From assembly GCA_025356015.1 (NCBI GenBank), contig JANXYO010000010.1:1-64000 (forward strand): a stretch of 64,000 nt of DNA. Direction: 5' to 3'. Positions 1-64,000 of the stretch are shown here, piece by piece. Source of the DNA: Spirochaetaceae bacterium. Lineage in GTDB: Bacteria; Spirochaetota; Spirochaetia; Treponematales; Rectinemataceae. The translations under genes were made by a program, and so were the position numbers. Positions within the stretch are counted from its first letter, which is position 1. Each line of letters starts with the position of its first letter. Under the pieces are notes generated by a model. It made no database searches, was not told where the DNA came from, and worked only from the letters and a program-made list of their open reading frames with translations.

Positions 1-295
1 CGAGGGCGGGATCGAGGAGGATGATCGGTAGGGGGTGCTCGGGCCCGGGCATGAAGAATCCGCGAAGCTCGGGCCAGCGCTGCAGGTCCACGAGGGCCGC
101 GTCGTAGCGCTCTCCGAGGGAGGGATCGGGCGCGGGGCGCCTTCCGAGCCGAGCGCCCTGGTCCTTCGCCGCCCATCGTGCGCCGGAGGAAGGAAGGATC
201 CCCAGGCCGGCGTCGCGGAAGGCCTCCTCGAGCTTCGCCCTTTCCACGGGATCCGAGAGCTCGAGCAGGACAGAGAAGGGCCCCTGTTTATCCAT
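1..295 (-). CDS. Partial protein, N-terminal part only, receiver-like
   Basis: The minus strand is open from an ATG at 293-295 to the window edge, giving 98 codons with no stop, so the gene continues outside the window. The peptide begins MDKQGPFSVLLELSDP and later has a stretch shaped like hydrophobic strand, acidic residue, loop, Pro-rich end (YDAALVDLQRW to LPIILLDPAL). That loosely resembles a response-regulator receiver fold, but I see no convincing phospho-acceptor context, so function is unassigned. No clear ribosome-binding site precedes the ATG. Codon use matches the neighbours (strong third-position GC), which supports this strand over the opposite reading. Confidence 0.5.
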   Translation of the reverse strand, partial: MDKQGPFSVLLELSDPVERAKLEEAFRDAGLGILPSSGARWAAKDQGARLGRRPAPDPSLGERYDAALVDLQRWPELRGFFMPGPEHPLPIILLDPAL

Positions 296-352
296 GAATT
301 CTAGTGTGGACGTAACCGCACCCGAATCAAGCCCTCGGGCGAAATCCTTCCC

Positions 353-381
353 TCAACAAGCCGCCCGGGGAGGTGTATAAT
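353..381 (+). promoter_or_regulatory. Sigma-70-type promoter of the desaturase gene
   Basis: TCAACA at 353-358, a 17-bp spacer, then a perfect TATAAT at 376-381. The start codon lies at 428 behind a GGAGG site, leaving a leader of about 40 nt. Confidence 0.55.
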
Positions 382-427
382 CAAGATTCCGGGATAAGCC
401 GACCAATATCAGGCAGTGGAGGTTGCC

Positions 428-1435
428 ATGGAGAAACCAGATTGGCTTGTAGCCATGAAGCGCTACGAGAAGATCAGCAACAGCAGATCGGTGCGTGAGC
501 TCCTCAATTCCCTTCTTCCCTATTTCGCCCTGTTCGCAGCTATGTACGGTGCGATCCTGCTTCGACTGCCCTATGTTGTCGTCCTGCTCATGTCCATCCC
601 GGCCGCGGGCTTTCTGGTCCGCATATTCATCATCCTTCACGACTGCGGCCACTATTCCTTCTCGAATGACTCAAGAATAAATGCCATCTTCGGGTATATA
701 TGCGGAGTGCTCACCTTCAATTCCTTCCCCGATTTCCGGCGATCGCACGCGATCCACCACGCGACGGTCGGGAATCTGGACAAGCGCGGCATTGGAGATG
801 TCTGGACGATGACGGTCTCGGAATACCAGGCCTCGAGCCGGCCCCATCGCGCCCTCTACCGTTTCATCAGGAATCCCGTTGTCCTTTTCCTTGTGCTTGC
901 TCCCCTGGATTTCATCGTTCTCGCCCGCTTCTGGCACTCGTACTCGAGGAAATCCGACATCATCGGCACCATGGCCACCAACCTGGCCATAGCCGCAATT
1001 GTCGTGATCGCGACCCTCACCATGGGGATCGGGCCCTATCTTGCCATCCAGCTGCCTATCATGTACTTCGCCGGCGTCGTCGGCGTGTGGCTCTTCTTCA
1101 TCCAGCACCAGTTCCCTGGCGTCTACTGGGTTTGCGACTCCGAGTGGAACCAGATCAAGGCATCTCTCCTAGGAAGCTCGTTCTACGACCGGCCCTCCCT
1201 GCTGCGCTGGTTCTCGGGCAACATCGGCTTCCACCACGTGCACCACCTGAATCCCCGCATTCCCAACTACATGCTCAAGGAATGCGCACAGAGCGTAAGG
1301 GAGACCCAGGTTGTGAAGCCGATCACCCTCAGGATGGGGTTCAAGTCCCTGCGCCTCCACCTCTACGACGAGGAACTCGGCACTCTCATCGGCTTCAGGG
1401 AGGCGCGGAGAAAGCTCAAGCCCGGCCGGCCATAG
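428..1435 (+). CDS. Membrane fatty acid desaturase
   Basis: Integral-membrane di-iron desaturase of 335 aa that would insert a double bond into acyl chains of membrane lipids using O2. All three histidine boxes are present: HDCGH at residues 71-75, HAIHH at 107-111 and HHVHH at 269-273. The QHQFPGVYW motif after the fourth membrane stretch is typical of acyl-lipid (omega-6/DesA-like) desaturases. Hydrophobic segments lie near residues 30-70, 150-170 and 180-225. I start at the ATG at 428, 5 nt after GGAGG (418-422), rather than the in-frame GTG at 416. An O2-dependent enzyme is notable beside an oxygen-sensitive hydrogenase operon elsewhere in the window. Exact regiospecificity cannot be read from sequence. 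Confidence 0.9.
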   Translation: MEKPDWLVAMKRYEKISNSRSVRELLNSLLPYFALFAAMYGAILLRLPYVVVLLMSIPAAGFLVRIFIILHDCGHYSFSNDSRINAIFGYICGVLTFNSFPDFRRSHAIHHATVGNLDKRGIGDVWTMTVSEYQASSRPHRALYRFIRNPVVLFLVLAPLDFIVLARFWHSYSRKSDIIGTMATNLAIAAIVVIATLTMGIGPYLAIQLPIMYFAGVVGVWLFFIQHQFPGVYWVCDSEWNQIKASLLGSSFYDRPSLLRWFSGNIGFHHVHHLNPRIPNYMLKECAQSVRETQVVKPITLRMGFKSLRLHLYDEELGTLIGFREARRKLKPGRP

Positions 1436-1457
1436 CCGCGGCCGGACTAAGATCGCC

Positions 1458-3320
1458 CTACCGGATCGCGCCCACGCGCGAGGGCGGCCAGATGCGGAAC
1501 AGGGCATAGCCCTCGATGTATTTCCTCTCGAGGGCGAAGGGAGCGAGTGAGGAGGCATACACGATCGAAACGGGGTCGCCCGGGTCGAGGGACCGCGGCG
1601 ACTGGGCTGTCGTGAAACGAAAGTCCAGGGAATTGTAGCGATTGTCGCCCATGGCGAAGTATTCCTGGGGCCCGAGGAATGAGCCACCCTCGGGGAACTC
1701 GGGAAAGTTCCGCGCGTCATAGAAGTAATTTAGGTAGATGAACAGTTCCTGGGCATCCTTGAGGAGGCTCATCCTCACAGGATCGGAGCCGAAGGAGGCC
1801 ACCGGGCTTCCCTCCCCTATCAGGCTGAGGTCCCTGTCGATCCGGGCGAGGGTATTCCCCTTTATGAAGAGGCTCAGGACCGCCGATCCCCGTCGGTACG
1901 CGTTCCCCTCCCCGGTCGACCAGCCCGCTGCGTAGTCCCTGAGAGACTGCCTGAGCTGGGCCGAATGGCCCAGGGCAAGGGAGGCCGAGAGATCCTCGGC
2001 GCTCGCCCCGCGGCGCGCGAAGGCGTTGAGCGATCCGCTACCCCCTGCGTCCCTGATGTACTCGTCCCGGATCGTGGCAATGTCCGAGCGCGCCACGGGG
2101 AGCTCACGCTTCTCGTAGGAGGCCATGAGGGGACCGAGGAGGGCGAGGCGCCTGTCGATCGACGCGCCAAGCTCACGGTTGGCCTTGGCCAGGGCCGCCG
2201 GATCTGCGGCTGTCTTTCGCTCGTCCCAGGCGCCCAGGGTGGAGCGCATCTTCTCGTCTATGGGCAGGGCCGCTATCCTGGCGCGAATCCCGTTGTCCTC
2301 TTTCCAGAGATCTGTCCTCGACCAGACGCGGTCAGCCTCGAGGCGGGAGAATCCGACGGCGTCCCTTGTCCTGCCATAGAGCACATCATCGACCATCATA
2401 AGCTTCTCGCCCGGGAGGCCGACAATCCGCTTGACGAGGGGATCGGCCTTGGGACTTCCGTCCGGAAGGGTATCGAGGTTGACGCCCGTGAAGGTGATCA
2501 TCGAGACGACCTGGGCCAGGTACTTCTTCGGGTCGACCCTGTGGTTCTCGGGGTAACGGGGATTTGCGATGGTCACCACGTCACCCCTATGGGGCAGGCG
2601 CGCGAAGGGCAGGCGCCATTCGGTTAGGGGTATGCGGGGGCCAGTGATGATCTTGGCCGTGAAGGGCCTATCCCCTGTAAGGAAGGTCGGGACCATGGAC
2701 TCGGAGGGAACGACATAGAGCTGGAAGACGAAGATGTTGACCAGGACGACCAGGATCACGGCGTAGGCAAGGGCATCGACCCACTCGATCACGGAGCCGA
2801 GGAAACCCTTCTTCTTGGCTGCCCTCCTCTTCCGGCGAAGGGCCGGATCCTTCAGCTCTTCCTCGGTGATGAGGCCGAGGGCGGCATGGATCCTGGGCCT
2901 TCCCGCGATGAGGAAGAGGACGAGGCCGGCGGCCAGGGGTATCAGACTGAGGAGGAAGCGGTAGATGGTTCCGCCTTCTCTGATTAGTCCGGCGTTGGAC
3001 CAGTCGATCCTCGGCAGAGCCGACGAGACATAGTGAAGGATGAGGGAGTAGCCCAGGAATTTCTTGAACAGGGGGAAGGTCTCCACCTGCCCCTTTGTGT
3101 AGATATTCCGCAGGAATGCCAGGCCGGCGAGCGGAAGTCCGAAACTCGCCAGGAGGAAGAACGCGAAATAGCCGGTGAACCGTGGGCAGGCTCCTAAGAT
3201 GGCCGATATCGGCATCGAAGCCATCCAGACATATGCCGGGACCAGGGGTAGCCGCGCTTCTGCGCCGGTGGCGGCCACCTTGCCCGATTTCCTCTCGGGG
3301 CGTGCGTTTTTGCTTTTCAT
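1458..3320 (-). CDS. lepB: Signal peptidase I, unusually large
   Basis: Membrane serine protease that removes signal peptides from exported proteins. At 620 aa it is about twice the usual length. Residues 30-140 carry three or four extra membrane segments. Another segment at about 183-203 leads into the catalytic box PSESM, with Ser208 the likely nucleophile. Lys297 in VKRIVGLPGE is the likely general base, and the family box MGDNRYNS lies at 557-564. About 250 residues are inserted between the Lys box and MGDN box, where small enzymes have only a short loop. The gene converges on the desaturase (22 bp apart). No ribosome-binding site is visible; a promoter-like pair ends 8 nt before the ATG, suggesting a leaderless transcript. 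Confidence 0.92.
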   Translation of the reverse strand: MKSKNARPERKSGKVAATGAEARLPLVPAYVWMASMPISAILGACPRFTGYFAFFLLASFGLPLAGLAFLRNIYTKGQVETFPLFKKFLGYSLILHYVSSALPRIDWSNAGLIREGGTIYRFLLSLIPLAAGLVLFLIAGRPRIHAALGLITEEELKDPALRRKRRAAKKKGFLGSVIEWVDALAYAVILVVLVNIFVFQLYVVPSESMVPTFLTGDRPFTAKIITGPRIPLTEWRLPFARLPHRGDVVTIANPRYPENHRVDPKKYLAQVVSMITFTGVNLDTLPDGSPKADPLVKRIVGLPGEKLMMVDDVLYGRTRDAVGFSRLEADRVWSRTDLWKEDNGIRARIAALPIDEKMRSTLGAWDERKTAADPAALAKANRELGASIDRRLALLGPLMASYEKRELPVARSDIATIRDEYIRDAGGSGSLNAFARRGASAEDLSASLALGHSAQLRQSLRDYAAGWSTGEGNAYRRGSAVLSLFIKGNTLARIDRDLSLIGEGSPVASFGSDPVRMSLLKDAQELFIYLNYFYDARNFPEFPEGGSFLGPQEYFAMGDNRYNSLDFRFTTAQSPRSLDPGDPVSIVYASSLAPFALERKYIEGYALFRIWPPSRVGAIR

Positions 3321-3328
3321 GGAAGCAC

Positions 3329-3358
3329 AATATCGGGGCTTTAACCCTGAAGGGTCAA
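3329..3358 (-). promoter_or_regulatory. Promoter of lepB with the -10 next to the start codon
   Basis: On the minus strand TTGACC (3353-3358), 18-bp spacer, GATATT (3329-3334), then 8 nt to the ATG. Transcription would begin at or just before the start codon. Confidence 0.5.
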
Positions 3359-3367
3359 GGGGCCAAA

Positions 3368-4285
3368 TCAGACCGTATAGGTCCTGCCCTCCCGCGCCAT
3401 CTCGATCTCGAGGGCGGTCTTCCCGCGAACCTTCTCCTGGTAGAACATCTCGAGCTCCTGCAGTTCGGTGTCCGTCCGGTTGGGATCGTGGTGGAACATC
3501 ACGAGGCGCTTGGCGCGGGACTTGTGGCCGACGTTGATCGCGTACTCGTAGGAGGAATGGCCCCAGCCGATCTTGCTTGGGTTGTATTCCCTGGCTGTGT
3601 ACTGGGAATCGTGTATGAGGAGGTCGGCGCCGCGGCAGAAATGGAGCAGCTTCTCGTTCTCCTCCGCCGCCGCTTCCGCGCCTTCCCTCGCCGCGTCCTC
3701 ATCGTAACTTGGATCGGCGGGGTCGGTGGGAAAGACATTGCTGAACGGTTCATTGTCATAGGCGGTGACAATCGACTTGCCCTGGTACTCGATCCGGTAG
3801 CCTAGGCAGAGGATCGGATGGTTCAGGTACTTCGTGGTCACGAAGATCCCGTCGCCGAGATCGATGGTGGTTTCCTTGATCTGCTCGTACTCGAACTTGG
3901 CGGCGAGCTCCTCCTGGCGGACGGGCCAGTAGCGGTAGGAAAGCTGGGATCCCATCACCTTCTCGAGGGTGTCGTCCTCGTAGCTTATCGGCCCCCGGAT
4001 CCGCAACTTGGTGCCGGGCACGTAGATGGGCGTGAACATGGGGAAACCCATGATGTGGTCCCAGTGGGTATGGGTGATCAGGAGGTCGGCGACAATGGGA
4101 CCCTTCCTGATGTCCTCCTTCATGAGCTTGTCGCCGAGCTGCCTCACCCCGGAGCCCGCGTCGATGATGATGAGCCTGTCGTCGCAGCGCACCTCGAGGC
4201 AGGATGTGTTTCCTCCGAAGATCACTGTATCGGGCCCGGGAGTGGGCATGGAGCCGCGGTCTCCCCAGATCTTGAGAGTGAACAT
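3368..4285 (-). CDS. MBL-fold metal-dependent hydrolase
   Basis: A 305-aa metallo-beta-lactamase-fold hydrolase, predicted cytoplasmic since no signal peptide is seen. The zinc signature THTHWDH lies at residues 71-77. Further likely metal ligands follow in LNHPILCLGY, in HDSQY and in the FHHDP motif near the end. Its length and the late HDSQYT/GHSS motifs fit the group that includes RNase Z-like and PhnP-like phosphodiesterases, but the substrate cannot be named. It is the last gene of a four-gene operon: its GGAGG ribosome-binding site overlaps the final codons of the HDOD gene and the two genes are only 6 nt apart, so translation is probably coupled. Pairing with an HDOD protein hints at signalling or nucleotide turnover (inference). 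Confidence 0.85.
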   Translation of the reverse strand: MFTLKIWGDRGSMPTPGPDTVIFGGNTSCLEVRCDDRLIIIDAGSGVRQLGDKLMKEDIRKGPIVADLLITHTHWDHIMGFPMFTPIYVPGTKLRIRGPISYEDDTLEKVMGSQLSYRYWPVRQEELAAKFEYEQIKETTIDLGDGIFVTTKYLNHPILCLGYRIEYQGKSIVTAYDNEPFSNVFPTDPADPSYDEDAAREGAEAAAEENEKLLHFCRGADLLIHDSQYTAREYNPSKIGWGHSSYEYAINVGHKSRAKRLVMFHHDPNRTDTELQELEMFYQEKVRGKTALEIEMAREGRTYTV

Positions 4286-4291
4286 CTTGAG

Positions 4292-5158
4292 TCAGCCTCC
4301 GATTTTCAGGAAGACCTTGGCCTTTTCGATTTCCGCGTTGACGGGATCCTCGATCTCGATGAGCAGGGATTTGTCTATGCCCAGAAGGTCGTATACTTCG
4401 GGATCGATCTTCCCCGGGTAGAGATTGCCAGAGAAGCCAATGCCCTCGCGGTTGGCAAAGTAGTTGGCGACAGCCACGGTGCGCAGCACATCGGCATGCT
4501 CCCCCGAATAGCCGGCGAGATTGTGGTGCCAGGCGGCGGTGTCGGCGATCGCTCCCGAGAGCTTCCATAGTTCCGCGACAATGCGGCCCGCCTCGCAGTG
4601 GTCTATTCCGAGGGTCTTGCCTTCGGCCTCGAAGAGGGATATCCGCTCCCGGTCGGCAACCGACATGGTCCTGACGTAGTCCTCCGCAAGGGCGTTGTTC
4701 AGGGGGATCTTGCCTATGTCATGAAGGAGTCCCGAGGCGAAGTATTCCTCGAGCGACTTCGCGTCGATGCCGCGGCGCTTCGCTATGATCTTGGCGGTTA
4801 CTCCGACGCAGAGGGAATGCCGCCAGAAGCCCTCCATGTTGAGGGCCCTGAAATCGCTCTTGTTGGCGACCCGCTCTAGGATGGCCGTGCTGAGGGCGAG
4901 ATTCTTGACGGTGTTTATCCCGAGCATGATGATTGCCCTGACGAGGCTCGTCACCTGGGTTCCCAGGCCGTAGTACGCCGAGTTGATCAGCTTGAGGACC
5001 TTTCCCATGAGCACGGGATCGAGCTGGATCACCCTGTCGAGGTCGATGGGGCTGGTCTTGGGGTTGTTGCAGACCTCGAGGACCTTCGACACGGTCGTGG
5101 GCAGGCTGGGCATCCCGCCGACATACTCCCGCAGCCGAGCGGCATTATCCTTTGCCAT
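4292..5158 (-). CDS. HDOD-domain protein
   Basis: A 288-aa protein consisting almost entirely of one HDOD domain (HD-related output domain), a family linked to bacterial signalling but usually lacking full phosphohydrolase chemistry. Visible landmarks are the opening LREYVGGMPSLPTTVSKVLE, the helix LINSAYYGL, the segment GLLHDIGKI near residue 145 which does keep an HD pair, and AAWHHNLAGY near 200. Such proteins often sit beside or downstream of sensory modules. The start ATG has GGGAGAAAG about 5 nt upstream and overlaps the end of the TPR gene by 14 nt, so the three genes form a translationally coupled series. Ligand and partner are unknown. Confidence 0.88.
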   Translation of the reverse strand: MAKDNAARLREYVGGMPSLPTTVSKVLEVCNNPKTSPIDLDRVIQLDPVLMGKVLKLINSAYYGLGTQVTSLVRAIIMLGINTVKNLALSTAILERVANKSDFRALNMEGFWRHSLCVGVTAKIIAKRRGIDAKSLEEYFASGLLHDIGKIPLNNALAEDYVRTMSVADRERISLFEAEGKTLGIDHCEAGRIVAELWKLSGAIADTAAWHHNLAGYSGEHADVLRTVAVANYFANREGIGFSGNLYPGKIDPEVYDLLGIDKSLLIEIEDPVNAEIEKAKVFLKIGG

Positions 5159-8100
5159 GTTCTTTCTCCCGCCGCATCGTCTCGATGAACTTCGCGAGCC
5201 TCGGGGACACCGGCATGCCCGCTATCTCCGTCGGCATTCCATCGGGCCCTGCTTTAAAGACCTGGGGGACGGACCCGGTGTCTGCCAGGCTTGGCACGGC
5301 AGGAGGGGGACTGCGCCTATCGCCCTGGCGGCGTTCGGTCTCGAATCGGCGCTCCTCGGCGACGCGGCGCTCGGCCGACCTTCGATCCTCGGGCGAACGT
5401 CTCTGGTTGGCCTCCCGTCTCTCGCTGCCGGAACGGCGGGAACCTTGCAGACGCCGCGGATCCTCAGGCCTGCTCGCCGCAATGGCGCGCTGCCTCTCCC
5501 CCTGTGCAAGAAGGCCGATGGGCCGGTGCTCCGCTATGGACACCGGGCTCCCGTGCTCGGCCGCCTCCTTGATGCGCTTGATCAGGCCGTCGAGCTTTTC
5601 CCCGAGACCGGAGAGTGCGAACTCCTCCCGCTTTTCGGCCGGAAGCTCCTTTGAAAGGCCCTTCAGGTATTCGAAGAGATTAGCCGCAGCCTCGCCGATG
5701 ACCGGAAGCTCGGGCTCGGGAGGCTTGGCGGCAGGGGCCGCGCCGGGGGCCGCTTTGGCCTCGGGGGCGGGAGCCGCAGGCTCTCCGTAATCGGCGGCCT
5801 TCCCTCGATCCCGACCGGGGCTCTGCTCCTGGCGAGGAATCGGCCCCTGGGCCGGCTCGCCAGTTTCTGGCCCTGGGACTTCCTCCTGAGCGGATTCCGG
5901 AGGCCCTGCCTCGGCCTGGCCCTCGGGGAAATCCGGCTGTAATTCCCCAAGCTCGATCTCTTCCCCCGCAAGCTCCTCGAAATCATCGCTAGACTCGTCT
6001 TCGGACTCGGCTTCGCCGAAGCTCGGCTCCTCGATGTATTCAGGGTACTCCTCGGCCGTGGCCTCGGAGCCCGGGCCCTCGTCGCCGAGCAATTCCTGGG
6101 CCTCGTGGACTCCTGGCTCGAGTGCGGACAGGGCCTCCTCGGCCGAAAGACCTGGCACCTCACCTTCGGACAGCCCGTAGTCCGCTTCGGGAGCGGGCTG
6201 GGAGGCGGGATGCCGGGGTGGGGGGTAGGGCTCCCTCTCCCCAAGCCCCGAGGGAGGAGCTACAGGTGCCACGGCCTGAGGCGCCCGGACCTGAGGCGCA
6301 GGAGCCTGGGCCTGAGGCGCAGGAGCCTGGGCCTGAGGCTCAGGAGCTTGGACCTGGGGAGCTGGAGCCTGAGCCTGCGGAGCCTGTGGGCCAGAGGCAG
6401 GGCTTGGCGGGAAGCTGGGCTGAGGCGCCTGGGCTGACGGGCCCTGATAGGGCGGGGCTGGAGGTGGAGGTGGTGGATATGGCAAAGGGGCGAATTGCTG
6501 TTCCTCGCGCTTGAGCGATACGAGGGGCGGCTGATATGGGGGGTATTGGGGAGGCTCGGGATAGTTGCGGGGAGCCTCGCTCGGATACTGGGCTCGCTCG
6601 GGGCTTTGCCTCTGGCCTCGTTCCGCCGCTGCCTCGGGAAGGTAATCGGGAAGCTCGCGCCCCGGACCGGAGGGAGCTTCGGGAGGGCTGGGCCTGCCCG
6701 CCTCCCTTCTGTCCCCATCGTCGACGAGGGCGTTCAGGCCGCGCCTCCCGAGATCCTCGGGCTGCGCGTCAAGCAGTTCGGCATCATCATCGAAGGAGGG
6801 CTCCCCGATCTCGTCCAGGGGCTCGGCCTCGAAGTCCTCCTCGCGCTCGTCGAGGAAGAGGATCTCCTCTTCCTCGGCGATCGCGATGGGCTCAGGTGCA
6901 TCCATGCTCGCGAAGGGCATGAGGGGAGCCGAGAGGTCCTCGGGCCTCTCCTGGGCCTCGCTGCCCTCCTCCTTTTTTGGCCGCTTGGCGGCGAGGTCGG
7001 AGCGGAGGACGCGGAGGTTCTTGTCCCAGGAATCACGGACACCGGCTGAGTAGTTCCTGACCGCCCCCTCGAGGACACCTATGCTCGCGAGAAGGGCATC
7101 GGGGTCGTCAGCCCCGGCCACGCCGCCAAGGGTCACCAGCCTCTCGGCTGCGGCAACGGCCTTGCCCTTCTCGCCGAGCACGCTGTAGGCGGCAGAGAGC
7201 TCGAGCTGGATGGCAGGGTCGTTGGGGGCCTCGCGCTCAAGCTCCACAAGGGTGGCCCTCGCACCCTCCCAGTCACCCTTGCGCGACCGGGCCTTCGAAA
7301 GCTCGAAGCGCGCCCGGAGATCCTCGGGGCGCTTGCGAAGGTACTCGGTGAGCTCGCTTTCGGCGCGAGCGTAGTCACCGCGGTCGGCAGCGAGCCTCGC
7401 GAGCTCGATGCGGAAGCCCACCTCCTTCGGGTCGAGGCGCAGGATCTTCTCGTAGACCTTGCGGGCGGTTTCGGAATCGCCCAACTTCTCCGAGGCCACT
7501 GCGTAGGGCTTGAGGGCGCGCAGGTCATCGGGACTCTTGCCCAGGATGTACTCGAGCGTCTCCTTCGCCTCCCTGTGCCTCCCTAGGTTCGCGTAGAGGC
7601 CGGCAAGGTGGATCCGAAGATCCTCGTTGTCGGGCATGACCTCGACGAGCTTCGATATCTCGATGAGGGCCGCGTCGAAGCGCCCGGCCTTCTCGAGGAC
7701 CTGTTCGATGTTGAGGGCCGCCTTTATGAAGTTCGGGTCGGCCTCGAGCGCCTGGCGGAACCATTTGAGGGCATCGTCGATCTTGCCCTCCTCCGCGTGG
7801 ACCAGACCTATGTCATTGCGCGCCTGGGCGTTGAGGGGGTCAATGGCGAGGACCTGGGTGAAGATGTCGAGGGCCCGCTTGTGGTTGCCGGTGTGCATGA
7901 GGGCGAGTCCGTACTTGTCCATCGCCTCGACCCAGCCCGGCCTGGCCTTGACCGCGAGCTCGTATTCCTTGAGGGCCTCGGCGTGCTTCCCAAGCGAGCT
8001 GTAGGCGTATCCCAGGTTGTAGTGGAAGGATGGGTAGTTCGGGTCGACCTGGAGCCCCTTCCAGAAGACCCGGACCGCCTTGTCGGGATCGCCCATCGCG

Positions 8101-8567
8101 CGATAGACGGCCCCGAGGTTGTTGTAGGCGAGGACGTGCTCGGGATCGAGCTCTATCGCCTTCGCATACGCCATCTCGGCCCCGCTCAGGTCCCCGAGCT
8201 GTCTGTGGGCGTTCCCGAGGGTGAAGCGCACCTCGGCGTTCTCCGGTGCGCCTGCCTGCGCGCGCTCGAGGGCCGTGATCGCGTCGGTGGGCTTCCCGAG
8301 GCGGAGGTAGGCCGCCCCCGCGTTGAGGAGGGCGTCGACGTGCGCGGGCTGCCTGGCGAGGACGCTCGTGAAGGCCGAGAGGGCGTCCGAGGCCCTGTCG
8401 GTCCTGAGGTAGACGGTTCCAAGCAGGATGCGGGCCTCGTCCGATTCGGGCCGCTCCATGAGGTAGGCTCTCGCATATTTCTCCGCGCTCTCGAAATCGC
8501 GGAGCTTGAGGGCGGCCTGGGCCCTGCCAAGGGTTGGCACGATGGTCTTGGCTTTCGTCGGTGTCAT
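5145..8567 (-). CDS. Giant TPR protein with Pro/Ala/Gln-rich and acidic linker
   Basis: A 1140-aa protein with no signal peptide or membrane segment. Residues 1 to about 500 form a long run of tetratricopeptide repeats, with units such as ALNAGAAYLRLGKPTDAI and AYNNLGAVYRAMGDPDKAV, suited to protein scaffolding. From about 540 to 970 the chain is low-complexity: acidic patches, then Pro-rich stretches and repeats of the kind APAPQAQ. A short helical region follows (FEYLKGLSKELPAEKREEF), then an Arg-rich segment and a conserved-looking end, GMPVSPRLAKFIETMRREK. It begins inside the stop codon of the LamG gene (4-nt ATGA overlap) and runs 14 nt into the HDOD gene. A role as operon scaffold is an inference. 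Confidence 0.88.
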   Translation of the reverse strand: MTPTKAKTIVPTLGRAQAALKLRDFESAEKYARAYLMERPESDEARILLGTVYLRTDRASDALSAFTSVLARQPAHVDALLNAGAAYLRLGKPTDAITALERAQAGAPENAEVRFTLGNAHRQLGDLSGAEMAYAKAIELDPEHVLAYNNLGAVYRAMGDPDKAVRVFWKGLQVDPNYPSFHYNLGYAYSSLGKHAEALKEYELAVKARPGWVEAMDKYGLALMHTGNHKRALDIFTQVLAIDPLNAQARNDIGLVHAEEGKIDDALKWFRQALEADPNFIKAALNIEQVLEKAGRFDAALIEISKLVEVMPDNEDLRIHLAGLYANLGRHREAKETLEYILGKSPDDLRALKPYAVASEKLGDSETARKVYEKILRLDPKEVGFRIELARLAADRGDYARAESELTEYLRKRPEDLRARFELSKARSRKGDWEGARATLVELEREAPNDPAIQLELSAAYSVLGEKGKAVAAAERLVTLGGVAGADDPDALLASIGVLEGAVRNYSAGVRDSWDKNLRVLRSDLAAKRPKKEEGSEAQERPEDLSAPLMPFASMDAPEPIAIAEEEEILFLDEREEDFEAEPLDEIGEPSFDDDAELLDAQPEDLGRRGLNALVDDGDRREAGRPSPPEAPSGPGRELPDYLPEAAAERGQRQSPERAQYPSEAPRNYPEPPQYPPYQPPLVSLKREEQQFAPLPYPPPPPPAPPYQGPSAQAPQPSFPPSPASGPQAPQAQAPAPQVQAPEPQAQAPAPQAQAPAPQVRAPQAVAPVAPPSGLGEREPYPPPRHPASQPAPEADYGLSEGEVPGLSAEEALSALEPGVHEAQELLGDEGPGSEATAEEYPEYIEEPSFGEAESEDESSDDFEELAGEEIELGELQPDFPEGQAEAGPPESAQEEVPGPETGEPAQGPIPRQEQSPGRDRGKAADYGEPAAPAPEAKAAPGAAPAAKPPEPELPVIGEAAANLFEYLKGLSKELPAEKREEFALSGLGEKLDGLIKRIKEAAEHGSPVSIAEHRPIGLLAQGERQRAIAASRPEDPRRLQGSRRSGSERREANQRRSPEDRRSAERRVAEERRFETERRQGDRRSPPPAVPSLADTGSVPQVFKAGPDGMPTEIAGMPVSPRLAKFIETMRREKEHGKG
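6270..6400 (-). repeat. Short tandem repeats encoding Pro/Ala/Gln units
   Basis: Degenerate units of about 12 and 24 bp (core GGAGCCTGGGCCTGAGGC on the plus strand) repeat inside the TPR gene. They encode alternating QAPAPQ and QAPEPQ. Such in-frame repeats can change length by replication slippage without breaking the reading frame. Confidence 0.75.
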
Positions 8568-10111
8568 CTGGCCGTCCTGGAAGGCCGGGCCGAGCTCTCT
8601 GGCGAGAACTCTCCCGCACGCGATGCGGCCCCGCCTTCGGCGGAACCCGCGGCGGCATCATATGCTGCCACCGCGAAGTAGAGGAGCCTCCCATTCGGGA
8701 TGCCCGTGATGGTGATCGTCGTCGTATTGCCGGCGTCGATGGGGCTTGGCCCCTGATCTGCTCCCAGGCCGAAGTATTCCCCGGGAGCATCTCCATAATA
8801 CACCAGGTAGCCCGCAAGGTCGGCCTCGGGGACGCGGGTCCAGCGGAGCTCGGCAGCCCCGTCCTTGGCCGTGGCCGCGAGGCGGGCCGGAGGCGGAGGG
8901 GGTGGATCGGGCTCGAAGCGCAGGCTCAGCGATGAAAGGGAAGGGCCAAGGTTCCCCGTGCCGTCGGGGAAAAGCTCGACCCTGATCTGGACAAAGCGCC
9001 CCTTGGCGCTGTCGGGAAGCCTCTCGCCGGGCCGGAACGCTGTCCAGTCTCCCGCATCGGCGCGCCAGGCGGCCCATGCGTCGGCGATCCGGTAGGCAAA
9101 CTCGACCGAGCTGGCCCCGGGCGCCCTCATTATCGCATCGACAGCAAGAAGCCTGCTGTTTCCATAGCCGAGGTCGGCGACTGGCGAGACCAGGACTGCG
9201 CTGGCCTTTCCGTAAGGGTGCAGACTCGGCTTCTCCACGAAGGCCCGGCTCAGGCGGAACTCGTCCACGAGGCCGGCATATTCCACACCGAGCCGCAACG
9301 GTGCTGCCGACCCCACCGAGGGCTCGCGGACGGTGCCTCCCTCGTGCCCCGAGACTGTCGTATACGCGATGGCCTCCACCGCGCCATCGACGGCGTACTC
9401 CAGTAAGCCCGTGTCGCCATCGAACCGAACCAGATGGTGGGACCATGTCCTGGGCACCAGTGGCGCCCTGGACCGCAACTGGACATCGTTGGTCGCCTGT
9501 TCGGGCCTTGAGTCCCCAGGCGCCGAGAAGAAATTGGCGAAGCCCCACATGAGCCTGCCCCCGGCGACGACGCAGGATATCCGCTGGGGCAGGACGCCTC
9601 CGGCCATCTTGCGCACCGACTGCCAGAGCAGGACTACCTCGCCGTTCTCGGCGCTTGAGGGATATAGCCAGAATTCTATCGAGAAATCACGGAACCGCGA
9701 GTTTGTGGCGAAGAGGGCTCCCGGACCCGGAAGCAGGGACAGGCTCGATGCCGGTCCGGCGAAGGAGGCGGCTCCTTCGCCGAGAAGGGCCCGCCCCGGA
9801 TCGATCACAAAGGAGGGGCCGGCCGAGACTGTCCAGTCCCCGGCACCCGCCGATTCGTGGCCCTTGTCGAAATGAAGGAGGAGGTCGGCTGTCTGGCTAG
9901 GGGAATAGGCCGCTGGCGCTATCGCGAAGTCGTTCTGGCCCTTGTATCCAGACCTGGTCACCGCGCCCTCGGTGCTCCAGGATCCGATGGTCCGTCCGGA
10001 GGCCCCGGTCGCGGACATGGAAATGCGCTCTTCCAGGGCCCCGGCCGTGACGGCCGCAGATAGGGCGAGGGCTAGCCAGCATATTCCCTTGAGGTTCATT
10101 CTTCCGTACAT
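8564..10111 (-). CDS. Secreted LamG-like and fibronectin type III protein
   Basis: A 515-aa exported protein. The N-terminus, MYGRMNLKGICWLALALS, is a signal peptide with a probable cleavage after VTAGA. Residues about 75-300 look like a concanavalin A/LamG-type lectin fold (FSIEFWLYPSSAENG, TWSHHLVRFDGDTG, VDEFRLSRAF). Residues about 405-500 match a fibronectin type III domain (PPPPARLAATAKDG, LRWTRVPEADLAGYLVYYG). It heads the operon with the TPR, HDOD and MBL genes and overlaps the TPR gene by 4 nt. The start could instead be the ATG at 10099; both give a signal peptide. Its 5' end lies 15 bp from the uvrC start, so the divergent promoters must overlap. The ligand is unknown. Confidence 0.82.
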   Translation of the reverse strand: MYGRMNLKGICWLALALSAAVTAGALEERISMSATGASGRTIGSWSTEGAVTRSGYKGQNDFAIAPAAYSPSQTADLLLHFDKGHESAGAGDWTVSAGPSFVIDPGRALLGEGAASFAGPASSLSLLPGPGALFATNSRFRDFSIEFWLYPSSAENGEVVLLWQSVRKMAGGVLPQRISCVVAGGRLMWGFANFFSAPGDSRPEQATNDVQLRSRAPLVPRTWSHHLVRFDGDTGLLEYAVDGAVEAIAYTTVSGHEGGTVREPSVGSAAPLRLGVEYAGLVDEFRLSRAFVEKPSLHPYGKASAVLVSPVADLGYGNSRLLAVDAIMRAPGASSVEFAYRIADAWAAWRADAGDWTAFRPGERLPDSAKGRFVQIRVELFPDGTGNLGPSLSSLSLRFEPDPPPPPPARLAATAKDGAAELRWTRVPEADLAGYLVYYGDAPGEYFGLGADQGPSPIDAGNTTTITITGIPNGRLLYFAVAAYDAAAGSAEGGAASRAGEFSPESSARPSRTAR

Positions 10112-10118
10112 TGATTAT
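10089..10118 (+). promoter_or_regulatory. Probable uvrC promoter lying inside the LamG gene
   Basis: TTGAGG (10089-10094), 18-bp spacer, GATTAT (10113-10118), then 8 nt to the uvrC ATG, with no ribosome-binding site. It overlaps the signal-peptide codons of the divergent gene. Confidence 0.4.
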
Positions 10119-10126
10119 CGTACAAT

Positions 10127-12031
10127 ATGGACAATACTGAAGCGGGCGGGAAGCCCCGCCGCACCGAAAGAAAGCCTACGCCGGCGCAGGAGCGCCTCGC
10201 CAGGTTCAGGTCGCTCACGCGCCAGGCCCCGCCCGACCCCGGGGTCTACCTCATGCGGGACGAGACTGGCCAGATAATCTATGTAGGCAAGGCCAAGGTG
10301 CTGCGCAACCGCCTCTCTTCCTATTTCTCGGGAAGGAAAGACATTAAGACCAAACATCTGGTCTCCAAGATCGAATCGATCGAATGGATAATCACGGGAA
10401 GCGAGTACGAGGCCCTTCTCCTCGAGAATACCCTGATAAAGAGCCATTCTCCCCGCTACAACATCAGCCTGAAGGACGGGAAGACCTATCCCAGCATAAG
10501 GATCACGAATGAGGAATTCCCCCGGGTATTCCGCACCAGGCGGATCATCAGCGACGGGAGCATCTACTTCGGCCCCTTCCCGAGCGCCGACATCATCGAC
10601 AGATACCTTGACCTCATCCGGCGCCTCTTCCCCCTGCGGCGCTGCGCCAACATGCGCAAACGGGAGACTCCCTGCATGTACTACCACATCGGGAGATGCT
10701 CGGGCGCATGCGCGGGCAGGATCACGAAGGACAGCTACGCCATCTATGTCGAGGAGGTGAAGAAGCTGCTTTCAGGCGAGACCGAGGCCCTTCTCGCCGA
10801 GCTTCGGGAGCGGATGACGACTTCCGCCACCGCTTGGCGTTTCGAGGAGGCGGCCAAGCTGAGGGATTCCATAGGAGCCATCGAGCAGTTCGAGGGCCGC
10901 TCCAGCTCCGTCGATTGGGATCCGAATGCCAGAGACTACATAGCCTGGGCTGTCGATGGCGACCTGCTCACCTGGGTTGTCTTCCAGATGCGGGGAGGCA
11001 AGCTCACCGGCCGTGACCTTTTCCGCAGCCGCCTTTACTCCACCGAGGGCGAGGCCCTCCAGTCCTTCCTCGTGGGTTACTACGGCCCAGAGCTCCTTCC
11101 TCCCTCGAAGGTTTATGTCCAGAAGCCGGCCGACAGCGACCTCGCAGAAGGAGGGCTGGACGGGGATGCAGGTCTGGGCCTGGTGAGCGAATACTTCGCG
11201 CGGGAACTATCCACCGACACGGCCTTCCTCCTGCCCGAGGAAAGGCGGCACGAGGTGGCGATCAACCTCGCGGCCCAGAACGCAAGGGAGGACATAGCCA
11301 AACGCAGACGCGAGATCGGGGACATACCTGCCCTCGAGGAGCTCAAGCTCAGGCTCGGCCTCTCCTCCCTTCCCTCCCGCATCGAGGGCTTCGACATCGC
11401 CCAGCTTTCGGGCAAACACACGGTCGCCTCCCTCATCTCCTTCAAGAACGGTATCCCCGACAAGAAGAACTACCGCTATTTCAAGATCCGCAGCCTCGAG
11501 GGCGGCATCGACGACTTCGGCGCAGTCAGGGAGGCCGTCGCGCGCCGCTATACCCGCCTCGTGAACGAGGAGGCCGAGCTCCCGGACCTCGTCCTCATCG
11601 ACGGCGGCGCCGGCCAGGTGTCCGCGGCGAAGGAAATACTCGACGCACTAGGTGTCGACTCCGACCTCGCCGGGCTCGCAAAGCAGAATGAGGAGATATA
11701 CCTGCCCGGTAGGACCGAGCCCATCATTCTGGCCAAGGATTCCCCCGCCCTGCGTGTCCTCGTGGCGGTGCGGGACGAGACACACCGCTTTGCCACGGGC
11801 TTGAACCAGAAACTCAGGGCTTCGGATCTGCGTTTCGGGATACTAGAGGACATAGAAGGCGTCGGACCGGCGAGGGCCCGCAGGCTGCTCAAGGTCTTCG
11901 GCTCCCTCGACCTCGTGGGCGCGGCCTCTGTCGCTGACCTGGCCTCGGCCGGAGGGATGGCAGCGGAGCTGGCGCAACGAGTCAAGAAGACCATCCTCCT
12001 CAGGGCAGCGGCCAGGAAGGGCCCCGCCTGA
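10127..12031 (+). CDS. uvrC: Excinuclease ABC subunit C
   Basis: Nucleotide-excision-repair nuclease that makes the 3' and 5' incisions around a lesion held by UvrA/UvrB. At 634 aa it is full length. The GIY-YIG nuclease begins at GVYLMRDETGQIIYVGKAK (residues 39-57). A Cys-bearing stretch (CANMRKRETPCMYYHIGRCSGAC, split here as CANMRKRETPC and CSGAC) follows, then a UVR-type helix pair near 225-245, the RNase H-like second nuclease (GFDIAQLSGKH, LVLIDGGAGQ), and tandem helix-hairpin-helix motifs at the end (EGVGPARARRLLKVF). The N-terminus is about 25 residues longer than usual. There is no Shine-Dalgarno site at this ATG, so a downstream start is possible. Confidence 0.95.
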   Translation: MDNTEAGGKPRRTERKPTPAQERLARFRSLTRQAPPDPGVYLMRDETGQIIYVGKAKVLRNRLSSYFSGRKDIKTKHLVSKIESIEWIITGSEYEALLLENTLIKSHSPRYNISLKDGKTYPSIRITNEEFPRVFRTRRIISDGSIYFGPFPSADIIDRYLDLIRRLFPLRRCANMRKRETPCMYYHIGRCSGACAGRITKDSYAIYVEEVKKLLSGETEALLAELRERMTTSATAWRFEEAAKLRDSIGAIEQFEGRSSSVDWDPNARDYIAWAVDGDLLTWVVFQMRGGKLTGRDLFRSRLYSTEGEALQSFLVGYYGPELLPPSKVYVQKPADSDLAEGGLDGDAGLGLVSEYFARELSTDTAFLLPEERRHEVAINLAAQNAREDIAKRRREIGDIPALEELKLRLGLSSLPSRIEGFDIAQLSGKHTVASLISFKNGIPDKKNYRYFKIRSLEGGIDDFGAVREAVARRYTRLVNEEAELPDLVLIDGGAGQVSAAKEILDALGVDSDLAGLAKQNEEIYLPGRTEPIILAKDSPALRVLVAVRDETHRFATGLNQKLRASDLRFGILEDIEGVGPARARRLLKVFGSLDLVGAASVADLASAGGMAAELAQRVKKTILLRAAARKGPA

Positions 12032-12045
12032 GCTCGATCCTGCTT

Positions 12046-12774
12046 TCAGTCAAGGATGAGGTCGGACAGCCTGTCCTGCCTTTCGCGCCATTCGGGGCAG
12101 AGCTCGGCGAGAAAGGCCTTGAACCGGGCATCATGGGCGCGGTGGCGCAGGTGGGCCAGCTCGTGGAAGATCACGTATTCGATTACGTCGGGGCCATGGC
12201 GCATGAGCCTGGTATTGAGGGTCACGATCTTCTTGACGGTGTCGCAGCTTCCCCACCGGGCCTTCATGGCGCGAAGCCTGAGTTCCGGCCTCGGCAATTT
12301 GCGGGCATGGGGGCTTTCCAGGCATTCCGCGAGGAGGCGGGGAAAGAGCTCGGCCGCTTCCCGCGCGAGGAGCCTTTCGACGCTCTGCCTCACCGCCTCG
12401 GCGTCACCGGGATCGGCGGCAAAAACCTGGACCCGACCCCCGCTCCGCCTCGCCGTGCTGCGCTGCCCCAGACTGGGGCTCACCTGGAGGGCAAGCCTGC
12501 CCCCCAGGTAGGGGATCGAACCCCCATCAGTCCAGGTGGGTACGGGATCGGCCGCCCTAAGCCTCTCCATCCTCGCCCTGTGCTTCTGGACCCAGGCCAG
12601 GCGGTGTTCGAGGAACACGCGCAGGAAGGATTCGGAGGCGCCAAGAGGCGCCCGCATGAGGAGGCTGAGATCGGTCTGTATCTGAAGAGAGACACTTCGC
12701 CGCCGCGAACGGAGGAGCCTCGCGCTCAAGCCCCCCGCCTCGATCCTTGTCTCCGTCACCCTAGGTTTGGCCAT
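12046..12774 (-). CDS. YgjP-like zinc metalloprotease (DUF45)
   Basis: A 242-aa protein of the YgjP/WLM metallopeptidase family. The C-terminus carries HELAHLRHRAHDARF, where His204, Glu205, His208 and His214 would bind zinc and activate water. The conserved lead-in MKARWGSCDTVKKIVTLNTRL is visible just before it, and the start RRRSVSLQIQTDLSLLMRAP is typical of the family. It is probably cytoplasmic with an unknown substrate; some relatives accompany restriction systems, but none is seen here. I start at the ATG at 12774 because the open frame beyond that runs into the divergent transketolase gene and loses family similarity. It converges on uvrC with a 14-bp gap. Confidence 0.85.
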   Translation of the reverse strand: MAKPRVTETRIEAGGLSARLLRSRRRSVSLQIQTDLSLLMRAPLGASESFLRVFLEHRLAWVQKHRARMERLRAADPVPTWTDGGSIPYLGGRLALQVSPSLGQRSTARRSGGRVQVFAADPGDAEAVRQSVERLLAREAAELFPRLLAECLESPHARKLPRPELRLRAMKARWGSCDTVKKIVTLNTRLMRHGPDVIEYVIFHELAHLRHRAHDARFKAFLAELCPEWRERQDRLSDLILD

Positions 12775-12790
12775 GCTGCAGGTCGTCCGG

Positions 12791-12824
12791 TTGAGAAGAT
12801 GCCGAAAAACCGCTAGTCTGCCAA
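12791..12824. promoter_or_regulatory. Overlapping face-to-face promoters for transketolase and the YgjP-like gene
   Basis: Plus strand: TTGAGA (12791-12796), 17 bp, TAGTCT (12814-12819), reading to transketolase. Minus strand: TTGGCA (12819-12824), 17 bp, CATCTT (12796-12801), reading to the metalloprotease. The plus promoter is the better match. Confidence 0.5.
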
Positions 12825-12858
12825 GCGGAAATAGATGCATAAACCCAAGGAGCATCAC

Positions 12859-14838
12859 ATGGACACGAAATCCCTCGAGAAAGTGGCCTTGAGCGTCAGA
12901 AGCCTTTCCATGGACGCCGTCCAGGAGGCCAATTCCGGGCATCCGGGCCTTCCCTTGGGCTGCGCCGAGCTCGGCGCCTATCTCTACGGCGAGGCCATGC
13001 GCCACGATCCAGCCGAGCCTCGCTGGATCGACCGGGACCGCTTTGTACTTTCCGCCGGCCACGGCTCCATGTTCCTGTACTCCCTGCTTCACCTCTCAGG
13101 CTACGGCCTAAAGCTCGATGACATAAAGCGCTTCCGCAAGGTTGGCAGCCCCTGCGCAGGCCATCCCGAATACTGGGCCACTCCCGGGATCGAGACCACG
13201 ACTGGCCCCCTCGGCCAGGGCCTGGCGACGGCGGTGGGCATGGCGATCGCTGAGACCATGCTGGCGGCGCGCTTCAACACCGCCAAGCGCAAGATAGTCG
13301 ACCACAGGACCTGGGTCCTGGCCGGAGATGGTTGCCTCATGGAGGGCGTCAGCGCCGAGGCCTCCTCCCTCGCGGGCCACCTCAAGCTTGGCAAGCTGAT
13401 CGTCTTCTACGACTCCAACCGCATTACCATCGACGGCGGCACCGAACTCTCCTTCAGCGAGGACGTAGGCAAGCGTTATGAGGCCTATGGCTGGAAGGTC
13501 CTCCACGGCGACATGTACGACTTCGCCGGCCTCGAGCGCCGCGTGGCCGAGGCGAGGGCCGACCTCGATCGTCCGAAGCTGATCATCCTCAAGAGCATCA
13601 TCGGCAAGGGCTCGCCCAACAAGCAGGGTACCTCTGGTGTCCACGGCTCGGCCCTCGGCGAGGTGGAAGTCGCGAAGACCAAGGCAAACCTTGGGCTTCC
13701 GGCCGACCAGAAATTCTACGTCGCCCCGGAGGCCTACGCCTACTTCAAGGCCAGGGCGCCCGAGTTTGCGAAGACGAGGGCGGCCTGGACGGCGGAGTTC
13801 GCCGCGTGGAAGGCCGAGGAACCCGCTCTCGCCGCCGAGTTCGAGGACTACCTGGCTGGAAAGGCTCGGAAGGAGCTCGACCTCCCGTCCTTTGCCCAAG
13901 GAGAGAAGATCGCGACGCGCAATGCCTCTGGCCAGGCCCTCGGGGCGGTCGCAAAATCCTGGACAAACCTCGTGGGAGGCTCGGCCGACCTGACGGGCCC
14001 CAACGTCACCCAGCTACCCGAGGGGGGGGTCTACACCCCCGCCTCGAGGGCCGGCCGGATGATCTATTTCGGAGTGCGCGAGCACGCCATGGCAGCCATC
14101 GCCAACGGCATCTCCCTCCACGGGGCCCTCCGGGTCTTTGTCGCGACCTTCCTTACCTTCACCGACTACCTCAAGCCGGCGCTCAGGCTCTCGGCCCTGA
14201 TGAAGCAGGGCGTGGTCTATGTGATGACCCATGATTCGATCTATCTGGGGGAGGATGGCCCGACCCACCAGCCGATCGAGCATCTCGCTGCGCTCCGCGC
14301 GATCCCGAACCTGCGGGTCCTTCGCCCGGCGGACGCTGAGGAGACAGCCGTTGCCTGGCGCCTCGCCATGGAGAGGACGACGGGACCGACCGTCATCGCG
14401 CTCAGCAGGCAGAACCTGCCCGTCGTCGAGAAGGACGATTCCGAATGGCCCTACACCATGGGCCTCGGCGCCTATGTCGTCAGGAACACCTCGGAGGCGC
14501 CGGCAACCGTGGTCGTCGCCAGCGGCTCTGAGCTTTCCCTCGCCCTCGAGGCCCACAACCTGCTTGGTGGCAAGGACGGCTGCAACGATGTCCGCGTCGT
14601 CTCGATGCCAAGCCGCGAGCTCTTCCTTTCTCAGCCAAAGCCCGTGCGCGATGCCATCCTCCCCCCAGGGGCCAGGGTGGTCGCAGTCGAGGCCGGTGTC
14701 GCGATGGGCTGGGAAAGCATCGCGAAGAGCGAAGACATCTTCTCGATCGACCGCTTCGGCGAGTCCGGCCCCGCGGCAGACGTCGCCAGGCAGCTCGGCT
14801 TCACCGCCGAGAGACTGGCCAAGCTTATCTCGCCCTAA
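12859..14838 (+). CDS. tkt: Transketolase
   Basis: Thiamine-diphosphate enzyme of the non-oxidative pentose phosphate pathway, moving two-carbon units between sugar phosphates in the cytoplasm. The 659-aa length is normal for a single-chain enzyme. Visible landmarks are SGHPGLPLGCAELG near the start, DRFVLSAGHGSMFLY, the ThDP/metal motif beginning GDGCLMEGVS and ending in DSNRITIDG, the pyrimidine-domain segment GVREHAMAAIANGI, and HDSIYLGEDGPTHQPIEH. I start at the ATG at 12859, 6 nt after AAGGAG (12847-12852); the reading frame extends 8 codons further upstream without its own ribosome-binding site. The gene converges on marC, with a perfect inverted repeat between them. Confidence 0.96.
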   Translation: MDTKSLEKVALSVRSLSMDAVQEANSGHPGLPLGCAELGAYLYGEAMRHDPAEPRWIDRDRFVLSAGHGSMFLYSLLHLSGYGLKLDDIKRFRKVGSPCAGHPEYWATPGIETTTGPLGQGLATAVGMAIAETMLAARFNTAKRKIVDHRTWVLAGDGCLMEGVSAEASSLAGHLKLGKLIVFYDSNRITIDGGTELSFSEDVGKRYEAYGWKVLHGDMYDFAGLERRVAEARADLDRPKLIILKSIIGKGSPNKQGTSGVHGSALGEVEVAKTKANLGLPADQKFYVAPEAYAYFKARAPEFAKTRAAWTAEFAAWKAEEPALAAEFEDYLAGKARKELDLPSFAQGEKIATRNASGQALGAVAKSWTNLVGGSADLTGPNVTQLPEGGVYTPASRAGRMIYFGVREHAMAAIANGISLHGALRVFVATFLTFTDYLKPALRLSALMKQGVVYVMTHDSIYLGEDGPTHQPIEHLAALRAIPNLRVLRPADAEETAVAWRLAMERTTGPTVIALSRQNLPVVEKDDSEWPYTMGLGAYVVRNTSEAPATVVVASGSELSLALEAHNLLGGKDGCNDVRVVSMPSRELFLSQPKPVRDAILPPGARVVAVEAGVAMGWESIAKSEDIFSIDRFGESGPAADVARQLGFTAERLAKLISP

Positions 14839-14858
14839 GGGCGGAACCGGGCCACAGG

Positions 14859-14896
14859 GCAGGTCTCGTGGGCATCAAGCCGCCTACGAGACCTGC
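14859..14896. terminator. Inverted repeat between convergent transketolase and marC genes
   Basis: GCAGGTCTCGT (14859-14869) pairs perfectly with ACGAGACCTGC (14886-14896) across a 16-nt loop. It would form an 11-bp hairpin in either transcript and includes the marC stop codon. There is no T tract. Confidence 0.45.
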
Positions 14897-15492
14897 AGCA
14901 GCTTGATGTAGGACGCCACTCCGCTCAGGAGCATGTCGATCGAGATCGCCGTGAGCACCAGGCCCATAAGGCGCTCGAAGGCGGTGATCACCTGGTCTCC
15001 CAGGACGCGCTGGAGCCGGGTCGAGAGCAGCATCACCACGGCGCTGACGGCTATGGTTATCGACAGGGCCACGACCCACTCAATCATGCGATGGTTGTTC
15101 GAGCCAGCGATTATCATGACGGTCACCATCGCCGAAGGCCCTGAGATAAGGGGTATCGCGATCGGCACGATAAAGGGTTCGCGCCCCGCCTCTCCACCCG
15201 CAAGCCTCGCCCCGCTTCCCGGAAAGACCATGTTTATGGCTATCAGGAAAAGGATCACCCCCCCGGCGACCTTCAGGGTCTCCTCCTTGAGCTGGAGGAT
15301 GGAGAGGAACTGCTGGCCGAAAAACATGAACATGAGCAGTACCAGGAAGGCGATCGCGCATTCCCGCAGGATTACGAGCCTGCGCCGGGCGGGATCGACG
15401 CCGCGCAGGGCGGCCAGGACGGGAGGGATATTGCCCAGGGGATCGGTGATGACGATGAGGAGGATGGTGGCTGAGATGAAGGTCGGTTCCAT
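14884..15492 (-). CDS. MarC-family integral membrane protein
   Basis: A 202-aa polytopic membrane protein of the MarC/YchE (NAAT) family, whose members have been proposed as amino acid transporters, although the substrate is generally unproven. About six hydrophobic segments are visible, starting with ISATILLIVITDPLGNIPPV, whose DPLGNIPP is the family signature repeated in inverted topology. Other typical pieces are VAGGVILFLIAINMVFPG and VPIAIPLISGPSAMVTVMI. I start at the ATG at 15492; the longer open frame adds 55 non-conserved residues. TACCAT sits 6 nt before this ATG with no ribosome-binding site, which suggests a leaderless message. Confidence 0.86.
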   Translation of the reverse strand: MEPTFISATILLIVITDPLGNIPPVLAALRGVDPARRRLVILRECAIAFLVLLMFMFFGQQFLSILQLKEETLKVAGGVILFLIAINMVFPGSGARLAGGEAGREPFIVPIAIPLISGPSAMVTVMIIAGSNNHRMIEWVVALSITIAVSAVVMLLSTRLQRVLGDQVITAFERLMGLVLTAISIDMLLSGVASYIKLLQVS

Positions 15493-15580
15493 GTGCCAAT
15501 GGTAGCCTGAAGAGGGCGGCAGGGAAACAGCCGGGTGAAGGGAATTGCGCTGTCCCGCCCCTTGCTGCATTCTGGACTGC

Positions 15581-16126
15581 ATGGAAGTCCTATCGCTCAA
15601 CAAGGATCTCGCGGCCGATTTTTTCGCGTTCTTCGATGGGCCGGCCTTCGCCGACAACCCCTACTGGAAGGGCTGCTATTGCACCTTCTTCCACAGGGCG
15701 AAGGACGTGACGCGCGAGGAGGCGAGGCTAAGGCCGAGCCGGCGGCACCAGGCCGAGGAAATGATCACCCATGGCCAGATGCGCGGCTACCTGGCCTACG
15801 ATGGGGGCAGGGTCGTGGGCTGGTGCAACGCCAACGCCAGGACGGCCTTCGCTCGCCTCGGGCCGCCTAACCCGGGCGACGAAGGACTGGCGGCCGTAGT
15901 CTGCTTTGTCATCGACCCTGTGCGGCGGATGCAGGGGATAGCCCGCGCCCTCCTCGCCCACGCCATCGCCGACCTGGCCCGCCTCGGATACAGGGCGATG
16001 GAGGCCTACCCATCTTCGAGGGCAAAGAGCGCCAGCGGCCACTATCACGGGCCGCTCGCACTCTATGAATCCTTCGGCTTCGAACGCATGCCCGGAAGGA
16101 AACTCGTCGTCCACAAGACCCTCTGA
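15581..16126 (+). CDS. GNAT-family N-acetyltransferase
   Basis: A 181-aa acetyl-CoA-dependent acetyltransferase, predicted cytoplasmic. The acetyl-CoA-binding motif A is seen in VCFVIDPVRRMQGIARALL (Arg-x-x-Gly-x-Ala form), near residues 107-125. The N-terminal segment DNPYWKGCYCTFFHRAKD and VVGWCNANAR match a GNAT subgroup of unknown substrate common in anaerobes. I start at the ATG at 15581. TTGCGC (15545-15550), 17 bp and CATTCT (15568-15573) precede it, with only 7 nt between the hexamer and the ATG and no ribosome-binding site. The acceptor molecule cannot be inferred. Confidence 0.82.
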   Translation: MEVLSLNKDLAADFFAFFDGPAFADNPYWKGCYCTFFHRAKDVTREEARLRPSRRHQAEEMITHGQMRGYLAYDGGRVVGWCNANARTAFARLGPPNPGDEGLAAVVCFVIDPVRRMQGIARALLAHAIADLARLGYRAMEAYPSSRAKSASGHYHGPLALYESFGFERMPGRKLVVHKTL

Positions 16127-16211
16127 GTTTCTAGTGGCCCGCCTTCCGCTTGTGGCAGCAAGCGAGGCCCGAGTACATTTGCCGGGACATACCAGAACCA
16201 GGAGGGTTCCC

Positions 16212-16841
16212 GTGGACCTGAACCATCCCGAGCTGACCGACCGCGCCCTCGCCATCCTCAGGAAGGGGGACAACTTCCAGTGGTACCTCATCCCCTTCCT
16301 GGCGATCGTCGTCTACATCTACTTCAACGAGATCGGTAACAAGAACTGGAGGGGCATCGCCGCCGGCCTCGCCCTGTACTCAGTCCACTGGGCCTACGAG
16401 ATCGCCAATGCCCTGATCGCCCATTTCTCCGGCCATGCGCTATGGGCCGTGCCCGCTGGCACCTCATTCCTGCTGCTGATCGGCGTCGGTGCCGAGCTTT
16501 CGCTTATGTTCTCGGTCGCCGGACTGGTCTTCTCCAAGATCCTGCCTGCCGATCCCAAGATGAGGATCCTGGGCATCAACAACCGTGTCTTCATCGCGGT
16601 CGCCAATGCCGCCTTCTTCTCGGTCTTCGAGATCTTCCTCGCTTCGACTCCAGCCTTCCACTGGGTCTATCCCTGGTGGGGGGCCTTGCCGGTCTTCGCC
16701 ACGGTGTATGTCCCCTTCTTCCTTGCCGCGAATTTCGCCTACGACTGGTCGGCCAAACGCCGGGTAAGCCTTATCGGGGGAATGTTCGCCCTCGACGCCC
16801 TGGCCCTTGTCGTATTCGCGGGAATCCTGGGCTGGATATGA
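16212..16841 (+). CDS. Multi-pass membrane protein of unknown function
   Basis: A 209-aa protein with five to six hydrophobic segments, for example YLIPFLAIVVYIYFNEIG, AGTSFLLLIGVGAELSLMF and WGALPVFATVYVPFFLAANF. I do not recognise the family. It starts at a GTG at 16212, 6 nt after AGGAGG, which is a strong initiation signal; the frame upstream of it overlaps the acetyltransferase and is unlikely to be used. Trp and Tyr residues are frequent at segment edges, and charged residues are concentrated in short loops (NEIGNKNWRG, DPKMRILGINNR). It converges on the chemoreceptor gene, with a 1-bp gap. No catalytic motif is visible. Confidence 0.75.
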   Translation: MDLNHPELTDRALAILRKGDNFQWYLIPFLAIVVYIYFNEIGNKNWRGIAAGLALYSVHWAYEIANALIAHFSGHALWAVPAGTSFLLLIGVGAELSLMFSVAGLVFSKILPADPKMRILGINNRVFIAVANAAFFSVFEIFLASTPAFHWVYPWWGALPVFATVYVPFFLAANFAYDWSAKRRVSLIGGMFALDALALVVFAGILGWI

Positions 16842-16842
16842 G

Positions 16843-18513
16843 CTAGGCGGGACCAAGGAGGCTTGAGGGGCTTGTCCCCTCGTCCTTCCGCTCGAAGGAG
16901 TCCAGACTCGCCTTGAGGCCCTGGATGGTGCCGAGGTTGTCGCCGCCAAGTCGCCTTACTTCCTCGGCGTCCTTCTGCATGCCGTCGAAGCGGCTCGCCA
17001 TCTCCGCCGTCTCGCCGCGCACCCGGGCAGCCACGGCGGCCACAGCCTCCATCCCCATTGACGATTCGACGATGCCCTCGTTCGAGCGCCGCACCGCGAT
17101 GTCGGTCGACCTTGTGAGCTCGGCCACGGAGCCGAGGGAGTTCATCAGGTCGCTTGATCCCGAGGACATCTCCTGGATGCTGGCTAGGAGCTCCTCGATC
17201 ATCTGGCTCACCCCTCGCACTCCCTCGGAGATGCTGCGGAAGGAGCCAATGGCCTCCTCGTTCCTGCCCGCCGCCGACTCTATCGCGGCCTGGGCCTGCT
17301 TGAGCGTGTCCGAGATCACGCGTGCGCTCTTGGCTACCTCGACCGAGAGCCCGCGGATCTGGTCGGCCACGACCGCGAAGCCCTTCCCTGCGGCTCCCGC
17401 ATGCGCCGCCTCGATGGAGGCGTTCATTCCTAAGAGGTTCGTCCTGTCCGCTACATCGCCAATGATGGCGCTCAGCTCCATGACACGCCTGGTGGAATCC
17501 TTGATCTGCCCGATGGAGAGGCTCAATGAGGCGAGCACAGCCTCCCCGGATCTTGAGGTCACCACCAGCCCGCGGACCGCCTCCTGTTTCCGGCTGGCCT
17601 GCTCGGAGAGGGACGAGGCCGCTGCGGCCATCTGCTCTATCGCCGAGGAAGACCTGGCTACCTCATCAGAGTAAGCTCCGAGCGCGCGCTTGACCTCGGC
17701 CTGGCTGTCCACTGCGCCCTCGTTGGCCCTGGAAGAATGGGCCAGGGCCCTGTCCAGCTCGTCCATGCCGCGGGCGATCTCGGCCGATTTCTCACGAAGG
17801 GAGGCAACAGCGACCGCGCTCCGCGATGCGCTCGCTGAAAGATCCTCGCCTATGTGCTGGGAAGAGGCCTGGGCCTTCCCCATAGCGAGGTTGAGATCCC
17901 GGTAGCTGCGCTCGGCGAGGGCGGCCTCGTGCTCGACCTGGGCAATGAGCTCACCCGTCATCCGGACGAGGTAGGCCGCGACGATCGCCGAGACCGCGGT
18001 CATGAGGGACGAGACGGCGAGGTTCTGGATAGCCAGGGAGGTGACGACATTGCCGTCCTGGGGAAAGGAATCCATCCAGTAGAGGGCCTCGATGGCGCCA
18101 AGGTTCAGGATACCGAGGTTGATGGCCTGGGAGGCTCGTCCGGCGATGAGCGCGGCCACCACCAGGAGGAAACAGCCCAGGGTGCCGAAGACATAGGTCT
18201 CATAGACGTTCACATAGGCATCGAATTTGATGGCTATGAACATCGCCAGGAAGAGGCCGTAGAGGAAGGCCGAGGATGAGGCCCGGTACCTGCCTGCCCG
18301 TAGCATCGCGAGCACTGCAGCGCAGAACAGGGCGAGGCCGACCATCACGGCTGCGACGAGGATCGCCCCCGTCGCGGCCATGAGGATCGCGATGACAAGC
18401 GAGACGAGGCCGAAGCCCAGGCCGAGACTCGCGAGGATCCGGCTCTTTTTCCTGACCGGAAGGGCTTCGCCCTCATATCTGTGGGCGAAGAAGGATAAAA
18501 GCTTGAGGGGCAT
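16843..18513 (-). CDS. Methyl-accepting chemotaxis protein with a membrane-embedded sensor
   Basis: A 556-aa chemoreceptor. Instead of a periplasmic ligand domain it has about six membrane segments in residues 25-180, so it may sense a membrane or redox state. There is no clear HAMP domain. The cytoplasmic signalling domain fills the rest. Its hairpin tip reads DRTNLLGMNASIEAAHAG followed by GKGFAVVADQIRGLS, the region that contacts CheA/CheW; flanking coiled coil carries Glu/Gln-rich likely methylation sites. I start at the ATG at 18513, 8 nt after GGAG, rather than the TTG at 18534. A good promoter lies just upstream. Confidence 0.92.
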   Translation of the reverse strand: MPLKLLSFFAHRYEGEALPVRKKSRILASLGLGFGLVSLVIAILMAATGAILVAAVMVGLALFCAAVLAMLRAGRYRASSSAFLYGLFLAMFIAIKFDAYVNVYETYVFGTLGCFLLVVAALIAGRASQAINLGILNLGAIEALYWMDSFPQDGNVVTSLAIQNLAVSSLMTAVSAIVAAYLVRMTGELIAQVEHEAALAERSYRDLNLAMGKAQASSQHIGEDLSASASRSAVAVASLREKSAEIARGMDELDRALAHSSRANEGAVDSQAEVKRALGAYSDEVARSSSAIEQMAAAASSLSEQASRKQEAVRGLVVTSRSGEAVLASLSLSIGQIKDSTRRVMELSAIIGDVADRTNLLGMNASIEAAHAGAAGKGFAVVADQIRGLSVEVAKSARVISDTLKQAQAAIESAAGRNEEAIGSFRSISEGVRGVSQMIEELLASIQEMSSGSSDLMNSLGSVAELTRSTDIAVRRSNEGIVESSMGMEAVAAVAARVRGETAEMASRFDGMQKDAEEVRRLGGDNLGTIQGLKASLDSFERKDEGTSPSSLLGPA

Positions 18514-18533
18514 CCTGAGGACTCCAGGCCCCA

Positions 18534-18562
18534 AGTCTAGGAGCGAGGCGCTCAGGATTCAA
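18534..18562 (-). promoter_or_regulatory. Promoter of the chemoreceptor gene
   Basis: Minus strand TTGAAT (18557-18562), 17-bp spacer, TAGACT (18534-18539). The 11-mer containing the -10, CCTAGACTTGG, occurs again 57 bp upstream (18588-18598). Confidence 0.55.
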
Positions 18563-18607
18563 GTTCGATCCTGACGATTCCGCGGACCAAGTCTAGGGAG
18601 CTCGGTT

Positions 18608-19248
18608 CTAGAAGCCGAGCATCCCGAAGACAGCCTGCGCCATGACCCGGACGAGCCTGCCTATTGGCAGGATATCGAGCTTGGCGCTGCTCCCCACGAT
18701 GAGGATGGCGAAGAGGGCGAGGGTTCCGAAACGGTATATCCGCGCCTCGGTTTCGGGCCTGAGGCTGAGGGCGCTGAACAGCAGATGGGAACCGTCCAAG
18801 GGGGGAAGGGGGATGAGGTTGAATAGGAAGAGCCCATAGTTGATGTAGATGAGGTAGAGGAAGAGGGTGAAGACAATCCTTCCCGCTCCGCCATCGGCCA
18901 TGGCCGGAAGGGCGAGGAGTAGGAGCCTGAGCGCGACCGATGCAAGCAGGGCCAGGACGAGATTGGCCAAGGGACCCGCGATGGCGATGAAGGCCTCGTC
19001 GCGCTTGGGCGCCTTGAGCTTCTCCCTGCTGAAGCGCACGGGCTTGGCCCAGCCAAAACCCGCCACGATCAGGAAAAGGAAACCCAGGGGATCGACGTGG
19101 CGCAGGGGGTTGAGCGTGAGACGGCCCTCGTCTCGGGCCGTGGTATCGCCAAGCCTGAAGGCCGCCCAGGCGTGCATGAACTCATGGGCCGTCAGTCCCA
19201 GAAGGACCGCAGGCAGGGAGTAAAGCATGGAAGGCAGGTCGAAGCTCA

Positions 19249-19249
<1 letters not shown>
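18608..19249 (-). CDS. Site-2 protease family (M50) membrane metalloprotease
   Basis: A 213-aa intramembrane zinc protease. The catalytic HEFMH motif lies near residues 22-26 in the first membrane segment, and the second metal motif, NLIPLPPLDGSHLLF, lies near residue 150. Four to five further hydrophobic segments complete the fold. It lacks the PDZ domain of RseP, so it belongs to the small S2P group, which cleaves unknown membrane proteins. Its ATG overlaps the ettA stop codon by one base (TGATG), so the two are co-translated. It is the last gene of the HD-J-ettA-S2P run. Confidence 0.9.
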
Positions 19250-20928
<1,679 letters not shown>

Positions 20929-20986
20929 GCAGGCACTATAGCAAAATCGGCCCCCTTGGGGTAGCGCTCGAGGGCGATAAGCGGGG

Positions 20987-21613
20987 CTAGACGAGGGCCT
21001 GGCCGCACGCGAGGTCCCCCACCAGGAGGCCGAGGAAATCGGCGGCGGCACCTGAGCCGTTGCTTTCCTTCCACGGCTTGAAGGCGACTTCTATCGCAGT
21101 CCGTGCCAGCGGTGGACCGCCGGCATGGTATTCAAGGACGGCCAGAACGAGGTCAAGGGCCGCTCCATAGCGGCGGGAATCAGAGCGCCTCATTTCGAGG
21201 AGTTCGGCCTCAAAGCCCTCGAAAGCCAGGCCTCGTGGATCTGGCCAGGCGCGCAGTTGGTCCATGACTAGGTACTTGTAGTATGAGTACTTGCGTGACT
21301 CTTTTTCGTGTCTGGGGCTCTTGGGAAATCCACGCTTGAAAAGGATGGCCAGATTTGCATAGAAGACCCGACGGTCTAGGGCGCCCCTTTTCCCAGCCGC
21401 CCCCGAGGCGCCGGAGAAGCCAAATCGGTGGCGGCCGAAATCCCTGAGGGCGGATTCGTATTCGCTCCTTGCCCTGATGAAATCCTCGGCGTTCGCCCCG
21501 GGGCCCGCGAGGTCGGGATGGGTCATCTTGGCAATTGCCTTGAATTCGACCTTAAGTTTTTCGATGGACTCGATCGCCCCGCTCTTTATTCCCCTGATGA
21601 AGCGGTTGTTCAT
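20987..21613 (-). CDS. J-domain-like protein
   Basis: A 208-aa protein whose N-terminal 70 residues resemble a J domain: helix II (IEKLKVEFKAIAKMT) runs straight into HPD in THPDLAGPGANAEDF, and then a helix with RARSEYESAL. HPD is the motif that stimulates DnaK ATPase, so it may recruit Hsp70 to a specific client. The rest is alpha-helical with no recognised domain and no cysteine repeats. It starts within the stop codon of the HD gene (4-nt ATGA overlap) and ends 58 nt before ettA. The call rests on one motif in the correct helical setting, so it is only moderately secure. Confidence 0.7.
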   Translation of the reverse strand: MNNRFIRGIKSGAIESIEKLKVEFKAIAKMTHPDLAGPGANAEDFIRARSEYESALRDFGRHRFGFSGASGAAGKRGALDRRVFYANLAILFKRGFPKSPRHEKESRKYSYYKYLVMDQLRAWPDPRGLAFEGFEAELLEMRRSDSRRYGAALDLVLAVLEYHAGGPPLARTAIEVAFKPWKESNGSGAAADFLGLLVGDLACGQALV

Positions 21614-22251
21614 CGGGTGGGGGCTTCGGCATTCCCCTGGGGAGAGGACGCGGCTATCGCGGCCTCAAGAAGGAGGCGCAAGCGGGGGCTCGAGACCGAT
21701 CTCCTCGCGCTCGCGAAGAATTCCTCCATGCCGCGATGCCCTTCGGCATTCTGGATGGCGGCCTGGAGGCCCATCTCGAGTCGGTCGAGTTCCCTCACGT
21801 ACCTCGCCTCGGGGCTCGCTCCCTTCTCAAAGTCCTCCCACATATCGAGGAACCAGGCCATGTCGGGATGCCCCGCCAGGGACCGGAGGATCGACTCTTT
21901 CTCCAAACGGAACTTCTCTTCCCCGCTGATCCCGTCGACTGGGGTGATGTCCCCCGCATAGGCCTCGCCTATCTCGTGCACGAGGGCCATGAGTGCCGCC
22001 CTCGACCTGTCCAGACCCCCGCCCTCCTTGCCCGTCTCGGCCTGTGTGGGCGCGAGGAGGAGGGCGAGCAGGGCTGTCCCGAAGGAGTGCTCGGCCACCG
22101 ACTCGCAGAGCTCCGCGGGCATGCCGCGCTTGAGCCAGCCCTGGCGGTAGAGCCGCTTCAGCCGCATGAGGCGAAGATAGGATGAAAGTGCGGGATCGGC
22201 ATCCTCCCCCAATGCGAGGCTGTCGTCGGGCCCTTCGGCCTTGGTGATCAT
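21610..22251 (-). CDS. HD-domain hydrolase of the YfbR/HDDC2 type
   Basis: A 213-aa protein resembling the YfbR/HDDC2 family of HD hydrolases, some of which are 5'-deoxynucleotidases. Landmarks are ESVAEHSFGTALLALLL (first metal His), MALVHEIGEAYAGDITP and the later RELDRLEMGLQAAI with the distal Asp. The central HD pair reads His-Glu rather than His-Asp, a conservative but unusual change. It is the first gene of the run with the J-like protein, ettA and the S2P protease. No ribosome-binding site is seen; TGCTAGTCT ends 6 nt before the ATG. The substrate is not certain. Confidence 0.8.
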   Translation of the reverse strand: MITKAEGPDDSLALGEDADPALSSYLRLMRLKRLYRQGWLKRGMPAELCESVAEHSFGTALLALLLAPTQAETGKEGGGLDRSRAALMALVHEIGEAYAGDITPVDGISGEEKFRLEKESILRSLAGHPDMAWFLDMWEDFEKGASPEARYVRELDRLEMGLQAAIQNAEGHRGMEEFFASARRSVSSPRLRLLLEAAIAASSPQGNAEAPTR

Positions 22252-22294
22252 GGCCGCAGACTAGCATGGATTGGCCCGGCTCGGCGATCGCTGT

Positions 22295-22933
22295 CTATCC
22301 CTCGGCCAGATCCTTCCTTATCGCAGCGATAGACTCGTGGATCTCGAGGAAGATATCCACAATCTCAGGGTCGAACTGCTTGCCTGATTGCCGCCGCAGA
22401 TAGCGCAGAGCCCTACCTTCCTCCCATGGATCCTTATAGGGCCGCTCACTCACCAGGGCATCGTAGACATCGGCGACAGCGACGATCCTCGCCGAGAGGG
22501 GGATCTCCCTTCCCTTCTTGCCCGGCCCGAAGCTTGTGGTGTCAAAGCAGACTCCCTCGCGCACGCCAGGGTAACCCGTGCCATCCCAGCGTTCATGGTG
22601 GTTCAGGGCTATTTCCCGGGCCAGGGCATCCCAGTCGGAATGCGGGTTCTCGAAGTAGCATGCACCAAGGAGGACGTGACGCTTTATGATGGTGTATTCG
22701 GCGGGAGTGAGCCTTCCGGGCTTCTGGAGGATCGCCTCCGGAATGCCGGCCTTTCCGATGTCGTGGAGCATGGCAGATATCTTGAGGACATCCCTGAATC
22801 CATCGGCCTCGCCCTTGGGGATGCCGTGGACATCGGCCCAGTGCCTGTAGATCTCCACCGCGTAGGCGCCGACGCGGTCCTCGTGGGATGTGCCGCGCCG
22901 CGGGGAGCCTAGGGCTGTCGTTTCACCCTTCAT
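22295..22933 (-). CDS. Stand-alone HD-GYP domain phosphodiesterase
   Basis: A 212-aa HD-GYP protein, a family that hydrolyses cyclic di-GMP. All the hallmark motifs are present: an early SHEDRVGAYA, MLHDIGKAGIPEAIL, then KRHVLLG, NHHERWDGTGYPG (the GYP box), and ARIVAVADVYDALVSERPYK. It has no receiver, PAS or membrane sensor domain, so control must be through expression or a partner protein. The central loop between GYP and the next helix is enlarged by a Lys/Gly-rich insert (GPGKKGREIP). The start at 22933 lacks a strong ribosome-binding site. It lies downstream of the TPR lipoprotein gene but is separated by a terminator, so it is probably transcribed separately. Confidence 0.9.
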   Translation of the reverse strand: MKGETTALGSPRRGTSHEDRVGAYAVEIYRHWADVHGIPKGEADGFRDVLKISAMLHDIGKAGIPEAILQKPGRLTPAEYTIIKRHVLLGACYFENPHSDWDALAREIALNHHERWDGTGYPGVREGVCFDTTSFGPGKKGREIPLSARIVAVADVYDALVSERPYKDPWEEGRALRYLRRQSGKQFDPEIVDIFLEIHESIAAIRKDLAEG

Positions 22934-22969
22934 GCCTTGATGATCGGATAGTTACAGCCGGCGATCATG

Positions 22970-23006
22970 AAAAAAGGCGGCATCGGAGGAAGGAGGCGAT
23001 GCCGCC
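22970..23006 (-). terminator. Rho-independent terminator after the TPR lipoprotein gene
   Basis: GGCGGCATCG pairs perfectly with CGATGCCGCC (22976-22985 with 22997-23006), loop of 11 nt, followed on the minus strand by six T (22970-22975). It starts 9 nt past the stop codon. Confidence 0.9.
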
Positions 23007-23014
23007 CTTAAGGC

Positions 23015-24523
23015 TCATTTCTGCGCGGGGGCTGTGCCTTGAGACGGTGCTGCCGATTCCTGTGAGCTGGCCTGGGTCATCGCCTCGATCTGCGCGCGAA
23101 TGCCGTCGATGGCCTGGAATACGTCGGAGTCGGCGGGAAGGACCTTCTTCATGTGGACCTCAGCCTGGCTGAGGAGGTCGAGGGCCTTCGTCTGATCGCC
23201 CGGACCCGGCTCGCCCTGCACGAAGAGAATGGCGAGGTAGATCTTCAGGGCACCGAGGCTTTCGTCATCGCTCCGGGAGGAGATCGCATGCTCGAGGAAT
23301 ACCCTCGCATCATCGAGCTTCCCGGCCTTGTACCAGGCGGACACGAGGGCCCGTATGACGCCGGGGCTCGCCGAATACTTCTGCATCAAGCTGTCACCCG
23401 CCTTCGACGCCGCCTCGGAGTCACCCTGCTCTATCGCGATGAATTGGCGGAGCAGGCCGGGGGAGGGGTCGTCGGGCATCAGGGCATCGGCCATCGCGAG
23501 ATAGGATTCCGCCCGAGCCTTCTCCCCGGCCGATGCTGCGGCGCGCGCGCCCGTGGATATGGCGTCGAGCCGGTCCTTGTCCGCGGGCATCAGGGCGAGG
23601 GCCCTGTCGAGCTCGTCGAGGCCAAGTTCGACCTTGCCGATCGTGAGGAGGCAGACGGCGTAGTTGTAGGCGGAGGAGGCGTTGCCGGAGTCAAGGGAGA
23701 CGGACTTCGCGAAGAGGGGCTCAGCCTCGGCGGCCCTGTCGAGGCGAAGGAGGATTTCGGCGTAGTTCTGGAGGCTGCCCGCGTCGAAGGCTCCGCCGGC
23801 ATAGGCCTTCTCGTAATAGCCTAGACTCTTCTCGTAGATCGCCTCATCCGGCTGGTCCCACTGACCCGACCAGCGGGACTGGACATCGTAGAAATAGTCG
23901 CCGAACTCTTTCAGGAGCACCGCAGGCGACTGGATGTTGGCCTTCTCCTGGGCATCAAGGAGGGCCTGGGGGTCGAATGCGAAAAGATCACCCTCCTCGT
24001 TCGCGGCCCTGAGGGCCATGAGGTCCTCGCCCTCGGCGAGGTTCTTCAGCGCGAAGGATCGATGCATGTCGCTGCGGATATAGCCCTCAAGGATGAGCCT
24101 GGTCTCGGCCGCGAGGGCCCAGGGATTGAGGTTCTTGGGATCGAAGGCAGAAAGCACATCAAACGAGGCGCGCCATTTGCCGATCGAGGCAAGGGCGATC
24201 GCGCGCTCGAGAGTGGCCGTGAACTCCGGACCAGCTGCCGCATAGAGTGCAAGCACATCGGTGGGAAGCGGGGGCGCGGCCGAGGCCTGGGCCACTGCCG
24301 AACCGGTCGTCTGGGGGGACTGGGCGGCTGGAGGAACGGTAGACTTGGCCGCTGCAGGAACCGTCGTCTGGGGGGCCGGAGACTGGGCCGCTGCTGGACT
24401 GGCCTGTGTTGCTGAAAGCTGGTCCGCGCTCTTGGCGGGAACTCCTGCGCAGGCCGCGAACAATAGGATGATTGCCGCGCATGCGGCTACCGCGGCGGTT
24501 GCCGCGGGGAGAATTCGTCTCAC
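23015..24523 (-). CDS. TPR-repeat lipoprotein
   Basis: A 502-aa exported protein. It starts at a GTG at 24523, 5 nt after AAAAAAGGAG, which is a strong signal and gives RRILPAATAAVAACAAIILL followed by FAAC, a lipobox of the relaxed spirochaetal kind with Cys near residue 26. A low-complexity Ala/Pro/Gln/Thr linker follows (about 30-85). The rest is helical with recognisable TPR units such as SSAYNYAVCLLTIGKVELGL and the preceding AEILLRLDRAAEAEPLF. It is probably anchored to the membrane facing the periplasm and acts as a scaffold. It is monocistronic: promoter upstream, terminator immediately downstream, divergent from the Rsm22-like gene. Confidence 0.87.
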   Translation of the reverse strand: MRRILPAATAAVAACAAIILLFAACAGVPAKSADQLSATQASPAAAQSPAPQTTVPAAAKSTVPPAAQSPQTTGSAVAQASAAPPLPTDVLALYAAAGPEFTATLERAIALASIGKWRASFDVLSAFDPKNLNPWALAAETRLILEGYIRSDMHRSFALKNLAEGEDLMALRAANEEGDLFAFDPQALLDAQEKANIQSPAVLLKEFGDYFYDVQSRWSGQWDQPDEAIYEKSLGYYEKAYAGGAFDAGSLQNYAEILLRLDRAAEAEPLFAKSVSLDSGNASSAYNYAVCLLTIGKVELGLDELDRALALMPADKDRLDAISTGARAAASAGEKARAESYLAMADALMPDDPSPGLLRQFIAIEQGDSEAASKAGDSLMQKYSASPGVIRALVSAWYKAGKLDDARVFLEHAISSRSDDESLGALKIYLAILFVQGEPGPGDQTKALDLLSQAEVHMKKVLPADSDVFQAIDGIRAQIEAMTQASSQESAAPSQGTAPAQK

Positions 24524-24567
24524 AATGACTCCTTTTTTTACGGGAAGGGTGAGCAAGGCCAGGGACA

Positions 24568-24596
24568 AAACTACTCGGCTCATCCGGGATCGTCAA
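24568..24596 (-). promoter_or_regulatory. Promoter of the TPR lipoprotein gene
   Basis: Minus strand TTGACG (24591-24596), 17-bp spacer, TAGTTT (24568-24573), giving a leader of about 35 nt before the GTG start. Confidence 0.55.
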
Positions 24597-24628
24597 GGAC
24601 CGAGGCCCTCCGCGATAGGGAGCCAAGC

Positions 24629-24658
24629 TTGCCACTGCTCGACGATTTCCGCCATACT
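24629..24658 (+). promoter_or_regulatory. Promoter of the Rsm22-like gene
   Basis: TTGCCA (24629-24634), 18-bp spacer, CATACT (24653-24658). The ATG at 24670 is only 11 nt beyond the -10, so the leader would be about 4 nt long. Confidence 0.5.
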
Positions 24659-24669
24659 CCTGCTATCTG

Positions 24670-25950
24670 ATGGCAAGGCATATGGACGATAAATCGCTTA
24701 CTGGGACCTACCCGCGGCCCAAGGCAGGCAGAACCCTCACCCGCCGCCTGCCTCAGCTTGTTTCGCTGTGGCGCGAAATGACGGGACTGCCCCCAGTCGG
24801 CCCCGGTGCACCCGATGGCGCATCGGGCCGGCTCCAGGCCAGGGAGATCGACCTCGCCGGCGGCGCCCTCCTCGAGCTCCAGCGGGGCCTCACGGGCGAG
24901 CGGGGTCTCGTCGGGGCGAGCTACATGGAGAGGCAGGACCTCCTGGGAGCCTACCTTCTCTATTACTGGCCCGTCTCCTACCTCCAGGTCTCCCTCGCCC
25001 TTGCCCAGATCCCGTCTCTCCGTGGCAAGGCGCCGCGGCGCATCCTGGATATCGGCTCGGGGCCCGGGCCAGCCGCGGCTGTCCTCGCCGACCGGGGCGC
25101 CGAGGAACTCGTCCTTGTCGATGGCAGTCCCCGCGCCCTTGAACTTGCGCTTCGCATACTTGCAGGCGCCGGGAGGAGCCGCCCGGCCGAGGGAGCGAGG
25201 GGCCCCCGGATCGAAACCATGGCCCTAGACCTCGAGCGTGATCCCCTGCCCGGGGCCGAGTATGATCTGATCGTCATCAGCCACTGCATCAACGAACTCT
25301 GGAAGGACCGATCCGATTCCGACCCGAGTCGGCTCGGCCTGCTTGAAGCGGCAATCGGCCTGCTCTCTGAAGACGGTCTCCTCCTGGTCGTAGAACCCGC
25401 CCTGCTCGCGACAAGCCGCCGGTCCCTTGCCCTCAGGAACGGACTGCTGGAACGTGGCCACCGGATCCTCGGGCCATGCCCCGGTTCCTGGCCATGCCCC
25501 GCGCTCGCCGCCGGCCCGGAAAGGACCTGCCACGACGAGTCACCTTGGATCCCCGACGAGCCGATGGCCTCGCTTGCAATGCGCGCGGGCCTCGATCGCC
25601 GTTCGGTCAAGTATTCCTGGTTTGCGGCCGGCCGCCAAGACCCAGCATGGAGAATGAGGGACAGGCCCGGGCCAGGTCCGGGTCAAGCCACCACTGTCCT
25701 CCACGGCCGCATCGATTCCGACCCGATGCTCAACAAGGCCGGGCGGCTTCGCTATATACTTTGCCACGACGGGTTCCTCTCCACCCTCTCCGCGCACAAG
25801 GATGACAAGAGCGCGCGCGATAAGGGATTCTTCGAGCTCAGGCGGGGCGACCTCGTCTCGATCGAGGGGGCAGAGCTAAGAGCACAGGGGAACCTGGGCC
25901 TGGGACCAGGGACAAGCCTTGCCGTGATTGAGCTTTCACCCGAACCCTAG
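24670..25950 (+). CDS. Rsm22-like methyltransferase
   Basis: A 426-aa SAM-dependent methyltransferase of the Rsm22 type, a family tied to (mito)ribosomal small-subunit maturation and carrying a cysteine-bound metal cluster. The SAM motif is RRILDIGSGPGPAAAVLADRG (LDIGSGPGP is the core), near residue 120, followed by LVDGSPRAL. The family's preceding YYWPVSYLQ segment is visible. The Cys-rich motif lies near residues 268-290, with spacing C-x5-C-x10-C-H (CPGSWPC then TCHDE). The C-terminal 80 residues form a beta-rich tail. Only 10 nt separate it from the arfB-like gene, so the pair is probably one operon acting on ribosomes. The start may be this ATG or the one at 24682. Confidence 0.8.
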   Translation: MARHMDDKSLTGTYPRPKAGRTLTRRLPQLVSLWREMTGLPPVGPGAPDGASGRLQAREIDLAGGALLELQRGLTGERGLVGASYMERQDLLGAYLLYYWPVSYLQVSLALAQIPSLRGKAPRRILDIGSGPGPAAAVLADRGAEELVLVDGSPRALELALRILAGAGRSRPAEGARGPRIETMALDLERDPLPGAEYDLIVISHCINELWKDRSDSDPSRLGLLEAAIGLLSEDGLLLVVEPALLATSRRSLALRNGLLERGHRILGPCPGSWPCPALAAGPERTCHDESPWIPDEPMASLAMRAGLDRRSVKYSWFAAGRQDPAWRMRDRPGPGPGQATTVLHGRIDSDPMLNKAGRLRYILCHDGFLSTLSAHKDDKSARDKGFFELRRGDLVSIEGAELRAQGNLGLGPGTSLAVIELSPEP

Positions 25951-25960
25951 AGGGAGCGAC

Positions 25961-26377
25961 ATGGACCGCCTTCGCCTGCACGAGTCGATCATCGCCGGAG
26001 TCGAGCTTGTCTTTGCCCGATCGGGGGGACCGGGGGGACAGAACGTGAACAAGGTCAACTCGAAGGTTCTCGCGCGGATCCTCATCGAGCGTCTCGATGG
26101 CCTGAGCGACGCCGAGCTCGCCCAGCTGAGGGAGAGGCTATCCGGCCGCATCACCGTCGCTGGTGAGCTCCTGGTCACCGCCGACGACGAGAGGGACCAG
26201 ATCCGCAACCGCGGGACCGCCCTCGAGCGCATCGAGTCGCTCATCGTGTCCGCGGCCAGGATACCCAAGGCCAGAAGGGCCAGTAAGCCCACCCGGGCTT
26301 CGAAGGAGCGCCGTCTCAACTCAAAGCGGGCCCGCTCGAGTTCCAAGTCCCTGCGAAAGCCTCCCGAGGCAAGCTAA
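25961..26377 (+). CDS. arfB: ArfB/ICT1-like peptidyl-tRNA hydrolase
   Basis: A 138-aa ribosome-rescue factor that frees ribosomes stalled at the end of truncated mRNAs by hydrolysing peptidyl-tRNA. The GGQ catalytic motif is in SGGPGGQNVNKVNSKV, near residues 22-37, in the class I release factor fold. The C-terminal tail is rich in Lys, Arg and Ser (RRASKPTRASKERRLNSKRA), as expected for the element that enters the empty mRNA channel. It lacks the stop-codon-recognition domains of RF1/RF2, so it is not a truncated release factor. The ATG at 25961 has AGGGAG 5 nt upstream and follows the Rsm22-like gene by 10 nt. Confidence 0.92.
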   Translation: MDRLRLHESIIAGVELVFARSGGPGGQNVNKVNSKVLARILIERLDGLSDAELAQLRERLSGRITVAGELLVTADDERDQIRNRGTALERIESLIVSAARIPKARRASKPTRASKERRLNSKRARSSSKSLRKPPEAS

Positions 26378-26441
26378 TGCCCCTTCCTCGCGCGCCTTCC
26401 GCGGTTCCCGAGTTCCCAGTATAGTCCACGAGGAGCCTAGG

Positions 26442-26948
26442 ATGTCCAAGGTCAGTTTCGTCTCCGTCGTCGGCTGGTCGGGCAGCGGCAAGACAACCCT
26501 CATCTCAAAGGCCATCGAGGAATGTCGCAGGAGGGGAATCATCGCCGGGGCTGCAAAGCGAGCGCGGCACGACGCCGATGTCGCCCTGGAGGGGAAGGAC
26601 TCAAGCCTATTCCTGAAAGCGGGGGCCGTCGCATCCCTCTATGTCGGCGACCACTCAACGGCCCGCTTCGAGGCAAGCCCCGCCCTGCAGGACCGCGCAT
26701 TCTACGAGAGGCTCCTGCCCGGAGCCGCGATCGTGTTCCTCGAAGGAGCAAGCGTGGAAGGAGCCATCAGGGTCCTTGTCGCAGGGGGAGCCCGCCATGC
26801 CGGAGAGCTCAAGCGCCCGATTTCCGAGTGCGATATTCTTGTTTCCAGAGAGGACATCCCAGCAGAAGGGCTCCCAGCCCCAAGGCTCATCCACCCCGAC
26901 TCGATCGGGGATCTCGTCGATTTCCTGGAGGCCCAGTATGGATCATGA
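26442..26948 (+). CDS. MobB-like P-loop protein
   Basis: A 168-aa P-loop NTPase resembling MobB, the accessory GTP-binding protein of molybdopterin guanine dinucleotide synthesis. Walker A is GWSGSGKTT at residues 10-18. The middle ARHDADVALEGKDSSLFLKAG follows the family pattern in which a His and a GKDS turn precede an AGA segment. No other molybdenum cofactor gene is in the window, so the role is unproven. The ATG at 26442 has GAGGAG 6 nt upstream, and TATAGT lies at 26420-26425 as a candidate -10. The last codons overlap the following 53-aa gene. Confidence 0.72.
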   Translation: MSKVSFVSVVGWSGSGKTTLISKAIEECRRRGIIAGAAKRARHDADVALEGKDSSLFLKAGAVASLYVGDHSTARFEASPALQDRAFYERLLPGAAIVFLEGASVEGAIRVLVAGGARHAGELKRPISECDILVSREDIPAEGLPAPRLIHPDSIGDLVDFLEAQYGS

Positions 26949-27099
26949 AGTGCAAGTCCTGTGCGACGGTGTTCCCCTTCCCCTGGTGCCATTCGTGGAG
27001 CAGCTCATCGCCAATACGGTTTCGGCCATCGTGGGCAGCCTCAAGGGCGGCGAGACGGCGAAGGAGATCACCATTGTGGTGAAGAGGAAAAAGGCCTAG
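26938..27099 (+). CDS. Small conserved-looking protein, unknown
   Basis: A 53-aa gene whose ATG lies 6 nt after GGAGG and overlaps the MobB-like gene by 11 nt, so it is probably translated by coupling. The protein has a hydrophobic middle (PLPLVPFVEQLIANTVSAIV) followed by a Gly/Lys turn and an ITIVVKRKK end, a pattern of one amphipathic helix and a strand. Third-position GC is high, matching coding sequence. I know no family. A single Cys (residue 9) is present but no metal motif. Its position suggests that it works with the MobB-like protein, which is an inference. Confidence 0.6.
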   Translation: MDHEVQVLCDGVPLPLVPFVEQLIANTVSAIVGSLKGGETAKEITIVVKRKKA

Positions 27100-27138
27100 G
27101 CATGGGTTCTCAGCTCTGGATTCCTGCCTCAGGCGGGC

Positions 27139-27144
27139 TATAGT
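27139..27144 (+). promoter_or_regulatory. Candidate -10 for the HD-domain gene and its leader ORF
   Basis: TATAGT lies exactly 6 nt before the ATG at 27151, the same arrangement as at ettA. No good -35 is seen. Confidence 0.4.
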
Positions 27145-27150
27145 ATTCTG

Positions 27151-27201
27151 ATGGGCGATGTCCGCCCTACAATCCCCTTCGCTTGCGCGGAGACCATATG
27201 A
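27151..27201 (+). CDS. Possible 16-codon leader ORF coupled to the HD gene
   Basis: ATG at 27151 opens 16 codons, MGDVRPTIPFACAETI, ending in a TGA that overlaps the ATG of the HD-domain gene (ATGA at 27198-27201). It has no ribosome-binding site but begins 6 nt after TATAGT, so it would start a leaderless message. Its translation would deliver ribosomes directly to the next start, or could make expression sensitive to codon supply. There is no obvious run of one amino acid as in classical attenuators. It may be chance, since it is short. Confidence 0.35.
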   Translation: MGDVRPTIPFACAETI

Positions 27202-28124
27202 AAAAAGAGATGCCCAAAGAGCTCGGGCTTTCCGACGTCGCCGATCAGACAAAGCCGCGCCGGGTGCTCGCCGGGGCAAGGAAGTGGTATTGCAGCTCCT
27301 TCCGGCGCAAGGACTTCCGGCCGGTGGAACGCGCTTTCGACTTGACTCAGGACCTCTATCTCGGGCGTTTCCCGGGTTACCGGAAATGCGCCGTCGAATA
27401 CCACGACTACCAGCATGTCCTTGCTGTCTTCTCGGCATCATCGCGACTGGCCGATGGCTGCATGCTTTCCGGCCTGCAGCTCGATTCGTCAGCCCTCGCC
27501 GATACCCTTGTCGCTTCCCTGCTCCACGACGTGGGCTATCTCCAGGAGAGCCATGACACCAGCGGAACGGGCGCGAAATACACGAAGACCCACGTTGACC
27601 GCTCTGCCGCCTTCGTCCTCAGGCACGCGAGCGATTTTGACCTCGCCCCTGCCCAGGCGGCCAGGATAGGCAGGATGATCCTGGGCACCGATTTGGCCAG
27701 GCGATGGGACGCACTTGAGCTAAAATCCGCTGAGGAATGCAGGGCTGCGGCAATACTCGCGGCCGCCGACCTCCTTGGCCAGATGGCCGACAGGGCCTAC
27801 CTGGAGAAGCTCCTCTTCCTGTATTACGAATTCAAGGAAGCCGAGATCGAGGGTTATTCGACAGCGTTTGACATCCTGCGGAAGACGGCTTCTTTCTACG
27901 GTACCGTGAAGGCGAGACTCGACGGCACCCTGGCCGAGGTCTCCCGTGCCTCCTCCTTCCATTTCGCGCGAAGGTACGGAATCGACAGGGACCTCTATCG
28001 CGAGGCCATCGAGAGGCAGATGAGCTATCTCGATTCAATCCTTGCCGACGATACTGTCAACTTCCGCAAGAAGCTCAGACGGCTCGCCCTGGAGTCGATC
28101 GAATCCGAGAGTCGGCACGGCTAA
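27198..28124 (+). CDS. HD-domain phosphohydrolase family protein
   Basis: A 308-aa soluble protein with an HD-type metal site: EYHDYQHVLAVF supplies the first His residues near 70, and SLLHDVGYLQESHD carries the HD pair near 115; a later AILAAADLLGQMADRAY carries the distal Asp. This layout fits metal-dependent phosphohydrolases acting on nucleotides or signalling phosphates, but is neither HD-GYP nor RelA type. I start at the ATG at 27198, with GGAG 7 nt upstream; five more codons are open before it. The C-terminal half is helical with many Arg and Glu. It ends 19 nt before the convergent EamA gene. Substrate unknown. Confidence 0.78.
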   Translation: MKKEMPKELGLSDVADQTKPRRVLAGARKWYCSSFRRKDFRPVERAFDLTQDLYLGRFPGYRKCAVEYHDYQHVLAVFSASSRLADGCMLSGLQLDSSALADTLVASLLHDVGYLQESHDTSGTGAKYTKTHVDRSAAFVLRHASDFDLAPAQAARIGRMILGTDLARRWDALELKSAEECRAAAILAAADLLGQMADRAYLEKLLFLYYEFKEAEIEGYSTAFDILRKTASFYGTVKARLDGTLAEVSRASSFHFARRYGIDRDLYREAIERQMSYLDSILADDTVNFRKKLRRLALESIESESRHG

Positions 28125-28143
28125 GAGCCCCGCACGGCCCTCC

Positions 28144-29037
28144 CTAGCCCTTGAGGCCACCCGCCACGGCTGCCGGGCTTTTCTTGCCCGCAACGACCAG
28201 TAAGGTTCCAAGGAGTATCACCAGTGTCCCGGCAAGCATCCTCGGGCTAATGGTCTCCTTCAGGAGGAGCCCGCCCCAGACAAAGCCGAAGGCGGGCATG
28301 AGGAAGGTCACTGTCAGGGCCTTCGTCGGACCAACTGAGGCGATGAGGCGATAGTAGATGAGGTAGGCGAGGGCGCTGCAGAAGAGCGCAAACACGACAA
28401 CGATGAGGACCGTCGCGCCCGTCGGCAACAGCGCGGGTGGCGAGATCGCGAGGGCGGGCATGAGGACAATGCCCGCGAGGAGCTGGCTGCCAGCGGCGAT
28501 CGCCCGGGGCTCGATGTCCTTCGCGCGCAGCTTGAGGTAGGTGCCCGCCAGCCCATAGCTCGCTGTCGCGGCCACACAGGCGAGGACGGCGCAGAGCGAA
28601 GCCGCGCCCACCGAGGCGCCGCCGAGACCGCTCACCATCGCCACTCCCGCCACCCCCAGCGCCATCCCGGCGATCTTCCGCGGCCCGAGCCTCTCGCCAA
28701 GCCATATGGCCGCGAAGACGGCCCCGAAACTGGGCGACAGGGCGTTTATGACGACCTCCACCGAAGAGGGCAGGGTGAGCGCGGCGAAGGAGTACAGAAG
28801 GAAGGGCAGGCCCGAATTGAGTATTCCTATCACAAGGTAGCGCTTCCAGCGCTCCTTCCACTTGAGGGCGAAGCCTGCAAGCGCGAGCAGGGCCGTCAGG
28901 GCAAGACCGGCGATGAAGAGCCTGGCGTCGGCGGTCGCGACCGGCCCGATTATCGGTGCCAGATAGCGCATGAACATGAAGGAACTGCCCCAGATGGCAG
29001 AAAGGCAGAGCAGCAGGCAGAGGTCGAGGGGAGACAT
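28144..29037 (-). CDS. EamA/DMT-family transporter
   Basis: A 297-aa inner-membrane protein with ten hydrophobic segments arranged as two EamA repeats, typical of the drug/metabolite transporter superfamily, which exports amino acids, metabolites or toxic compounds. Repeat 1 opens LCLLLCLSAIWGSSFMFMR and repeat 2 includes LACVAATASYGLAGTYLK. Typical intramembrane motifs such as GILNSGLPFLLYSFAALTL are visible. The start ATG lies 6 nt after AAGGAGG, a strong signal. It is single-gene: the hydrogenase operon ends with a terminator on its upstream side. The transported substrate cannot be told from sequence. Confidence 0.88.
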   Translation of the reverse strand: MSPLDLCLLLCLSAIWGSSFMFMRYLAPIIGPVATADARLFIAGLALTALLALAGFALKWKERWKRYLVIGILNSGLPFLLYSFAALTLPSSVEVVINALSPSFGAVFAAIWLGERLGPRKIAGMALGVAGVAMVSGLGGASVGAASLCAVLACVAATASYGLAGTYLKLRAKDIEPRAIAAGSQLLAGIVLMPALAISPPALLPTGATVLIVVVFALFCSALAYLIYYRLIASVGPTKALTVTFLMPAFGFVWGGLLLKETISPRMLAGTLVILLGTLLVVAGKKSPAAVAGGLKG

Positions 29038-29129
29038 TCTATCCTCCTTGGCACCCGCACAAAGCTACTCGATCGGGCCTCGGAGCATCCACCGAAAACT
29101 GGACACGGAATTCCAGGAAGTGAAGCCGC

Positions 29130-29163
29130 AAAAAAAAGGGCCCGGGGAGCACTCCCCGGGCCC
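29130..29163 (-). terminator. Rho-independent terminator of the hydrogenase operon
   Basis: GGGCCCGGGGAG (29138-29149) pairs with CTCCCCGGGCCC (29152-29163), followed on the minus strand by eight T (29130-29137). It lies just past the hydA stop codon at 29181. Confidence 0.93.
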
Positions 29164-29180
29164 TCCCTTGGGATATCCAC

Positions 29181-30935
29181 CTACTTCAGGTAGAGATCCC
29201 TGGCCTCGTAGGACGTATGTAGCAGCTCATGGGCCTTGTGGGAGCCCGGCTTCTCCAGGAAGGCTGAATAGATCTGCTTGATCAGCGGGTTGTGGTGCGA
29301 GCAGCGGTACTCAGATGCCTCGTCGGCGTCGTAGATGCCGCGGATGCGCATCTTGCGGACCTCGTCGGTGCAGCCGTAGGGCTGGCCGCCGCCGCCGATG
29401 CAGCCTCCGCGGCAGGCCATCACCTCGACAAAGTGCCAGGGCGTCTCCTTGCCTTCGGCCTTGGCCTTCCTCACCATCTCGAGGACCTGGGCGATATTGC
29501 CCATCTGGTGGGCGACGGCTACCCTGACCTCGGTGCCCTTTATGTGGATGCTCGCTTCCTTGATCCCCGAAAGGCCCCGCACACCCGTGAAGTTGACGTC
29601 CCTGAGCTCCTCTCCCGTGATCAGGGTGTAGGCGGTGCGCAAGGCCGCCTCCATGACGCCACCCGTCGCGCCGAAGATGACTCCGGCCCCCGTGTTCGGC
29701 CCCATGGGGCTGTCGGGATCGGATTCCGGAAGGTTCAAGAGGTCGATGCCCGCTTGCTTGATCATGCGGGCGAGCTCCCTAGTCGTCAGGGTCACGTCGA
29801 CGTCCTTCTGTCCCGAGGAGTACATGGTCCTGTCGCGGGCGTTCTCGAATTTCTTCGCGGTGCAGGGCATGATGGAGACGGAGTAGACTTTCGCCGGATC
29901 AATGCCCGCCTTCTGCGCCCAGTAGGTCTTGATCATCGCGCCCATCATCTGCTGGGGACTCTTGGCGGTCGAGAAGTTGGGGATCATGTCGCCATTGTAT
30001 TTCTCGAGGTAGTCGACCCAGGCGGGGCAGCAGGAGGTGATGAGAGGCAGGGCGCCCTCGCCGGCCGCGAAACGCTTCACGAACTCCGTGCCCTCCTCCA
30101 TGATCGTGAGGTCGGCGGCGAAGTTCGTATCGAAGACCACGTCGAAGCCAAGCCGCCTCAGGGCCGTGTAGATCTTCCTCGTGAGGTTTGTTCCCGGAGC
30201 AAGGCCGAAGGCCTCGCCGAGGGCAACGCGAACAGCGGGGGCGATCTGCACGACGCAGGTCTTTGCCTCGGCACCCTCCTTCATCAGGGCGTCCCAAACG
30301 AGGCCCGTCTGGTCGTTTTCGTAGATCGCGCCGACCGGGCAATGGGCCGAGCACTGGCCGCACTTGATGCAGGGGCCTTCCCCGAGCTTTACATCGGCGG
30401 CGGGGGCAATCCGTGTCTTCTCGCCGCGGCCCAGGAACTCGATGGCCCAGACATTCTGCATCTCCTGGCAGACCTTCACGCAGCGCCCACAACGGATGCA
30501 TTTCTCGGGGTTCAGGATGAGCGATCCCGTCGAGTCATCGATTGGGATGTCGCGAAGCATCTTCGGGAAGGGCTGCTCGCGGATGCCGAACTCGGCCGCG
30601 AGGCGCTGGAGCTCGCACTCCTGGTTGCGCGGGCAGGCGAGGCAGTCGTCGGGATGGGTCGAGAGGATGAGCTCGATAACGGTCTTGCGCGTCTGCACGA
30701 TGTCGGGGTCATGGGTGATGATGCTCATGCCTTCGTCTATGGGGGTGCAGCAGGCCCGGAGCATCTTCGCGCTCCCCTGGGACTTGACCACGCAGATTCC
30801 GCAGGCGGCCCAGGGCTCGAGATCGTCGTTGTAGCAGAGAGTGGGTATCTTCACGTCGACCTTGCGGGCCGCGTCGAGGATGGTCGTGCCCTCGGCGACC
30901 TGCACGGGTATTCCGTTTATCTTGGCGTTGATCAT
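29181..30935 (-). CDS. hydA: [FeFe] hydrogenase catalytic subunit HydA
   Basis: A 584-aa iron hydrogenase. In order: a plant-type [2Fe-2S] domain (Cys34, 45, 48, 62), a His-containing [4Fe-4S] motif HPDDCLACPRNQECELQ (about 94-110), two [4Fe-4S] ferredoxin motifs (CIRCGRC at 146-152, CIKCGQC at 189-195) and the H-cluster domain with TSCCPAW (300-306), MPCTAKKFE (356-364) and MACRGGCIGGGGQP (near 500). The domain plan and the NuoF/NuoE partners match multimeric, electron-bifurcating hydrogenases using NADH and ferredoxin together. No maturation genes (hydE, hydF, hydG) are in the window. Start ATG at 30935 has GGAG 9 nt upstream; it is 20 nt from hydB. Confidence 0.95.
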   Translation of the reverse strand: MINAKINGIPVQVAEGTTILDAARKVDVKIPTLCYNDDLEPWAACGICVVKSQGSAKMLRACCTPIDEGMSIITHDPDIVQTRKTVIELILSTHPDDCLACPRNQECELQRLAAEFGIREQPFPKMLRDIPIDDSTGSLILNPEKCIRCGRCVKVCQEMQNVWAIEFLGRGEKTRIAPAADVKLGEGPCIKCGQCSAHCPVGAIYENDQTGLVWDALMKEGAEAKTCVVQIAPAVRVALGEAFGLAPGTNLTRKIYTALRRLGFDVVFDTNFAADLTIMEEGTEFVKRFAAGEGALPLITSCCPAWVDYLEKYNGDMIPNFSTAKSPQQMMGAMIKTYWAQKAGIDPAKVYSVSIMPCTAKKFENARDRTMYSSGQKDVDVTLTTRELARMIKQAGIDLLNLPESDPDSPMGPNTGAGVIFGATGGVMEAALRTAYTLITGEELRDVNFTGVRGLSGIKEASIHIKGTEVRVAVAHQMGNIAQVLEMVRKAKAEGKETPWHFVEVMACRGGCIGGGGQPYGCTDEVRKMRIRGIYDADEASEYRCSHHNPLIKQIYSAFLEKPGSHKAHELLHTSYEARDLYLK

Positions 30936-30955
30936 GTTTGCCGTTCTCCTTCGCC

Positions 30956-32746
30956 CTACTTCTTGTTCACTGCGCCGAATTTGCAGGCCTTGAAACACTC
31001 CCCGCACTTGACGCACCGGGCCTTGTCGATGACGTGGGCCTTCTTCTTCTCGCCCGCGATGCAGGGCACGGGGCACTTGCGCGCGCAGAGCCCGCAGCCG
31101 ATGCACTTGACCGGGTCGATCTCGTAGACCACGAGATCCTTGCACTTGCCCGCCCGGCATTTGTGGTCGCGGATGTGCTCAAGGTATTCCTCGCGGAAAT
31201 GCCGCAGGGTCGAGGAGGTGGGATTCGCTGCCGATCCGCCGAGGAGGCAGAGCGAGGCCTTGGTCATCGCCTTCCCGATCTTCTCGAGCTTGAGCAGGTC
31301 ATCCTCCGTCCCGGTGCCCTTGCTGATCTTGTCGAGGATCGCGTGCATCTGGCTCGTGCCAATCCGGCAGGGTGCGCACTTGCCGCAGGACTCGTCGACG
31401 CAGAAGGCCATGTAGAACTTGGAGATGTCGACGACGCAGTCGTCCTCGTCCATTACGATCATGCCGCCCGAGCCCATCATGGAGCCGAGGGCCGACAGGC
31501 TCTCGTAGGTGATCGGCTGGTCAAGGCTCTCGGCGGTGATGATGCCGCCCGATGGGCCGCCGGTCTGGACACCTTTGAGTGCCTTCCCTCCACGGATGCC
31601 GCCGCCGATGTCATAGATGATTTCCCTCAGGGTCGTTCCCATCGGAACCTCGACGAGGCCGGAATTGTTGATCTTGCCTGTGAGGGCGAAGGTCTTGGTG
31701 CCCTTCGACTTCTCGGTGCCGATCTTCGCGAACCACTCGGCGCCCTTCGCCATGATCACCGACACGTTGGCGTAGGTCTCGACGTTGTTGATCACCGTTG
31801 GCTTCTTCCACAGGCCCGAGACCGCCGGGAATGGAGGCTTCGGCACGGGCATGCCACGCTTGCCCTCCAGGGACTGAAGCAGGGCAGTCTCCTCTCCGCA
31901 TACGAAGGCGCCGGCACCAAGCCTGATCTCAAGGTCGAAGCTGTAGCCTGAGCCAAGGATGTCATCGCCAAGGAGGCCATATTCCTTGGCCTGCTTGATC
32001 GCGATCTTGAGCCGTTCGATGGCAAGGGGATACTCAGCTCTGATGTAGATGTAACCCTTGTGGGCCCCAATCGTGTAGCCGCAGATCGTCATGGCTTCCA
32101 GGATCGAGTGGGGGTCGCCTTCGATCGTGGATCTGTTCATGTAGGCGCCGGGATCACCCTCGTCGGCGTTGCACACGACGTACTTGGTGTCGCCCTTGGC
32201 CTTGATCGTGAGGTCCCACTTGAGCCAGGTGGGGAAGCCAGCCCCGCCCCTGCCCCTGAGGCCCGAGGCCTTGAGCTCCTGGATGACACCTTCTGGCTTC
32301 ATCGCGAACAGGGCCCTCTCGAGGCCGGTGTAACCCTCACGCGCTATGTACTCGTCGATGTTTTCCGGATTGATGACGCCGCAGTTGCGCAGGACAATGC
32401 GGAACTGCTTCTGGTAGAACTCGATATCCTCGAGCTTCACGGTGTCTGAGGTCTTCGCGTTCTTCTTGTAGAGCAGGCGCTTGACCTCGCGGCCCTTTAC
32501 GACCTGCTCGGCGATGATTTCTTTCGCGTCCTCGGGTCGAACCTCGACATAGAAGGATTCCTGGGGGAGGACCTTCACGATCGGACCCTTCTCGCAGAAG
32601 CCGAAGCATCCGGTCTTGACGATCTGCACGTCGTTCTTGACGCCTTGGGCCTCGGCCTCGTGGTGGAGGGTGGTGAATATCTCATTCGCCTTCGCAGATT
32701 CGCAGCCAGTGCCGCCGCAGACCAGAATGTAGTTCTTGTAGGCCAT
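30956..32746 (-). CDS. hydB: Hydrogenase flavoprotein subunit HydB (NuoF-like)
   Basis: A 596-aa NADH-oxidising subunit. The N-terminus is a thioredoxin-like [2Fe-2S] domain (CGGTGCESAKANE, then TGCFGFCEKGP). The NuoF-like core has the FMN/NADH site GLRGRGGAGFPTWLKW (near residue 165) and CNADEGDPGAYMNR. A [4Fe-4S] motif ESCGKCAPCRIG follows near 480, and the C-terminus adds two ferredoxin motifs (CIGCGLCARKC and CVKCGECFKAC). This fusion is the HydB architecture in which the flavin splits electrons between NAD and ferredoxin. I start at ATG 32746 with GGAGG 9 nt upstream; 29 further upstream codons overlap the previous gene and are non-conserved. Confidence 0.94.
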   Translation of the reverse strand: MAYKNYILVCGGTGCESAKANEIFTTLHHEAEAQGVKNDVQIVKTGCFGFCEKGPIVKVLPQESFYVEVRPEDAKEIIAEQVVKGREVKRLLYKKNAKTSDTVKLEDIEFYQKQFRIVLRNCGVINPENIDEYIAREGYTGLERALFAMKPEGVIQELKASGLRGRGGAGFPTWLKWDLTIKAKGDTKYVVCNADEGDPGAYMNRSTIEGDPHSILEAMTICGYTIGAHKGYIYIRAEYPLAIERLKIAIKQAKEYGLLGDDILGSGYSFDLEIRLGAGAFVCGEETALLQSLEGKRGMPVPKPPFPAVSGLWKKPTVINNVETYANVSVIMAKGAEWFAKIGTEKSKGTKTFALTGKINNSGLVEVPMGTTLREIIYDIGGGIRGGKALKGVQTGGPSGGIITAESLDQPITYESLSALGSMMGSGGMIVMDEDDCVVDISKFYMAFCVDESCGKCAPCRIGTSQMHAILDKISKGTGTEDDLLKLEKIGKAMTKASLCLLGGSAANPTSSTLRHFREEYLEHIRDHKCRAGKCKDLVVYEIDPVKCIGCGLCARKCPVPCIAGEKKKAHVIDKARCVKCGECFKACKFGAVNKK

Positions 32747-32765
32747 TCTCTTTTGGTCCTCCGCC

Positions 32766-33161
32766 CTATTTCTTGATGATATCGGCAGCGGGCCGATCAA
32801 GGATGTGGTTGTCGAGGAGCTTGTGTTCGACAAGATGCTTGCGGACGAGATCCTTTGCCATGTCCTGGGTCATCTTGCAGTAGATCACCCTGGGCATGTC
32901 CGGCATCGCCACCTCGACCGTGGGCTCGACGTAGCAGAGGCCCATGCAGCCGGTCTGGCGGATAACGACCCTGTCTCCGAGGCCGAATTCGTTCACGGCC
33001 TCGACGACAGCATCGAAGGTCTGCTTCGCACCCGCCGCGATGCCGCAGGTGCCCATGCCGACGATGATCTGGATTTCCTTGCCGTCGACCTCGCGGCTGG
33101 CGAGGTCGCGCCTCTTCTCCTCCCGGAGCTTGCGTAGCTGCTCGAGGGTCATCTTAGCCAT
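32766..33161 (-). CDS. Small [2Fe-2S] thioredoxin-like hydrogenase protein
   Basis: A 131-aa protein with the four-Cys pattern of the NuoE C-terminal domain: GMGTCGIAAGAKQ near residue 35, then RQTGCMGLCYVEPTVEV near 75 (C-x4 to 8-C and C-x3-C). The N-terminal 30 residues are a charged helix (TLEQLRKLREEKRR). Such proteins sit between nuoE and hydB in many anaerobe hydrogenase operons and are thought to carry electrons between subunits. The ATG at 33161 follows AAAGGAG by 8 nt; I reject the longer frame, which overlaps the upstream HATPase gene. It is 19 nt before hydB, consistent with an operon. Confidence 0.88.
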   Translation of the reverse strand: MAKMTLEQLRKLREEKRRDLASREVDGKEIQIIVGMGTCGIAAGAKQTFDAVVEAVNEFGLGDRVVIRQTGCMGLCYVEPTVEVAMPDMPRVIYCKMTQDMAKDLVRKHLVEHKLLDNHILDRPAADIIKK

Positions 33162-33180
33162 ATGTCGTCTCCTTTCATCT

Positions 33181-33738
33181 TCAGTCACGTTCCTGAGACT
33201 CGATGTAATCCAGGAGCAGGCCCAGGGAAGCCCCCGTCCCCAGCTCGCCGAGGGCCAGCTCGAGCTCGCCCCTGGAGAGCATGTACTCCGCCGCTCCCCC
33301 CCCTTGGGAAACCTTGCGCCGACGCACCACGAGCTCGTGCCTTCCATCCAGGCACAGCAGGGACCTGAAGAGCCCCGGAAGGTCCCCTTCCGGCGGGGTG
33401 TCGAGGCCTCCCTTCGGGAAGCTAAAGCTGACCCGCGTGCCCCAACCGGGGCGGGATTCGAGGCTCCATCCGCCTCCAGCCTGCTCCACTCCCTGCACCA
33501 GGAAGGGGAGGCCGAGGCCCACAGACCTGCCGGGGTGCTTGATGCCGTCGGTGTGGAAGGGATCAAGGGCGCGGGAGCGGATCTCCGCGCTCATGCCGCT
33601 GCCGTCATCGATCACCTCGACCTCGATCGCGTCGCCGGCGCTACCGTATTCGACGCGCACATTCCTCGCGCCTGCCTCGAGCGCATTCTGCGCGATATCG
33701 AGCACGTAGTCCGCGACGCAATAGTGCATGGGGACCAT
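33181..33738 (-). CDS. HATPase_c domain protein in the hydrogenase operon
   Basis: A 185-aa protein with a GHKL-type ATP-binding domain: N box DIAQNALEAGARNVRVEY (near 14-30), G1 box DDGSGM (near 45) and G2 box GRSVGLGLPFLV (near 70-82). There is no DHp/His phosphotransfer domain, receiver or membrane segment. After residue 115 comes a 70-aa extension without a known domain. This kinase-like ATPase is found in other [FeFe] hydrogenase operons between nuoE and the 2Fe-2S gene, which suggests a conserved but unexplained regulatory or assembly role. The start could be this ATG or the one at 33729. It lies 6 nt after nuoE. Confidence 0.85.
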   Translation of the reverse strand: MVPMHYCVADYVLDIAQNALEAGARNVRVEYGSAGDAIEVEVIDDGSGMSAEIRSRALDPFHTDGIKHPGRSVGLGLPFLVQGVEQAGGGWSLESRPGWGTRVSFSFPKGGLDTPPEGDLPGLFRSLLCLDGRHELVVRRRKVSQGGGAAEYMLSRGELELALGELGTGASLGLLLDYIESQERD

Positions 33739-33744
33739 GGGCCT

Positions 33745-34221
33745 CTAGATCTCTCGGTACTTCGCGATGATCTCGGGCAGGGCATCCTTCTCGACCTTGC
33801 CGTACACCTCGTTGCCGATCATGAGGACGGGCGCGAGGCCGCAGCAGCCGAGACAGCGCACCTCGTCGATGCTGAATAGGCCGTCGTCGGTGACTTCTTC
33901 GTCCTTCAGGTTGAGTATGGCCCTCGCCTCATCGACGAGGTCCTGGGCTCCCCGCAGGTAGCATGCGGTGCCAAGACAGACCGCGATGCGATGCTTGCCG
34001 GGCTTCGTCGTCTTGAAGAAGTGGTAGAAGGTGACCACCCCGTAGATCTTGGCGAGGGGAAGTCCGACCGACCGGGACAGACGCTCGGCGGCGAGCCTCG
34101 GGATAAAGCCAAACTCCTCCTGGATGCGGTGGAGCATCATGATCAGGCTGCCGGGTTTTGCCTTCCATTCGTCGATAAATGCGGTGAGCTCCTTCGAGAA
34201 CTCAATCTGAGCCGCTGGCAT
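33745..34221 (-). CDS. hydC: NuoE-like [2Fe-2S] hydrogenase subunit (HydC)
   Basis: A 158-aa subunit of the bifurcating hydrogenase. It has the NuoE helical N-domain (LIMMLHRIQEEFGFIPRLAA) and the thioredoxin-like [2Fe-2S] domain, with Cys in AVCLGTACYLRGA and in VRCLGCCGLAPVLMIG. It passes electrons between the flavin and the iron-sulfur chain. As the first gene it directly follows the operon promoter. I start at ATG 34221, with AGAGGAG 7 nt upstream; the longer frame would read through the promoter. The five genes nuoE-HATPase-2Fe2S-hydB-hydA are 6-20 nt apart, a single operon. Confidence 0.93.
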   Translation of the reverse strand: MPAAQIEFSKELTAFIDEWKAKPGSLIMMLHRIQEEFGFIPRLAAERLSRSVGLPLAKIYGVVTFYHFFKTTKPGKHRIAVCLGTACYLRGAQDLVDEARAILNLKDEEVTDDGLFSIDEVRCLGCCGLAPVLMIGNEVYGKVEKDALPEIIAKYREI

Positions 34222-34243
34222 AGATACTCCTCTATAGATAAGG

Positions 34244-34257
34244 ATATATCGATATAT
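34244..34257. promoter_or_regulatory. Palindromic operator at the hydrogenase transcription start
   Basis: ATATATCGATATAT, a perfect 14-bp palindrome in an otherwise GC-rich region. It lies immediately downstream of the -10, across the predicted start of transcription (about 34261), a typical repressor position. I do not recognise it as a Rex site. Confidence 0.5.
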
Positions 34258-34267
34258 TGTTCGCGGC

Positions 34268-34296
34268 ATTATATCCATAGAAACATGTCGTGGCAA
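34268..34296 (-). promoter_or_regulatory. Promoter of the hydrogenase operon
   Basis: Minus strand TTGCCA (34291-34296, 5 of 6), 17-bp spacer, TATAAT (34268-34273, 6 of 6). It is the best sigma-70-type promoter I see in the window and directs transcription into nuoE, leader about 40 nt. Confidence 0.8.
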
Positions 34297-34378
34297 TAGC
34301 GGAGTCAGAATCCCGCGCAGACGAAACTTAGGCGACAGCCCGGTATCTGCCATGTGTCCGACCCAGACCATCTCAGGC

Positions 34379-34384
34379 TATACT
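34379..34384 (+). promoter_or_regulatory. Candidate -10 of the cyclase gene
   Basis: TATACT ends 7 nt before the cyclase ATG at 34392, with no Shine-Dalgarno site between. A -35 is not evident. Confidence 0.4.
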
Positions 34385-34391
34385 CCGGCCC

Positions 34392-36455
34392 ATGAATGAC
34401 AAAACGGGATTGCGGGGATTTTCCCGCTGGGAGCAAGGCGGATTCGTCGCGGCCCTGATCCTATCGCTCGGCTTCAGCCTCCCCGCGCTGGGGCAGGCGA
34501 TCAACGCAAACATCGCGTATAGCCCGGACAAGGGTCCCATCCTCCTCCTCGGCGAATGGGAGCGGTACGATGGCTACCTGACCGAGGAAGGCATCACCTC
34601 AGCGGCTGGAATCCCCGCGATCGCCGACGTGCCGATCCGGGAGGGTCTCGTGCCCTCCCCTCCCCTCCAGTCCGGGAAGTACAGCTATCACCTCCTGGTA
34701 TCGCCTTCGGGCCCTCCCGCCGAGAGGGAATACGCCTTCGCCCTCCCGGGGATAGACGGATACCGGGCGGTCCTCGTGGATTCCCATCAGCTCTATGATT
34801 CCTCAAGCGGCGCCCCTTCCCCCTCGATGTACTATTTCCGGGCCGCCGGCGACCGCATTTCGATCATCGTGCAATGTGTGCCGGGGGGACGGCTCCTCGA
34901 ACATGCGCCCCTGGTTCCATCAAACCCGGTCTTCGGCGAGGTCGCCGCGATCGGGAGGGGACAGACCCTCGCATCCGCCGGAGCCTTCTCGCTCATGGGA
35001 TTCTTCCTTGTGCAGGGCATCCTCGTGCTCGCCATGTTCGCCTTCTGGCGAAAAAACCTCGAGTTCCTCTCCTTCGCCGCCTACCTCGTGGCGACGGCGG
35101 TCTTCACCTACTTCAAGAACGGGGCGATCCTCCACGGTCTGCCGGGGCTATCGAGCGTGCAGGCGATCGAGACCGGATACGCGATCGCGATGGACTTCCA
35201 GTACCTTGGCCTCACTCTCTTCCTCGTCTCGCTCTTCCACCACCTTCTCCCGAGACAGGTCTCGGTGGCAGTCCTTGTCCCCCCCGTCCTGCTCTCCTGC
35301 GCCGTCCTGGTCCTCCCATCCCATCTTGATGAGGTGTACGAGGTATCCTGGATCTACTTTGGCCTCTTTCTTCTCGCCTCCCTCGTCTTCATTGCAAACC
35401 ACGCGTTCCGAGGCGCACGCAGGGCTCGGTGGATGGCTCTCTCTCTGATCCCCCCAACGGCCGGCTTCGCATTCCGCCTCCTCGCGCCCGCTTCCCTGCT
35501 TGGCGCCTGGGCGATCGAGCCAGCCGGCCACCTCGTGTTCGCCTTCATCTCGATGCTCATGCTGGTGAAGAAGGTGGCCGACAGTTTCGAATCAGTCGAA
35601 ACCCTTTCGGACTACGTGAGCTCGGTTTCGCGCACGATGAGCAGCTTCATCCCCAAGGAATTCCTCGAGTACCTTGACAAGACCGACGTCACCGATCTGC
35701 GCCTAGGCGACCATGTCCGCAAGAAGATGACCATCTTCTTCTCCGACATCAGGGCCTTCACTTCCCTCTCGGAACGGCTCACCGTCGAGGAGAACTTCGC
35801 CTTCATCAATTCCTACCTTTCCCGCGTGGTTCCGATCATCCGGGAGAACGGCGGCTTCGTCGACAAGTACATCGGTGACGCGATCATGGCCCTCTATTCA
35901 GGCAGCGCCGGGGCGGACCAGGCCATCCGCAGCGCCATCGCGATGCAGGCGAAGATCGTCGAGTACAATGGCCACCGCGCCAAGATGGGCTACGCGCCGA
36001 TCTCCATGGGTGTCGGCATCCACACAGGGGATCTCATGCTCGGGGTCGTCGGAGTGCACGACCGGATGGAGAACACCGTCATCTCCGATTCTGTCAACCT
36101 GGCCTCGAGACTTCAGGCAATCACCAAGGCCTTCAACATCTCCCTCGCGATCTCAGAGCAGTCGTTCAAGGAGCTCGAGGACCCGGGATCCTACAAGTAC
36201 CGCTTCATCGGCAAGGTCAAGGTGAAGGGCAAGGCCGCCCCGGTGTCTGTGTTCGAGATCTTCGACGGCATCGCGGCCGAGCTCTTCGAGCGCAAGATGA
36301 AGGCCAACACCTTTTTCGAGCAGGGGATGCTTTCCTACTACCAGAAGGATTTCGCCGGGGCCATGTACTATTTCAAGCGTGTCCTTGACATCACCCCCGA
36401 GGACGGAGCCTCGGGCTTCTATCTCGACAACTGCATGAACAAGGCCTCGCTGTAG
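34392..36455 (+). CDS. Membrane class III adenylate/guanylate cyclase
   Basis: A 687-aa receptor-type cyclase making cAMP or cGMP. Residues 1-35 include a signal or anchor helix, about 40-190 form an extracytoplasmic beta-rich domain, and about 195-395 hold seven membrane segments, the layout of 7TMR-DISM sensors. The catalytic domain lies near 430-600: FFSDIRAFTSLSE supplies the first metal Asp, KYIGDAIMALY the second, and SDSVNLASRLQ the transition-state region. A short TPR-like tail follows (FFEQGMLSYYQKDFAGAMYY). It starts without a ribosome-binding site. Nucleotide specificity is uncertain. The GH42 gene follows after 14 nt, so the cyclase may share its operon. Confidence 0.9.
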   Translation: MNDKTGLRGFSRWEQGGFVAALILSLGFSLPALGQAINANIAYSPDKGPILLLGEWERYDGYLTEEGITSAAGIPAIADVPIREGLVPSPPLQSGKYSYHLLVSPSGPPAEREYAFALPGIDGYRAVLVDSHQLYDSSSGAPSPSMYYFRAAGDRISIIVQCVPGGRLLEHAPLVPSNPVFGEVAAIGRGQTLASAGAFSLMGFFLVQGILVLAMFAFWRKNLEFLSFAAYLVATAVFTYFKNGAILHGLPGLSSVQAIETGYAIAMDFQYLGLTLFLVSLFHHLLPRQVSVAVLVPPVLLSCAVLVLPSHLDEVYEVSWIYFGLFLLASLVFIANHAFRGARRARWMALSLIPPTAGFAFRLLAPASLLGAWAIEPAGHLVFAFISMLMLVKKVADSFESVETLSDYVSSVSRTMSSFIPKEFLEYLDKTDVTDLRLGDHVRKKMTIFFSDIRAFTSLSERLTVEENFAFINSYLSRVVPIIRENGGFVDKYIGDAIMALYSGSAGADQAIRSAIAMQAKIVEYNGHRAKMGYAPISMGVGIHTGDLMLGVVGVHDRMENTVISDSVNLASRLQAITKAFNISLAISEQSFKELEDPGSYKYRFIGKVKVKGKAAPVSVFEIFDGIAAELFERKMKANTFFEQGMLSYYQKDFAGAMYYFKRVLDITPEDGASGFYLDNCMNKASL

Positions 36456-36469
36456 GGAGAATCACCAGA

Positions 36470-38461
36470 ATGGCAACGAGTCCCAGCTTCGGCGTCGATT
36501 GGTATCCCGAGCAGTGGCCGCAGTCCATGTGGGCATCCGACGCTGACAGGATGCGCGAGCGCGGCATCGAGGCCGTGAGGATCATGGAGTTCGCATGGTC
36601 CATCCTCGAGCCAGCCAAGGGTTCCTTCGATTTCTCCCTCTTCGACAAGGCGATCGAGGTCCTCGCAGATCGCGGTCTCTCCGTGATCCTGGGCACCCCG
36701 ACAGCCACCTTCCCAGCCTGGCTGCTCGACGAGGAGCCCTCGGTGCTTCAGCTTGCCGTGGACGGCCGGCGGCGGGATTTCGGTTCCAGGCGCATGGCCT
36801 GCTTCAACAGCACCGCATATCGCGAGGCGGCACGCGGGATCGTCAAAGCCTGCGCCGGGCATTTCGCCAACGATCCGCGCGTCATCGGCTGGCAGGTCGA
36901 CAACGAGATCGGCCACGAGGGCTCTGACCGCTGCGTCTGCGAGTCCTGCAGGAAGGCCTGGCACAGCTGGCTCGCGCGCCGCTACCCCAGCGTCGAGGCA
37001 CTCAACGCGCGCTGGGGCAGCGTCTTCTGGGGGACGGCGCTCTCGCGCTTCGACCAGGCCCCTGTCCCGAGGCGCCAGGTTGCCTCGGGCTTCAATCCAG
37101 GCCTCCTCCTCGACTATGACCGTTTTTGCTCCGACTCTGCTGTCTCCTTTGTCGAGGAGCAGGTCTCGATCCTCAGGTCCAGGATAGGGCCGGATCGCTT
37201 CATCACGACCAACCTCTATCCACCGCCCCTTGGCTCGGCCATCGACATGGAGAGGCTGACCGGTTCGATGGAGTTCGCCAGCTGGGACAACTACCCCGTC
37301 TGGGGCGAGCAGAACGAACCCTACCCCTACCTATTCCAGAGCTTCGCCGAGTCCTACATCAGGGACCTGCACGACGGCAAGCCCTTCACCGTGATGGAGG
37401 AGTTCGCGGGCATCCAGGGCCACAACTGCCTCGGCCACCTGCCCCCGGAGGAGCAGGCCGTCCTGTGGACCAACCAGGCGATCGCGCGGGGAGCCGACAG
37501 GATCGTCTACTTCCGCTGGCGCACGGCCCCATACGGCCAGGAACAGCTCTGCTACGGTCTCTTCGACACCGACAACCGGGACACGGCCAGGGCCGAGGCC
37601 CTCTTCCGAAACATGCGGGAGGCAAGGGATGCCTTCTCGTGCTTCGCCTCGACACCCTTCGAGAGCGAGGCCTGCCTTGTCTACTCCAAGGACGACGCCC
37701 GGGTTATCCGCGAGCAGGAACTCTCCGAGGGGCTGGCCATGAGGCCCACCGACTGGGCAAACGCCGGCTATGACGTCGAGCTCGCCAAGTGGTTCGCCCC
37801 CTTCTGCCTGTTCAATGTCAATGCCGACGTGAAGAGCGTCGCTTCCGTCGATCTCGCAAGGTACAGGATCATCAGCCTCCCCCTCTACCAGATGGCCGAC
37901 CCCGTCTTCGTCGAAGGGCTTGACGCATGGGTGCGCGAAGGCGGCCATCTCGTCCTGGGATACCGCGCAGGGGCGCGCGATGAGCGCAACTGGAACGTCG
38001 CGCAGACCCTGCCTGGGCTCTTCGGCGAGATGGCGGGCCTGCGCGTGCCGAGATTCGAGTCCCTCAACAAGACAAAGGTCGGGATCTCCATCGGCCTCTT
38101 CCCTGCCAAGGGGGAGGTGTGGGCCGACCTCATCGAGCCGACTACCGCAAGGGTCCTCGCCCGCTACAGGGACAGGCGCAAGTTCTACTCAGGCGTCCCC
38201 TGCGCGACCGTCAACGAGCACGGCAAGGGCAAGGTCTGGTATATTGGCACGAGCCTCGACGCGACCGGGCTCTTCCTCCTGTACCGGAGGATACTCCGCA
38301 ACGCCCGCGTGTCGCCCAGGTTCCACGGCTATGGGCTTGAGGTCGTGGAGCGGCGCCGCACGGACGGACGGAAGGTCAGGATCGTCATGAATCACAACTC
38401 GAAAACCAGGCTCGTCCTCGGACGCAGGCTGAAACCCTTTGGATGGACGGTGGTCGAATGA
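36470..38461 (+). CDS. Glycoside hydrolase family 42 beta-galactosidase
   Basis: A 663-aa retaining beta-galactosidase of the GH42 type, cytoplasmic because no signal peptide is visible; it would split short galactosides. The domain opens with FGVDWYPEQWP (residues 8-18). The acid/base Glu is E146 in WQVDNEIG, and the nucleophile is E310 or E311 in FTVMEEFAG. A Cys cluster (CVCESCRKAW, near 155) matches the zinc site seen in several family members. The trimerisation domain (about 390-600) and small beta C-terminal domain are both present. AGGGAG lies before the ATG. Its last bases overlap the TPR gene (ATGA). Confidence 0.93.
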   Translation: MATSPSFGVDWYPEQWPQSMWASDADRMRERGIEAVRIMEFAWSILEPAKGSFDFSLFDKAIEVLADRGLSVILGTPTATFPAWLLDEEPSVLQLAVDGRRRDFGSRRMACFNSTAYREAARGIVKACAGHFANDPRVIGWQVDNEIGHEGSDRCVCESCRKAWHSWLARRYPSVEALNARWGSVFWGTALSRFDQAPVPRRQVASGFNPGLLLDYDRFCSDSAVSFVEEQVSILRSRIGPDRFITTNLYPPPLGSAIDMERLTGSMEFASWDNYPVWGEQNEPYPYLFQSFAESYIRDLHDGKPFTVMEEFAGIQGHNCLGHLPPEEQAVLWTNQAIARGADRIVYFRWRTAPYGQEQLCYGLFDTDNRDTARAEALFRNMREARDAFSCFASTPFESEACLVYSKDDARVIREQELSEGLAMRPTDWANAGYDVELAKWFAPFCLFNVNADVKSVASVDLARYRIISLPLYQMADPVFVEGLDAWVREGGHLVLGYRAGARDERNWNVAQTLPGLFGEMAGLRVPRFESLNKTKVGISIGLFPAKGEVWADLIEPTTARVLARYRDRRKFYSGVPCATVNEHGKGKVWYIGTSLDATGLFLLYRRILRNARVSPRFHGYGLEVVERRRTDGRKVRIVMNHNSKTRLVLGRRLKPFGWTVVE

Positions 38462-39039
38462 ATCCCGAAGACATTCTTGGCGAGAACCCAGCCCCGAAAA
38501 AACCCGAGAGCGCCGCGAAGCTCAATGCCCGCGGCATGGATCTCACCGCGGGCGAGAAATACGAGGAAGCGATCCTCGCCTTCTCGCGGGCCCTCGAGCT
38601 CGAACCCCGGAATCCGGGCCTGCTCTACAACCGCGGCGAGGCCTTCCGGCGGGCGGGCCGCTCGGCCGAGGCCGTGGCCGACCTCGAGGCCGTGCTCGAG
38701 ATCGAGGGGGAGACGGCTGACCTCATGCTCGCCCTCGGCCTCGTGGCCTACGAGGCCGACGACTACGCCCTCGCCGAGGAGCGTTACGAACGCGCCTTGG
38801 TGCTCAAGGAGGACTTTCCCGAGGCCTGGAACGACCTTGGCGTCATCGCCTTCCGCGGAGCTGAATACGCAAAGGCGCGAAAGCGATTCGAGAAGGCTGT
38901 CGAGCTCAGGCCCGACTACGAGGAAGCCCTGTTCAACCTCGCGGATACCTTTGACGAACTCGGCCTCCAGGGCCAGCGGCGGGCTGCCCAGGCGAGGCTC
39001 AAGGAAATAGGGGCGAAACGGGAGGCCGATGAGGATTGA
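38458..39039 (+). CDS. Small TPR-repeat protein
   Basis: A 193-aa soluble protein made of about four tetratricopeptide repeats, for example LNARGMDLTAGEKYEEAIL, LLYNRGEAFRRAGRSAEAVA and AWNDLGVIAFRGAEYAKARK. There is no signal peptide. It is likely a protein-interaction adaptor. The ATG at 38458 overlaps the stop codon of the GH42 gene by 4 nt (ATGA), so its translation depends on that gene. Pairing with the galactosidase and cyclase may reflect a regulatory module, but partners are unknown. The chain ends in a charged stretch (KEIGAKREADED). Confidence 0.83.
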   Translation: MNPEDILGENPAPKKPESAAKLNARGMDLTAGEKYEEAILAFSRALELEPRNPGLLYNRGEAFRRAGRSAEAVADLEAVLEIEGETADLMLALGLVAYEADDYALAEERYERALVLKEDFPEAWNDLGVIAFRGAEYAKARKRFEKAVELRPDYEEALFNLADTFDELGLQGQRRAAQARLKEIGAKREADED

Positions 39040-39132
39040 GGAGGCGGCGCCGATCGCGCGGAGCAGAGGATTCTCCTCGCTTGTGGCGCTCGGGTGACAC
39101 TGGAGTCCCTACCCAGGTCCGGGATACGGGTG

Positions 39133-39138
39133 TAGAAT
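39133..39138 (+). promoter_or_regulatory. Candidate -10 of the 5'-nucleotidase gene
   Basis: TAGAAT, preceded directly by TG, lies 44 bp before the ATG at 39182, which has its own AAGGAGG. No good -35 is visible in the 142-bp gap between the TPR gene and this gene. Confidence 0.35.
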
Positions 39139-39181
39139 AAGCCCCCATTCAAGGCTCCATACACGAATCAAGGAGGCATCA

Positions 39182-41062
39182 ATGAAAGCATCATTCACTG
39201 GACGTGCGGCTATCGTCCTCGCCCTCGTCCTGGCGCTCGCCCTGTCCATGGGTTGCGCGACATCACCTTACGGCAAGTTCGCCGACAAGCCACTCGTGCT
39301 CTCCTTCATAGAAACGAGCGACATCCACGGCGCGATCTATCCCTACAACTTCATCACGGCCAAGCCGATGAAGACCTCCCTCGCCCAGGTGGCGACCCTT
39401 GTCGCCGGCGAGCGCGCCGACAAGGGTCGCGAGCTGATCCTCATGGACGGCGGCGACGCCCTCCAGGGCCAGCCGACCGTCTACTACTACAACTTCGTCA
39501 AGACCGACGTGCCCCACGTATGGTCGGAGGCCACGAACTTCCTGGGCTATGATGTCGCGACGGTCGGAAACCACGACCTCGAGACCGGACATCCGGTCTA
39601 CGACAAGCTCTACAAGGAAATGAAGGCGAGCATCATCTGCGCGAACGCCGTGAAGGAAGACGGCACGCCCTACTTCACCCCCTACAAGATCATCGTCCGC
39701 CAGGGCGTGAAGATCGCCATCCTCGGCATGATCACCCCCAGGATCCCCGACTGGCTACCCTCGCAGTTCTGGACCGGGATGAAGTTCGTCGACATGGTAG
39801 AGACCGCGAAGAAGTGGGTCCCGATCATCATGGAGAAGGAGAAGCCCGACGTCCTCGTGGGCCTCTTCCATTCAGGAGTCGACTACAGCTACGGCGGAGC
39901 CACCAAGGACACGCCCAGCAACGAGAACGGCAGCCAGCTCGTCGCGGAGCAGGTCCCCGGATTCGACCTCATCTTCGTCGGCCATGACCACATGGGCTGG
40001 GACGGGATGGGCTGGAACACCACGACCAAGCAGAGGGCCGCGGTCAAGGATCCCAAGGGCAACACAGTCTACATCTTCGGGCCGGTGGACGCCGCCAAAA
40101 AGATCCCCGTCGTGAACCTCAGCATGACCTGGAACAAGGACACCAAGTCCTGGACCAAGACCGTTCGCGGCGCCCTCATCGACATGGAGAAGGTTCCCGC
40201 CGATCCCGCCTTCACGGCAAAGTTCCAGGGCACCTATGACGCGGTCAAGACCTGGGTCGACCGCCCCGTTGGCAAGCTCGCCGGCAAGATCACCACCCGA
40301 GACTCCATGTTCGGAGACTCCGCCTTCGTCGACCTCATACACAGGATCCAGCTCGAGCTGAGCGCCGACCCCGCGATGGGCCTCAAGAAGGCCGACGTCT
40401 CCTTCGCCGCCCCCCTCACCTTCGACGCCACGATCCCCACCAGCACCGACGGGACCATGTACGTCCGCGACATGTTCAACCTCTACCAGTACGAGAACTT
40501 CCTCTACACGATGAACATGACGGGCAAGCAGATCAAGGACTTCCTTGAGTACTCCTACAAGTTCTGGTTCGACACCCTCCCGAACGACGGCAACCACCTC
40601 ATTGCCTTCCAGAAGGACAAGGACGGGAAACTGATCACCGATGCCCGTTCAGGCGCCTACCAGACCGCCACCCGATCCTACAACTACGACTCGGCCGCAG
40701 GCATCAACTACACCGTCGACGTCTCCAAGCCGGCCGGAGCTCGCATCGTCATCAGCGGCATGTCCGACGGCTCAGCCTTCGATCCTGCCAAGACCTATGT
40801 CGTCGCCATCAACTCCTACCGCGGCCAGGGCGGCGGCGGCCACCTCACGACGGGCGCCGGCCTCGACAAGACGGCCGTGCAGAAGCTCCAGTTCGTGAAC
40901 GGAGCCACCACGAAGGACCTTCGCTTCTTCCTTCTCTCCTGGTTCGAGAAGCAGTCGGGAGCCGTCACCGTGAACCCGATCGGCAACTGGAAGCTCATCC
41001 CCGCTGACCTTGCCGCCCAGGGCCAGAGCGTAGACTTCCCCCTTCTCTACCCGAGCAAGTAG
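39182..41062 (+). CDS. 5'-nucleotidase/cyclic phosphodiesterase lipoprotein
   Basis: A 626-aa exported metallophosphoesterase of the UshA/CpdB type that releases nucleosides and phosphate from nucleotides outside the cytoplasm. The signal peptide ends in the lipobox LSMGC, with lipidated Cys25. Catalytic motifs: SDIHG (46-50), GGDALQG (90-96), GNHDLE (129-134), and GHDHMGW near residue 260. The C-terminal half (about 350-610) is the nucleotide-binding domain with YQYENFLYTMNMTG. The AAGGAGG site is 6 nt before the ATG. A terminator follows the stop, so the gene is probably monocistronic. Confidence 0.92.
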   Translation: MKASFTGRAAIVLALVLALALSMGCATSPYGKFADKPLVLSFIETSDIHGAIYPYNFITAKPMKTSLAQVATLVAGERADKGRELILMDGGDALQGQPTVYYYNFVKTDVPHVWSEATNFLGYDVATVGNHDLETGHPVYDKLYKEMKASIICANAVKEDGTPYFTPYKIIVRQGVKIAILGMITPRIPDWLPSQFWTGMKFVDMVETAKKWVPIIMEKEKPDVLVGLFHSGVDYSYGGATKDTPSNENGSQLVAEQVPGFDLIFVGHDHMGWDGMGWNTTTKQRAAVKDPKGNTVYIFGPVDAAKKIPVVNLSMTWNKDTKSWTKTVRGALIDMEKVPADPAFTAKFQGTYDAVKTWVDRPVGKLAGKITTRDSMFGDSAFVDLIHRIQLELSADPAMGLKKADVSFAAPLTFDATIPTSTDGTMYVRDMFNLYQYENFLYTMNMTGKQIKDFLEYSYKFWFDTLPNDGNHLIAFQKDKDGKLITDARSGAYQTATRSYNYDSAAGINYTVDVSKPAGARIVISGMSDGSAFDPAKTYVVAINSYRGQGGGGHLTTGAGLDKTAVQKLQFVNGATTKDLRFFLLSWFEKQSGAVTVNPIGNWKLIPADLAAQGQSVDFPLLYPSK

Positions 41063-41084
41063 TCCCAGAGCAAGCGCGAAGCAA

Positions 41085-41113
41085 GGGGGCTGTCCAAATG
41101 GGCAGCCCCCTTT
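41085..41113 (+). terminator. Terminator after the 5'-nucleotidase gene
   Basis: GGGGGCTGTCC and GGGCAGCCCCC form a stem with one G-T pair and an AAAT loop, followed by TTT. It starts 22 nt past the stop codon. Confidence 0.75.
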
Positions 41114-41120
41114 GTGCATG

Positions 41121-41156
41121 GCCCCCTGTTAATGGCCAGATGGCCTTTTAGGGGGC
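41121..41156 (+). other. Nested hairpin upstream of hsp20
   Basis: GCCCCCT (41121-41127) pairs with AGGGGGC (41150-41156), enclosing GGCC-AGAT-GGCC followed by TTTT. It lies between the terminator and the hsp20 promoter; a second terminator or a small RNA end are both possible. Confidence 0.35.
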
Positions 41157-41174
41157 GACGCGGTCATGTAAGCC

Positions 41175-41203
41175 TTGCCTGAAATGCGCCGGGGCATTAC
41201 GTT
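41175..41203 (+). promoter_or_regulatory. Promoter of hsp20
   Basis: TTGCCT (41175-41180), 17-bp spacer, TACGTT (41198-41203). It would give a leader of about 120 nt (41210-41329), one of the longest in the window. Confidence 0.45.
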
Positions 41204-41312
41204 TAAAGGGACGAAGGGCGCCCTGCAGGGGCCTTTTGTCTGCGCCGCTCCGTATGGAGGGCGAAAAGCGTTTCTGTGGGATCCCGCAAGGGAGTCCCTC
41301 GGAGCATCCTCG

Positions 41313-41327
41313 CTTCCCGGGAGGAAG
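41313..41327 (+). promoter_or_regulatory. Hairpin over the hsp20 ribosome-binding site
   Basis: CTTCC (41313-41317) pairs with GGAAG (41323-41327), which is the 3' half of the Shine-Dalgarno region GGGAGGAAG. The nearby TCCTC can pair with GAGGA as an alternative. It may act as a thermosensor limiting hsp20 translation. Confidence 0.35.
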
Positions 41328-41329
41328 AC

Positions 41330-41860
41330 GTGAAAGGCAACCGGACCTACATAGACATCGGCGCGATACTCGACGAAATCTTCGAGGCGACAAAGGATTT
41401 CGGCGAGAAGATGAAGGGACTTGGTCCGGAGATGGGACCCCAGGCCTGGCACCGCCCCTGGTTCGACATGGCCCAGGACGACAACGCCGACTACTATCCC
41501 GGATACTCCTACCCGCCCATGAACATATACCTCACCCAGGAACGGAGCATCGTCTTCGAGTTCGCGGTCGCTGGCTTCGACGAAAAGGACATCAGCCTCA
41601 CCTTCCAGGGTGACTACATGGTCTTCTCTGCCAAGATCGGCATCGAGGAGATTCCCGAGGACGATGTCAGGTATTTCAAGCGCCGTCTCAAGCTAAAGGA
41701 CATCGAGAAGCAGAAGTACTATGTCCCCGCTGACAAGTTCGCCCAGGAACGGGTCAAGGCCCTTTTCAAGAACGGCATCTTGAAGGTCGTGGTTCCGCCA
41801 AAGAACGAGACCGAGGGAAGCGAAGGCATCAGGATCGAGATCCTGAAAGAGGGGGACTAG
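41330..41860 (+). CDS. Small heat shock protein, Hsp20 family
   Basis: A 176-aa alpha-crystallin-type holdase that binds unfolding proteins until the DnaK system can refold them. The alpha-crystallin domain covers about residues 60-160: YLTQERSIVFEFAVAGFDEK, then DISLTFQGDYMVFSAKIG, and the conserved hydrophobic end VKALFKNGILKVVVPPK (the A-x-x-x-N-G-x-L motif). The N-terminal arm contains many aromatic residues (WHRPWFDMAQDDNADYY). It starts at a GTG at 41330, 5 nt after GGAGG. The long leader has several hairpins. It is convergent with the anti-sigma gene, separated by a strong hairpin. Confidence 0.9.
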   Translation: MKGNRTYIDIGAILDEIFEATKDFGEKMKGLGPEMGPQAWHRPWFDMAQDDNADYYPGYSYPPMNIYLTQERSIVFEFAVAGFDEKDISLTFQGDYMVFSAKIGIEEIPEDDVRYFKRRLKLKDIEKQKYYVPADKFAQERVKALFKNGILKVVVPPKNETEGSEGIRIEILKEGD

Positions 41861-41893
41861 CAGCCATTGGGCTAGCCCCTGCGGGGCACTTTG

Positions 41894-41939
41894 AGATGCG
41901 AGGCGCCGCCACGATCCCGTGGCGGCGCCTGTTTGCATC
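41894..41939. terminator. Bidirectional terminator hairpin
   Basis: AGGCGCCGCCACG (41901-41913) and CGTGGCGGCGCCT (41918-41930) form a perfect 13-bp stem with a 4-nt loop; an outer AGATGC/GCATCT pair extends it. It lies between convergent hsp20 and anti-sigma genes. Confidence 0.8.
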
Positions 41940-41946
41940 TGCCCCT

Positions 41947-42444
41947 TCAGCGAAACCTGGTACGGCGGGTGACGAAGGACTGGACCTCGTCGAGGTGGGT
42001 CGCGACAAAGTAGGCGGCGTACGAGGTCAGGACGACACCGAGGACCAGGGACAGCGGCAGGGAAAAACCCGCACCGAACAAGGCCATGACCTTGGCGAAA
42101 TCTTGGCCAAAAGGGATCAGGCCCATCGACAAGGCCATCACGAAGCCGGCTATCAACCAGTCTCGCGGTGCGAAGAAGTCGTTCCGCGGAACCGGCATGA
42201 GCCTGACCTCGGCCATGATCCTTTCGTCGAGGAAGGCGAGCCTGGGCGAATGCTTCGAATCTGGGGACACAATGCCGGGGCTGCCCACGGAGTAAGCACT
42301 TGGTTCTTCAAATGCGGCCTGGCTCAGCATCGCGGCCCTCCGGCAGGATGGGCAACCCGCCAAATGGGATCGCATCGAGGCGCCCGGGCGCCCTCCGGCG
42401 TCAAGACCGTCGAGACGGTTGAGAAAGTCCTCACAACGCACCAT
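41947..42444 (-). CDS. Anti-sigma factor with zinc-finger domain
   Basis: A 165-aa membrane-anchored anti-sigma factor. The N-terminus is a zf-HC2 (ZAS) domain: CEDFLNRLDGLDAGG then the H-x3-C-x2-C zinc motif in HLAGCPSC, near residues 27-34. It binds the sigma factor and keeps it inactive. Two hydrophobic segments lie in the C-terminal half (DWLIAGFVMALSMGLIPFG and LPLSLVLGVVLTSYAAYF). I start at the ATG at 42444, which overlaps the sigma gene by 14 nt and has GGAGG 3-4 nt upstream; the longer frame adds 19 residues lying inside the sigma gene. The inducing signal is unknown. Confidence 0.85.
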   Translation of the reverse strand: MVRCEDFLNRLDGLDAGGRPGASMRSHLAGCPSCRRAAMLSQAAFEEPSAYSVGSPGIVSPDSKHSPRLAFLDERIMAEVRLMPVPRNDFFAPRDWLIAGFVMALSMGLIPFGQDFAKVMALFGAGFSLPLSLVLGVVLTSYAAYFVATHLDEVQSFVTRRTRFR

Positions 42445-43024
42445 CGACCTCCACTCTCCCCTCCAGCCGTTCCCGGAGCAGGCGCTTTGCCCGGAACACA
42501 TGTGACTTGATGGTATTCACCGGGAATCCGGTGACTTCGCTTATCTCCGAATACTTCAGATTGTGGAAAAAAAACAATTCAATGCAAATGCCCTGCTTCT
42601 GGGGCAGATCGGCCATCGCTTCCCTGACCGCCCTGGCGGCCTCGTCCCGCAGGTGGGTCTCGTCTGTGCCTGGAGCACCCTTCACCTCATCCTCGCATTC
42701 GAGGCGTACCTGATCCTTGCGGCGCTTCTTGGCGTTGATCGCCGTATTGTAGGCGATCCTGAGGAGCCATGTGCTGAACTGCGACCTCCCCTTGAAGGTT
42801 CCAAGTGCCAGATAGGCCTTCACAAATACATCCTGCGTGAAATCGGCAGCATCGTCCTCGTCCCGGAAAAAGCTCATTCCAAGCCTGAGCACTCTTTTGT
42901 CATGGCGCCGGACGAGGAAAGAAAAAGCCTCGCGATCCCCCTGGAGGACCATTGCTATCACCTCCTCGTCGCTCGGCTCGAGGAGCTTCTGTGTTTCCGC
43001 GGACAGGGACCGCTGCCGATTCAT
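42431..43024 (-). CDS. ECF-type RNA polymerase sigma factor
   Basis: A 197-aa extracytoplasmic-function sigma factor of the RpoE group, redirecting RNA polymerase to stress genes. Region 2 is REAFSFLVRRHDKRVLRLG to DFTQDVFVKAYLALGTFKG (near 32-90), with the core-binding and -10 recognition helix STWLLRIAYNTAINAKKRR. Region 4 is EISEVTGFPVNTIKSHVFRAK (about 160-180), its helix-turn-helix for the -35. Three consecutive Phe before this region are encoded by a run of eight T on the minus strand, a slip-prone site. It overlaps the membrane-protein gene upstream by 4 nt and the anti-sigma gene downstream by 14 nt. Confidence 0.93.
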   Translation of the reverse strand: MNRQRSLSAETQKLLEPSDEEVIAMVLQGDREAFSFLVRRHDKRVLRLGMSFFRDEDDAADFTQDVFVKAYLALGTFKGRSQFSTWLLRIAYNTAINAKKRRKDQVRLECEDEVKGAPGTDETHLRDEAARAVREAMADLPQKQGICIELFFFHNLKYSEISEVTGFPVNTIKSHVFRAKRLLRERLEGRVEVDGAL

Positions 43025-43359
43025 GTTCCCGTCCGGTTTCTCCGCAGTGCGAAAAAGGCAAGTAGACTTGCCCCGACGGCGAGGGGAATCGCCCCGCCGA
43101 GCAGGGAGTAGGAGAATCCATCGATGGCGATGAAGATCGCGGAGAGCACCGCGCCCACAAAGGCAAGAAGAAGGCCTGCGAGAAGGCTGTAGGTGTCGAT
43201 ATCGAGGCGGCTTGGCTCATAAAGGCCGCGCTCAATGAGCACGAGCTTTTCCTTGTGGCTCCACAGCAGATGGAAGAAGACAACGACGCTCCCCATCACT
43301 ATCCCCACGATGGGGATGATTGAGATGATTACCTGCGCCGCGACTGATGGGATGGACAT
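43021..43359 (-). CDS. Small membrane protein of the sigma-factor operon
   Basis: A 112-aa protein with three hydrophobic segments: VIISIIPIVGIVMGSVVVFF, SLLAGLLLAFVGAVLSAIFI and a final GGAIPLAVGASLLAFFAL. The loop after the first segment, HKEKLVLIERGLYEP, resembles a family of small membrane proteins (DUF6249-like) often found beside ECF sigma factors. I start at the ATG at 43359 because AAGGAG lies 8 nt upstream; the ATG at 43368 touches that site and cannot use it. It overlaps the sigma gene start (ATGA), so all three genes form one cassette. It may sense membrane stress (inference). Confidence 0.75.
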   Translation of the reverse strand: MSIPSVAAQVIISIIPIVGIVMGSVVVFFHLLWSHKEKLVLIERGLYEPSRLDIDTYSLLAGLLLAFVGAVLSAIFIAIDGFSYSLLGGAIPLAVGASLLAFFALRRNRTGT

Positions 43360-43453
43360 TGAATACATCTCCTTGTGCTCTTTGTTGGTGCGCACCGATA
43401 GGGACACGGTTGGCCGCGATAAGGTTGCTCCCCATGACGCAATTGCTCTGCCT

Positions 43454-43843
43454 TTAGGCGATGCTGCGGGTCACGATGACATCGATTCCTGTCCCGAGCG
43501 CATCCTTGACGAGTATCTTCCCACGCTCCACAGGCAATTCCAGCTCAATGCCATAGAGCAGGGAGAGCAACTCGCCTACGCGTTCGCGGGGGAAGGCAGA
43601 AAGGGTCCTGCAGGGTACGCGTCTGGGAAGCTCGGCTCCCCCGCCGCCTTCGGCGGCTTTCACCACCGTCCGCGCCCGCACCGTTGCGGTCACCGTCCTT
43701 TTCGGGGACAGGAGCTCTTCCCTCGCATAGGCAGCGCCCCGCGGGCAGCGGTTCCCGGTCACCACGAGGCTTCCTCCGTCCTCACGCTCAATGCTCAGGG
43801 AGCAGCCGATGGGGCAGGTAATGCAGGTCATGCTTTGGCTCAT
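43454..43843 (-). CDS. DUF1667 family cysteine protein
   Basis: A 129-aa protein matching DUF1667, small proteins encoded beside anaerobic glycerol-3-phosphate dehydrogenase-like flavoproteins. The N-terminal Cys cluster is TCITCPIGCSLSI (C-x2-C-x3-C), followed by GNRCPRGAAYA with a fourth Cys, a possible iron-sulfur site. The C-terminus is a small beta domain (VRARTVVKAAEGG). It follows the FAD oxidoreductase by 16 nt and is the last gene of the operon with the histidine kinase. GAGG lies 5 nt before the ATG. Its exact function is unproven; a role as an electron-carrying subunit is inferred. Confidence 0.87.
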   Translation of the reverse strand: MSQSMTCITCPIGCSLSIEREDGGSLVVTGNRCPRGAAYAREELLSPKRTVTATVRARTVVKAAEGGGGAELPRRVPCRTLSAFPRERVGELLSLLYGIELELPVERGKILVKDALGTGIDVIVTRSIA

Positions 43844-43859
43844 TGTGCCTCATTCCACT

Positions 43860-45116
43860 TCAGCGTATCGATATTTCGACCACGGGTTCGGCTCGCGAAG
43901 AGCCTGCCCCGAGTTCACCTGGCTTCAGCTCCAGGGAGATCATCTCCGAGGGCTGGACATGGTTCTTCCTGATGCTCCGTACGAGGGCCTTGTCCAGCCT
44001 AACCTCGAGGGTCGCGTCGTTCTTGACCACAAGGCTGCGAAGGTAGATTTTGTTCTCGCGCGCAAGGTCGACGCGGCCGGGGCTGACATAGCGGACATTC
44101 GCCCCGATCTTGACCCTTGCCTCGGCTTTCGGCCTTTGCCCATCAAGCCAGTCAGCCGCGTAGCCCCCGGCTCTCCTGGACTCCTCGACCACAAAGTCCA
44201 CGAGGTCGTGCACGTGAAGCACGTTTCCGCATGCGAAGACCCCGCCCAGATTTGTCATCATCGTGGAATCCACCGCAGGGCCATTGGTCGCCGGATTTAT
44301 ATCGATCCCCGCCTTCTTTGACAGCTCGTTTTCAGGAACCAGGCCAACGGAAAGCAGCACCGTGTCACAGGGGATCTCGAAGGCCTTGGCCGGCACCAAG
44401 GCCCCATTCTCGAGGGGCGTCACCTCGACTCCCTCGACCCTGTCCCTGCCGTAAATTCGCGTGGTGAGATGGGAAAGATAGAGCGGGATGTCGAAGTCGT
44501 GGAGGCACTGCACGATGTTTCTCGTGAGCCCGGATGGATAGGGAAGGATCTCGACGACGGCATGCACCTCGCATCCAACCCAGCTCATGCGCCTCGCCAT
44601 GATCAGCCCGATGTCCCCCGATCCGATGATCACGATATCCCTGCCGGGCAGATAGCCCTCGATGTTGACCAGCCTCTGGGCCAGACCGGCAGTGAATACC
44701 CCGGCCGGCCTCGTGCCCGGAATCCTGATGTTGCCCCGGTTGCGCTCGCGGCAGCCCATCGCCAGCACGACGACCCGGCACTTCAGGCGCAGGATCCCCA
44801 GGGAGGACGAGACGCACACCAGGGTCTTCTCCTCGCCAGCGGCTTCGAGGTCGATGACAGTCGCGGCGCAAAATGCCTCGATGCGTGATTTCCTCACGCC
44901 CTCCTCGATGCGCTCCGCGAATTCGGGGCCGCTCAGCTCCTCGTCGAATTCAATCAGCCCGAAGCCATTGTGTATGCATTGCAGGAGTATTCCACCCAGT
45001 CCCGCCTCCCGGTCGACGAGGGCGACTGTCCTGCCCCTTGAGTCAAGGGCGAGGGCCGCGGCCATCCCTGCCGCCCCGCCGCCGACGACGACCGCATCGA
45101 AAGAGAACTCCCTCAC
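43860..45116 (-). CDS. FAD-dependent NAD(P)-type oxidoreductase, GlpA/B-operon partner
   Basis: A 418-aa flavoprotein of the pyridine-nucleotide-disulphide oxidoreductase fold. The FAD motif is VVVGGGAAGMAAALAL (residues 10-25) and the second nucleotide motif is DIVIIGSGDIGLIMARRM (near 160), with GVFACGNVLHVHDLVD as the FAD-contact end near 315. It lacks the CxxxxC redox pair of disulphide reductases, so it is probably a dehydrogenase module. It starts at a GTG that overlaps the stop of the upstream gene (GTGA). Operon position with the GlpA-like and DUF1667 proteins suggests a three-part complex oxidising glycerol-3-phosphate or a similar substrate (inference). Confidence 0.85.
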   Translation of the reverse strand: MREFSFDAVVVGGGAAGMAAALALDSRGRTVALVDREAGLGGILLQCIHNGFGLIEFDEELSGPEFAERIEEGVRKSRIEAFCAATVIDLEAAGEEKTLVCVSSSLGILRLKCRVVVLAMGCRERNRGNIRIPGTRPAGVFTAGLAQRLVNIEGYLPGRDIVIIGSGDIGLIMARRMSWVGCEVHAVVEILPYPSGLTRNIVQCLHDFDIPLYLSHLTTRIYGRDRVEGVEVTPLENGALVPAKAFEIPCDTVLLSVGLVPENELSKKAGIDINPATNGPAVDSTMMTNLGGVFACGNVLHVHDLVDFVVEESRRAGGYAADWLDGQRPKAEARVKIGANVRYVSPGRVDLARENKIYLRSLVVKNDATLEVRLDKALVRSIRKNHVQPSEMISLELKPGELGAGSSRAEPVVEISIR

Positions 45117-46564
45117 AGCTCGCCTCCGAGGACCCTGCTCCCTTCGCCCCGCTTGGTGATCTCATCCCAGGCCATTCCCGTCTCCCTCATTATGATCTTG
45201 AGGATCCTGTAGGTGCAGAAGCCGCCCTGGCAGCGCCCCATCTGTGCCCGAGTGAAGTATTTGATCCCATCGAGGGTCGTGTGCCCCCGTCTGATGGCGG
45301 CCACTATCTCCGCCTCCGTCACCCGCTCGCAACGGCATACGATGTTTCCAAAGGCGGGATCGGCCTTCACGAATTCATCGAGCTCAAAGGGCGTCAGGTC
45401 CTTCGCCCTCGGGACCTTGTCCACGAATGGATCCCAGTCCGCCTTCTCCACGAGCCTTAGACCCGCCTTCTTGAGGAGGTCCTTCACGTACTCGCCGATG
45501 GCCGGGCTCGCTGTCAGTCCGGGCGACTGGATCCCCGCGACCTGGATGAGGGCAGGAGCCTTGCCGGATACATCGATGTAGAAATCCTCGCCGAGCACCG
45601 ACCTGATGCCGGCGAAGCTGGTGATGACGTCGCTCTCGGAGATCGCAGGAACCAGATTCTTCGCGCTGCGCAGAATGGTCTCGAGCTCCACGCGGCTTGT
45701 CGCGAAATCCTCCTTGTCATCGGTGCTTGTAGCCGTGGGGCCGAGGAGCACGGTTCCCTCGACCGTGGGTATGACGAGCATTCCCTTGGAGCTCGCGCTG
45801 GGCACGGGGAACACAACCCGGTCCGGCTTCGCCTTGGTGAGCCTGTCAAGGAGATAGTACTCGCCCTTGCGGCCCTGGATCCTGAAATCCTCGGCGCCGA
45901 AGGCCCGGGAGACATCATCGGCGTGGAGTCCGGCCGCGTTGACGACATAGCTCGCCTCTACGATCCTCCCGTCGCTGGATCGAAGCCGCCATGCCAGCTC
46001 TTCCCGCGCTGCGGAGACCAGCTTCCAGCCGGTGAAGAGCACCACGCCGTTCTTGCGCGCCGATTCCACAAGGGAGAAGACAAAGCGGTAGGGTTCGATG
46101 ATGCCGCCCCCGGGGGCGTACAGGCCACCGACGCAATCCGGGGAGAGCCTGGGCTCGAGTTCGAGAAGGCGCTCCCTCGAGCACATCTCGATCCCGATCG
46201 CCCCGTTCTCTACACCCTGGGAATAGAGCTGACCTATTCCACGCAATTCATCGTCGTGCATCGCGGCCACGACGATGCCACAGCGGACGAAGGGGAAATC
46301 CAGCTCGGCCTTGAGGCGGTCGAACATCATTCCACCTTGGACCTCGAGCCTGGCTTTGAGATATTTCTTGTTGTGGTGGAATCCGCCATGGACAATCCCG
46401 GAGTTGGCCTTGGATACACCAAAGGAGACATCCTCTTCCTTTTCGATGAGGGCAACCCGCAACTCATAGGCCGAAAGGCGCCTGGCAATGCAGGCACCGC
46501 TCACCCCCGCGCCGATCACCGCGACATCGAACCGGCCCTCGATCCCTTCGCGTGATGGACTCAT
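45113..46564 (-). CDS. GlpA-like FAD dehydrogenase with a BFD [2Fe-2S] domain
   Basis: A 483-aa protein in two parts. Residues 1 to about 370 form a DAO-type flavoprotein (FDVAVIGAGVSGACIARRLS; GGIIEPYRFVFSLVE), like anaerobic glycerol-3-phosphate dehydrogenase A or related 2-hydroxyacid oxidases. Residues about 400-460 are a bacterioferritin-associated ferredoxin-like domain with CRCERVTEAEI and GRCQGGFC, four Cys for a [2Fe-2S] centre. The likely job is oxidising glycerol-3-phosphate or a related hydroxy acid and passing electrons to the next flavoprotein. It overlaps the kinase gene by 4 nt (ATGA). Substrate identity is a family inference. Confidence 0.87.
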   Translation of the reverse strand: MSPSREGIEGRFDVAVIGAGVSGACIARRLSAYELRVALIEKEEDVSFGVSKANSGIVHGGFHHNKKYLKARLEVQGGMMFDRLKAELDFPFVRCGIVVAAMHDDELRGIGQLYSQGVENGAIGIEMCSRERLLELEPRLSPDCVGGLYAPGGGIIEPYRFVFSLVESARKNGVVLFTGWKLVSAAREELAWRLRSSDGRIVEASYVVNAAGLHADDVSRAFGAEDFRIQGRKGEYYLLDRLTKAKPDRVVFPVPSASSKGMLVIPTVEGTVLLGPTATSTDDKEDFATSRVELETILRSAKNLVPAISESDVITSFAGIRSVLGEDFYIDVSGKAPALIQVAGIQSPGLTASPAIGEYVKDLLKKAGLRLVEKADWDPFVDKVPRAKDLTPFELDEFVKADPAFGNIVCRCERVTEAEIVAAIRRGHTTLDGIKYFTRAQMGRCQGGFCTYRILKIIMRETGMAWDEITKRGEGSRVLGGEL

Positions 46565-47925
46565 GCAGACTTCCCCTTCCCCGGCTCATCACTGGGGATT
46601 CGTATTCTAACGCAAGCCCCGCGGGACGGAAAGATTTCTACCCTTCCTCCGTGCTTTTTCGCGAGCCTCTGGGCGATCTTGAGGCCAAGGCCCTCGGCCC
46701 CTTCGGGGAGGAATCCTTCCGGAAAGCCCGGCCCGTCGTCCCTTACTTCCGCGAGGATCTCGGCCCCGGAGACGCCTACCTTGACCTCGACCAGCCCCCC
46801 GCCTCGGGGAAGAAGGCCGTGGACATAGGCGTTGGCGACTATCTCAGTCAGGACAAGGCCGAAGTCGATGCATAGCTCGGTCGATACCGTCAGGGGCTCG
46901 ACCGAGATAGCCATTCTCCCGGCCTTTCGATCGGGATCAAAGCTCAGAGAGAGCTGTTCGAGGAGCTCCCGCGTATAGTCAGCAAGATCGAGTGATTCCC
47001 CGATCGCGATCGCATAAAGCCTCTCGTGCACCAGGCTGATGGCCCTGATCCGGTTCCTGATCGAGGCATAGACCCGCCCCAGCCTTTCATCCTCCACCCT
47101 GTGGGCCTGGAGGCCAACAATGCTTGAGACAATCTGGAGGCTGTTCTTGACCCGATGGTGGACCTCTCTGAAGAGATGGTCCCGCTCCGCGACCAGGGCT
47201 TCGAGCTCGGCCCCGGCTTCTGCCTGGCTTTGGGTCTCCCCTTTGAGCCGGCGGTCCATATCGTCAAGAGCGGCCCTGCCTGCCCTGAGCCTCCCGAACT
47301 CAGCCCCGGCTTCCCGCGCGGAGGCCCAGGCAAGGGATCCCAGGAAGAGGGCCAGTCCCCAGGGGAGGAGGCCGCCGCTTCCGCCGGGGGGAGATTTGGA
47401 AAGCAGATCATCAAGCGCAGCCCCCACCGCAAGCAGGCTCCCCACGAGGACGGCGAGGCTGCCGCGCCTTTTCCTGAGAAGGGCCCTGCCCAGGACCAGG
47501 CTTGAGGCAAGGATGACAATGACCGCAAAGGGGGAAAACACGGCGGGACTTGCCAGCAGGAAGGGCATCGGGGCGAAAAGCGGAAGGGCCGAGAATCCGG
47601 CGCCAAGCAGCATGAAAGCGATGACGACGGCCCTATTCCTAGCCAGGCGGACTCCCTCGCGCGGGTACAGGCTTGAATAGAGCAGGTAGGCGAGGGCGAG
47701 GGCGGCATAGGAGCTGGAGTATTGGAGACGGGTGGCCAGGGCAGATGAGACGCACGGCAGGATGCCGTGAAGGCTAGCCTCGTCACCAAGCACGCTGGCC
47801 AGGGCGGAGAGGACCGCAAGAACCGAGGACCAGAGAAATTTCTTTTCCCGGCACAGGAAAAGGAAGACGAGGAGCGAAAACGCGGCGGCAACGATCATGC
47901 CCCCGGCCAGTGCGCTAAAAGCCAT
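46561..47925 (-). CDS. Membrane histidine kinase (HisKA_2 type) heading a flavoprotein operon
   Basis: A sensor kinase of about 454 aa. The N-terminal half (about residues 1-215) has seven to eight hydrophobic segments with no periplasmic domain. A short coiled coil leads to the phosphoacceptor HHRVKNSLQIVSSIVGLQ, a HisKA_2 box in which the first or second His is phosphorylated, and then a GHKL ATPase (IDFGLVLTEIVANAYVHG; REVRDDGPGFPEG as VRDDGPGFPEG; GLGLKIAQRLAKKHGG). No receiver domain is seen, and no response-regulator gene is adjacent. I start at the ATG at 47925; a TTG at 47976 adds 17 residues, and there is no decisive ribosome-binding site. The next gene overlaps it by 4 nt. Confidence 0.85.
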   Translation of the reverse strand: MAFSALAGGMIVAAAFSLLVFLFLCREKKFLWSSVLAVLSALASVLGDEASLHGILPCVSSALATRLQYSSSYAALALAYLLYSSLYPREGVRLARNRAVVIAFMLLGAGFSALPLFAPMPFLLASPAVFSPFAVIVILASSLVLGRALLRKRRGSLAVLVGSLLAVGAALDDLLSKSPPGGSGGLLPWGLALFLGSLAWASAREAGAEFGRLRAGRAALDDMDRRLKGETQSQAEAGAELEALVAERDHLFREVHHRVKNSLQIVSSIVGLQAHRVEDERLGRVYASIRNRIRAISLVHERLYAIAIGESLDLADYTRELLEQLSLSFDPDRKAGRMAISVEPLTVSTELCIDFGLVLTEIVANAYVHGLLPRGGGLVEVKVGVSGAEILAEVRDDGPGFPEGFLPEGAEGLGLKIAQRLAKKHGGRVEIFPSRGACVRIRIPSDEPGKGKSA

Positions 47926-48020
47926 GCCGCCCGCGCCCGTCTTCGCCAGGGGGCTGAAGCCCGCTGTGCCGGGCAATCACGGTATCAAGGCATGGCTTCA
48001 ATCTCGCTCCCATTCGAGAG

Positions 48021-48045
48021 CTGGGGCCTAGGCTCCCTAGGCCCA
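48021..48045 (-). terminator. Hairpin at the end of the glucan phosphorylase gene
   Basis: CTGGGGCCTAGG (48021-48032) pairs with CCTAGGCCCAG (48035-48045) with one bulged G and a tiny loop. The stem contains the stop codon of the phosphorylase gene. No T tract follows. Confidence 0.45.
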
Positions 48046-50574
48046 GCGCACGAGACCCGGCACGAAGGGGCTGACCAGAGCCGGATGCTTTGGAAGGACA
48101 CGCACAGAATAGCCATGCTGCCCGGTCCTGCCGCAAATCACCGTGACACGGTATTCCCAGAGCTTCCCCTTCCTTTCTGCGGCAGTCATCTCATTCCGCT
48201 CCGGGCCAAGTATGTCGCCCTTGTTCGACAGGGCACCATGATAGAGCTCCACAGCGACCTCGGCCGGCTCGAGACCGCCGAGGTCCACCACTGCCCTGGC
48301 CGTGACCTGGTCTCCGCGCTCCATGATGGGTTTCGCATCGGTATCCAGCTCGCCGACCGAGATCTCCGGCCAGGCCTTTCTGACCTTGGCCAGATAGGCC
48401 GCGAGATCCTTGGCCGGAGCGAACTTCGCCTCGGAAAGTTTGCGCCAGTTGTCCAGGGCGGGGAAATAGAAACGCTCGGAGTATTCCTTGAGCATGCGAT
48501 GGGTCGAGAAGTCCTTCCCCGTGCTCCTGATCGAGGCCTTCATGCGCTTGATCCAGTCCCGGGGCAGGCCGTCGCGCCCCCGTTTGTAGAAGAGCGGCAC
48601 GATCTCGCGCTCGAGGAGATCGTAGAGCGCCTCGCTCTCGATCCTGTCCTGGAGTTCCTCGTCCTGGTATTCCTCGCCCGAGCCGATCGCCCAGCCAACA
48701 TCGGGGCCGTAGCCCTCGGCCCACCAGCCGTCGAGGACGGAACAGTTCAGGACTCCGTTGACCCCCGCTTTCATTCCGCTTGTGCCGGACGCCTCAAGGG
48801 GCCTTCGGGGTGTATTGAGCCAGACATCAGAACCCGAGGTCAGGTAGCGGGACATCGTCATGTCATAGTCCTCGAGGAATACGATCCGGCTCTGGACCTC
48901 CTCCTTCCTGGAGAAATGCACGAGCTCCTTGATGATCTCCTTGCCGGGAAGGTCGTGGGGGTGGGCCTTGCCGGCGAAGATGATCTGCACGGGCCTCTGC
49001 TTGTCCGAGAGCAGCCGGAGCAGGCGCTCCGGATCGCGCAGCAGGAGATTGCCGCGCTTGTAGGTCGCGAAACGCCGGGCGAAGGCTATGGTCAGGGCCG
49101 AGGGGGACAGGGCGTCCTCGGCGCGGTAGAGGGCCGAATCATGGGTGCCCGACCTCTTCATCGTGCTCATGAGCCGGTCGCGGGCGTAGACGACGAGGCG
49201 CTCACGCCTCCGCTCGTGGGTGCGCCATAGCTCCTCATCAGAGATCCTGTCCATGCGGTCCCACATGTCGAGGTTCGCCGGTTCCTCATAGAACCTGGGA
49301 CCGAAATAGCGGTCCAGGAGCTCGAGCATGTTGTGGGAAGACCAGGTACGCGGATGAACGCCGTTGGTGATCGAGGAGATCGGGATCTCGTCGATCGGAA
49401 GTCCTGGCCAAAGACCTGCCCACATGGCCCTGGAAACCTCCCCGTGCAGGGCGGACACGCCATTGCTGTAGGCAGAGAGCTTGAGCGCGAGCACAGTCAT
49501 GCAGTAGAGCTCGCTGTCGTCGTCTGGCCTCTCCCTCCCGAGCGCAAGGAATTCCTTCCATTCAAGGCCGAGCTGCTGGGCCCAGGACCGGAAGTAGCGC
49601 TCCATGAGGTCGATGCCGAAGCGCTCGTTGCCCGCAGGAACAGGCGTGTGGGTCGTGAAGATATTCGTCGGCCAGACGACCTGGGCAGCCTCGGCGAAGC
49701 TGAACTTCCGCTCGAACATGAGCTCCCTGATGCGCTCGAGGGCAAGGAAGGCGGAGTGCCCCTCGTTCATGTGCGTGACGGCTGGCTTGATGCCGAGGGC
49801 GTTCAATGCCCTTATTCCGCCTATCCCAAGCACGATTTCCTGCTTGATCCTGGTTTCCCTGTCGCCGCCGTAAAGGGCGGCCGTGATAGTCCTGTCGTCG
49901 GGGGAGTTCTCGTCGATGTTGGTATCGAGCAGGTAGAGGGAGGAACGGCCTACCTTGACCTCCCAGATCTGGGCAGCGACTGTCCTTCCGGCGATATCGA
50001 CCTGGATCAGGATGGGCTTTCCCTCCTGATCGAAGCAGCGGTACACCGGCATGTTGTACCAGTCATTCTCGGGATAGAGTTCCTGCTGGAAGCCGTCGGG
50101 GTTGAGGTATTGCTTAAAGTAGCCTTGGCGATACAGGAGCCCGACTCCGACCAGGGGCAGTCCCATATCGCTCGCGGTCTTCATGTGGTCGCCGGAAAGG
50201 ATGCCGAGTCCGCCGGAATAGGTAGGCAGGGATACGTCGAGCCCATACTCCATGGAGAAGTAGGCGACAACCCCGTCCTTCTGGCCCTTGTACCAGGTCT
50301 CGCCCTTCTTGTATCGCTCGAATCGCTCTGTGGTCTCGTTCAGGGCCGCCAGATATGAGTCATCCTGGGCGAGCTCGTCATAGCGCTCCTGCGAGACCAT
50401 GCCGAGCATCTTGGCGGGATTCTGGGCCGACTTGAGCCAGACCTCGTAATCGAGGCGGATGAAGAGCATGATCGCCTGGAAATTCCACGAGAGCCACAGG
50501 TTGTGCGCCATCTCCTCGAGGGAGGCGAGAGCCGGAGGTATCTTGGGTTTTACCGTGTGGGAAACGATCTTCAT
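48037..50574 (-). CDS. glgP: Alpha-glucan (glycogen/maltodextrin) phosphorylase
   Basis: An 845-aa PLP-dependent GT35 enzyme that releases glucose 1-phosphate from alpha-1,4-glucans. It belongs to the short alpha-glucan phosphorylase type, with NLWLSWNFQAIMLFI near the start, YFSMEYGLDVSLPTYSGGLG near 108-127, and HMNEGHSAFLALERI near 285. The PLP-binding region is SGTSGMKAGVNGVLNC near residue 600. A small beta domain extends the C-terminus. I start at the ATG at 50574, where the family similarity begins; 30 further codons are open but non-conserved. It mobilises stored glucan or imported maltodextrins. Confidence 0.95.
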   Translation of the reverse strand: MKIVSHTVKPKIPPALASLEEMAHNLWLSWNFQAIMLFIRLDYEVWLKSAQNPAKMLGMVSQERYDELAQDDSYLAALNETTERFERYKKGETWYKGQKDGVVAYFSMEYGLDVSLPTYSGGLGILSGDHMKTASDMGLPLVGVGLLYRQGYFKQYLNPDGFQQELYPENDWYNMPVYRCFDQEGKPILIQVDIAGRTVAAQIWEVKVGRSSLYLLDTNIDENSPDDRTITAALYGGDRETRIKQEIVLGIGGIRALNALGIKPAVTHMNEGHSAFLALERIRELMFERKFSFAEAAQVVWPTNIFTTHTPVPAGNERFGIDLMERYFRSWAQQLGLEWKEFLALGRERPDDDSELYCMTVLALKLSAYSNGVSALHGEVSRAMWAGLWPGLPIDEIPISSITNGVHPRTWSSHNMLELLDRYFGPRFYEEPANLDMWDRMDRISDEELWRTHERRRERLVVYARDRLMSTMKRSGTHDSALYRAEDALSPSALTIAFARRFATYKRGNLLLRDPERLLRLLSDKQRPVQIIFAGKAHPHDLPGKEIIKELVHFSRKEEVQSRIVFLEDYDMTMSRYLTSGSDVWLNTPRRPLEASGTSGMKAGVNGVLNCSVLDGWWAEGYGPDVGWAIGSGEEYQDEELQDRIESEALYDLLEREIVPLFYKRGRDGLPRDWIKRMKASIRSTGKDFSTHRMLKEYSERFYFPALDNWRKLSEAKFAPAKDLAAYLAKVRKAWPEISVGELDTDAKPIMERGDQVTARAVVDLGGLEPAEVAVELYHGALSNKGDILGPERNEMTAAERKGKLWEYRVTVICGRTGQHGYSVRVLPKHPALVSPFVPGLVRWA

Positions 50575-50720
50575 GTCCGCCGCCTTCGATGGTAAGTGGC
50601 CCGTGCGCGATCTGGGCTCGCGGGCTTCCTTCGAAAGACTAGTCGAGCAAGGGGTCGGCGTCAATATTGAACCGGTTTAGCAGGCCCTGGGCCGTGGCTC
50701 GTAGAGCGCTGCTACGCCAA

Positions 50721-50753
50721 GGGCCTTTAGTCCCCGATCGGGACTGGAGGCCC
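50721..50753 (-). terminator. Interrupted hairpin after the DEAD-like gene
   Basis: GGGCCT..AGTCCC (50721-50734) pairs with GGGACT..AGGCCC (50740-50753), with a 2x2 internal loop and a CGATC loop. It lies just past the stop codon of the DEAD-like gene; there is no proper T tract, so the efficiency is doubtful. Confidence 0.4.
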
Positions 50754-50775
50754 CAATTCCTGTGAGCTTACCGCC

Positions 50776-52761
50776 CTAGTCTTTTTTTCGGAGCGAGCCA
50801 AACAAGCGCCCAAATATCCCCTTGGCCTGCTCGGGAGCCTGTTCGCCTCTGGACTTCTCGGGAGGCGGGCCCGCCGCCTGTGAGGGCCGTGAGGAGCCGG
50901 AGGCCTCTGCCTGGGGTCTTGGACCGCGGCGCCCGCCATCGCGGGGCCCCCGAGGGGTCCCGGGATTCCTCCCCTGGCCCTTTCGGCTCTCCTGCTTTCC
51001 CCCGCCGCCCTTTCCCCCTGGCTGCTGTCCCTGCCGTCCGCCCTGCTGGCGATTTTCGTCGGAGCGCTCGTTGCCTAGCCTGCGTCCGTATTTTTCCCGA
51101 TAGCGACGCATGCGCTCTTCCATCGACATGTCGTAGGGATTGCCGGAAGGCTCAGGGGGCCTTTGCGGCGCCTCACGCCTCGAATCGGCTCGGCGGGCGG
51201 CTGGCTTCACTTCCGGCTTCGCGGCCCCACGCCTGCCCCCCTTCGAATCGCCAGCGCCTCGGCCGTCCTTGCGTCCACCCTCACGTCGCGCCGACGGAGG
51301 ATTCGGCTTCCGCTCTGGCCGGTTTCTCTCGGGACCTTTCGCAAGAGGACCGCGGGGGATGTCGTTGAAGTCCAGAGAGCCGCCCGTGGCCTCGGCGATG
51401 CTTCGCCTTATGTCAGGGCTGCGGTCGTCGCGGAGGGCTGGATCCCTTGGCCTTCGCTGATCCCGCGAGGGGCCTTCGGCAGCAAGCCGCGGCGGTCCTC
51501 GGCGCTCCTGGGACCGCCGGCCATCGGCGCGGTTGCCGTCCTGGGGCGCGCGGGGACTTCGCCCCGGCCTGTCCCTTCCCGGGGACCTTTGCTGGTTATC
51601 GAAGTGCATCCCGGAGCTCCGGTCCACAGCCAAGAGGAGGGATTCGTCCACCGTCTTCGCATCAAGCTTCATCTCGATGTACTGCTCGATCGCCGGCAGG
51701 CCGATGGCATAGCGGTCACAGGCCATGCTCACGATCTTCGCTCCCGTAGCGTCCCGGTCGAGCATCTCCATGCGGCGCACAAAGAATTCCGGTTCAAGGG
51801 GAATGTCGTAATTGATGCAAAGCGGGAACTCAGCTTTGGGGATTTCCTGCGCGCCCTCGTCCGTGAGCACGAGCACGAGCTGCTCACCCGAGCGGCACTT
51901 TTCGAGGATCGCGAAATTGCGCTCCTCGGCAAGGGAACCGAGTATGTAGTCACTGGAGACCCCGTTCGCCACCAGACGCTTTGAGAGCTCGGTCGCGGTG
52001 CCCTTGAGATTGCAGAACACGCAGACCCTGGCTGGTTTTTCGCGATCGAAGAGTCCGAGGAGGAACCTGACCTTGTCCTCGGCCGGAAGGTACCAGGTCT
52101 CGCACTGCGCGCTCTGCGCCTTGACCACATCGCCCTCGATCTGGATTTCCGAGGGATTGTCTGCAAGGTCGAGGGAGAGGTTCCTAGTCTTCACGGTGAT
52201 CCTCGCACAGGCAAGGAGGGTCCGCCTTTCCCAGGAAGGGAGAAGCGAGCTCGAAAAACGGCGCAGGAAGTCGCTGCTCATTTCTGCGAGCCGATCGGCA
52301 GCGTCGACGACCAGAAAGCCGTATTGCCTAAGATCGATCGTGCCCGAGGACGAAGCAGCCAGGAGAGCAGAGGGGAGGCCGACAACGATCTGCGCCGAAG
52401 GTTCCCCCTCGTAGACGGGCACTCCGGTCTCGCTGTCGTCTGCGATGAGGCAGACATCGACATCGATGGCCAGGGCCAGGCGTCGCGCCGTGGCCGCGAT
52501 CTTCTCGGCCGAGACCTCGTCGGGGACCGCGATGAGGACCCTCTGCCCAGCCTGGGCGGTGTTCTCTCCCGAGGCGAGCCATTGCAGGGCGGGAAGGAGG
52601 ATGACTTCTTCTCGTCCCTCCCCCAGCGAGACCTTCGCGCAGACGTTCTCTTTCTTCTGAATCGCGTGGACAAGCATCTTTTCGTGAAAGACCGCTCCTG
52701 AAACAAAACCGGCGGCGAGGCCCGCGAGCCTCTCATCAATGCCGAAACGCTGGAAATCCAT
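50776..52761 (-). CDS. Degenerate DEAD-box helicase-like protein with Arg/Gly-rich tail
   Basis: A 661-aa protein with the two-domain DEAD-box layout but altered catalytic motifs. Motif I (GxGKT) reads GEGRE at 47-51, so the Walker Lys and Thr are lost. Motif II (DEAD) is DAAD at 153-156, lacking the catalytic Glu. Motif III (SAT) is CAR at 185-187. Motif V ends GAQEI instead of AARGID-like, and motif VI keeps only scattered Arg (VRRMEMLDRDATG). A Q-motif-like start (FQRFGIDERL) remains. From about 390 the tail is disordered and rich in Arg, Gly, Pro and Gln, ending in GIFGRLFGSLRKKD. It is probably an RNA-binding protein that cannot hydrolyse ATP. Confidence 0.85.
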   Translation of the reverse strand: MDFQRFGIDERLAGLAAGFVSGAVFHEKMLVHAIQKKENVCAKVSLGEGREEVILLPALQWLASGENTAQAGQRVLIAVPDEVSAEKIAATARRLALAIDVDVCLIADDSETGVPVYEGEPSAQIVVGLPSALLAASSSGTIDLRQYGFLVVDAADRLAEMSSDFLRRFSSSLLPSWERRTLLACARITVKTRNLSLDLADNPSEIQIEGDVVKAQSAQCETWYLPAEDKVRFLLGLFDREKPARVCVFCNLKGTATELSKRLVANGVSSDYILGSLAEERNFAILEKCRSGEQLVLVLTDEGAQEIPKAEFPLCINYDIPLEPEFFVRRMEMLDRDATGAKIVSMACDRYAIGLPAIEQYIEMKLDAKTVDESLLLAVDRSSGMHFDNQQRSPGRDRPGRSPRAPQDGNRADGRRSQERRGPPRLAAEGPSRDQRRPRDPALRDDRSPDIRRSIAEATGGSLDFNDIPRGPLAKGPERNRPERKPNPPSARREGGRKDGRGAGDSKGGRRGAAKPEVKPAARRADSRREAPQRPPEPSGNPYDMSMEERMRRYREKYGRRLGNERSDENRQQGGRQGQQPGGKGGGGKQESRKGQGRNPGTPRGPRDGGRRGPRPQAEASGSSRPSQAAGPPPEKSRGEQAPEQAKGIFGRLFGSLRKKD

Positions 52762-53028
52762 GGCAGCACTCGCTCTGGATGCAGATTAGTGGCCCCACCC
52801 ACGGGGGCTGTCGGCGGGGCGAATTCGGAGCCCCGGTTCCGTATCGGGAAGACCGTCACCGGTCATAGGTCGACTCGGGTCTCGGCAGGGAAAGCCTGTT
52901 GACGGATTATGATACATCGGAGCAGGCAAAAAGTGAAGTCCAGCAACATGAGCGTGTTGCAGGGGATATGCCGGCAGGCGAAGGACTCCGGAAAATCGGC
53001 TTCGCTTCGTAATCCATATGGCCCTTCC

Positions 53029-53064
53029 TTGACTTTCAGGTTACAATTCGACCATTATCGGTCG
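53029..53064 (+). promoter_or_regulatory. Promoter with inverted repeat for the NDH-2 gene
   Basis: TTGACT (53029-53034), 18-bp spacer, CATTAT (53053-53058). The inverted repeat CGACC-ATTATC-GGTCG (53049-53064) sits across the -10. It is the only structure I see in the 377-bp gap between the DEAD-like and NDH-2 genes (52762-53138). Confidence 0.5.
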
Positions 53065-53138
53065 GTTTCAATACCTTCAACGAATCGACTGCACCCAAAA
53101 AGTCCAACTCCTACAAGACACACAAGGAGCGATCCGCG

Positions 53139-55082
53139 ATGGGCGAGAAGAAGAAGATCCTGATTCTTGGAGGCGGCTACGGCGGCGTCTGGGCTGGCAA
53201 GATCCTAGAAAAGCATTTCAGGAAGCGTGAGGACATCGCAATAACCCTCGTGGACAAGCGCCCCTTCCACACACTCATGACGGAATTGCATGAGGTCGCT
53301 GGCTGGCGCACCGAGCCCGAATCCGTGCAGGTGAGCTTCAGGAAGATCTTCGGCGCGAAGCGCATAGAGACCGTCGTCGACACCATCGAGAGAATCGACT
53401 TCGATGCCAAGAAGGCCTATTCGGCGCGGAGCGAATATCCCTTCGATTACATCGTCATCGGCGCGGGAGCCGAGCCCGAATACTTCGGCATCCCCGGAGT
53501 CAAGGAAAACTCCTTCTCGCTCTGGTCCTTCGACGACGCGCTCAGGATCAGGCATCATCTCGAGCACACCTACGCAAGGGCAGCCATGGAGCCCGATCCG
53601 GCCCGCCGCAGGCAGATGCTCACCTTTACCGTCGCGGGCGCCGGCTTCACCGGCAGCGAGATGGTCGGCGAACTGCTCGAGTACCGCGATTCCATGTGCA
53701 AGAAGCTCTTCATCGACCCGAAGGAAGTCAGGATCATCGTGATCGAGGCCTTGCCGGCCATCCTGCCAATCCTCGAGGCCCCCCTGCGCGCCAAGGCCGA
53801 GAACTACCTCGTGAAGCACGGCGCCGAGATACTGCTCGGCAAGGCGATCGTCGGTGCCGAGCCGGGGAAGGTCATCCTCAAGGATGGTGGCGTGGTCGAG
53901 ACCGACACCTTCATCTGGACCTGCGGCGTCAAGGGCTCCTCCTTCTCTGGCTCCCTGCCATTGCCCATGGGCAAGCGGGGCCGCATCGAGACCGACGCAG
54001 AGATGAAGTCGCCGAAATACCCCTTTGTCTATGTGGTGGGTGACAACGCCTGGTACCTCCTCAATGAGGTGGCGATCGCCCAGATCGTCGAGAGCTGCCA
54101 CTTCTCCGCGGAAGCCGCTGCGAAGAACATCATCGCCGACATCGACGGAGGGGAACGCCACAAGTTCAAGGCGACCTACCACGGCTTCATGATCTCCCTT
54201 GGCGGACGCTATGCAGTCTCGAACGCGGGCGGCATGAAGACCACGGGTTTCGTCGCGATCGCGATGAAGCACTTGATCAACCTCTACTACCTCTTCTGCA
54301 TCGCGGGCGCCAACCAGGCCTGGGAATACCTAAAGCACGAGATCCTCGACATGAGGGAAAACCGCTCCCTCATCGGTGGCTTCGCTTCATACAAGGTCCG
54401 GGGATACTGGCCCCTCCTGCTTCGGCTCTGGCTCGGTTTCATGTGGGTCGTCGAGGCAACGAACAAGATGACCGAAGGCTGGCTCGATTTCTCGAGCGGC
54501 CTCAGCAAGACAGGATGGATGTTCTCCCAGGGCGTAATGCAGGCCGGCCAGAAACTCGCCGACGCGACGGGGGCGGCTTCGGCTGCCACCGGCGATGCCG
54601 CTGGTGCTGTCGCCGCCACGGCCGTCGAGGCGACAAGCGCCGCGAGCGCCACAGCTGCCGCTCCCGCCGCAGCAGTCCTTGGCCCCTGGTTCGACACGAC
54701 CAAGAACATCCTCGACCCGGCTTCTGGACTGGTCACCTGGTTCAGACATACCTTCATGGACGGCATTTTTGCCCACATGCCATATACCGGATTTCAGCTC
54801 ATGATCGTCCTCACCGAGCTATTCATCGGCCTCGCCCTGCTCGGAGGTTTCTTCACCTGGTTCGCGGCTGTCGCGAGCATAGCGATGTGCCTCATCTTCA
54901 CCCTCTCCGGCATGTTCGCCTGGAACCAGCTCTGGTTCCTTTTCGCGGCCATCCTGTGCATGGGCGGAGTCGGAAGGGCATTTGGACTGGACTACTGGTC
55001 CGTCCCCTTCTTCAAGAAGTGGTGGAATGGCACGAAGATCGCCCGCCGCACCCACCTCTATGGGGACGACCCCACGAAATAG
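53139..55082 (+). CDS. NDH-2-type NADH dehydrogenase fused to a C-terminal membrane domain
   Basis: A 647-aa protein. Residues 1 to about 400 are a type II NADH:quinone oxidoreductase-like flavoprotein: ILILGGGYGGVWAGK (FAD, residues 5-19), FTVAGAGFTGSEMVGELLEY (second nucleotide motif near 167) and YPFVYVVGDNAWY. From about 420 there are four hydrophobic segments resembling a DoxX-type membrane protein (YWPLLLRLWLGFMWVVEATN; ELFIGLALLGGFFTW). Between segments lies an Ala/Thr-rich linker (about 478-515). It would oxidise NADH without pumping protons and anchor itself through the fused domain. AAGGAG lies 10 nt before the ATG. A prenyl synthase follows. Confidence 0.87.
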   Translation: MGEKKKILILGGGYGGVWAGKILEKHFRKREDIAITLVDKRPFHTLMTELHEVAGWRTEPESVQVSFRKIFGAKRIETVVDTIERIDFDAKKAYSARSEYPFDYIVIGAGAEPEYFGIPGVKENSFSLWSFDDALRIRHHLEHTYARAAMEPDPARRRQMLTFTVAGAGFTGSEMVGELLEYRDSMCKKLFIDPKEVRIIVIEALPAILPILEAPLRAKAENYLVKHGAEILLGKAIVGAEPGKVILKDGGVVETDTFIWTCGVKGSSFSGSLPLPMGKRGRIETDAEMKSPKYPFVYVVGDNAWYLLNEVAIAQIVESCHFSAEAAAKNIIADIDGGERHKFKATYHGFMISLGGRYAVSNAGGMKTTGFVAIAMKHLINLYYLFCIAGANQAWEYLKHEILDMRENRSLIGGFASYKVRGYWPLLLRLWLGFMWVVEATNKMTEGWLDFSSGLSKTGWMFSQGVMQAGQKLADATGAASAATGDAAGAVAATAVEATSAASATAAAPAAAVLGPWFDTTKNILDPASGLVTWFRHTFMDGIFAHMPYTGFQLMIVLTELFIGLALLGGFFTWFAAVASIAMCLIFTLSGMFAWNQLWFLFAAILCMGGVGRAFGLDYWSVPFFKKWWNGTKIARRTHLYGDDPTK

Positions 55083-55121
55083 GATTCTCCGCTGGATGGA
55101 AAGTGAAGCCCTGCGCATTCT

Positions 55122-55160
55122 AAAGGCCCCGGACACCGCTCCTGCGTGGTGCCTGGGGCC
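55122..55160. other. GC-rich hairpin between the NDH-2 and prenyl synthase genes
   Basis: GGCCCCGG and the matching CCTGGGGCC form the base of an imperfect stem, with CACC/GGTG further in. There is no T tract on the plus strand, so I do not call it a terminator. Confidence 0.3.
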
Positions 55161-55211
55161 GCTGGGCCAGTTTCAAACCACGGAAATCCTTGAAATTGGC
55201 CAAAGGACCGC

Positions 55212-56195
55212 ATGACGGATTTCTGGAACGACTCGCCGAGCCTCGGATCCCGGATCGAGGGCGTCGTCTCACTCATGGACGAGTCGATAGGATCGGCAGA
55301 CTTCCCCCTCGCGGGCGCCCTCCGCGAACTGATCCGCTCCAACGGGAAGATGCTTCGACCGGCCCTCATCCTCATCGGAGCCCGCTTCGGCAAGGCCGCC
55401 GACGGTCGCCGCATCACCGCGCTTGCCGCCTCGATCGAGCTCCTCCACGTCGCGACCCTCATCCATGATGACATACTGGATGAAGCCGAGCTCAGGCGCG
55501 GCGTACCGACGATGCACACGAGGTTCGGGACAAAGGAGGCTGTGCTCGCCGGCGACTGGCTCCTCTCCCGGAGTTTCAGGCTCGCATCTGAGAGCGCAGC
55601 GCCCGGCAACGCCCAGGCCCTGGGCCGTCTCATCGGCGCCATCTGCTCCGCGGAAATTTCTCAGGACTTGGGGAAATTTCACTACGAAATGAGCGTGAGG
55701 CGCTACCTGCGCACTATTGCGGGAAAGACCGCGGCCCTCTTTTCCCTCGCCCTGCACGCGGGTGCGACAGAGACAAAAGTCCAGCCCAAGGTAGTCCAGC
55801 GTCTTCGCAGGGCAGGATACGGCGTCGGCATGGCCTTCCAGATCATCGATGATATCCTGGACTTCGAGAGCAGCGAGGGAGTAATGGGCAAGCCGGTGGG
55901 CAAGGATCTGCGCGAGGGCCTGTGCACCCTGCCCCTCATCCATGCCCTCAGGGCCGACAGGGGCTCAATCGAGGTCCTACTCCCGCGATCAGCGGCTGAG
56001 GGTTCGAGGCTTGGCCAGGAGGCCATCGACGAAATCGTGGGTCTGGCAGCCAGGCTCGGGGGCATCGACCGCGCGCGGGAGACAGCCCACCATTTCACCT
56101 CGCGGACACTCGCCGAGATCGACGGCCTCCCCGACCTCCCCGCCCGCGCTGAGCTCGCCGCGCTTGCCTCCAAGCTTCTCGACCGGAAATACTGA
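55212..56195 (+). CDS. Polyprenyl diphosphate synthase
   Basis: A 327-aa trans-prenyltransferase that adds isopentenyl units to an allylic diphosphate. Both aspartate-rich motifs are intact: LIHDDILDEAELRRG near residue 90 and FQIIDDILDFESSEG near 215, with GKMLRPALILIGARFG (the substrate Lys/Arg region) near 42. The length and lack of extra residues at the chain-length position suggest a medium- to long-chain product for quinone tails or undecaprenyl-type carriers; the exact length cannot be read. AAAGGA lies 5 nt before the ATG. Being next to a quinone-reducing NDH-2 favours a role in quinone synthesis (inference). Confidence 0.92.
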   Translation: MTDFWNDSPSLGSRIEGVVSLMDESIGSADFPLAGALRELIRSNGKMLRPALILIGARFGKAADGRRITALAASIELLHVATLIHDDILDEAELRRGVPTMHTRFGTKEAVLAGDWLLSRSFRLASESAAPGNAQALGRLIGAICSAEISQDLGKFHYEMSVRRYLRTIAGKTAALFSLALHAGATETKVQPKVVQRLRRAGYGVGMAFQIIDDILDFESSEGVMGKPVGKDLREGLCTLPLIHALRADRGSIEVLLPRSAAEGSRLGQEAIDEIVGLAARLGGIDRARETAHHFTSRTLAEIDGLPDLPARAELAALASKLLDRKY

Positions 56196-56243
56196 TCCCC
56201 GGTGACCTGACCCGGCCACGGCGTGGCGGGGGACCATCGGCCA

Positions 56244-57380
56244 CTAGTTCTTCAAATCAGCGAGCTTGACGGGCTTCGGCTCCGAGTCCTCACCTTCGAT
56301 CTCGCGCAGCTGTTCGAGGAGTTCCTTGCCCTTGCGGCTAAGCTTGGCTGGGACCTGGACCAGAAGCTTGAGATAGAGGTCACCCCGGTGTCCTCCGGCC
56401 GTGGGTATGCCCTCTTCGCGTATCCGCAGCATCTTGCCGTGCTGGGAGCCGGCGGGGACAGCGACCTTTATCTTCTTGCCCTCGATGGTGGAAAAAATGA
56501 TTTCCCCCCCAATCGCAGCCATCGTGAGGCTCACAGGAAGGGCGCAGTAGAGGTCAGCTCCATCGCGCTCGAAATAATCATGCGGGCGCACGTGGATGAA
56601 TACATAGAGATCACCCGGCACCCCGCCATTCGGTCCCGTATCCCCCTGGGCGGGTATGACGACCCGTTTGCCATCCTCAACGCCCGGCGGGATCGTCACC
56701 TTGATCTTCTGCTTCTTCTTCGCAAGGCCCGAGCCTCCGCACTCGCGGCAGGGCTTCTCGATGATGGAACCCTCGCCTCGGCAGTTTGGGCAGGCCTGGG
56801 CGATGGAGAAGAAACCCGAGCTCCGGCGAACCTGTCCCGAGCCCTGGCAGGTCGGGCACACCCGTTTGCCGCTGCCATCTGAGGATCCGCTCCCGGCGCA
56901 GGCCTTGCAGGAATCATTCTTGGAATAGGCGATTTCCACCGCAGCGCCAAACACAGCCTGCTCGAAAGGCAGCTCGAGGTCATAGCGCAGGTTCGCGCCT
57001 CGGCTCCGTTCCCGGGCACCGCCGCGACCGCGGCTGCCCTGGCCGCCAAAAAAGGAATCGAAGATGTTCGAGAAATCCCCGAAGCCCCCGAAGATATCCT
57101 CGAAGTCCTTGAAGACGGAGGAGAAATCCTGGGCAGACCCTGTGCCGCCCATTCCCTCCACGCCCGCGAAGCCGAACTGGTCGTAGGCCTGGCGTCGCTG
57201 CTCGTCGCCGAGCACCTCGTAGGCCTCTGTCGCCTCCTTGAAGCGCTCCTCCGCAGCCTTGTCCCCGGGGTTCTTGTCGGGGTGGTTCAGGATCGCGAGT
57301 CGCCGGTAGGCCTTCTTGATGTCGTCTTTGGTCACATCCTTTGCGACACCGAGAACTTCGTAATAATCGCGCTTGGCCAC
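56244..57380 (-). CDS. dnaJ: Chaperone protein DnaJ
   Basis: A 378-aa Hsp40 co-chaperone that delivers clients to DnaK and stimulates its ATPase. The J domain holds HPD at residues 33-35 (AILNHPDKNPGD). A Gly/Phe-rich linker follows (GFGDFSNIFDSFFGGQGSRG), then four zinc-finger repeats: CKACAGSGS, CPTCQGSGQ, CPNCRGEGS and CRECGGSGL. The C-terminal client-binding domains end near 360. It starts at a GTG at 57380 with AAGGA 6 nt upstream; both the GTG and the spacer lie in one arm of a perfect 11-bp inverted repeat. It is the last gene of grpE-dnaK-dnaJ, 66 nt after dnaK. Confidence 0.97.
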   Translation of the reverse strand: MAKRDYYEVLGVAKDVTKDDIKKAYRRLAILNHPDKNPGDKAAEERFKEATEAYEVLGDEQRRQAYDQFGFAGVEGMGGTGSAQDFSSVFKDFEDIFGGFGDFSNIFDSFFGGQGSRGRGGARERSRGANLRYDLELPFEQAVFGAAVEIAYSKNDSCKACAGSGSSDGSGKRVCPTCQGSGQVRRSSGFFSIAQACPNCRGEGSIIEKPCRECGGSGLAKKKQKIKVTIPPGVEDGKRVVIPAQGDTGPNGGVPGDLYVFIHVRPHDYFERDGADLYCALPVSLTMAAIGGEIIFSTIEGKKIKVAVPAGSQHGKMLRIREEGIPTAGGHRGDLYLKLLVQVPAKLSRKGKELLEQLREIEGEDSEPKPVKLADLKN

Positions 57381-57434
57381 GGGGACTTCCTTAATCTATT
57401 CGAACCACAGGGCTCGGTTTAGGAGTCCCCGTGG
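57377..57434 (-). promoter_or_regulatory. Hairpin enclosing the dnaJ start codon
   Basis: CCACGGGGACT (57377-57387) and AGTCCCCGTGG (57424-57434) are perfect complements. In the mRNA the dnaJ GTG start and its spacer form one arm, with the Shine-Dalgarno bases at the edge of the 36-nt loop. It could block or heat-regulate dnaJ translation. Confidence 0.55.
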
Positions 57435-57446
57435 TCTTCCTGCATT

Positions 57447-59387
57447 CTATTTCTTGTCCTCGTCGTCGACGACCCGATAGTCCACATCCTCGGCTGAGCC
57501 TGAGGCCGAAGGTCCAGATCCCTGTCCCGTCGATCCCGCACCGCCATCGCCCTCTCCAGCCGCCCCTGCGGCGCCGGCCTGTGCGCCCGCATTCTTGTAG
57601 ACTTCCTCCGCAACCTTGTAGGAGGCAGTCTTCAGGGCCTCGGTCTTCTGCTTGATGAGCTCGACATCCTGGCCTTCCATGGCCTGCTTGAGTTCGGCCA
57701 TCGCGGTTTCTATGGCTGCCTTGTCCTGGGCAGAGACCTTGTCACCGAGGTCCTTCAGGGACTTCTCGGTCGTATAGACGAGACCATCGGCCTCGTTGTG
57801 GGCGTCGGCTCGCTCCCGTTCGCGCTTGTCCTCGGCTGCGTGGGCCTCGGCTTCCTTGACCATCTTCTCTATCTGGTCATCGTTCAGCCCGCTGGAAGCC
57901 TCGATCCTGATCTTCTGTTCCTTGCCCGTACCCAGGTCCTTGGCCGAGACATGGACTATTCCATTGGCGTCGATGTCAAAAGTGACCTCGACCTGGGGCA
58001 CTCCGCGCGGGGCGGGGGGGATGCCAACGAGGTCGAAGCGTCCCAGGGTGCGGTTCTGGCCCGCCATCTCTCGCTCGCCTTGGAGGACATGGATCGAGAC
58101 GGCGGTCTGCCCGTCGGCCGCCGTGGAGAAGATCTGGCTCTTGCGGCAGGGAATCGTCGTGTTTCTTGTGATGAGCCGGGTGAACACGCCGCCCAGGGTC
58201 TCGATACCGAGGGAAAGGGGTGTGACATCCAGAAGAAGGACATCCTTCACGTCCCCGCCGAGGATTCCTCCCTGGATTGCGGCGCCAACAGCTACTGCCT
58301 CATCGGGATTTACCCCCTTCGAAGGCTCCTTGCCGAAGAGGTCCCGGACGATGGTCTGGACCTTGGGGATACGGGTCGATCCACCGACGAGGATGACTTC
58401 GTCGATCTGGTCGGCGGTGAGGCCGGCGTCTGACAGGGCCTTCTTGCAGGGCTCCCGGGAACGGTCGAGGAGGTCATCGATCATGCGCTCGAAGGCCGAG
58501 CGCGTAAGGGTCTTCTGGAGGTGCTTGGGTCCCGAGGCATCAGCCGTAATGAAGGGGAGGTTGATCTCGGTCTGCTGGACGTTCGAAAGCTCGATCTTCG
58601 CCTTCTCGGCGACGTCCTTGAGGCGCTGGAGGGCCATTCGGTCCTTCGAGAGGTCGATGCCCGAGTCCTTCTTGAATTCGGAGACGAGCCACTCCATGAT
58701 GCGGCGGTCGAAATCGTCTCCGCCCAGATGTGTGTCCCCGTTCGTCGATTTGACCTCGAAGACGCCCTCTCCAAGCTCGAGGATTGAAATATCAAATGTT
58801 CCGCCGCCAAGATCGTAGACGGCGATGACCTTTTCCTTCTTCTGGTCCTTGTTGAAGCCGTAGGCGAGTGAGGCTGCCGTGGGCTCGTTGATGATTCGCT
58901 TCACCTCGAGGCCCGCGATCCGGCCGGCGTCCTTGGTCGCCTGGCGCTGGGAATCATTGAAGTAGGCGGGGACGGTGATGACAGCCTCGGTGACGGCCTC
59001 GCCAAGGTAGTCCTCGGCGGTCTTCCTCATTTTCTGGAGGATGAAGGCCGAGATTTCCTGGGGGCTGTAGCCCTTTCCCGAGATGTCGACCCTGACATCA
59101 TTGCCGTTGTCGACGACGTGGTAGGGAACAAGGGTGGTCTCGCTGTGAACCTCTGCATAGCGGCGCCCCATGAAGCGCTTGATAGAATAAACAGTGTTCT
59201 CGGGATTGGTTATGATCTGGTTCTTTGCGGGCTGTCCGACGACCCTTTCGCCCTTCGTGGTAAACCCGACGATGGATGGCGTCGTCCGCTGCCCTTCGGA
59301 ATTGGAGATGACTACGGGCTCCCCGCCTTCCATGACAGCCACACAGGAATTGGTCGTCCCGAGATCGATTCCGATTATCCTACCCAT
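57447..59387 (-). CDS. dnaK: Chaperone protein DnaK (Hsp70)
   Basis: A 646-aa Hsp70. The N-terminal ATPase domain begins [18 protein letters not shown] (residues 4-21) and contains [35 protein letters not shown] and [18 protein letters not shown]. The substrate-binding domain has [14 protein letters not shown] near 390, and the helical lid ends in a Gly/Ala-rich linker. The C-terminus is [12 protein letters not shown], of the EEVD-like acidic type found in bacteria. GAAGGAG precedes the ATG. It is 46 nt from grpE upstream and 66 nt from dnaJ downstream, one operon. No CIRCE element was seen. Confidence 0.98.
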
Positions 59388-59433
59388 TTCTTCGCTCCTT
59401 CATTTCCATCATAACGCTAGTCTCGCGACCGCT

Positions 59434-60231
59434 CTAGACGGTCTCGGCTGCCCCGTCTGCGGCATCATTGCGGTTTGCATTTCCTTCGCCATCTGCCGCG
59501 GCGCTTGCGGCTTGGCCGGGATCCTTCCCAGGCCGAGAGGCATCCTCTCCGGCCCCCTGCGCGGCTTCGTCTGGACGCTTCGCCTGGCCAGGCATCCTCA
59601 CCTTAACCTTGGCGGTCCTGATGACTCTGTCGTGCAAGCCGTAACCGGGCAGGAATTCCTCGGCGACGGTCGGTTCGGTGACCTCGTCGACGAGCTCCAC
59701 CGAAACCGCTTCATGGTGATTGGGATCAAAGGGCTTGCCAAGCGCCTCAAGACGCTTGAGGCCATACTTGTTCTCGAGGAGCTGGCCAAACTGCCGCCTG
59801 ATGAGAACGATTCCATCGTGGAGAATCGTGTAGTCTCTGGCTGTCTCGGCGCTCATCACTGCGCGATCGAAGTCGTCGAGGATCGGGATGAGGTCCCCAA
59901 GGAGGGACACGACCGCGAACCTCTGGCTGTCTTCCTTTTCCCGCGCCATTCGCTTTCGGAAATTGACGTCATCGGCGAGCTTCCTCAGGTATTTGTCATT
60001 CACTGAGGCGAGCTCGGTCTTCGCCGCGAGCAGCTCCACCTGGAGGAGCTCCAGCCTTGCCTCGGCAGAAAGGGCTCTGCCCTCAACTGCCACGGCATCG
60101 TCTTCGGTCAGACATTCGCTTGCCGGCTGGGGCTGCATCACCGTATCTGTCTCTGGCTTCGCTGATTCCGGGTCTTGCGCATGTTCTGTCTTCCTATGTT
60201 GGTCATGAGGCTCATGGTGCTTGCTCGACAT
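59434..60231 (-). CDS. grpE: Nucleotide exchange factor GrpE
   Basis: A 265-aa GrpE, longer than the usual ~190 aa because of a charged, His/Gln-rich N-terminal tail (about 1-60) and an Ala/Asp/Gly-rich C-terminal tail (about 215-265). The conserved core is intact: a long coiled coil (ELLAAKTELASVNDKYLRKL) and the beta-domain signature LGKPFDPNHHEAVSVELVD, with GYGLHDRVIRTAKVKV at its end. It opens DnaK's nucleotide cleft to release ADP. It is the first gene of grpE-dnaK-dnaJ. AGGTGGA lies just before the ATG, and a candidate promoter about 50 bp upstream. Confidence 0.95.
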   Translation of the reverse strand: MSSKHHEPHDQHRKTEHAQDPESAKPETDTVMQPQPASECLTEDDAVAVEGRALSAEARLELLQVELLAAKTELASVNDKYLRKLADDVNFRKRMAREKEDSQRFAVVSLLGDLIPILDDFDRAVMSAETARDYTILHDGIVLIRRQFGQLLENKYGLKRLEALGKPFDPNHHEAVSVELVDEVTEPTVAEEFLPGYGLHDRVIRTAKVKVRMPGQAKRPDEAAQGAGEDASRPGKDPGQAASAAADGEGNANRNDAADGAAETV

Positions 60232-60280
60232 CGTTCCACCTGGGGTCAGCGGCCTTGAGTGTGCCGTTTAAGGTATCAAT

Positions 60281-60310
60281 AAAGTAATAATGATTGTCAG
60301 ATCAGGTCAA
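60281..60310 (-). promoter_or_regulatory. Candidate promoter of grpE-dnaK-dnaJ
   Basis: Minus strand TTGACC (60305-60310), 18-bp spacer, TACTTT (60281-60286). No CIRCE repeat (TTAGCACTC-N9-GAGTGCTAA) is present. Confidence 0.4.
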
Positions 60311-60369
60311 TACAAAATCGGTCTTGAGTCTTCCTTCCTTCACGCGAAAGGGGCACTTTCTTCCCGTTC

Positions 60370-60383
60370 GGCACGGTTCCTGC
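60370..60383 (+). promoter_or_regulatory. Sigma-54 promoter upstream of rpoN
   Basis: CGGCACG-GTTC-CTGC has the invariant GG (60370-60371) and GC (60382-60383) exactly 10 nt apart, and matches TGGCACG-N4-TTGC except for two T-to-C changes. Transcription would start near 60395, about 80 nt before rpoN. Confidence 0.6.
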
Positions 60384-60417
60384 TAACATTTACAGGTTTC
60401 TGCAATCGTTATCAGGC

Positions 60418-60446
60418 TTGACAAGTCAGAAATGCGGGCCAACACT
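60418..60446 (+). promoter_or_regulatory. Sigma-70-type promoter of rpoN
   Basis: TTGACA (60418-60423, perfect -35), 17-bp spacer, AACACT (60441-60446, weak -10). It could supply basal rpoN expression beside the sigma-54 site. Confidence 0.45.
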
Positions 60447-60476
60447 TAGACAAGAATTGCGTGCAGGGAGGTCTCG

Positions 60477-61865
60477 GTGCAGCTCCAGAAGCCGGTGCTC
60501 ATTACGGAACAGCGCCAAAAGCTCAGCCCTCAAATGATCCAGTCCATAAAGCTCATGGCGCTGCCCCTTCAGGAGCTGAAGGAGCAGATACAGGTCGAGA
60601 TCGAATCCAACCCGGCCCTCGAGGTCATCTCAGACCCCTCGACAGTCTCCCTTGAAAGCCTCCCCGAGGGTGGCACGAAGGAGCAGGACTCCGCCGACCT
60701 CTTCGAGAATGCCTCCGACCCTGGCTTTGCATCGCGATCGGGATCAGACGACGATTCCAAGCGGATGTTCATCGAAGGCGCCATCGCGCGGCCGGAGACC
60801 CTCCAGGAGCACCTGCTCTGGCAACTAAGGCTGCAGAAGCTCGACCAGCATCGCCGCGAGCTCGGTGAAAGGCTTATCCAGAACCTCAGTGATGACGGAT
60901 TCCACAAGGAAGATCCCTACCTCCTGTGCTCGGGCGAGAGCGAGGCCCTTGTCAAGGAGATCATCGGCCTGGTCCAGGGGCTCGAGCCTGTCGGGACCTG
61001 CAGCTCCGATTACAGGGACAGCCTCCTCGTACAGGCTGCCCTCGACCCCGCCTGTCCCGCCGCGGTTCCGGCCATCCTCGCCAACTACATTGAGCTCCTA
61101 GAGAAGGGAAAGCACGGGGAAATCCAGAAGCGCCTCAAGCTCGACGACAAAGAAATGCGGGAGGCCCTCACCTTCATCAAGGGACTTGCCCCCTTCCCCG
61201 GCAGGGCCTACTCGACGGAGGAACCCCGCTACGTCCTGCCCGACATCATGGTCAAGCTCAAGGAAGGTGATTTCGTCATCGTCCTAAACGACGAGGAGAT
61301 ACCCGTCCTGGGCATCGATCCCTTCTTCGACAGCCTCGCCGAGCGAAGCGACGCGGAGAAGGTCCGAGACCGGGCGACCAACGCGTATGTCCGCGACAAC
61401 ATCAAGCGGGCGAAGTTCTTCATCAGGAGCATCCACCAGCGCAACCAGACCCTCCTCAAGGTGGCAAGGGCCGTGGTCGAGTACCAGCGCGCCTTCTTCG
61501 CCGAGGGCCCCAAGCGGCTCGCGCCCCTTACGCTCCGGGACGTCGCCGACGAGGTCGGTGTGCACGAGACCACGGTTTCGCGCATCGCGAACCGCAAGTA
61601 CCTGCAGACGGACTGGGGCATTTTCGAGCTGCGCTATTTCTTCACCAATTCAATCTCGGGCGCCGGGTCCCGGGGATCGAGCTTTTCCAAGGAGGGAGTC
61701 AAACAGGTCATCAAGGAGATCATCGAGTCGGAGCAGGCCGTCCTTTCCGACAGGGACATCATGGAGGTTCTCGCCCGCAGGGGGATCAAGCTGGCCCGCC
61801 GCACGGTCGCCAAGTACCGAGGCGAGCTCGATCTCGATTCCTCCTTCGGCCGCAAGCGGGGATGA
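60477..61865 (+). CDS. rpoN: RNA polymerase sigma-54 factor RpoN
   Basis: A 462-aa sigma-54. Region I is the Gln/Leu-rich start LITEQRQKLSPQMIQSIKLM (8-27), which interacts with AAA+ activators. The core-binding domain follows. The helix-turn-helix, VGVHETTVSRIANRKYLQ, lies near 360-380, and the RpoN box ARRTVAKYR begins at residue 440, which contacts the -24 element. It directs genes such as nitrogen, motility or stress operons once an activator hydrolyses ATP. It starts with GTG 60477 after GGAGG. Downstream genes hpf, hprK and ptsH lie close by; a sigma-54 site lies upstream. Confidence 0.97.
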   Translation: MQLQKPVLITEQRQKLSPQMIQSIKLMALPLQELKEQIQVEIESNPALEVISDPSTVSLESLPEGGTKEQDSADLFENASDPGFASRSGSDDDSKRMFIEGAIARPETLQEHLLWQLRLQKLDQHRRELGERLIQNLSDDGFHKEDPYLLCSGESEALVKEIIGLVQGLEPVGTCSSDYRDSLLVQAALDPACPAAVPAILANYIELLEKGKHGEIQKRLKLDDKEMREALTFIKGLAPFPGRAYSTEEPRYVLPDIMVKLKEGDFVIVLNDEEIPVLGIDPFFDSLAERSDAEKVRDRATNAYVRDNIKRAKFFIRSIHQRNQTLLKVARAVVEYQRAFFAEGPKRLAPLTLRDVADEVGVHETTVSRIANRKYLQTDWGIFELRYFFTNSISGAGSRGSSFSKEGVKQVIKEIIESEQAVLSDRDIMEVLARRGIKLARRTVAKYRGELDLDSSFGRKRG

Positions 61866-61935
61866 GTCCGGCCAGCTTTGGAAACGTAGCAGAAGGACGC
61901 CCTTTCGGGAGTCCGACCCTGGCAAGGAGGTTCGC

Positions 61936-62226
61936 ATGACCATCGACGTCCGTTCCGTGCATTTCGAGCTGAGCGAAAAGAGCAGAGCCTACCTGGATTC
62001 CAAACTTGAACGGATCGCCTACGCGGACGGCCTGATCGTCGATCTCATATTCATTCTCACCAAGGAAAAGGACTACAAGCTCGAGGCGACGGCGAATTTC
62101 CGCTGGGGCGTCCAGGCGCACGTCGAGGAACGGGCATTCGATATCACTTCGGGCATGGACAAGCTGATCGACAAGCTTGAGCAGAAGATCTCCAAGGAAA
62201 AGGAAAAGGTCCAGGAGAAGAAATAG
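61936..62226 (+). CDS. hpf: Ribosome hibernation promoting factor, short form
   Basis: A 96-aa HPF/YfiA-type protein that binds the decoding centre of idle ribosomes and stabilises them. The opening MTIDVRSVHFELSEKSRAYL, VDLIFILTKEKDYKLEATAN and ERAFDITSGMDKLIDKLEQK match the two beta-alpha units of the short HPF. It lacks the C-terminal dimerisation domain of long HPF. The position just after rpoN is conserved in many bacteria. AAGGAGG is 5 nt upstream of the ATG. The gap of 70 nt from rpoN holds no obvious terminator, so both may be in one transcript. Confidence 0.93.
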   Translation: MTIDVRSVHFELSEKSRAYLDSKLERIAYADGLIVDLIFILTKEKDYKLEATANFRWGVQAHVEERAFDITSGMDKLIDKLEQKISKEKEKVQEKK

Positions 62227-62282
62227 GCCTTCCAGACAGCATGCCCGCGGTGTCCCCAGCAAGGGAGGCCCGCGGGCCATGA

Positions 62283-62311
62283 TTGCCGCGAACCAAAGTC
62301 CATAGTAGACT
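62283..62311 (+). promoter_or_regulatory. Promoter of hprK with leaderless start
   Basis: TTGCCG (62283-62288), 17-bp spacer, TAGACT (62306-62311), and 6 nt later the GTG start at 62318. No Shine-Dalgarno sequence is present. Confidence 0.55.
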
Positions 62312-62317
62312 CCCACC

Positions 62318-63316
62318 GTGGCGACAAAAGACGAGAAGCGATTCACGGTCCTGGATCTGCTTGACCTCGACCTCAAGGAGCAGAACGCCCTGAACCTCCG
62401 CTGCATTGGAGGAAGGAAGGGACTGCCTCGCGTGATCACCACCCCGGACCTCAACCGCCCGGGTCTTGCCCTCTCAGGCTTTTACGAGTCCTTCGCCTGG
62501 CAGCGCCTGCAAATCTTCGGCCGCGGAGAGAACGCATATTTGAAGATGCTAGCCGAGGAGGGGAAGACCGAGGTGCTCGAGAAGCTCTTCACCTACCCCA
62601 TGCCCTGTTGCATCTTCACCCACAACCTCGCCCCCAACCGCGAGTTCTTCGACTCGGCCGAGGCTGCCGATTGTCCCATCCTCCAGACCGACCTCAGTTC
62701 GAGCGAGCTCTCGAGCAGGGTCCTGCGCGTCCTCTCCGACATCTTCTCGCCACAGACCACGCTCCACGGGGTTCTGGTCGAGGTCTACGGCATCGGCATC
62801 CTCCTGTCGGGAGACTCGGGCGTAGGCAAGAGCGAGACGGCCCTGGAGCTCGTCGAGCGCGGCCACAGGCTCGTGGCTGACGATGTCGTCGAGATCCGAT
62901 GCGTCAATGGTTCCATCCTGATGGGCCAGGGCGCCAACAAGGTCATTGGGCACCACATGGAGATCCGGGGGCTTGGCATCATCAACGTCACCCACCTCTT
63001 CGGAGTCGGGGCGATCCGGGACAAGAAGCAGATCCAGCTGGTCTGCGGGCTTGAGGAATGGGACGCGAACAAGGTCTACGACCGAATCGGGACAGAGGAG
63101 ATGACCACCGAGATCCTTGGTGTCCGTGTCCCAAAGCTTGAGATTCCCGTGAAACCGGGACGCAACATCCCGATCATCATCGAGACCGCAGCGATGAACG
63201 AGAGGCTCAAGAAGATGGGCTATCACTCGGCCCAGGAATTCAACCAGAATGTCCTGCGCTGGCTCGAGAGCGAGAATGCCCGGGCGCTATACTTCAACAG
63301 GGACGACTATCTGTAG
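62318..63316 (+). CDS. hprK: HPr kinase/phosphorylase
   Basis: A 332-aa bifunctional enzyme that phosphorylates and dephosphorylates Ser46 of HPr, linking carbon status to gene control. The P-loop is GDSGVGKS at 165-172, followed by the second motif HRLVADDVVEI. The HprK/P signature MEIRGLGIINV lies near 218. The N-terminal domain is the usual partner fold, and the C-terminus ends with the conserved RALYFNRDDYL-type tail. The start is GTG 62318, without a ribosome-binding site but 6 nt after TAGACT. The gene is followed by ptsH after 82 nt; a hairpin is found in between. Confidence 0.95.
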   Translation: MATKDEKRFTVLDLLDLDLKEQNALNLRCIGGRKGLPRVITTPDLNRPGLALSGFYESFAWQRLQIFGRGENAYLKMLAEEGKTEVLEKLFTYPMPCCIFTHNLAPNREFFDSAEAADCPILQTDLSSSELSSRVLRVLSDIFSPQTTLHGVLVEVYGIGILLSGDSGVGKSETALELVERGHRLVADDVVEIRCVNGSILMGQGANKVIGHHMEIRGLGIINVTHLFGVGAIRDKKQIQLVCGLEEWDANKVYDRIGTEEMTTEILGVRVPKLEIPVKPGRNIPIIIETAAMNERLKKMGYHSAQEFNQNVLRWLESENARALYFNRDDYL

Positions 63317-63361
63317 AAAGGATCACTCATGTCCCGCGCCGGGCGCGGTAATCGCAGGGCT

Positions 63362-63382
63362 GCAGGCGCCCTCCTCGCCTGC
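63362..63382 (+). other. Hairpin between hprK and ptsH
   Basis: GCAGGCG (63362-63368) pairs with CGCCTGC (63376-63382) across a 7-nt loop. No T tract follows, so it may be a processing or stability element rather than a terminator. Confidence 0.35.
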
Positions 63383-63398
63383 GACTGGGGAAGGCGCT

Positions 63399-63665
63399 AT
63401 GAACGAGGCGACGGTGACGATCAAGAACAGGGCCGGCATCCACGCAAGGCCGGCCGCACTCATCGTCCAGACAGCGAGCAAGTACTCCTCGAAGATATGG
63501 CTGGAGAAGGACTCCGATCGCATCAACGCCAAATCGATCATGGGGATCATTACCCTCGGCGCGAGTTTTGGCACGCCCATCCGGATAATCTCGGATGGAA
63601 GCGATGAAGAGGCCGCTACCGCGGCAATCCTCGCGCTCTTCGAATCGAAGTTCGAAGAGGACTAG
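63399..63665 (+). CDS. ptsH: Phosphocarrier protein HPr
   Basis: An 88-aa HPr. His15 in RAGIHARPAAL is the phosphoenolpyruvate-derived phosphorylation site, and Ser46 in AKSIMGIITLGA is the target of HprK. Both sites being present together with hprK upstream means it can both relay phosphate in the PTS and act as a carbon-status signal. GGGGAAGG lies a few nt upstream of the ATG. No PTS enzyme I or EII gene is in the window, so whether it drives sugar uptake here or only regulates (a PTS-Ntr-like role) is undecided. Confidence 0.96.
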   Translation: MNEATVTIKNRAGIHARPAALIVQTASKYSSKIWLEKDSDRINAKSIMGIITLGASFGTPIRIISDGSDEEAATAAILALFESKFEED

Positions 63666-63680
63666 GGTCGAGCTCCGGCG

Positions 63681-64000
63681 ATGGCAGGTCCCGTCGCGCC
63701 TCGTCGACGCCTCTTTCCCGACCTGCTCACCATCGGCCTCATTTACGTCCTTGTCTCTTTCGGAGCGTACATCCTCGCCAGGCAGGTCCTTGGCGACGCC
63801 CCCTTCTTCCCGGGCATCGAGAAGCAGCTGCCCATCGCTGTCCTCGCGATACTCCCCCTGTCCCTCGCCCTCATACTCGCGCTTCGCGTCCGTACCTTCA
63901 TCCTCGAGTGGCGGATCGGGCGATATGGCGCCAGGTTGCGTGCGAGGCTCGCTGCGCTCTTCCTCCTGACCGTCGTCGCGGCCTCGGTCCCCCAGGGCAT
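63681..64000 (+). CDS. NtrY-like sensor histidine kinase, N-terminal part
   Basis: An open frame from ATG 63681 to the window edge, at least 106 aa. It contains two membrane segments (LLTIGLIYVLVSFGAYILAR and LAILPLSLALILAL) and a third beginning at LAALFLLTVVAASVPQ. The form RARLAALFLLTVVAASVPQG resembles the start of NtrY-type kinases in which the third helix precedes a periplasmic loop and HAMP domain. It follows ptsH by 15 nt, with the order rpoN-hpf-hprK-ptsH-ntrY. The kinase core lies outside the window, so the call is provisional. No clear ribosome-binding site precedes the ATG. Confidence 0.6.
   Translation, partial: MAGPVAPRRRLFPDLLTIGLIYVLVSFGAYILARQVLGDAPFFPGIEKQLPIAVLAILPLSLALILALRVRTFILEWRIGRYGARLRARLAALFLLTVVAASVPQG

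Follow-up and report, generated by a model that had tools for sequence, protein, structure and literature searches.

A conserved family of degenerate DEAD-box proteins in Spirochaetota, probable adaptors or regulators that would work without ATP

The study of pseudoenzymes is well advanced for kinases and proteases, but very few helicases have been called pseudohelicases. Among active DEAD-box helicases, CshA carries a disordered basic tail and associates with RNase Y degradosomes in Gram-positives. Utp25/Def is a pseudohelicase of the eukaryotic SSU processome, proposed as a helicase cofactor or scaffold, and the yeast Utp25 has been presented as "only the second proposed pseudohelicase" (PMC9539457). 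In bacteria, the PriA protein of Deinococcus radiodurans has negligible ATPase and helicase activity and has kept a binding role (PMC4504706, PMC9539457). These were the only two named pseudohelicases found in the open-access literature, the subscription literature lying outside the search; within the same scope the search turned up no bacterial DEAD-box pseudohelicase, and nothing on point concerning spirochaete degradosome helicases, degenerate DEAD-box proteins or inactive bacterial paralogues.

Here we describe a candidate from a Spirochaetaceae bacterium, located in a stretch of 64,000 nucleotides that we refer to as the window. The original prediction had read one of its genes, an ORF that starts with ATG, as a DEAD-box protein deprived of every catalytic motif but not of its RNA-binding tail, in other words a purposeful pseudo-helicase. 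The gene and its core are laid out as follows:

50776..52761, (-) strand: pseudohelicase gene, 661 aa; ORF with Pfam DEAD and Helicase_C matches, family across Spirochaetota
52147..52761, (-) strand: N-terminal RecA-like lobe, approximately residues 1-205, ATP-site motifs lost (AlphaFold2, motif table)
51592..52146, (-) strand: C-terminal RecA-like lobe, approximately residues 206-390, better conserved, with FCNLK, TD and R330 kept (AlphaFold2, motif table)
52609..52632, (-) strand: degenerate motif I, VSLGEGRE for SQTGTGKT (motif comparison)
52291..52305, (-) strand: degenerate motif II, DAADR for DEADR (motif comparison)
52201..52209, (-) strand: degenerate motif III, CAR for SAT (motif comparison)
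51748..51786, (-) strand: degenerate motif VI, FFVRRMEMLDRDA for SYVHRIGRTARAG (motif comparison)

The profile search that had been proposed for residues 1-380 placed both Pfam domains above their cut-offs, albeit weakly: DEAD over residues 30-186 (4.6e-10) and Helicase_C over residues 230-331 (1.7e-6). Scanned against Pfam up to E = 1, the protein gave only these two and one unrelated weak match, with none to the Utp25 family profile, and it scores far below the cut-offs of the NCBIfam RhlB, SrmB, DbpA and CshA profiles. Its gene is one of 15 loci above the Pfam DEAD cut-off in its own 4.17 Mb genome, and a tblastn search of plasmids returned generic helicases only, at 23-26% identity. AlphaFold2, run with a 17-sequence alignment, folds the core (residues 1-390) into two RecA-like domains with a mean pLDDT of 89.4; the inter-domain certainty of this model is low (pTM 0.58). 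Its top Foldseek matches are CshA structures (9a76 and 5ivl, 4e-23 and 6e-23), with Hera also among them, and VIA-align superposes it on DEAD-box structures with Z scores of 24-29 over 325-363 residues, the large rmsd of these alignments reflecting lobe orientation. The tandem RecA-like domains of a DEAD-box RNA helicase are therefore recognized by AlphaFold2, Foldseek, VIA-align and Pfam, and the two lobes first aligned by eye are borne out by a high-confidence prediction, failure to obtain them having been named as one outcome that would speak against the idea.

Motifs were compared with those of intact relatives, and retained residues were counted over the 35 members of the family. The substitutions initially read from the letters (GKT to GRE, DEAD to DAAD, SAT to CAR and HRIGR to RRMEM) are all correct in this comparison. 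Moreover, in the window protein the Q-motif MPVQ has become AVFH, motif Ia APTRELA reads VPDEVSA, motif Ib GTPGR reads GLPSA and motif V ATDVAARGLD reads LTDEGAQEIP, while the GG and IVa motifs are also degenerate. The claim that every catalytic motif is gone holds for most of them but is slightly too strong: motif IV (FCN) survives, motif V retains its TD, and motif VI its first Arg (R330). An active enzyme of this class should display the Q motif and the Walker A GKT, the D-E-A-D of motif II and the SAT of motif III, and the arginine fingers of motif VI (HRxGRxxR); at these places the window protein carries AVFH and GRE, DAAD and CAR, and no such set of fingers. Across the family, the Q-motif Gln, the Walker Lys (replaced by Arg in 30/35), the Walker Thr, the motif Ib Arg, the IVa Gln, and the His and second Arg of motif VI are kept in 0/35 members. 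The DEAD Glu and the SAT Thr persist in one member each out of 35, the GG residues in 0/35 and 2/35, the IVa Arg in 3/35 and the motif V Arg in 5/35; the third Arg of motif VI is counted in 10/35 by alignment column, the window protein reading RRMEMLDR against HRxGRxxR, and R330 is present in all 35. Losses are only modestly enriched in motif columns relative to other invariant positions (per-column Fisher p 0.08), since fast evolution affects the N-lobe as a whole; the C-lobe is the more conserved of the two among the 35 members. A statistical claim that losses concentrate in the motifs was consequently dropped, and we argue instead from retention residue by residue. The protein combines a helicase fold, kept according to prediction, with the loss of catalytic residues, as is expected of a pseudohelicase.

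Compared with the described systems, it resembles Utp25/Def in its DEAD-box fold, vestigial motifs, proposed origin by duplication and probable non-catalytic role (PMC9539457). Utp25/Def is, however, eukaryotic and nucleolar and has its accessory region at the N-terminus, whereas the window protein lacks a Utp25 Pfam match and has an identifiable intact sister helicase with a shared docking tail. Like Deinococcus PriA, it is a bacterial member of a helicase family that would have lost its activity and kept a binding role; unlike it, PriA is a DNA replication-restart protein outside the DEAD-box group and is itself the enzyme that was replaced, with no intact paralogue beside it. CshA (PDB 5ivl, 9a76), the best Foldseek match, has a similar disordered basic tail, but it is an active ATPase with all motifs present, at approximately 20% identity.

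The family analysed comprises 35 members from 24 or more Spirochaetota genomes, in two families of one order and about 20 genera. In the 59 related genomes searched, orthologues share 34-59% identity within the taxonomic family of the window and 38-41% in the second family; close relatives with named records are MAGs of uncultured Spirochaetota. All orthologues carry the same motif losses, which are thus not due to chance, and are distinct, at about 30% identity, from an intact paralogue called at E < 1e-200. The latter occurs in the same genome (e.g., contig C72:13143-14303) with all catalytic motifs intact. It has in common with the window protein about 30% core identity, an NPYxxSxEERMxxYKEKYG helix and a C-terminal end of glycine, hydrophobic and basic residues; it differs from the pseudohelicase in its complete motifs, its slower evolution, the absence by pattern of an IRxxIAEATGG element, and its location away from glgP.

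Within the window's family, the intact paralogue is found in 10 of 30 genomes, in genera g1-g4, g7, g9 and g10; genera g5, g6, g8 and g11-g14 lack it, even in genomes that are 92-99% complete. All seven genera without it keep the dead copy, which has therefore outlived the active one there. The dead copy is present in nearly all of this family except g10, whose two genomes have kept the intact paralogue and where no dead copy was found, so that it is not essential in all lineages. By score, families f3 and f5 of the order have the intact helicase only, and most genomes of family f4 have both, fragments and contig ends limiting this count. The most degenerate pseudohelicases belong to genus g12 (L133-L141), with a very divergent N-lobe and SND or AND in place of the motif V TD; they keep the tail helix YSMSTEERLAYFRNKY, and the active paralogue is absent from their genomes. 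In three other members (L049, L050 and L064) a long stretch of low complexity is inserted into the C-lobe immediately ahead of the LTDEGA segment.

All dead copies form one clade (SH-aLRT 100; bootstrap and SH-aLRT 100/100 in a careful tree) above a long stem of 1.0-1.2 changes per site. Trees constrained so that each lineage's dead copies join its intact copy were rejected (p-AU 6e-7 and 2e-6), and these AU tests rule out independent decay in place, lineage by lineage. The trees show a single duplication from an order-specific intact helicase, before the two spirochaete families split; as an outgroup for this duplication family f2 was set aside, being represented by one genome only. Since the dead clade is monophyletic and its locus is common to both families, one ancient origin followed by vertical descent is the simplest reading. 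Furthermore, dN/dS lies between 0.10 and 0.36 across both lobes, and these values, together with presence in about 20 genera, indicate maintenance by purifying selection.

The possibility that the gene is a pseudogene, or decays under relaxed constraint, could appeal to the long branch below the family (1.0-1.2 changes per site). Yet ORFs are full-length in all complete members, the locus is conserved and the dead copy survives in smaller genomes lacking the active one; near-invariant positions, distribution and a dN/dS well below 1 rule this reading out, and we give it practically no credence. The original prediction, which held the pattern to be unlike random decay, is upheld by a monophyletic family with the same losses throughout and a dN/dS of about 0.1-0.36, and its purposeful pseudo-helicase is well supported by predicted fold, single origin, selection and retention without the active paralogue. 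The contrary case that it had named, close homologues with intact motifs and no selection on this copy, was not encountered, the intact protein being an older paralogue. It is also very improbable that the protein is still an enzyme, with a remodelled nucleotide site instead of the canonical one: the Arg at the Walker Lys position in 30/35 members and the retained motif IV, TD and R330 would suit such a site, but the P-loop glycines, Walker Thr, DEAD Glu and motif VI Arg positions vary freely, unlike an active site, and the fact that the substitutes differ among members argues against a new conserved one.

The remaining part of the protein is its tail, whose features are the following:

50779..51591, (-) strand: disordered R/G/P/Q-rich tail, residues 391-661, pI 11.6 (composition; pLDDT mostly <50)
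51370..51423, (-) strand: tail element 1, RSPDIRRSIAEATGGSLD, predicted helix 449-459, in 20/35 pseudohelicases and 0/16 intact helicases (same pattern)
51085..51147, (-) strand: tail element 2, SGNPYDMSMEERMRRYREKYG, predicted helix 547-563, pLDDT ~81, common to the intact paralogue
50779..50820, (-) strand: tail element 3, C-terminal GIFGRLFGSLRKKD, hydrophobic/basic end, common to the intact paralogue

With 271 aa (20% Arg, 16% Gly, 13% Pro), it corresponds to the Arg/Gly/Pro/Gln-rich tail of some 270 residues noticed initially. In the full-length AlphaFold2 model the tail is helical at the three conserved elements and almost nowhere else, and conservation sits in short helices, not in RG composition. 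The NPYxMSMEERMxxYREKYG helix is found by strict pattern in 33/35 dead members, the other two having a one-residue variant, and in 11/16 intact helicases. A degenerate DNA pattern for it has two matches in the 4.17 Mb genome, one per paralogue, and its reversed control none; order-wide, nearly all matches lie just behind a dead or an intact helicase gene. In turn, the IRxxIAEATGG helix is present in all 20 analysed dead members from lineages retaining the active paralogue and in 0/15 from the subclade without it, a link that is a lead only, as it represents one event on the tree. The intact helicase L036, from the f2 genome, carries in its tail RIAQATGGN, resembling this element otherwise seen only in pseudohelicases; the element may therefore be ancestral and have been partitioned after the duplication. 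The idea that the C-terminal end is amphipathic and anchors the protein to the membrane was discarded, its hydrophobic moments being no higher than those of shuffled sequences.

Taken as a whole, we consider it probable that these proteins form a conserved bacterial pseudohelicase family of ATP-independent adaptors or regulators, docking on the partner that the active helicase uses, for which an RNase Y-type degradosome is one possibility. The computations show that an intact CshA/RhlB-like helicase with a disordered R/G/Q tail was duplicated before the two families split; one copy lost its ATPase and RNA-clamping residues but preserved both lobes of the fold, most of all the C-lobe, together with the docking helix of the tail. 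Purifying selection has maintained this copy ever since, and in several genera it does so although the active one is gone. The NPYxMSMEERMxxYREKYG helix would dock on the same partner as the tail of the active helicase: that these elements stay conserved while the tail around them changes quickly, and are shared with the active paralogue alone, points to one partner for both, even if a motif common to paralogues could be inheritance not yet lost, though the tail otherwise diverges fast. The pseudohelicase would either occupy the docking site instead of the active enzyme, as a brake or place-holder, or recruit something else to it through the C-lobe, and the Arg-rich tail would hold RNA nonspecifically. 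An RNase Y-centred degradosome is a plausible partner because RNase Y is present in the genome, RNase E/G was looked for there and not found, and the nearest solved relative is CshA. The dead core is more likely a protein-binding than an RNA-binding platform, given the loss of ATP-driven RNA clamping and a more acidic core (mean pI 5.16 in pseudohelicases vs 5.73 in intact relatives). The pseudohelicase-specific IRxxIAEATGG helix may bind the active paralogue itself. A bolder version, to which we grant somewhat less than even chances, is that this is the first bacterial DEAD-box pseudohelicase family, sharing the docking site of the active helicase, regulating the latter through this private helix, and having taken over the site entirely in seven genera once the active helicase was gone.

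Two other readings concern the tail and the genomic context, the latter including these neighbours:

48037..50664, (-) strand: glgP-type alpha-glucan phosphorylase (DUF3417 + Phosphorylase), next gene downstream, conserved neighbour
53139..55082, (+) strand: NADH dehydrogenase-like gene, divergent conserved neighbour

An RNA chaperone or condensate scaffold, whose Arg/Gly-rich tail binds RNA and phase-separates over a passive or dimerising dead core, would agree with a disordered tail of pI 11.6 (20% Arg, 16% Gly) and with the better conservation of the C-lobe. Nevertheless, the intact paralogue has a tail of the same kind, also of pI 11.6, and a feature that both have does not account for why only one lost catalysis; moreover, tail conservation follows short helices and not RG composition. 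A chaperone acting through the core is made less likely by the greater acidity of the core than in intact relatives and by the loss of most residues with which Ia, Ib, GG, IVa and V contact RNA. We regard this reading as unlikely, though worth keeping in mind; among the roles originally proposed, decoy or scaffold would fit best, because the tail docking element is common only to the intact paralogue. More doubtful still is a regulator tied to glycogen use, either as a partner of the glgP product or by controlling it at the mRNA level. Where the flank is long enough, a same-strand glgP lies directly downstream in about 17/24 genomes, drawn from both families, and at the loci checked it was never beside the intact paralogue; but in about 7/24 another gene intervenes or glgP is not nearby, and gene order can be plain inheritance, the divergent ndh being about equally conserved in a locus (glgP - pseudohelicase - divergent ndh - polyprenyl synthetase, with dnaJ/dnaK near) common to the two families. 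Between pseudohelicase and glgP, a promoter and terminator scan found no minus-strand terminator-like site, and terminator-like counts were not above those of shuffles. The NADH dehydrogenase-like protein itself (53139-55082, (+) strand) contains a long linker rich in Ala and ends in a hydrophobic extension outside Pfam coverage.

Pfam-based annotation labels such dead proteins as "RNA helicase", which is a warning. In turn, a large bacterial family with an intact parent and a shared docking motif constitutes a ready comparison for what a DEAD-box core does without ATP, for which natural lineages with both copies, the dead one only or the active one only are available. Since the dead copy has been kept across at least 20 genera, and in half of the window's family even where the working helicase was lost, what it is worth to the cell must come from a function other than RNA unwinding.
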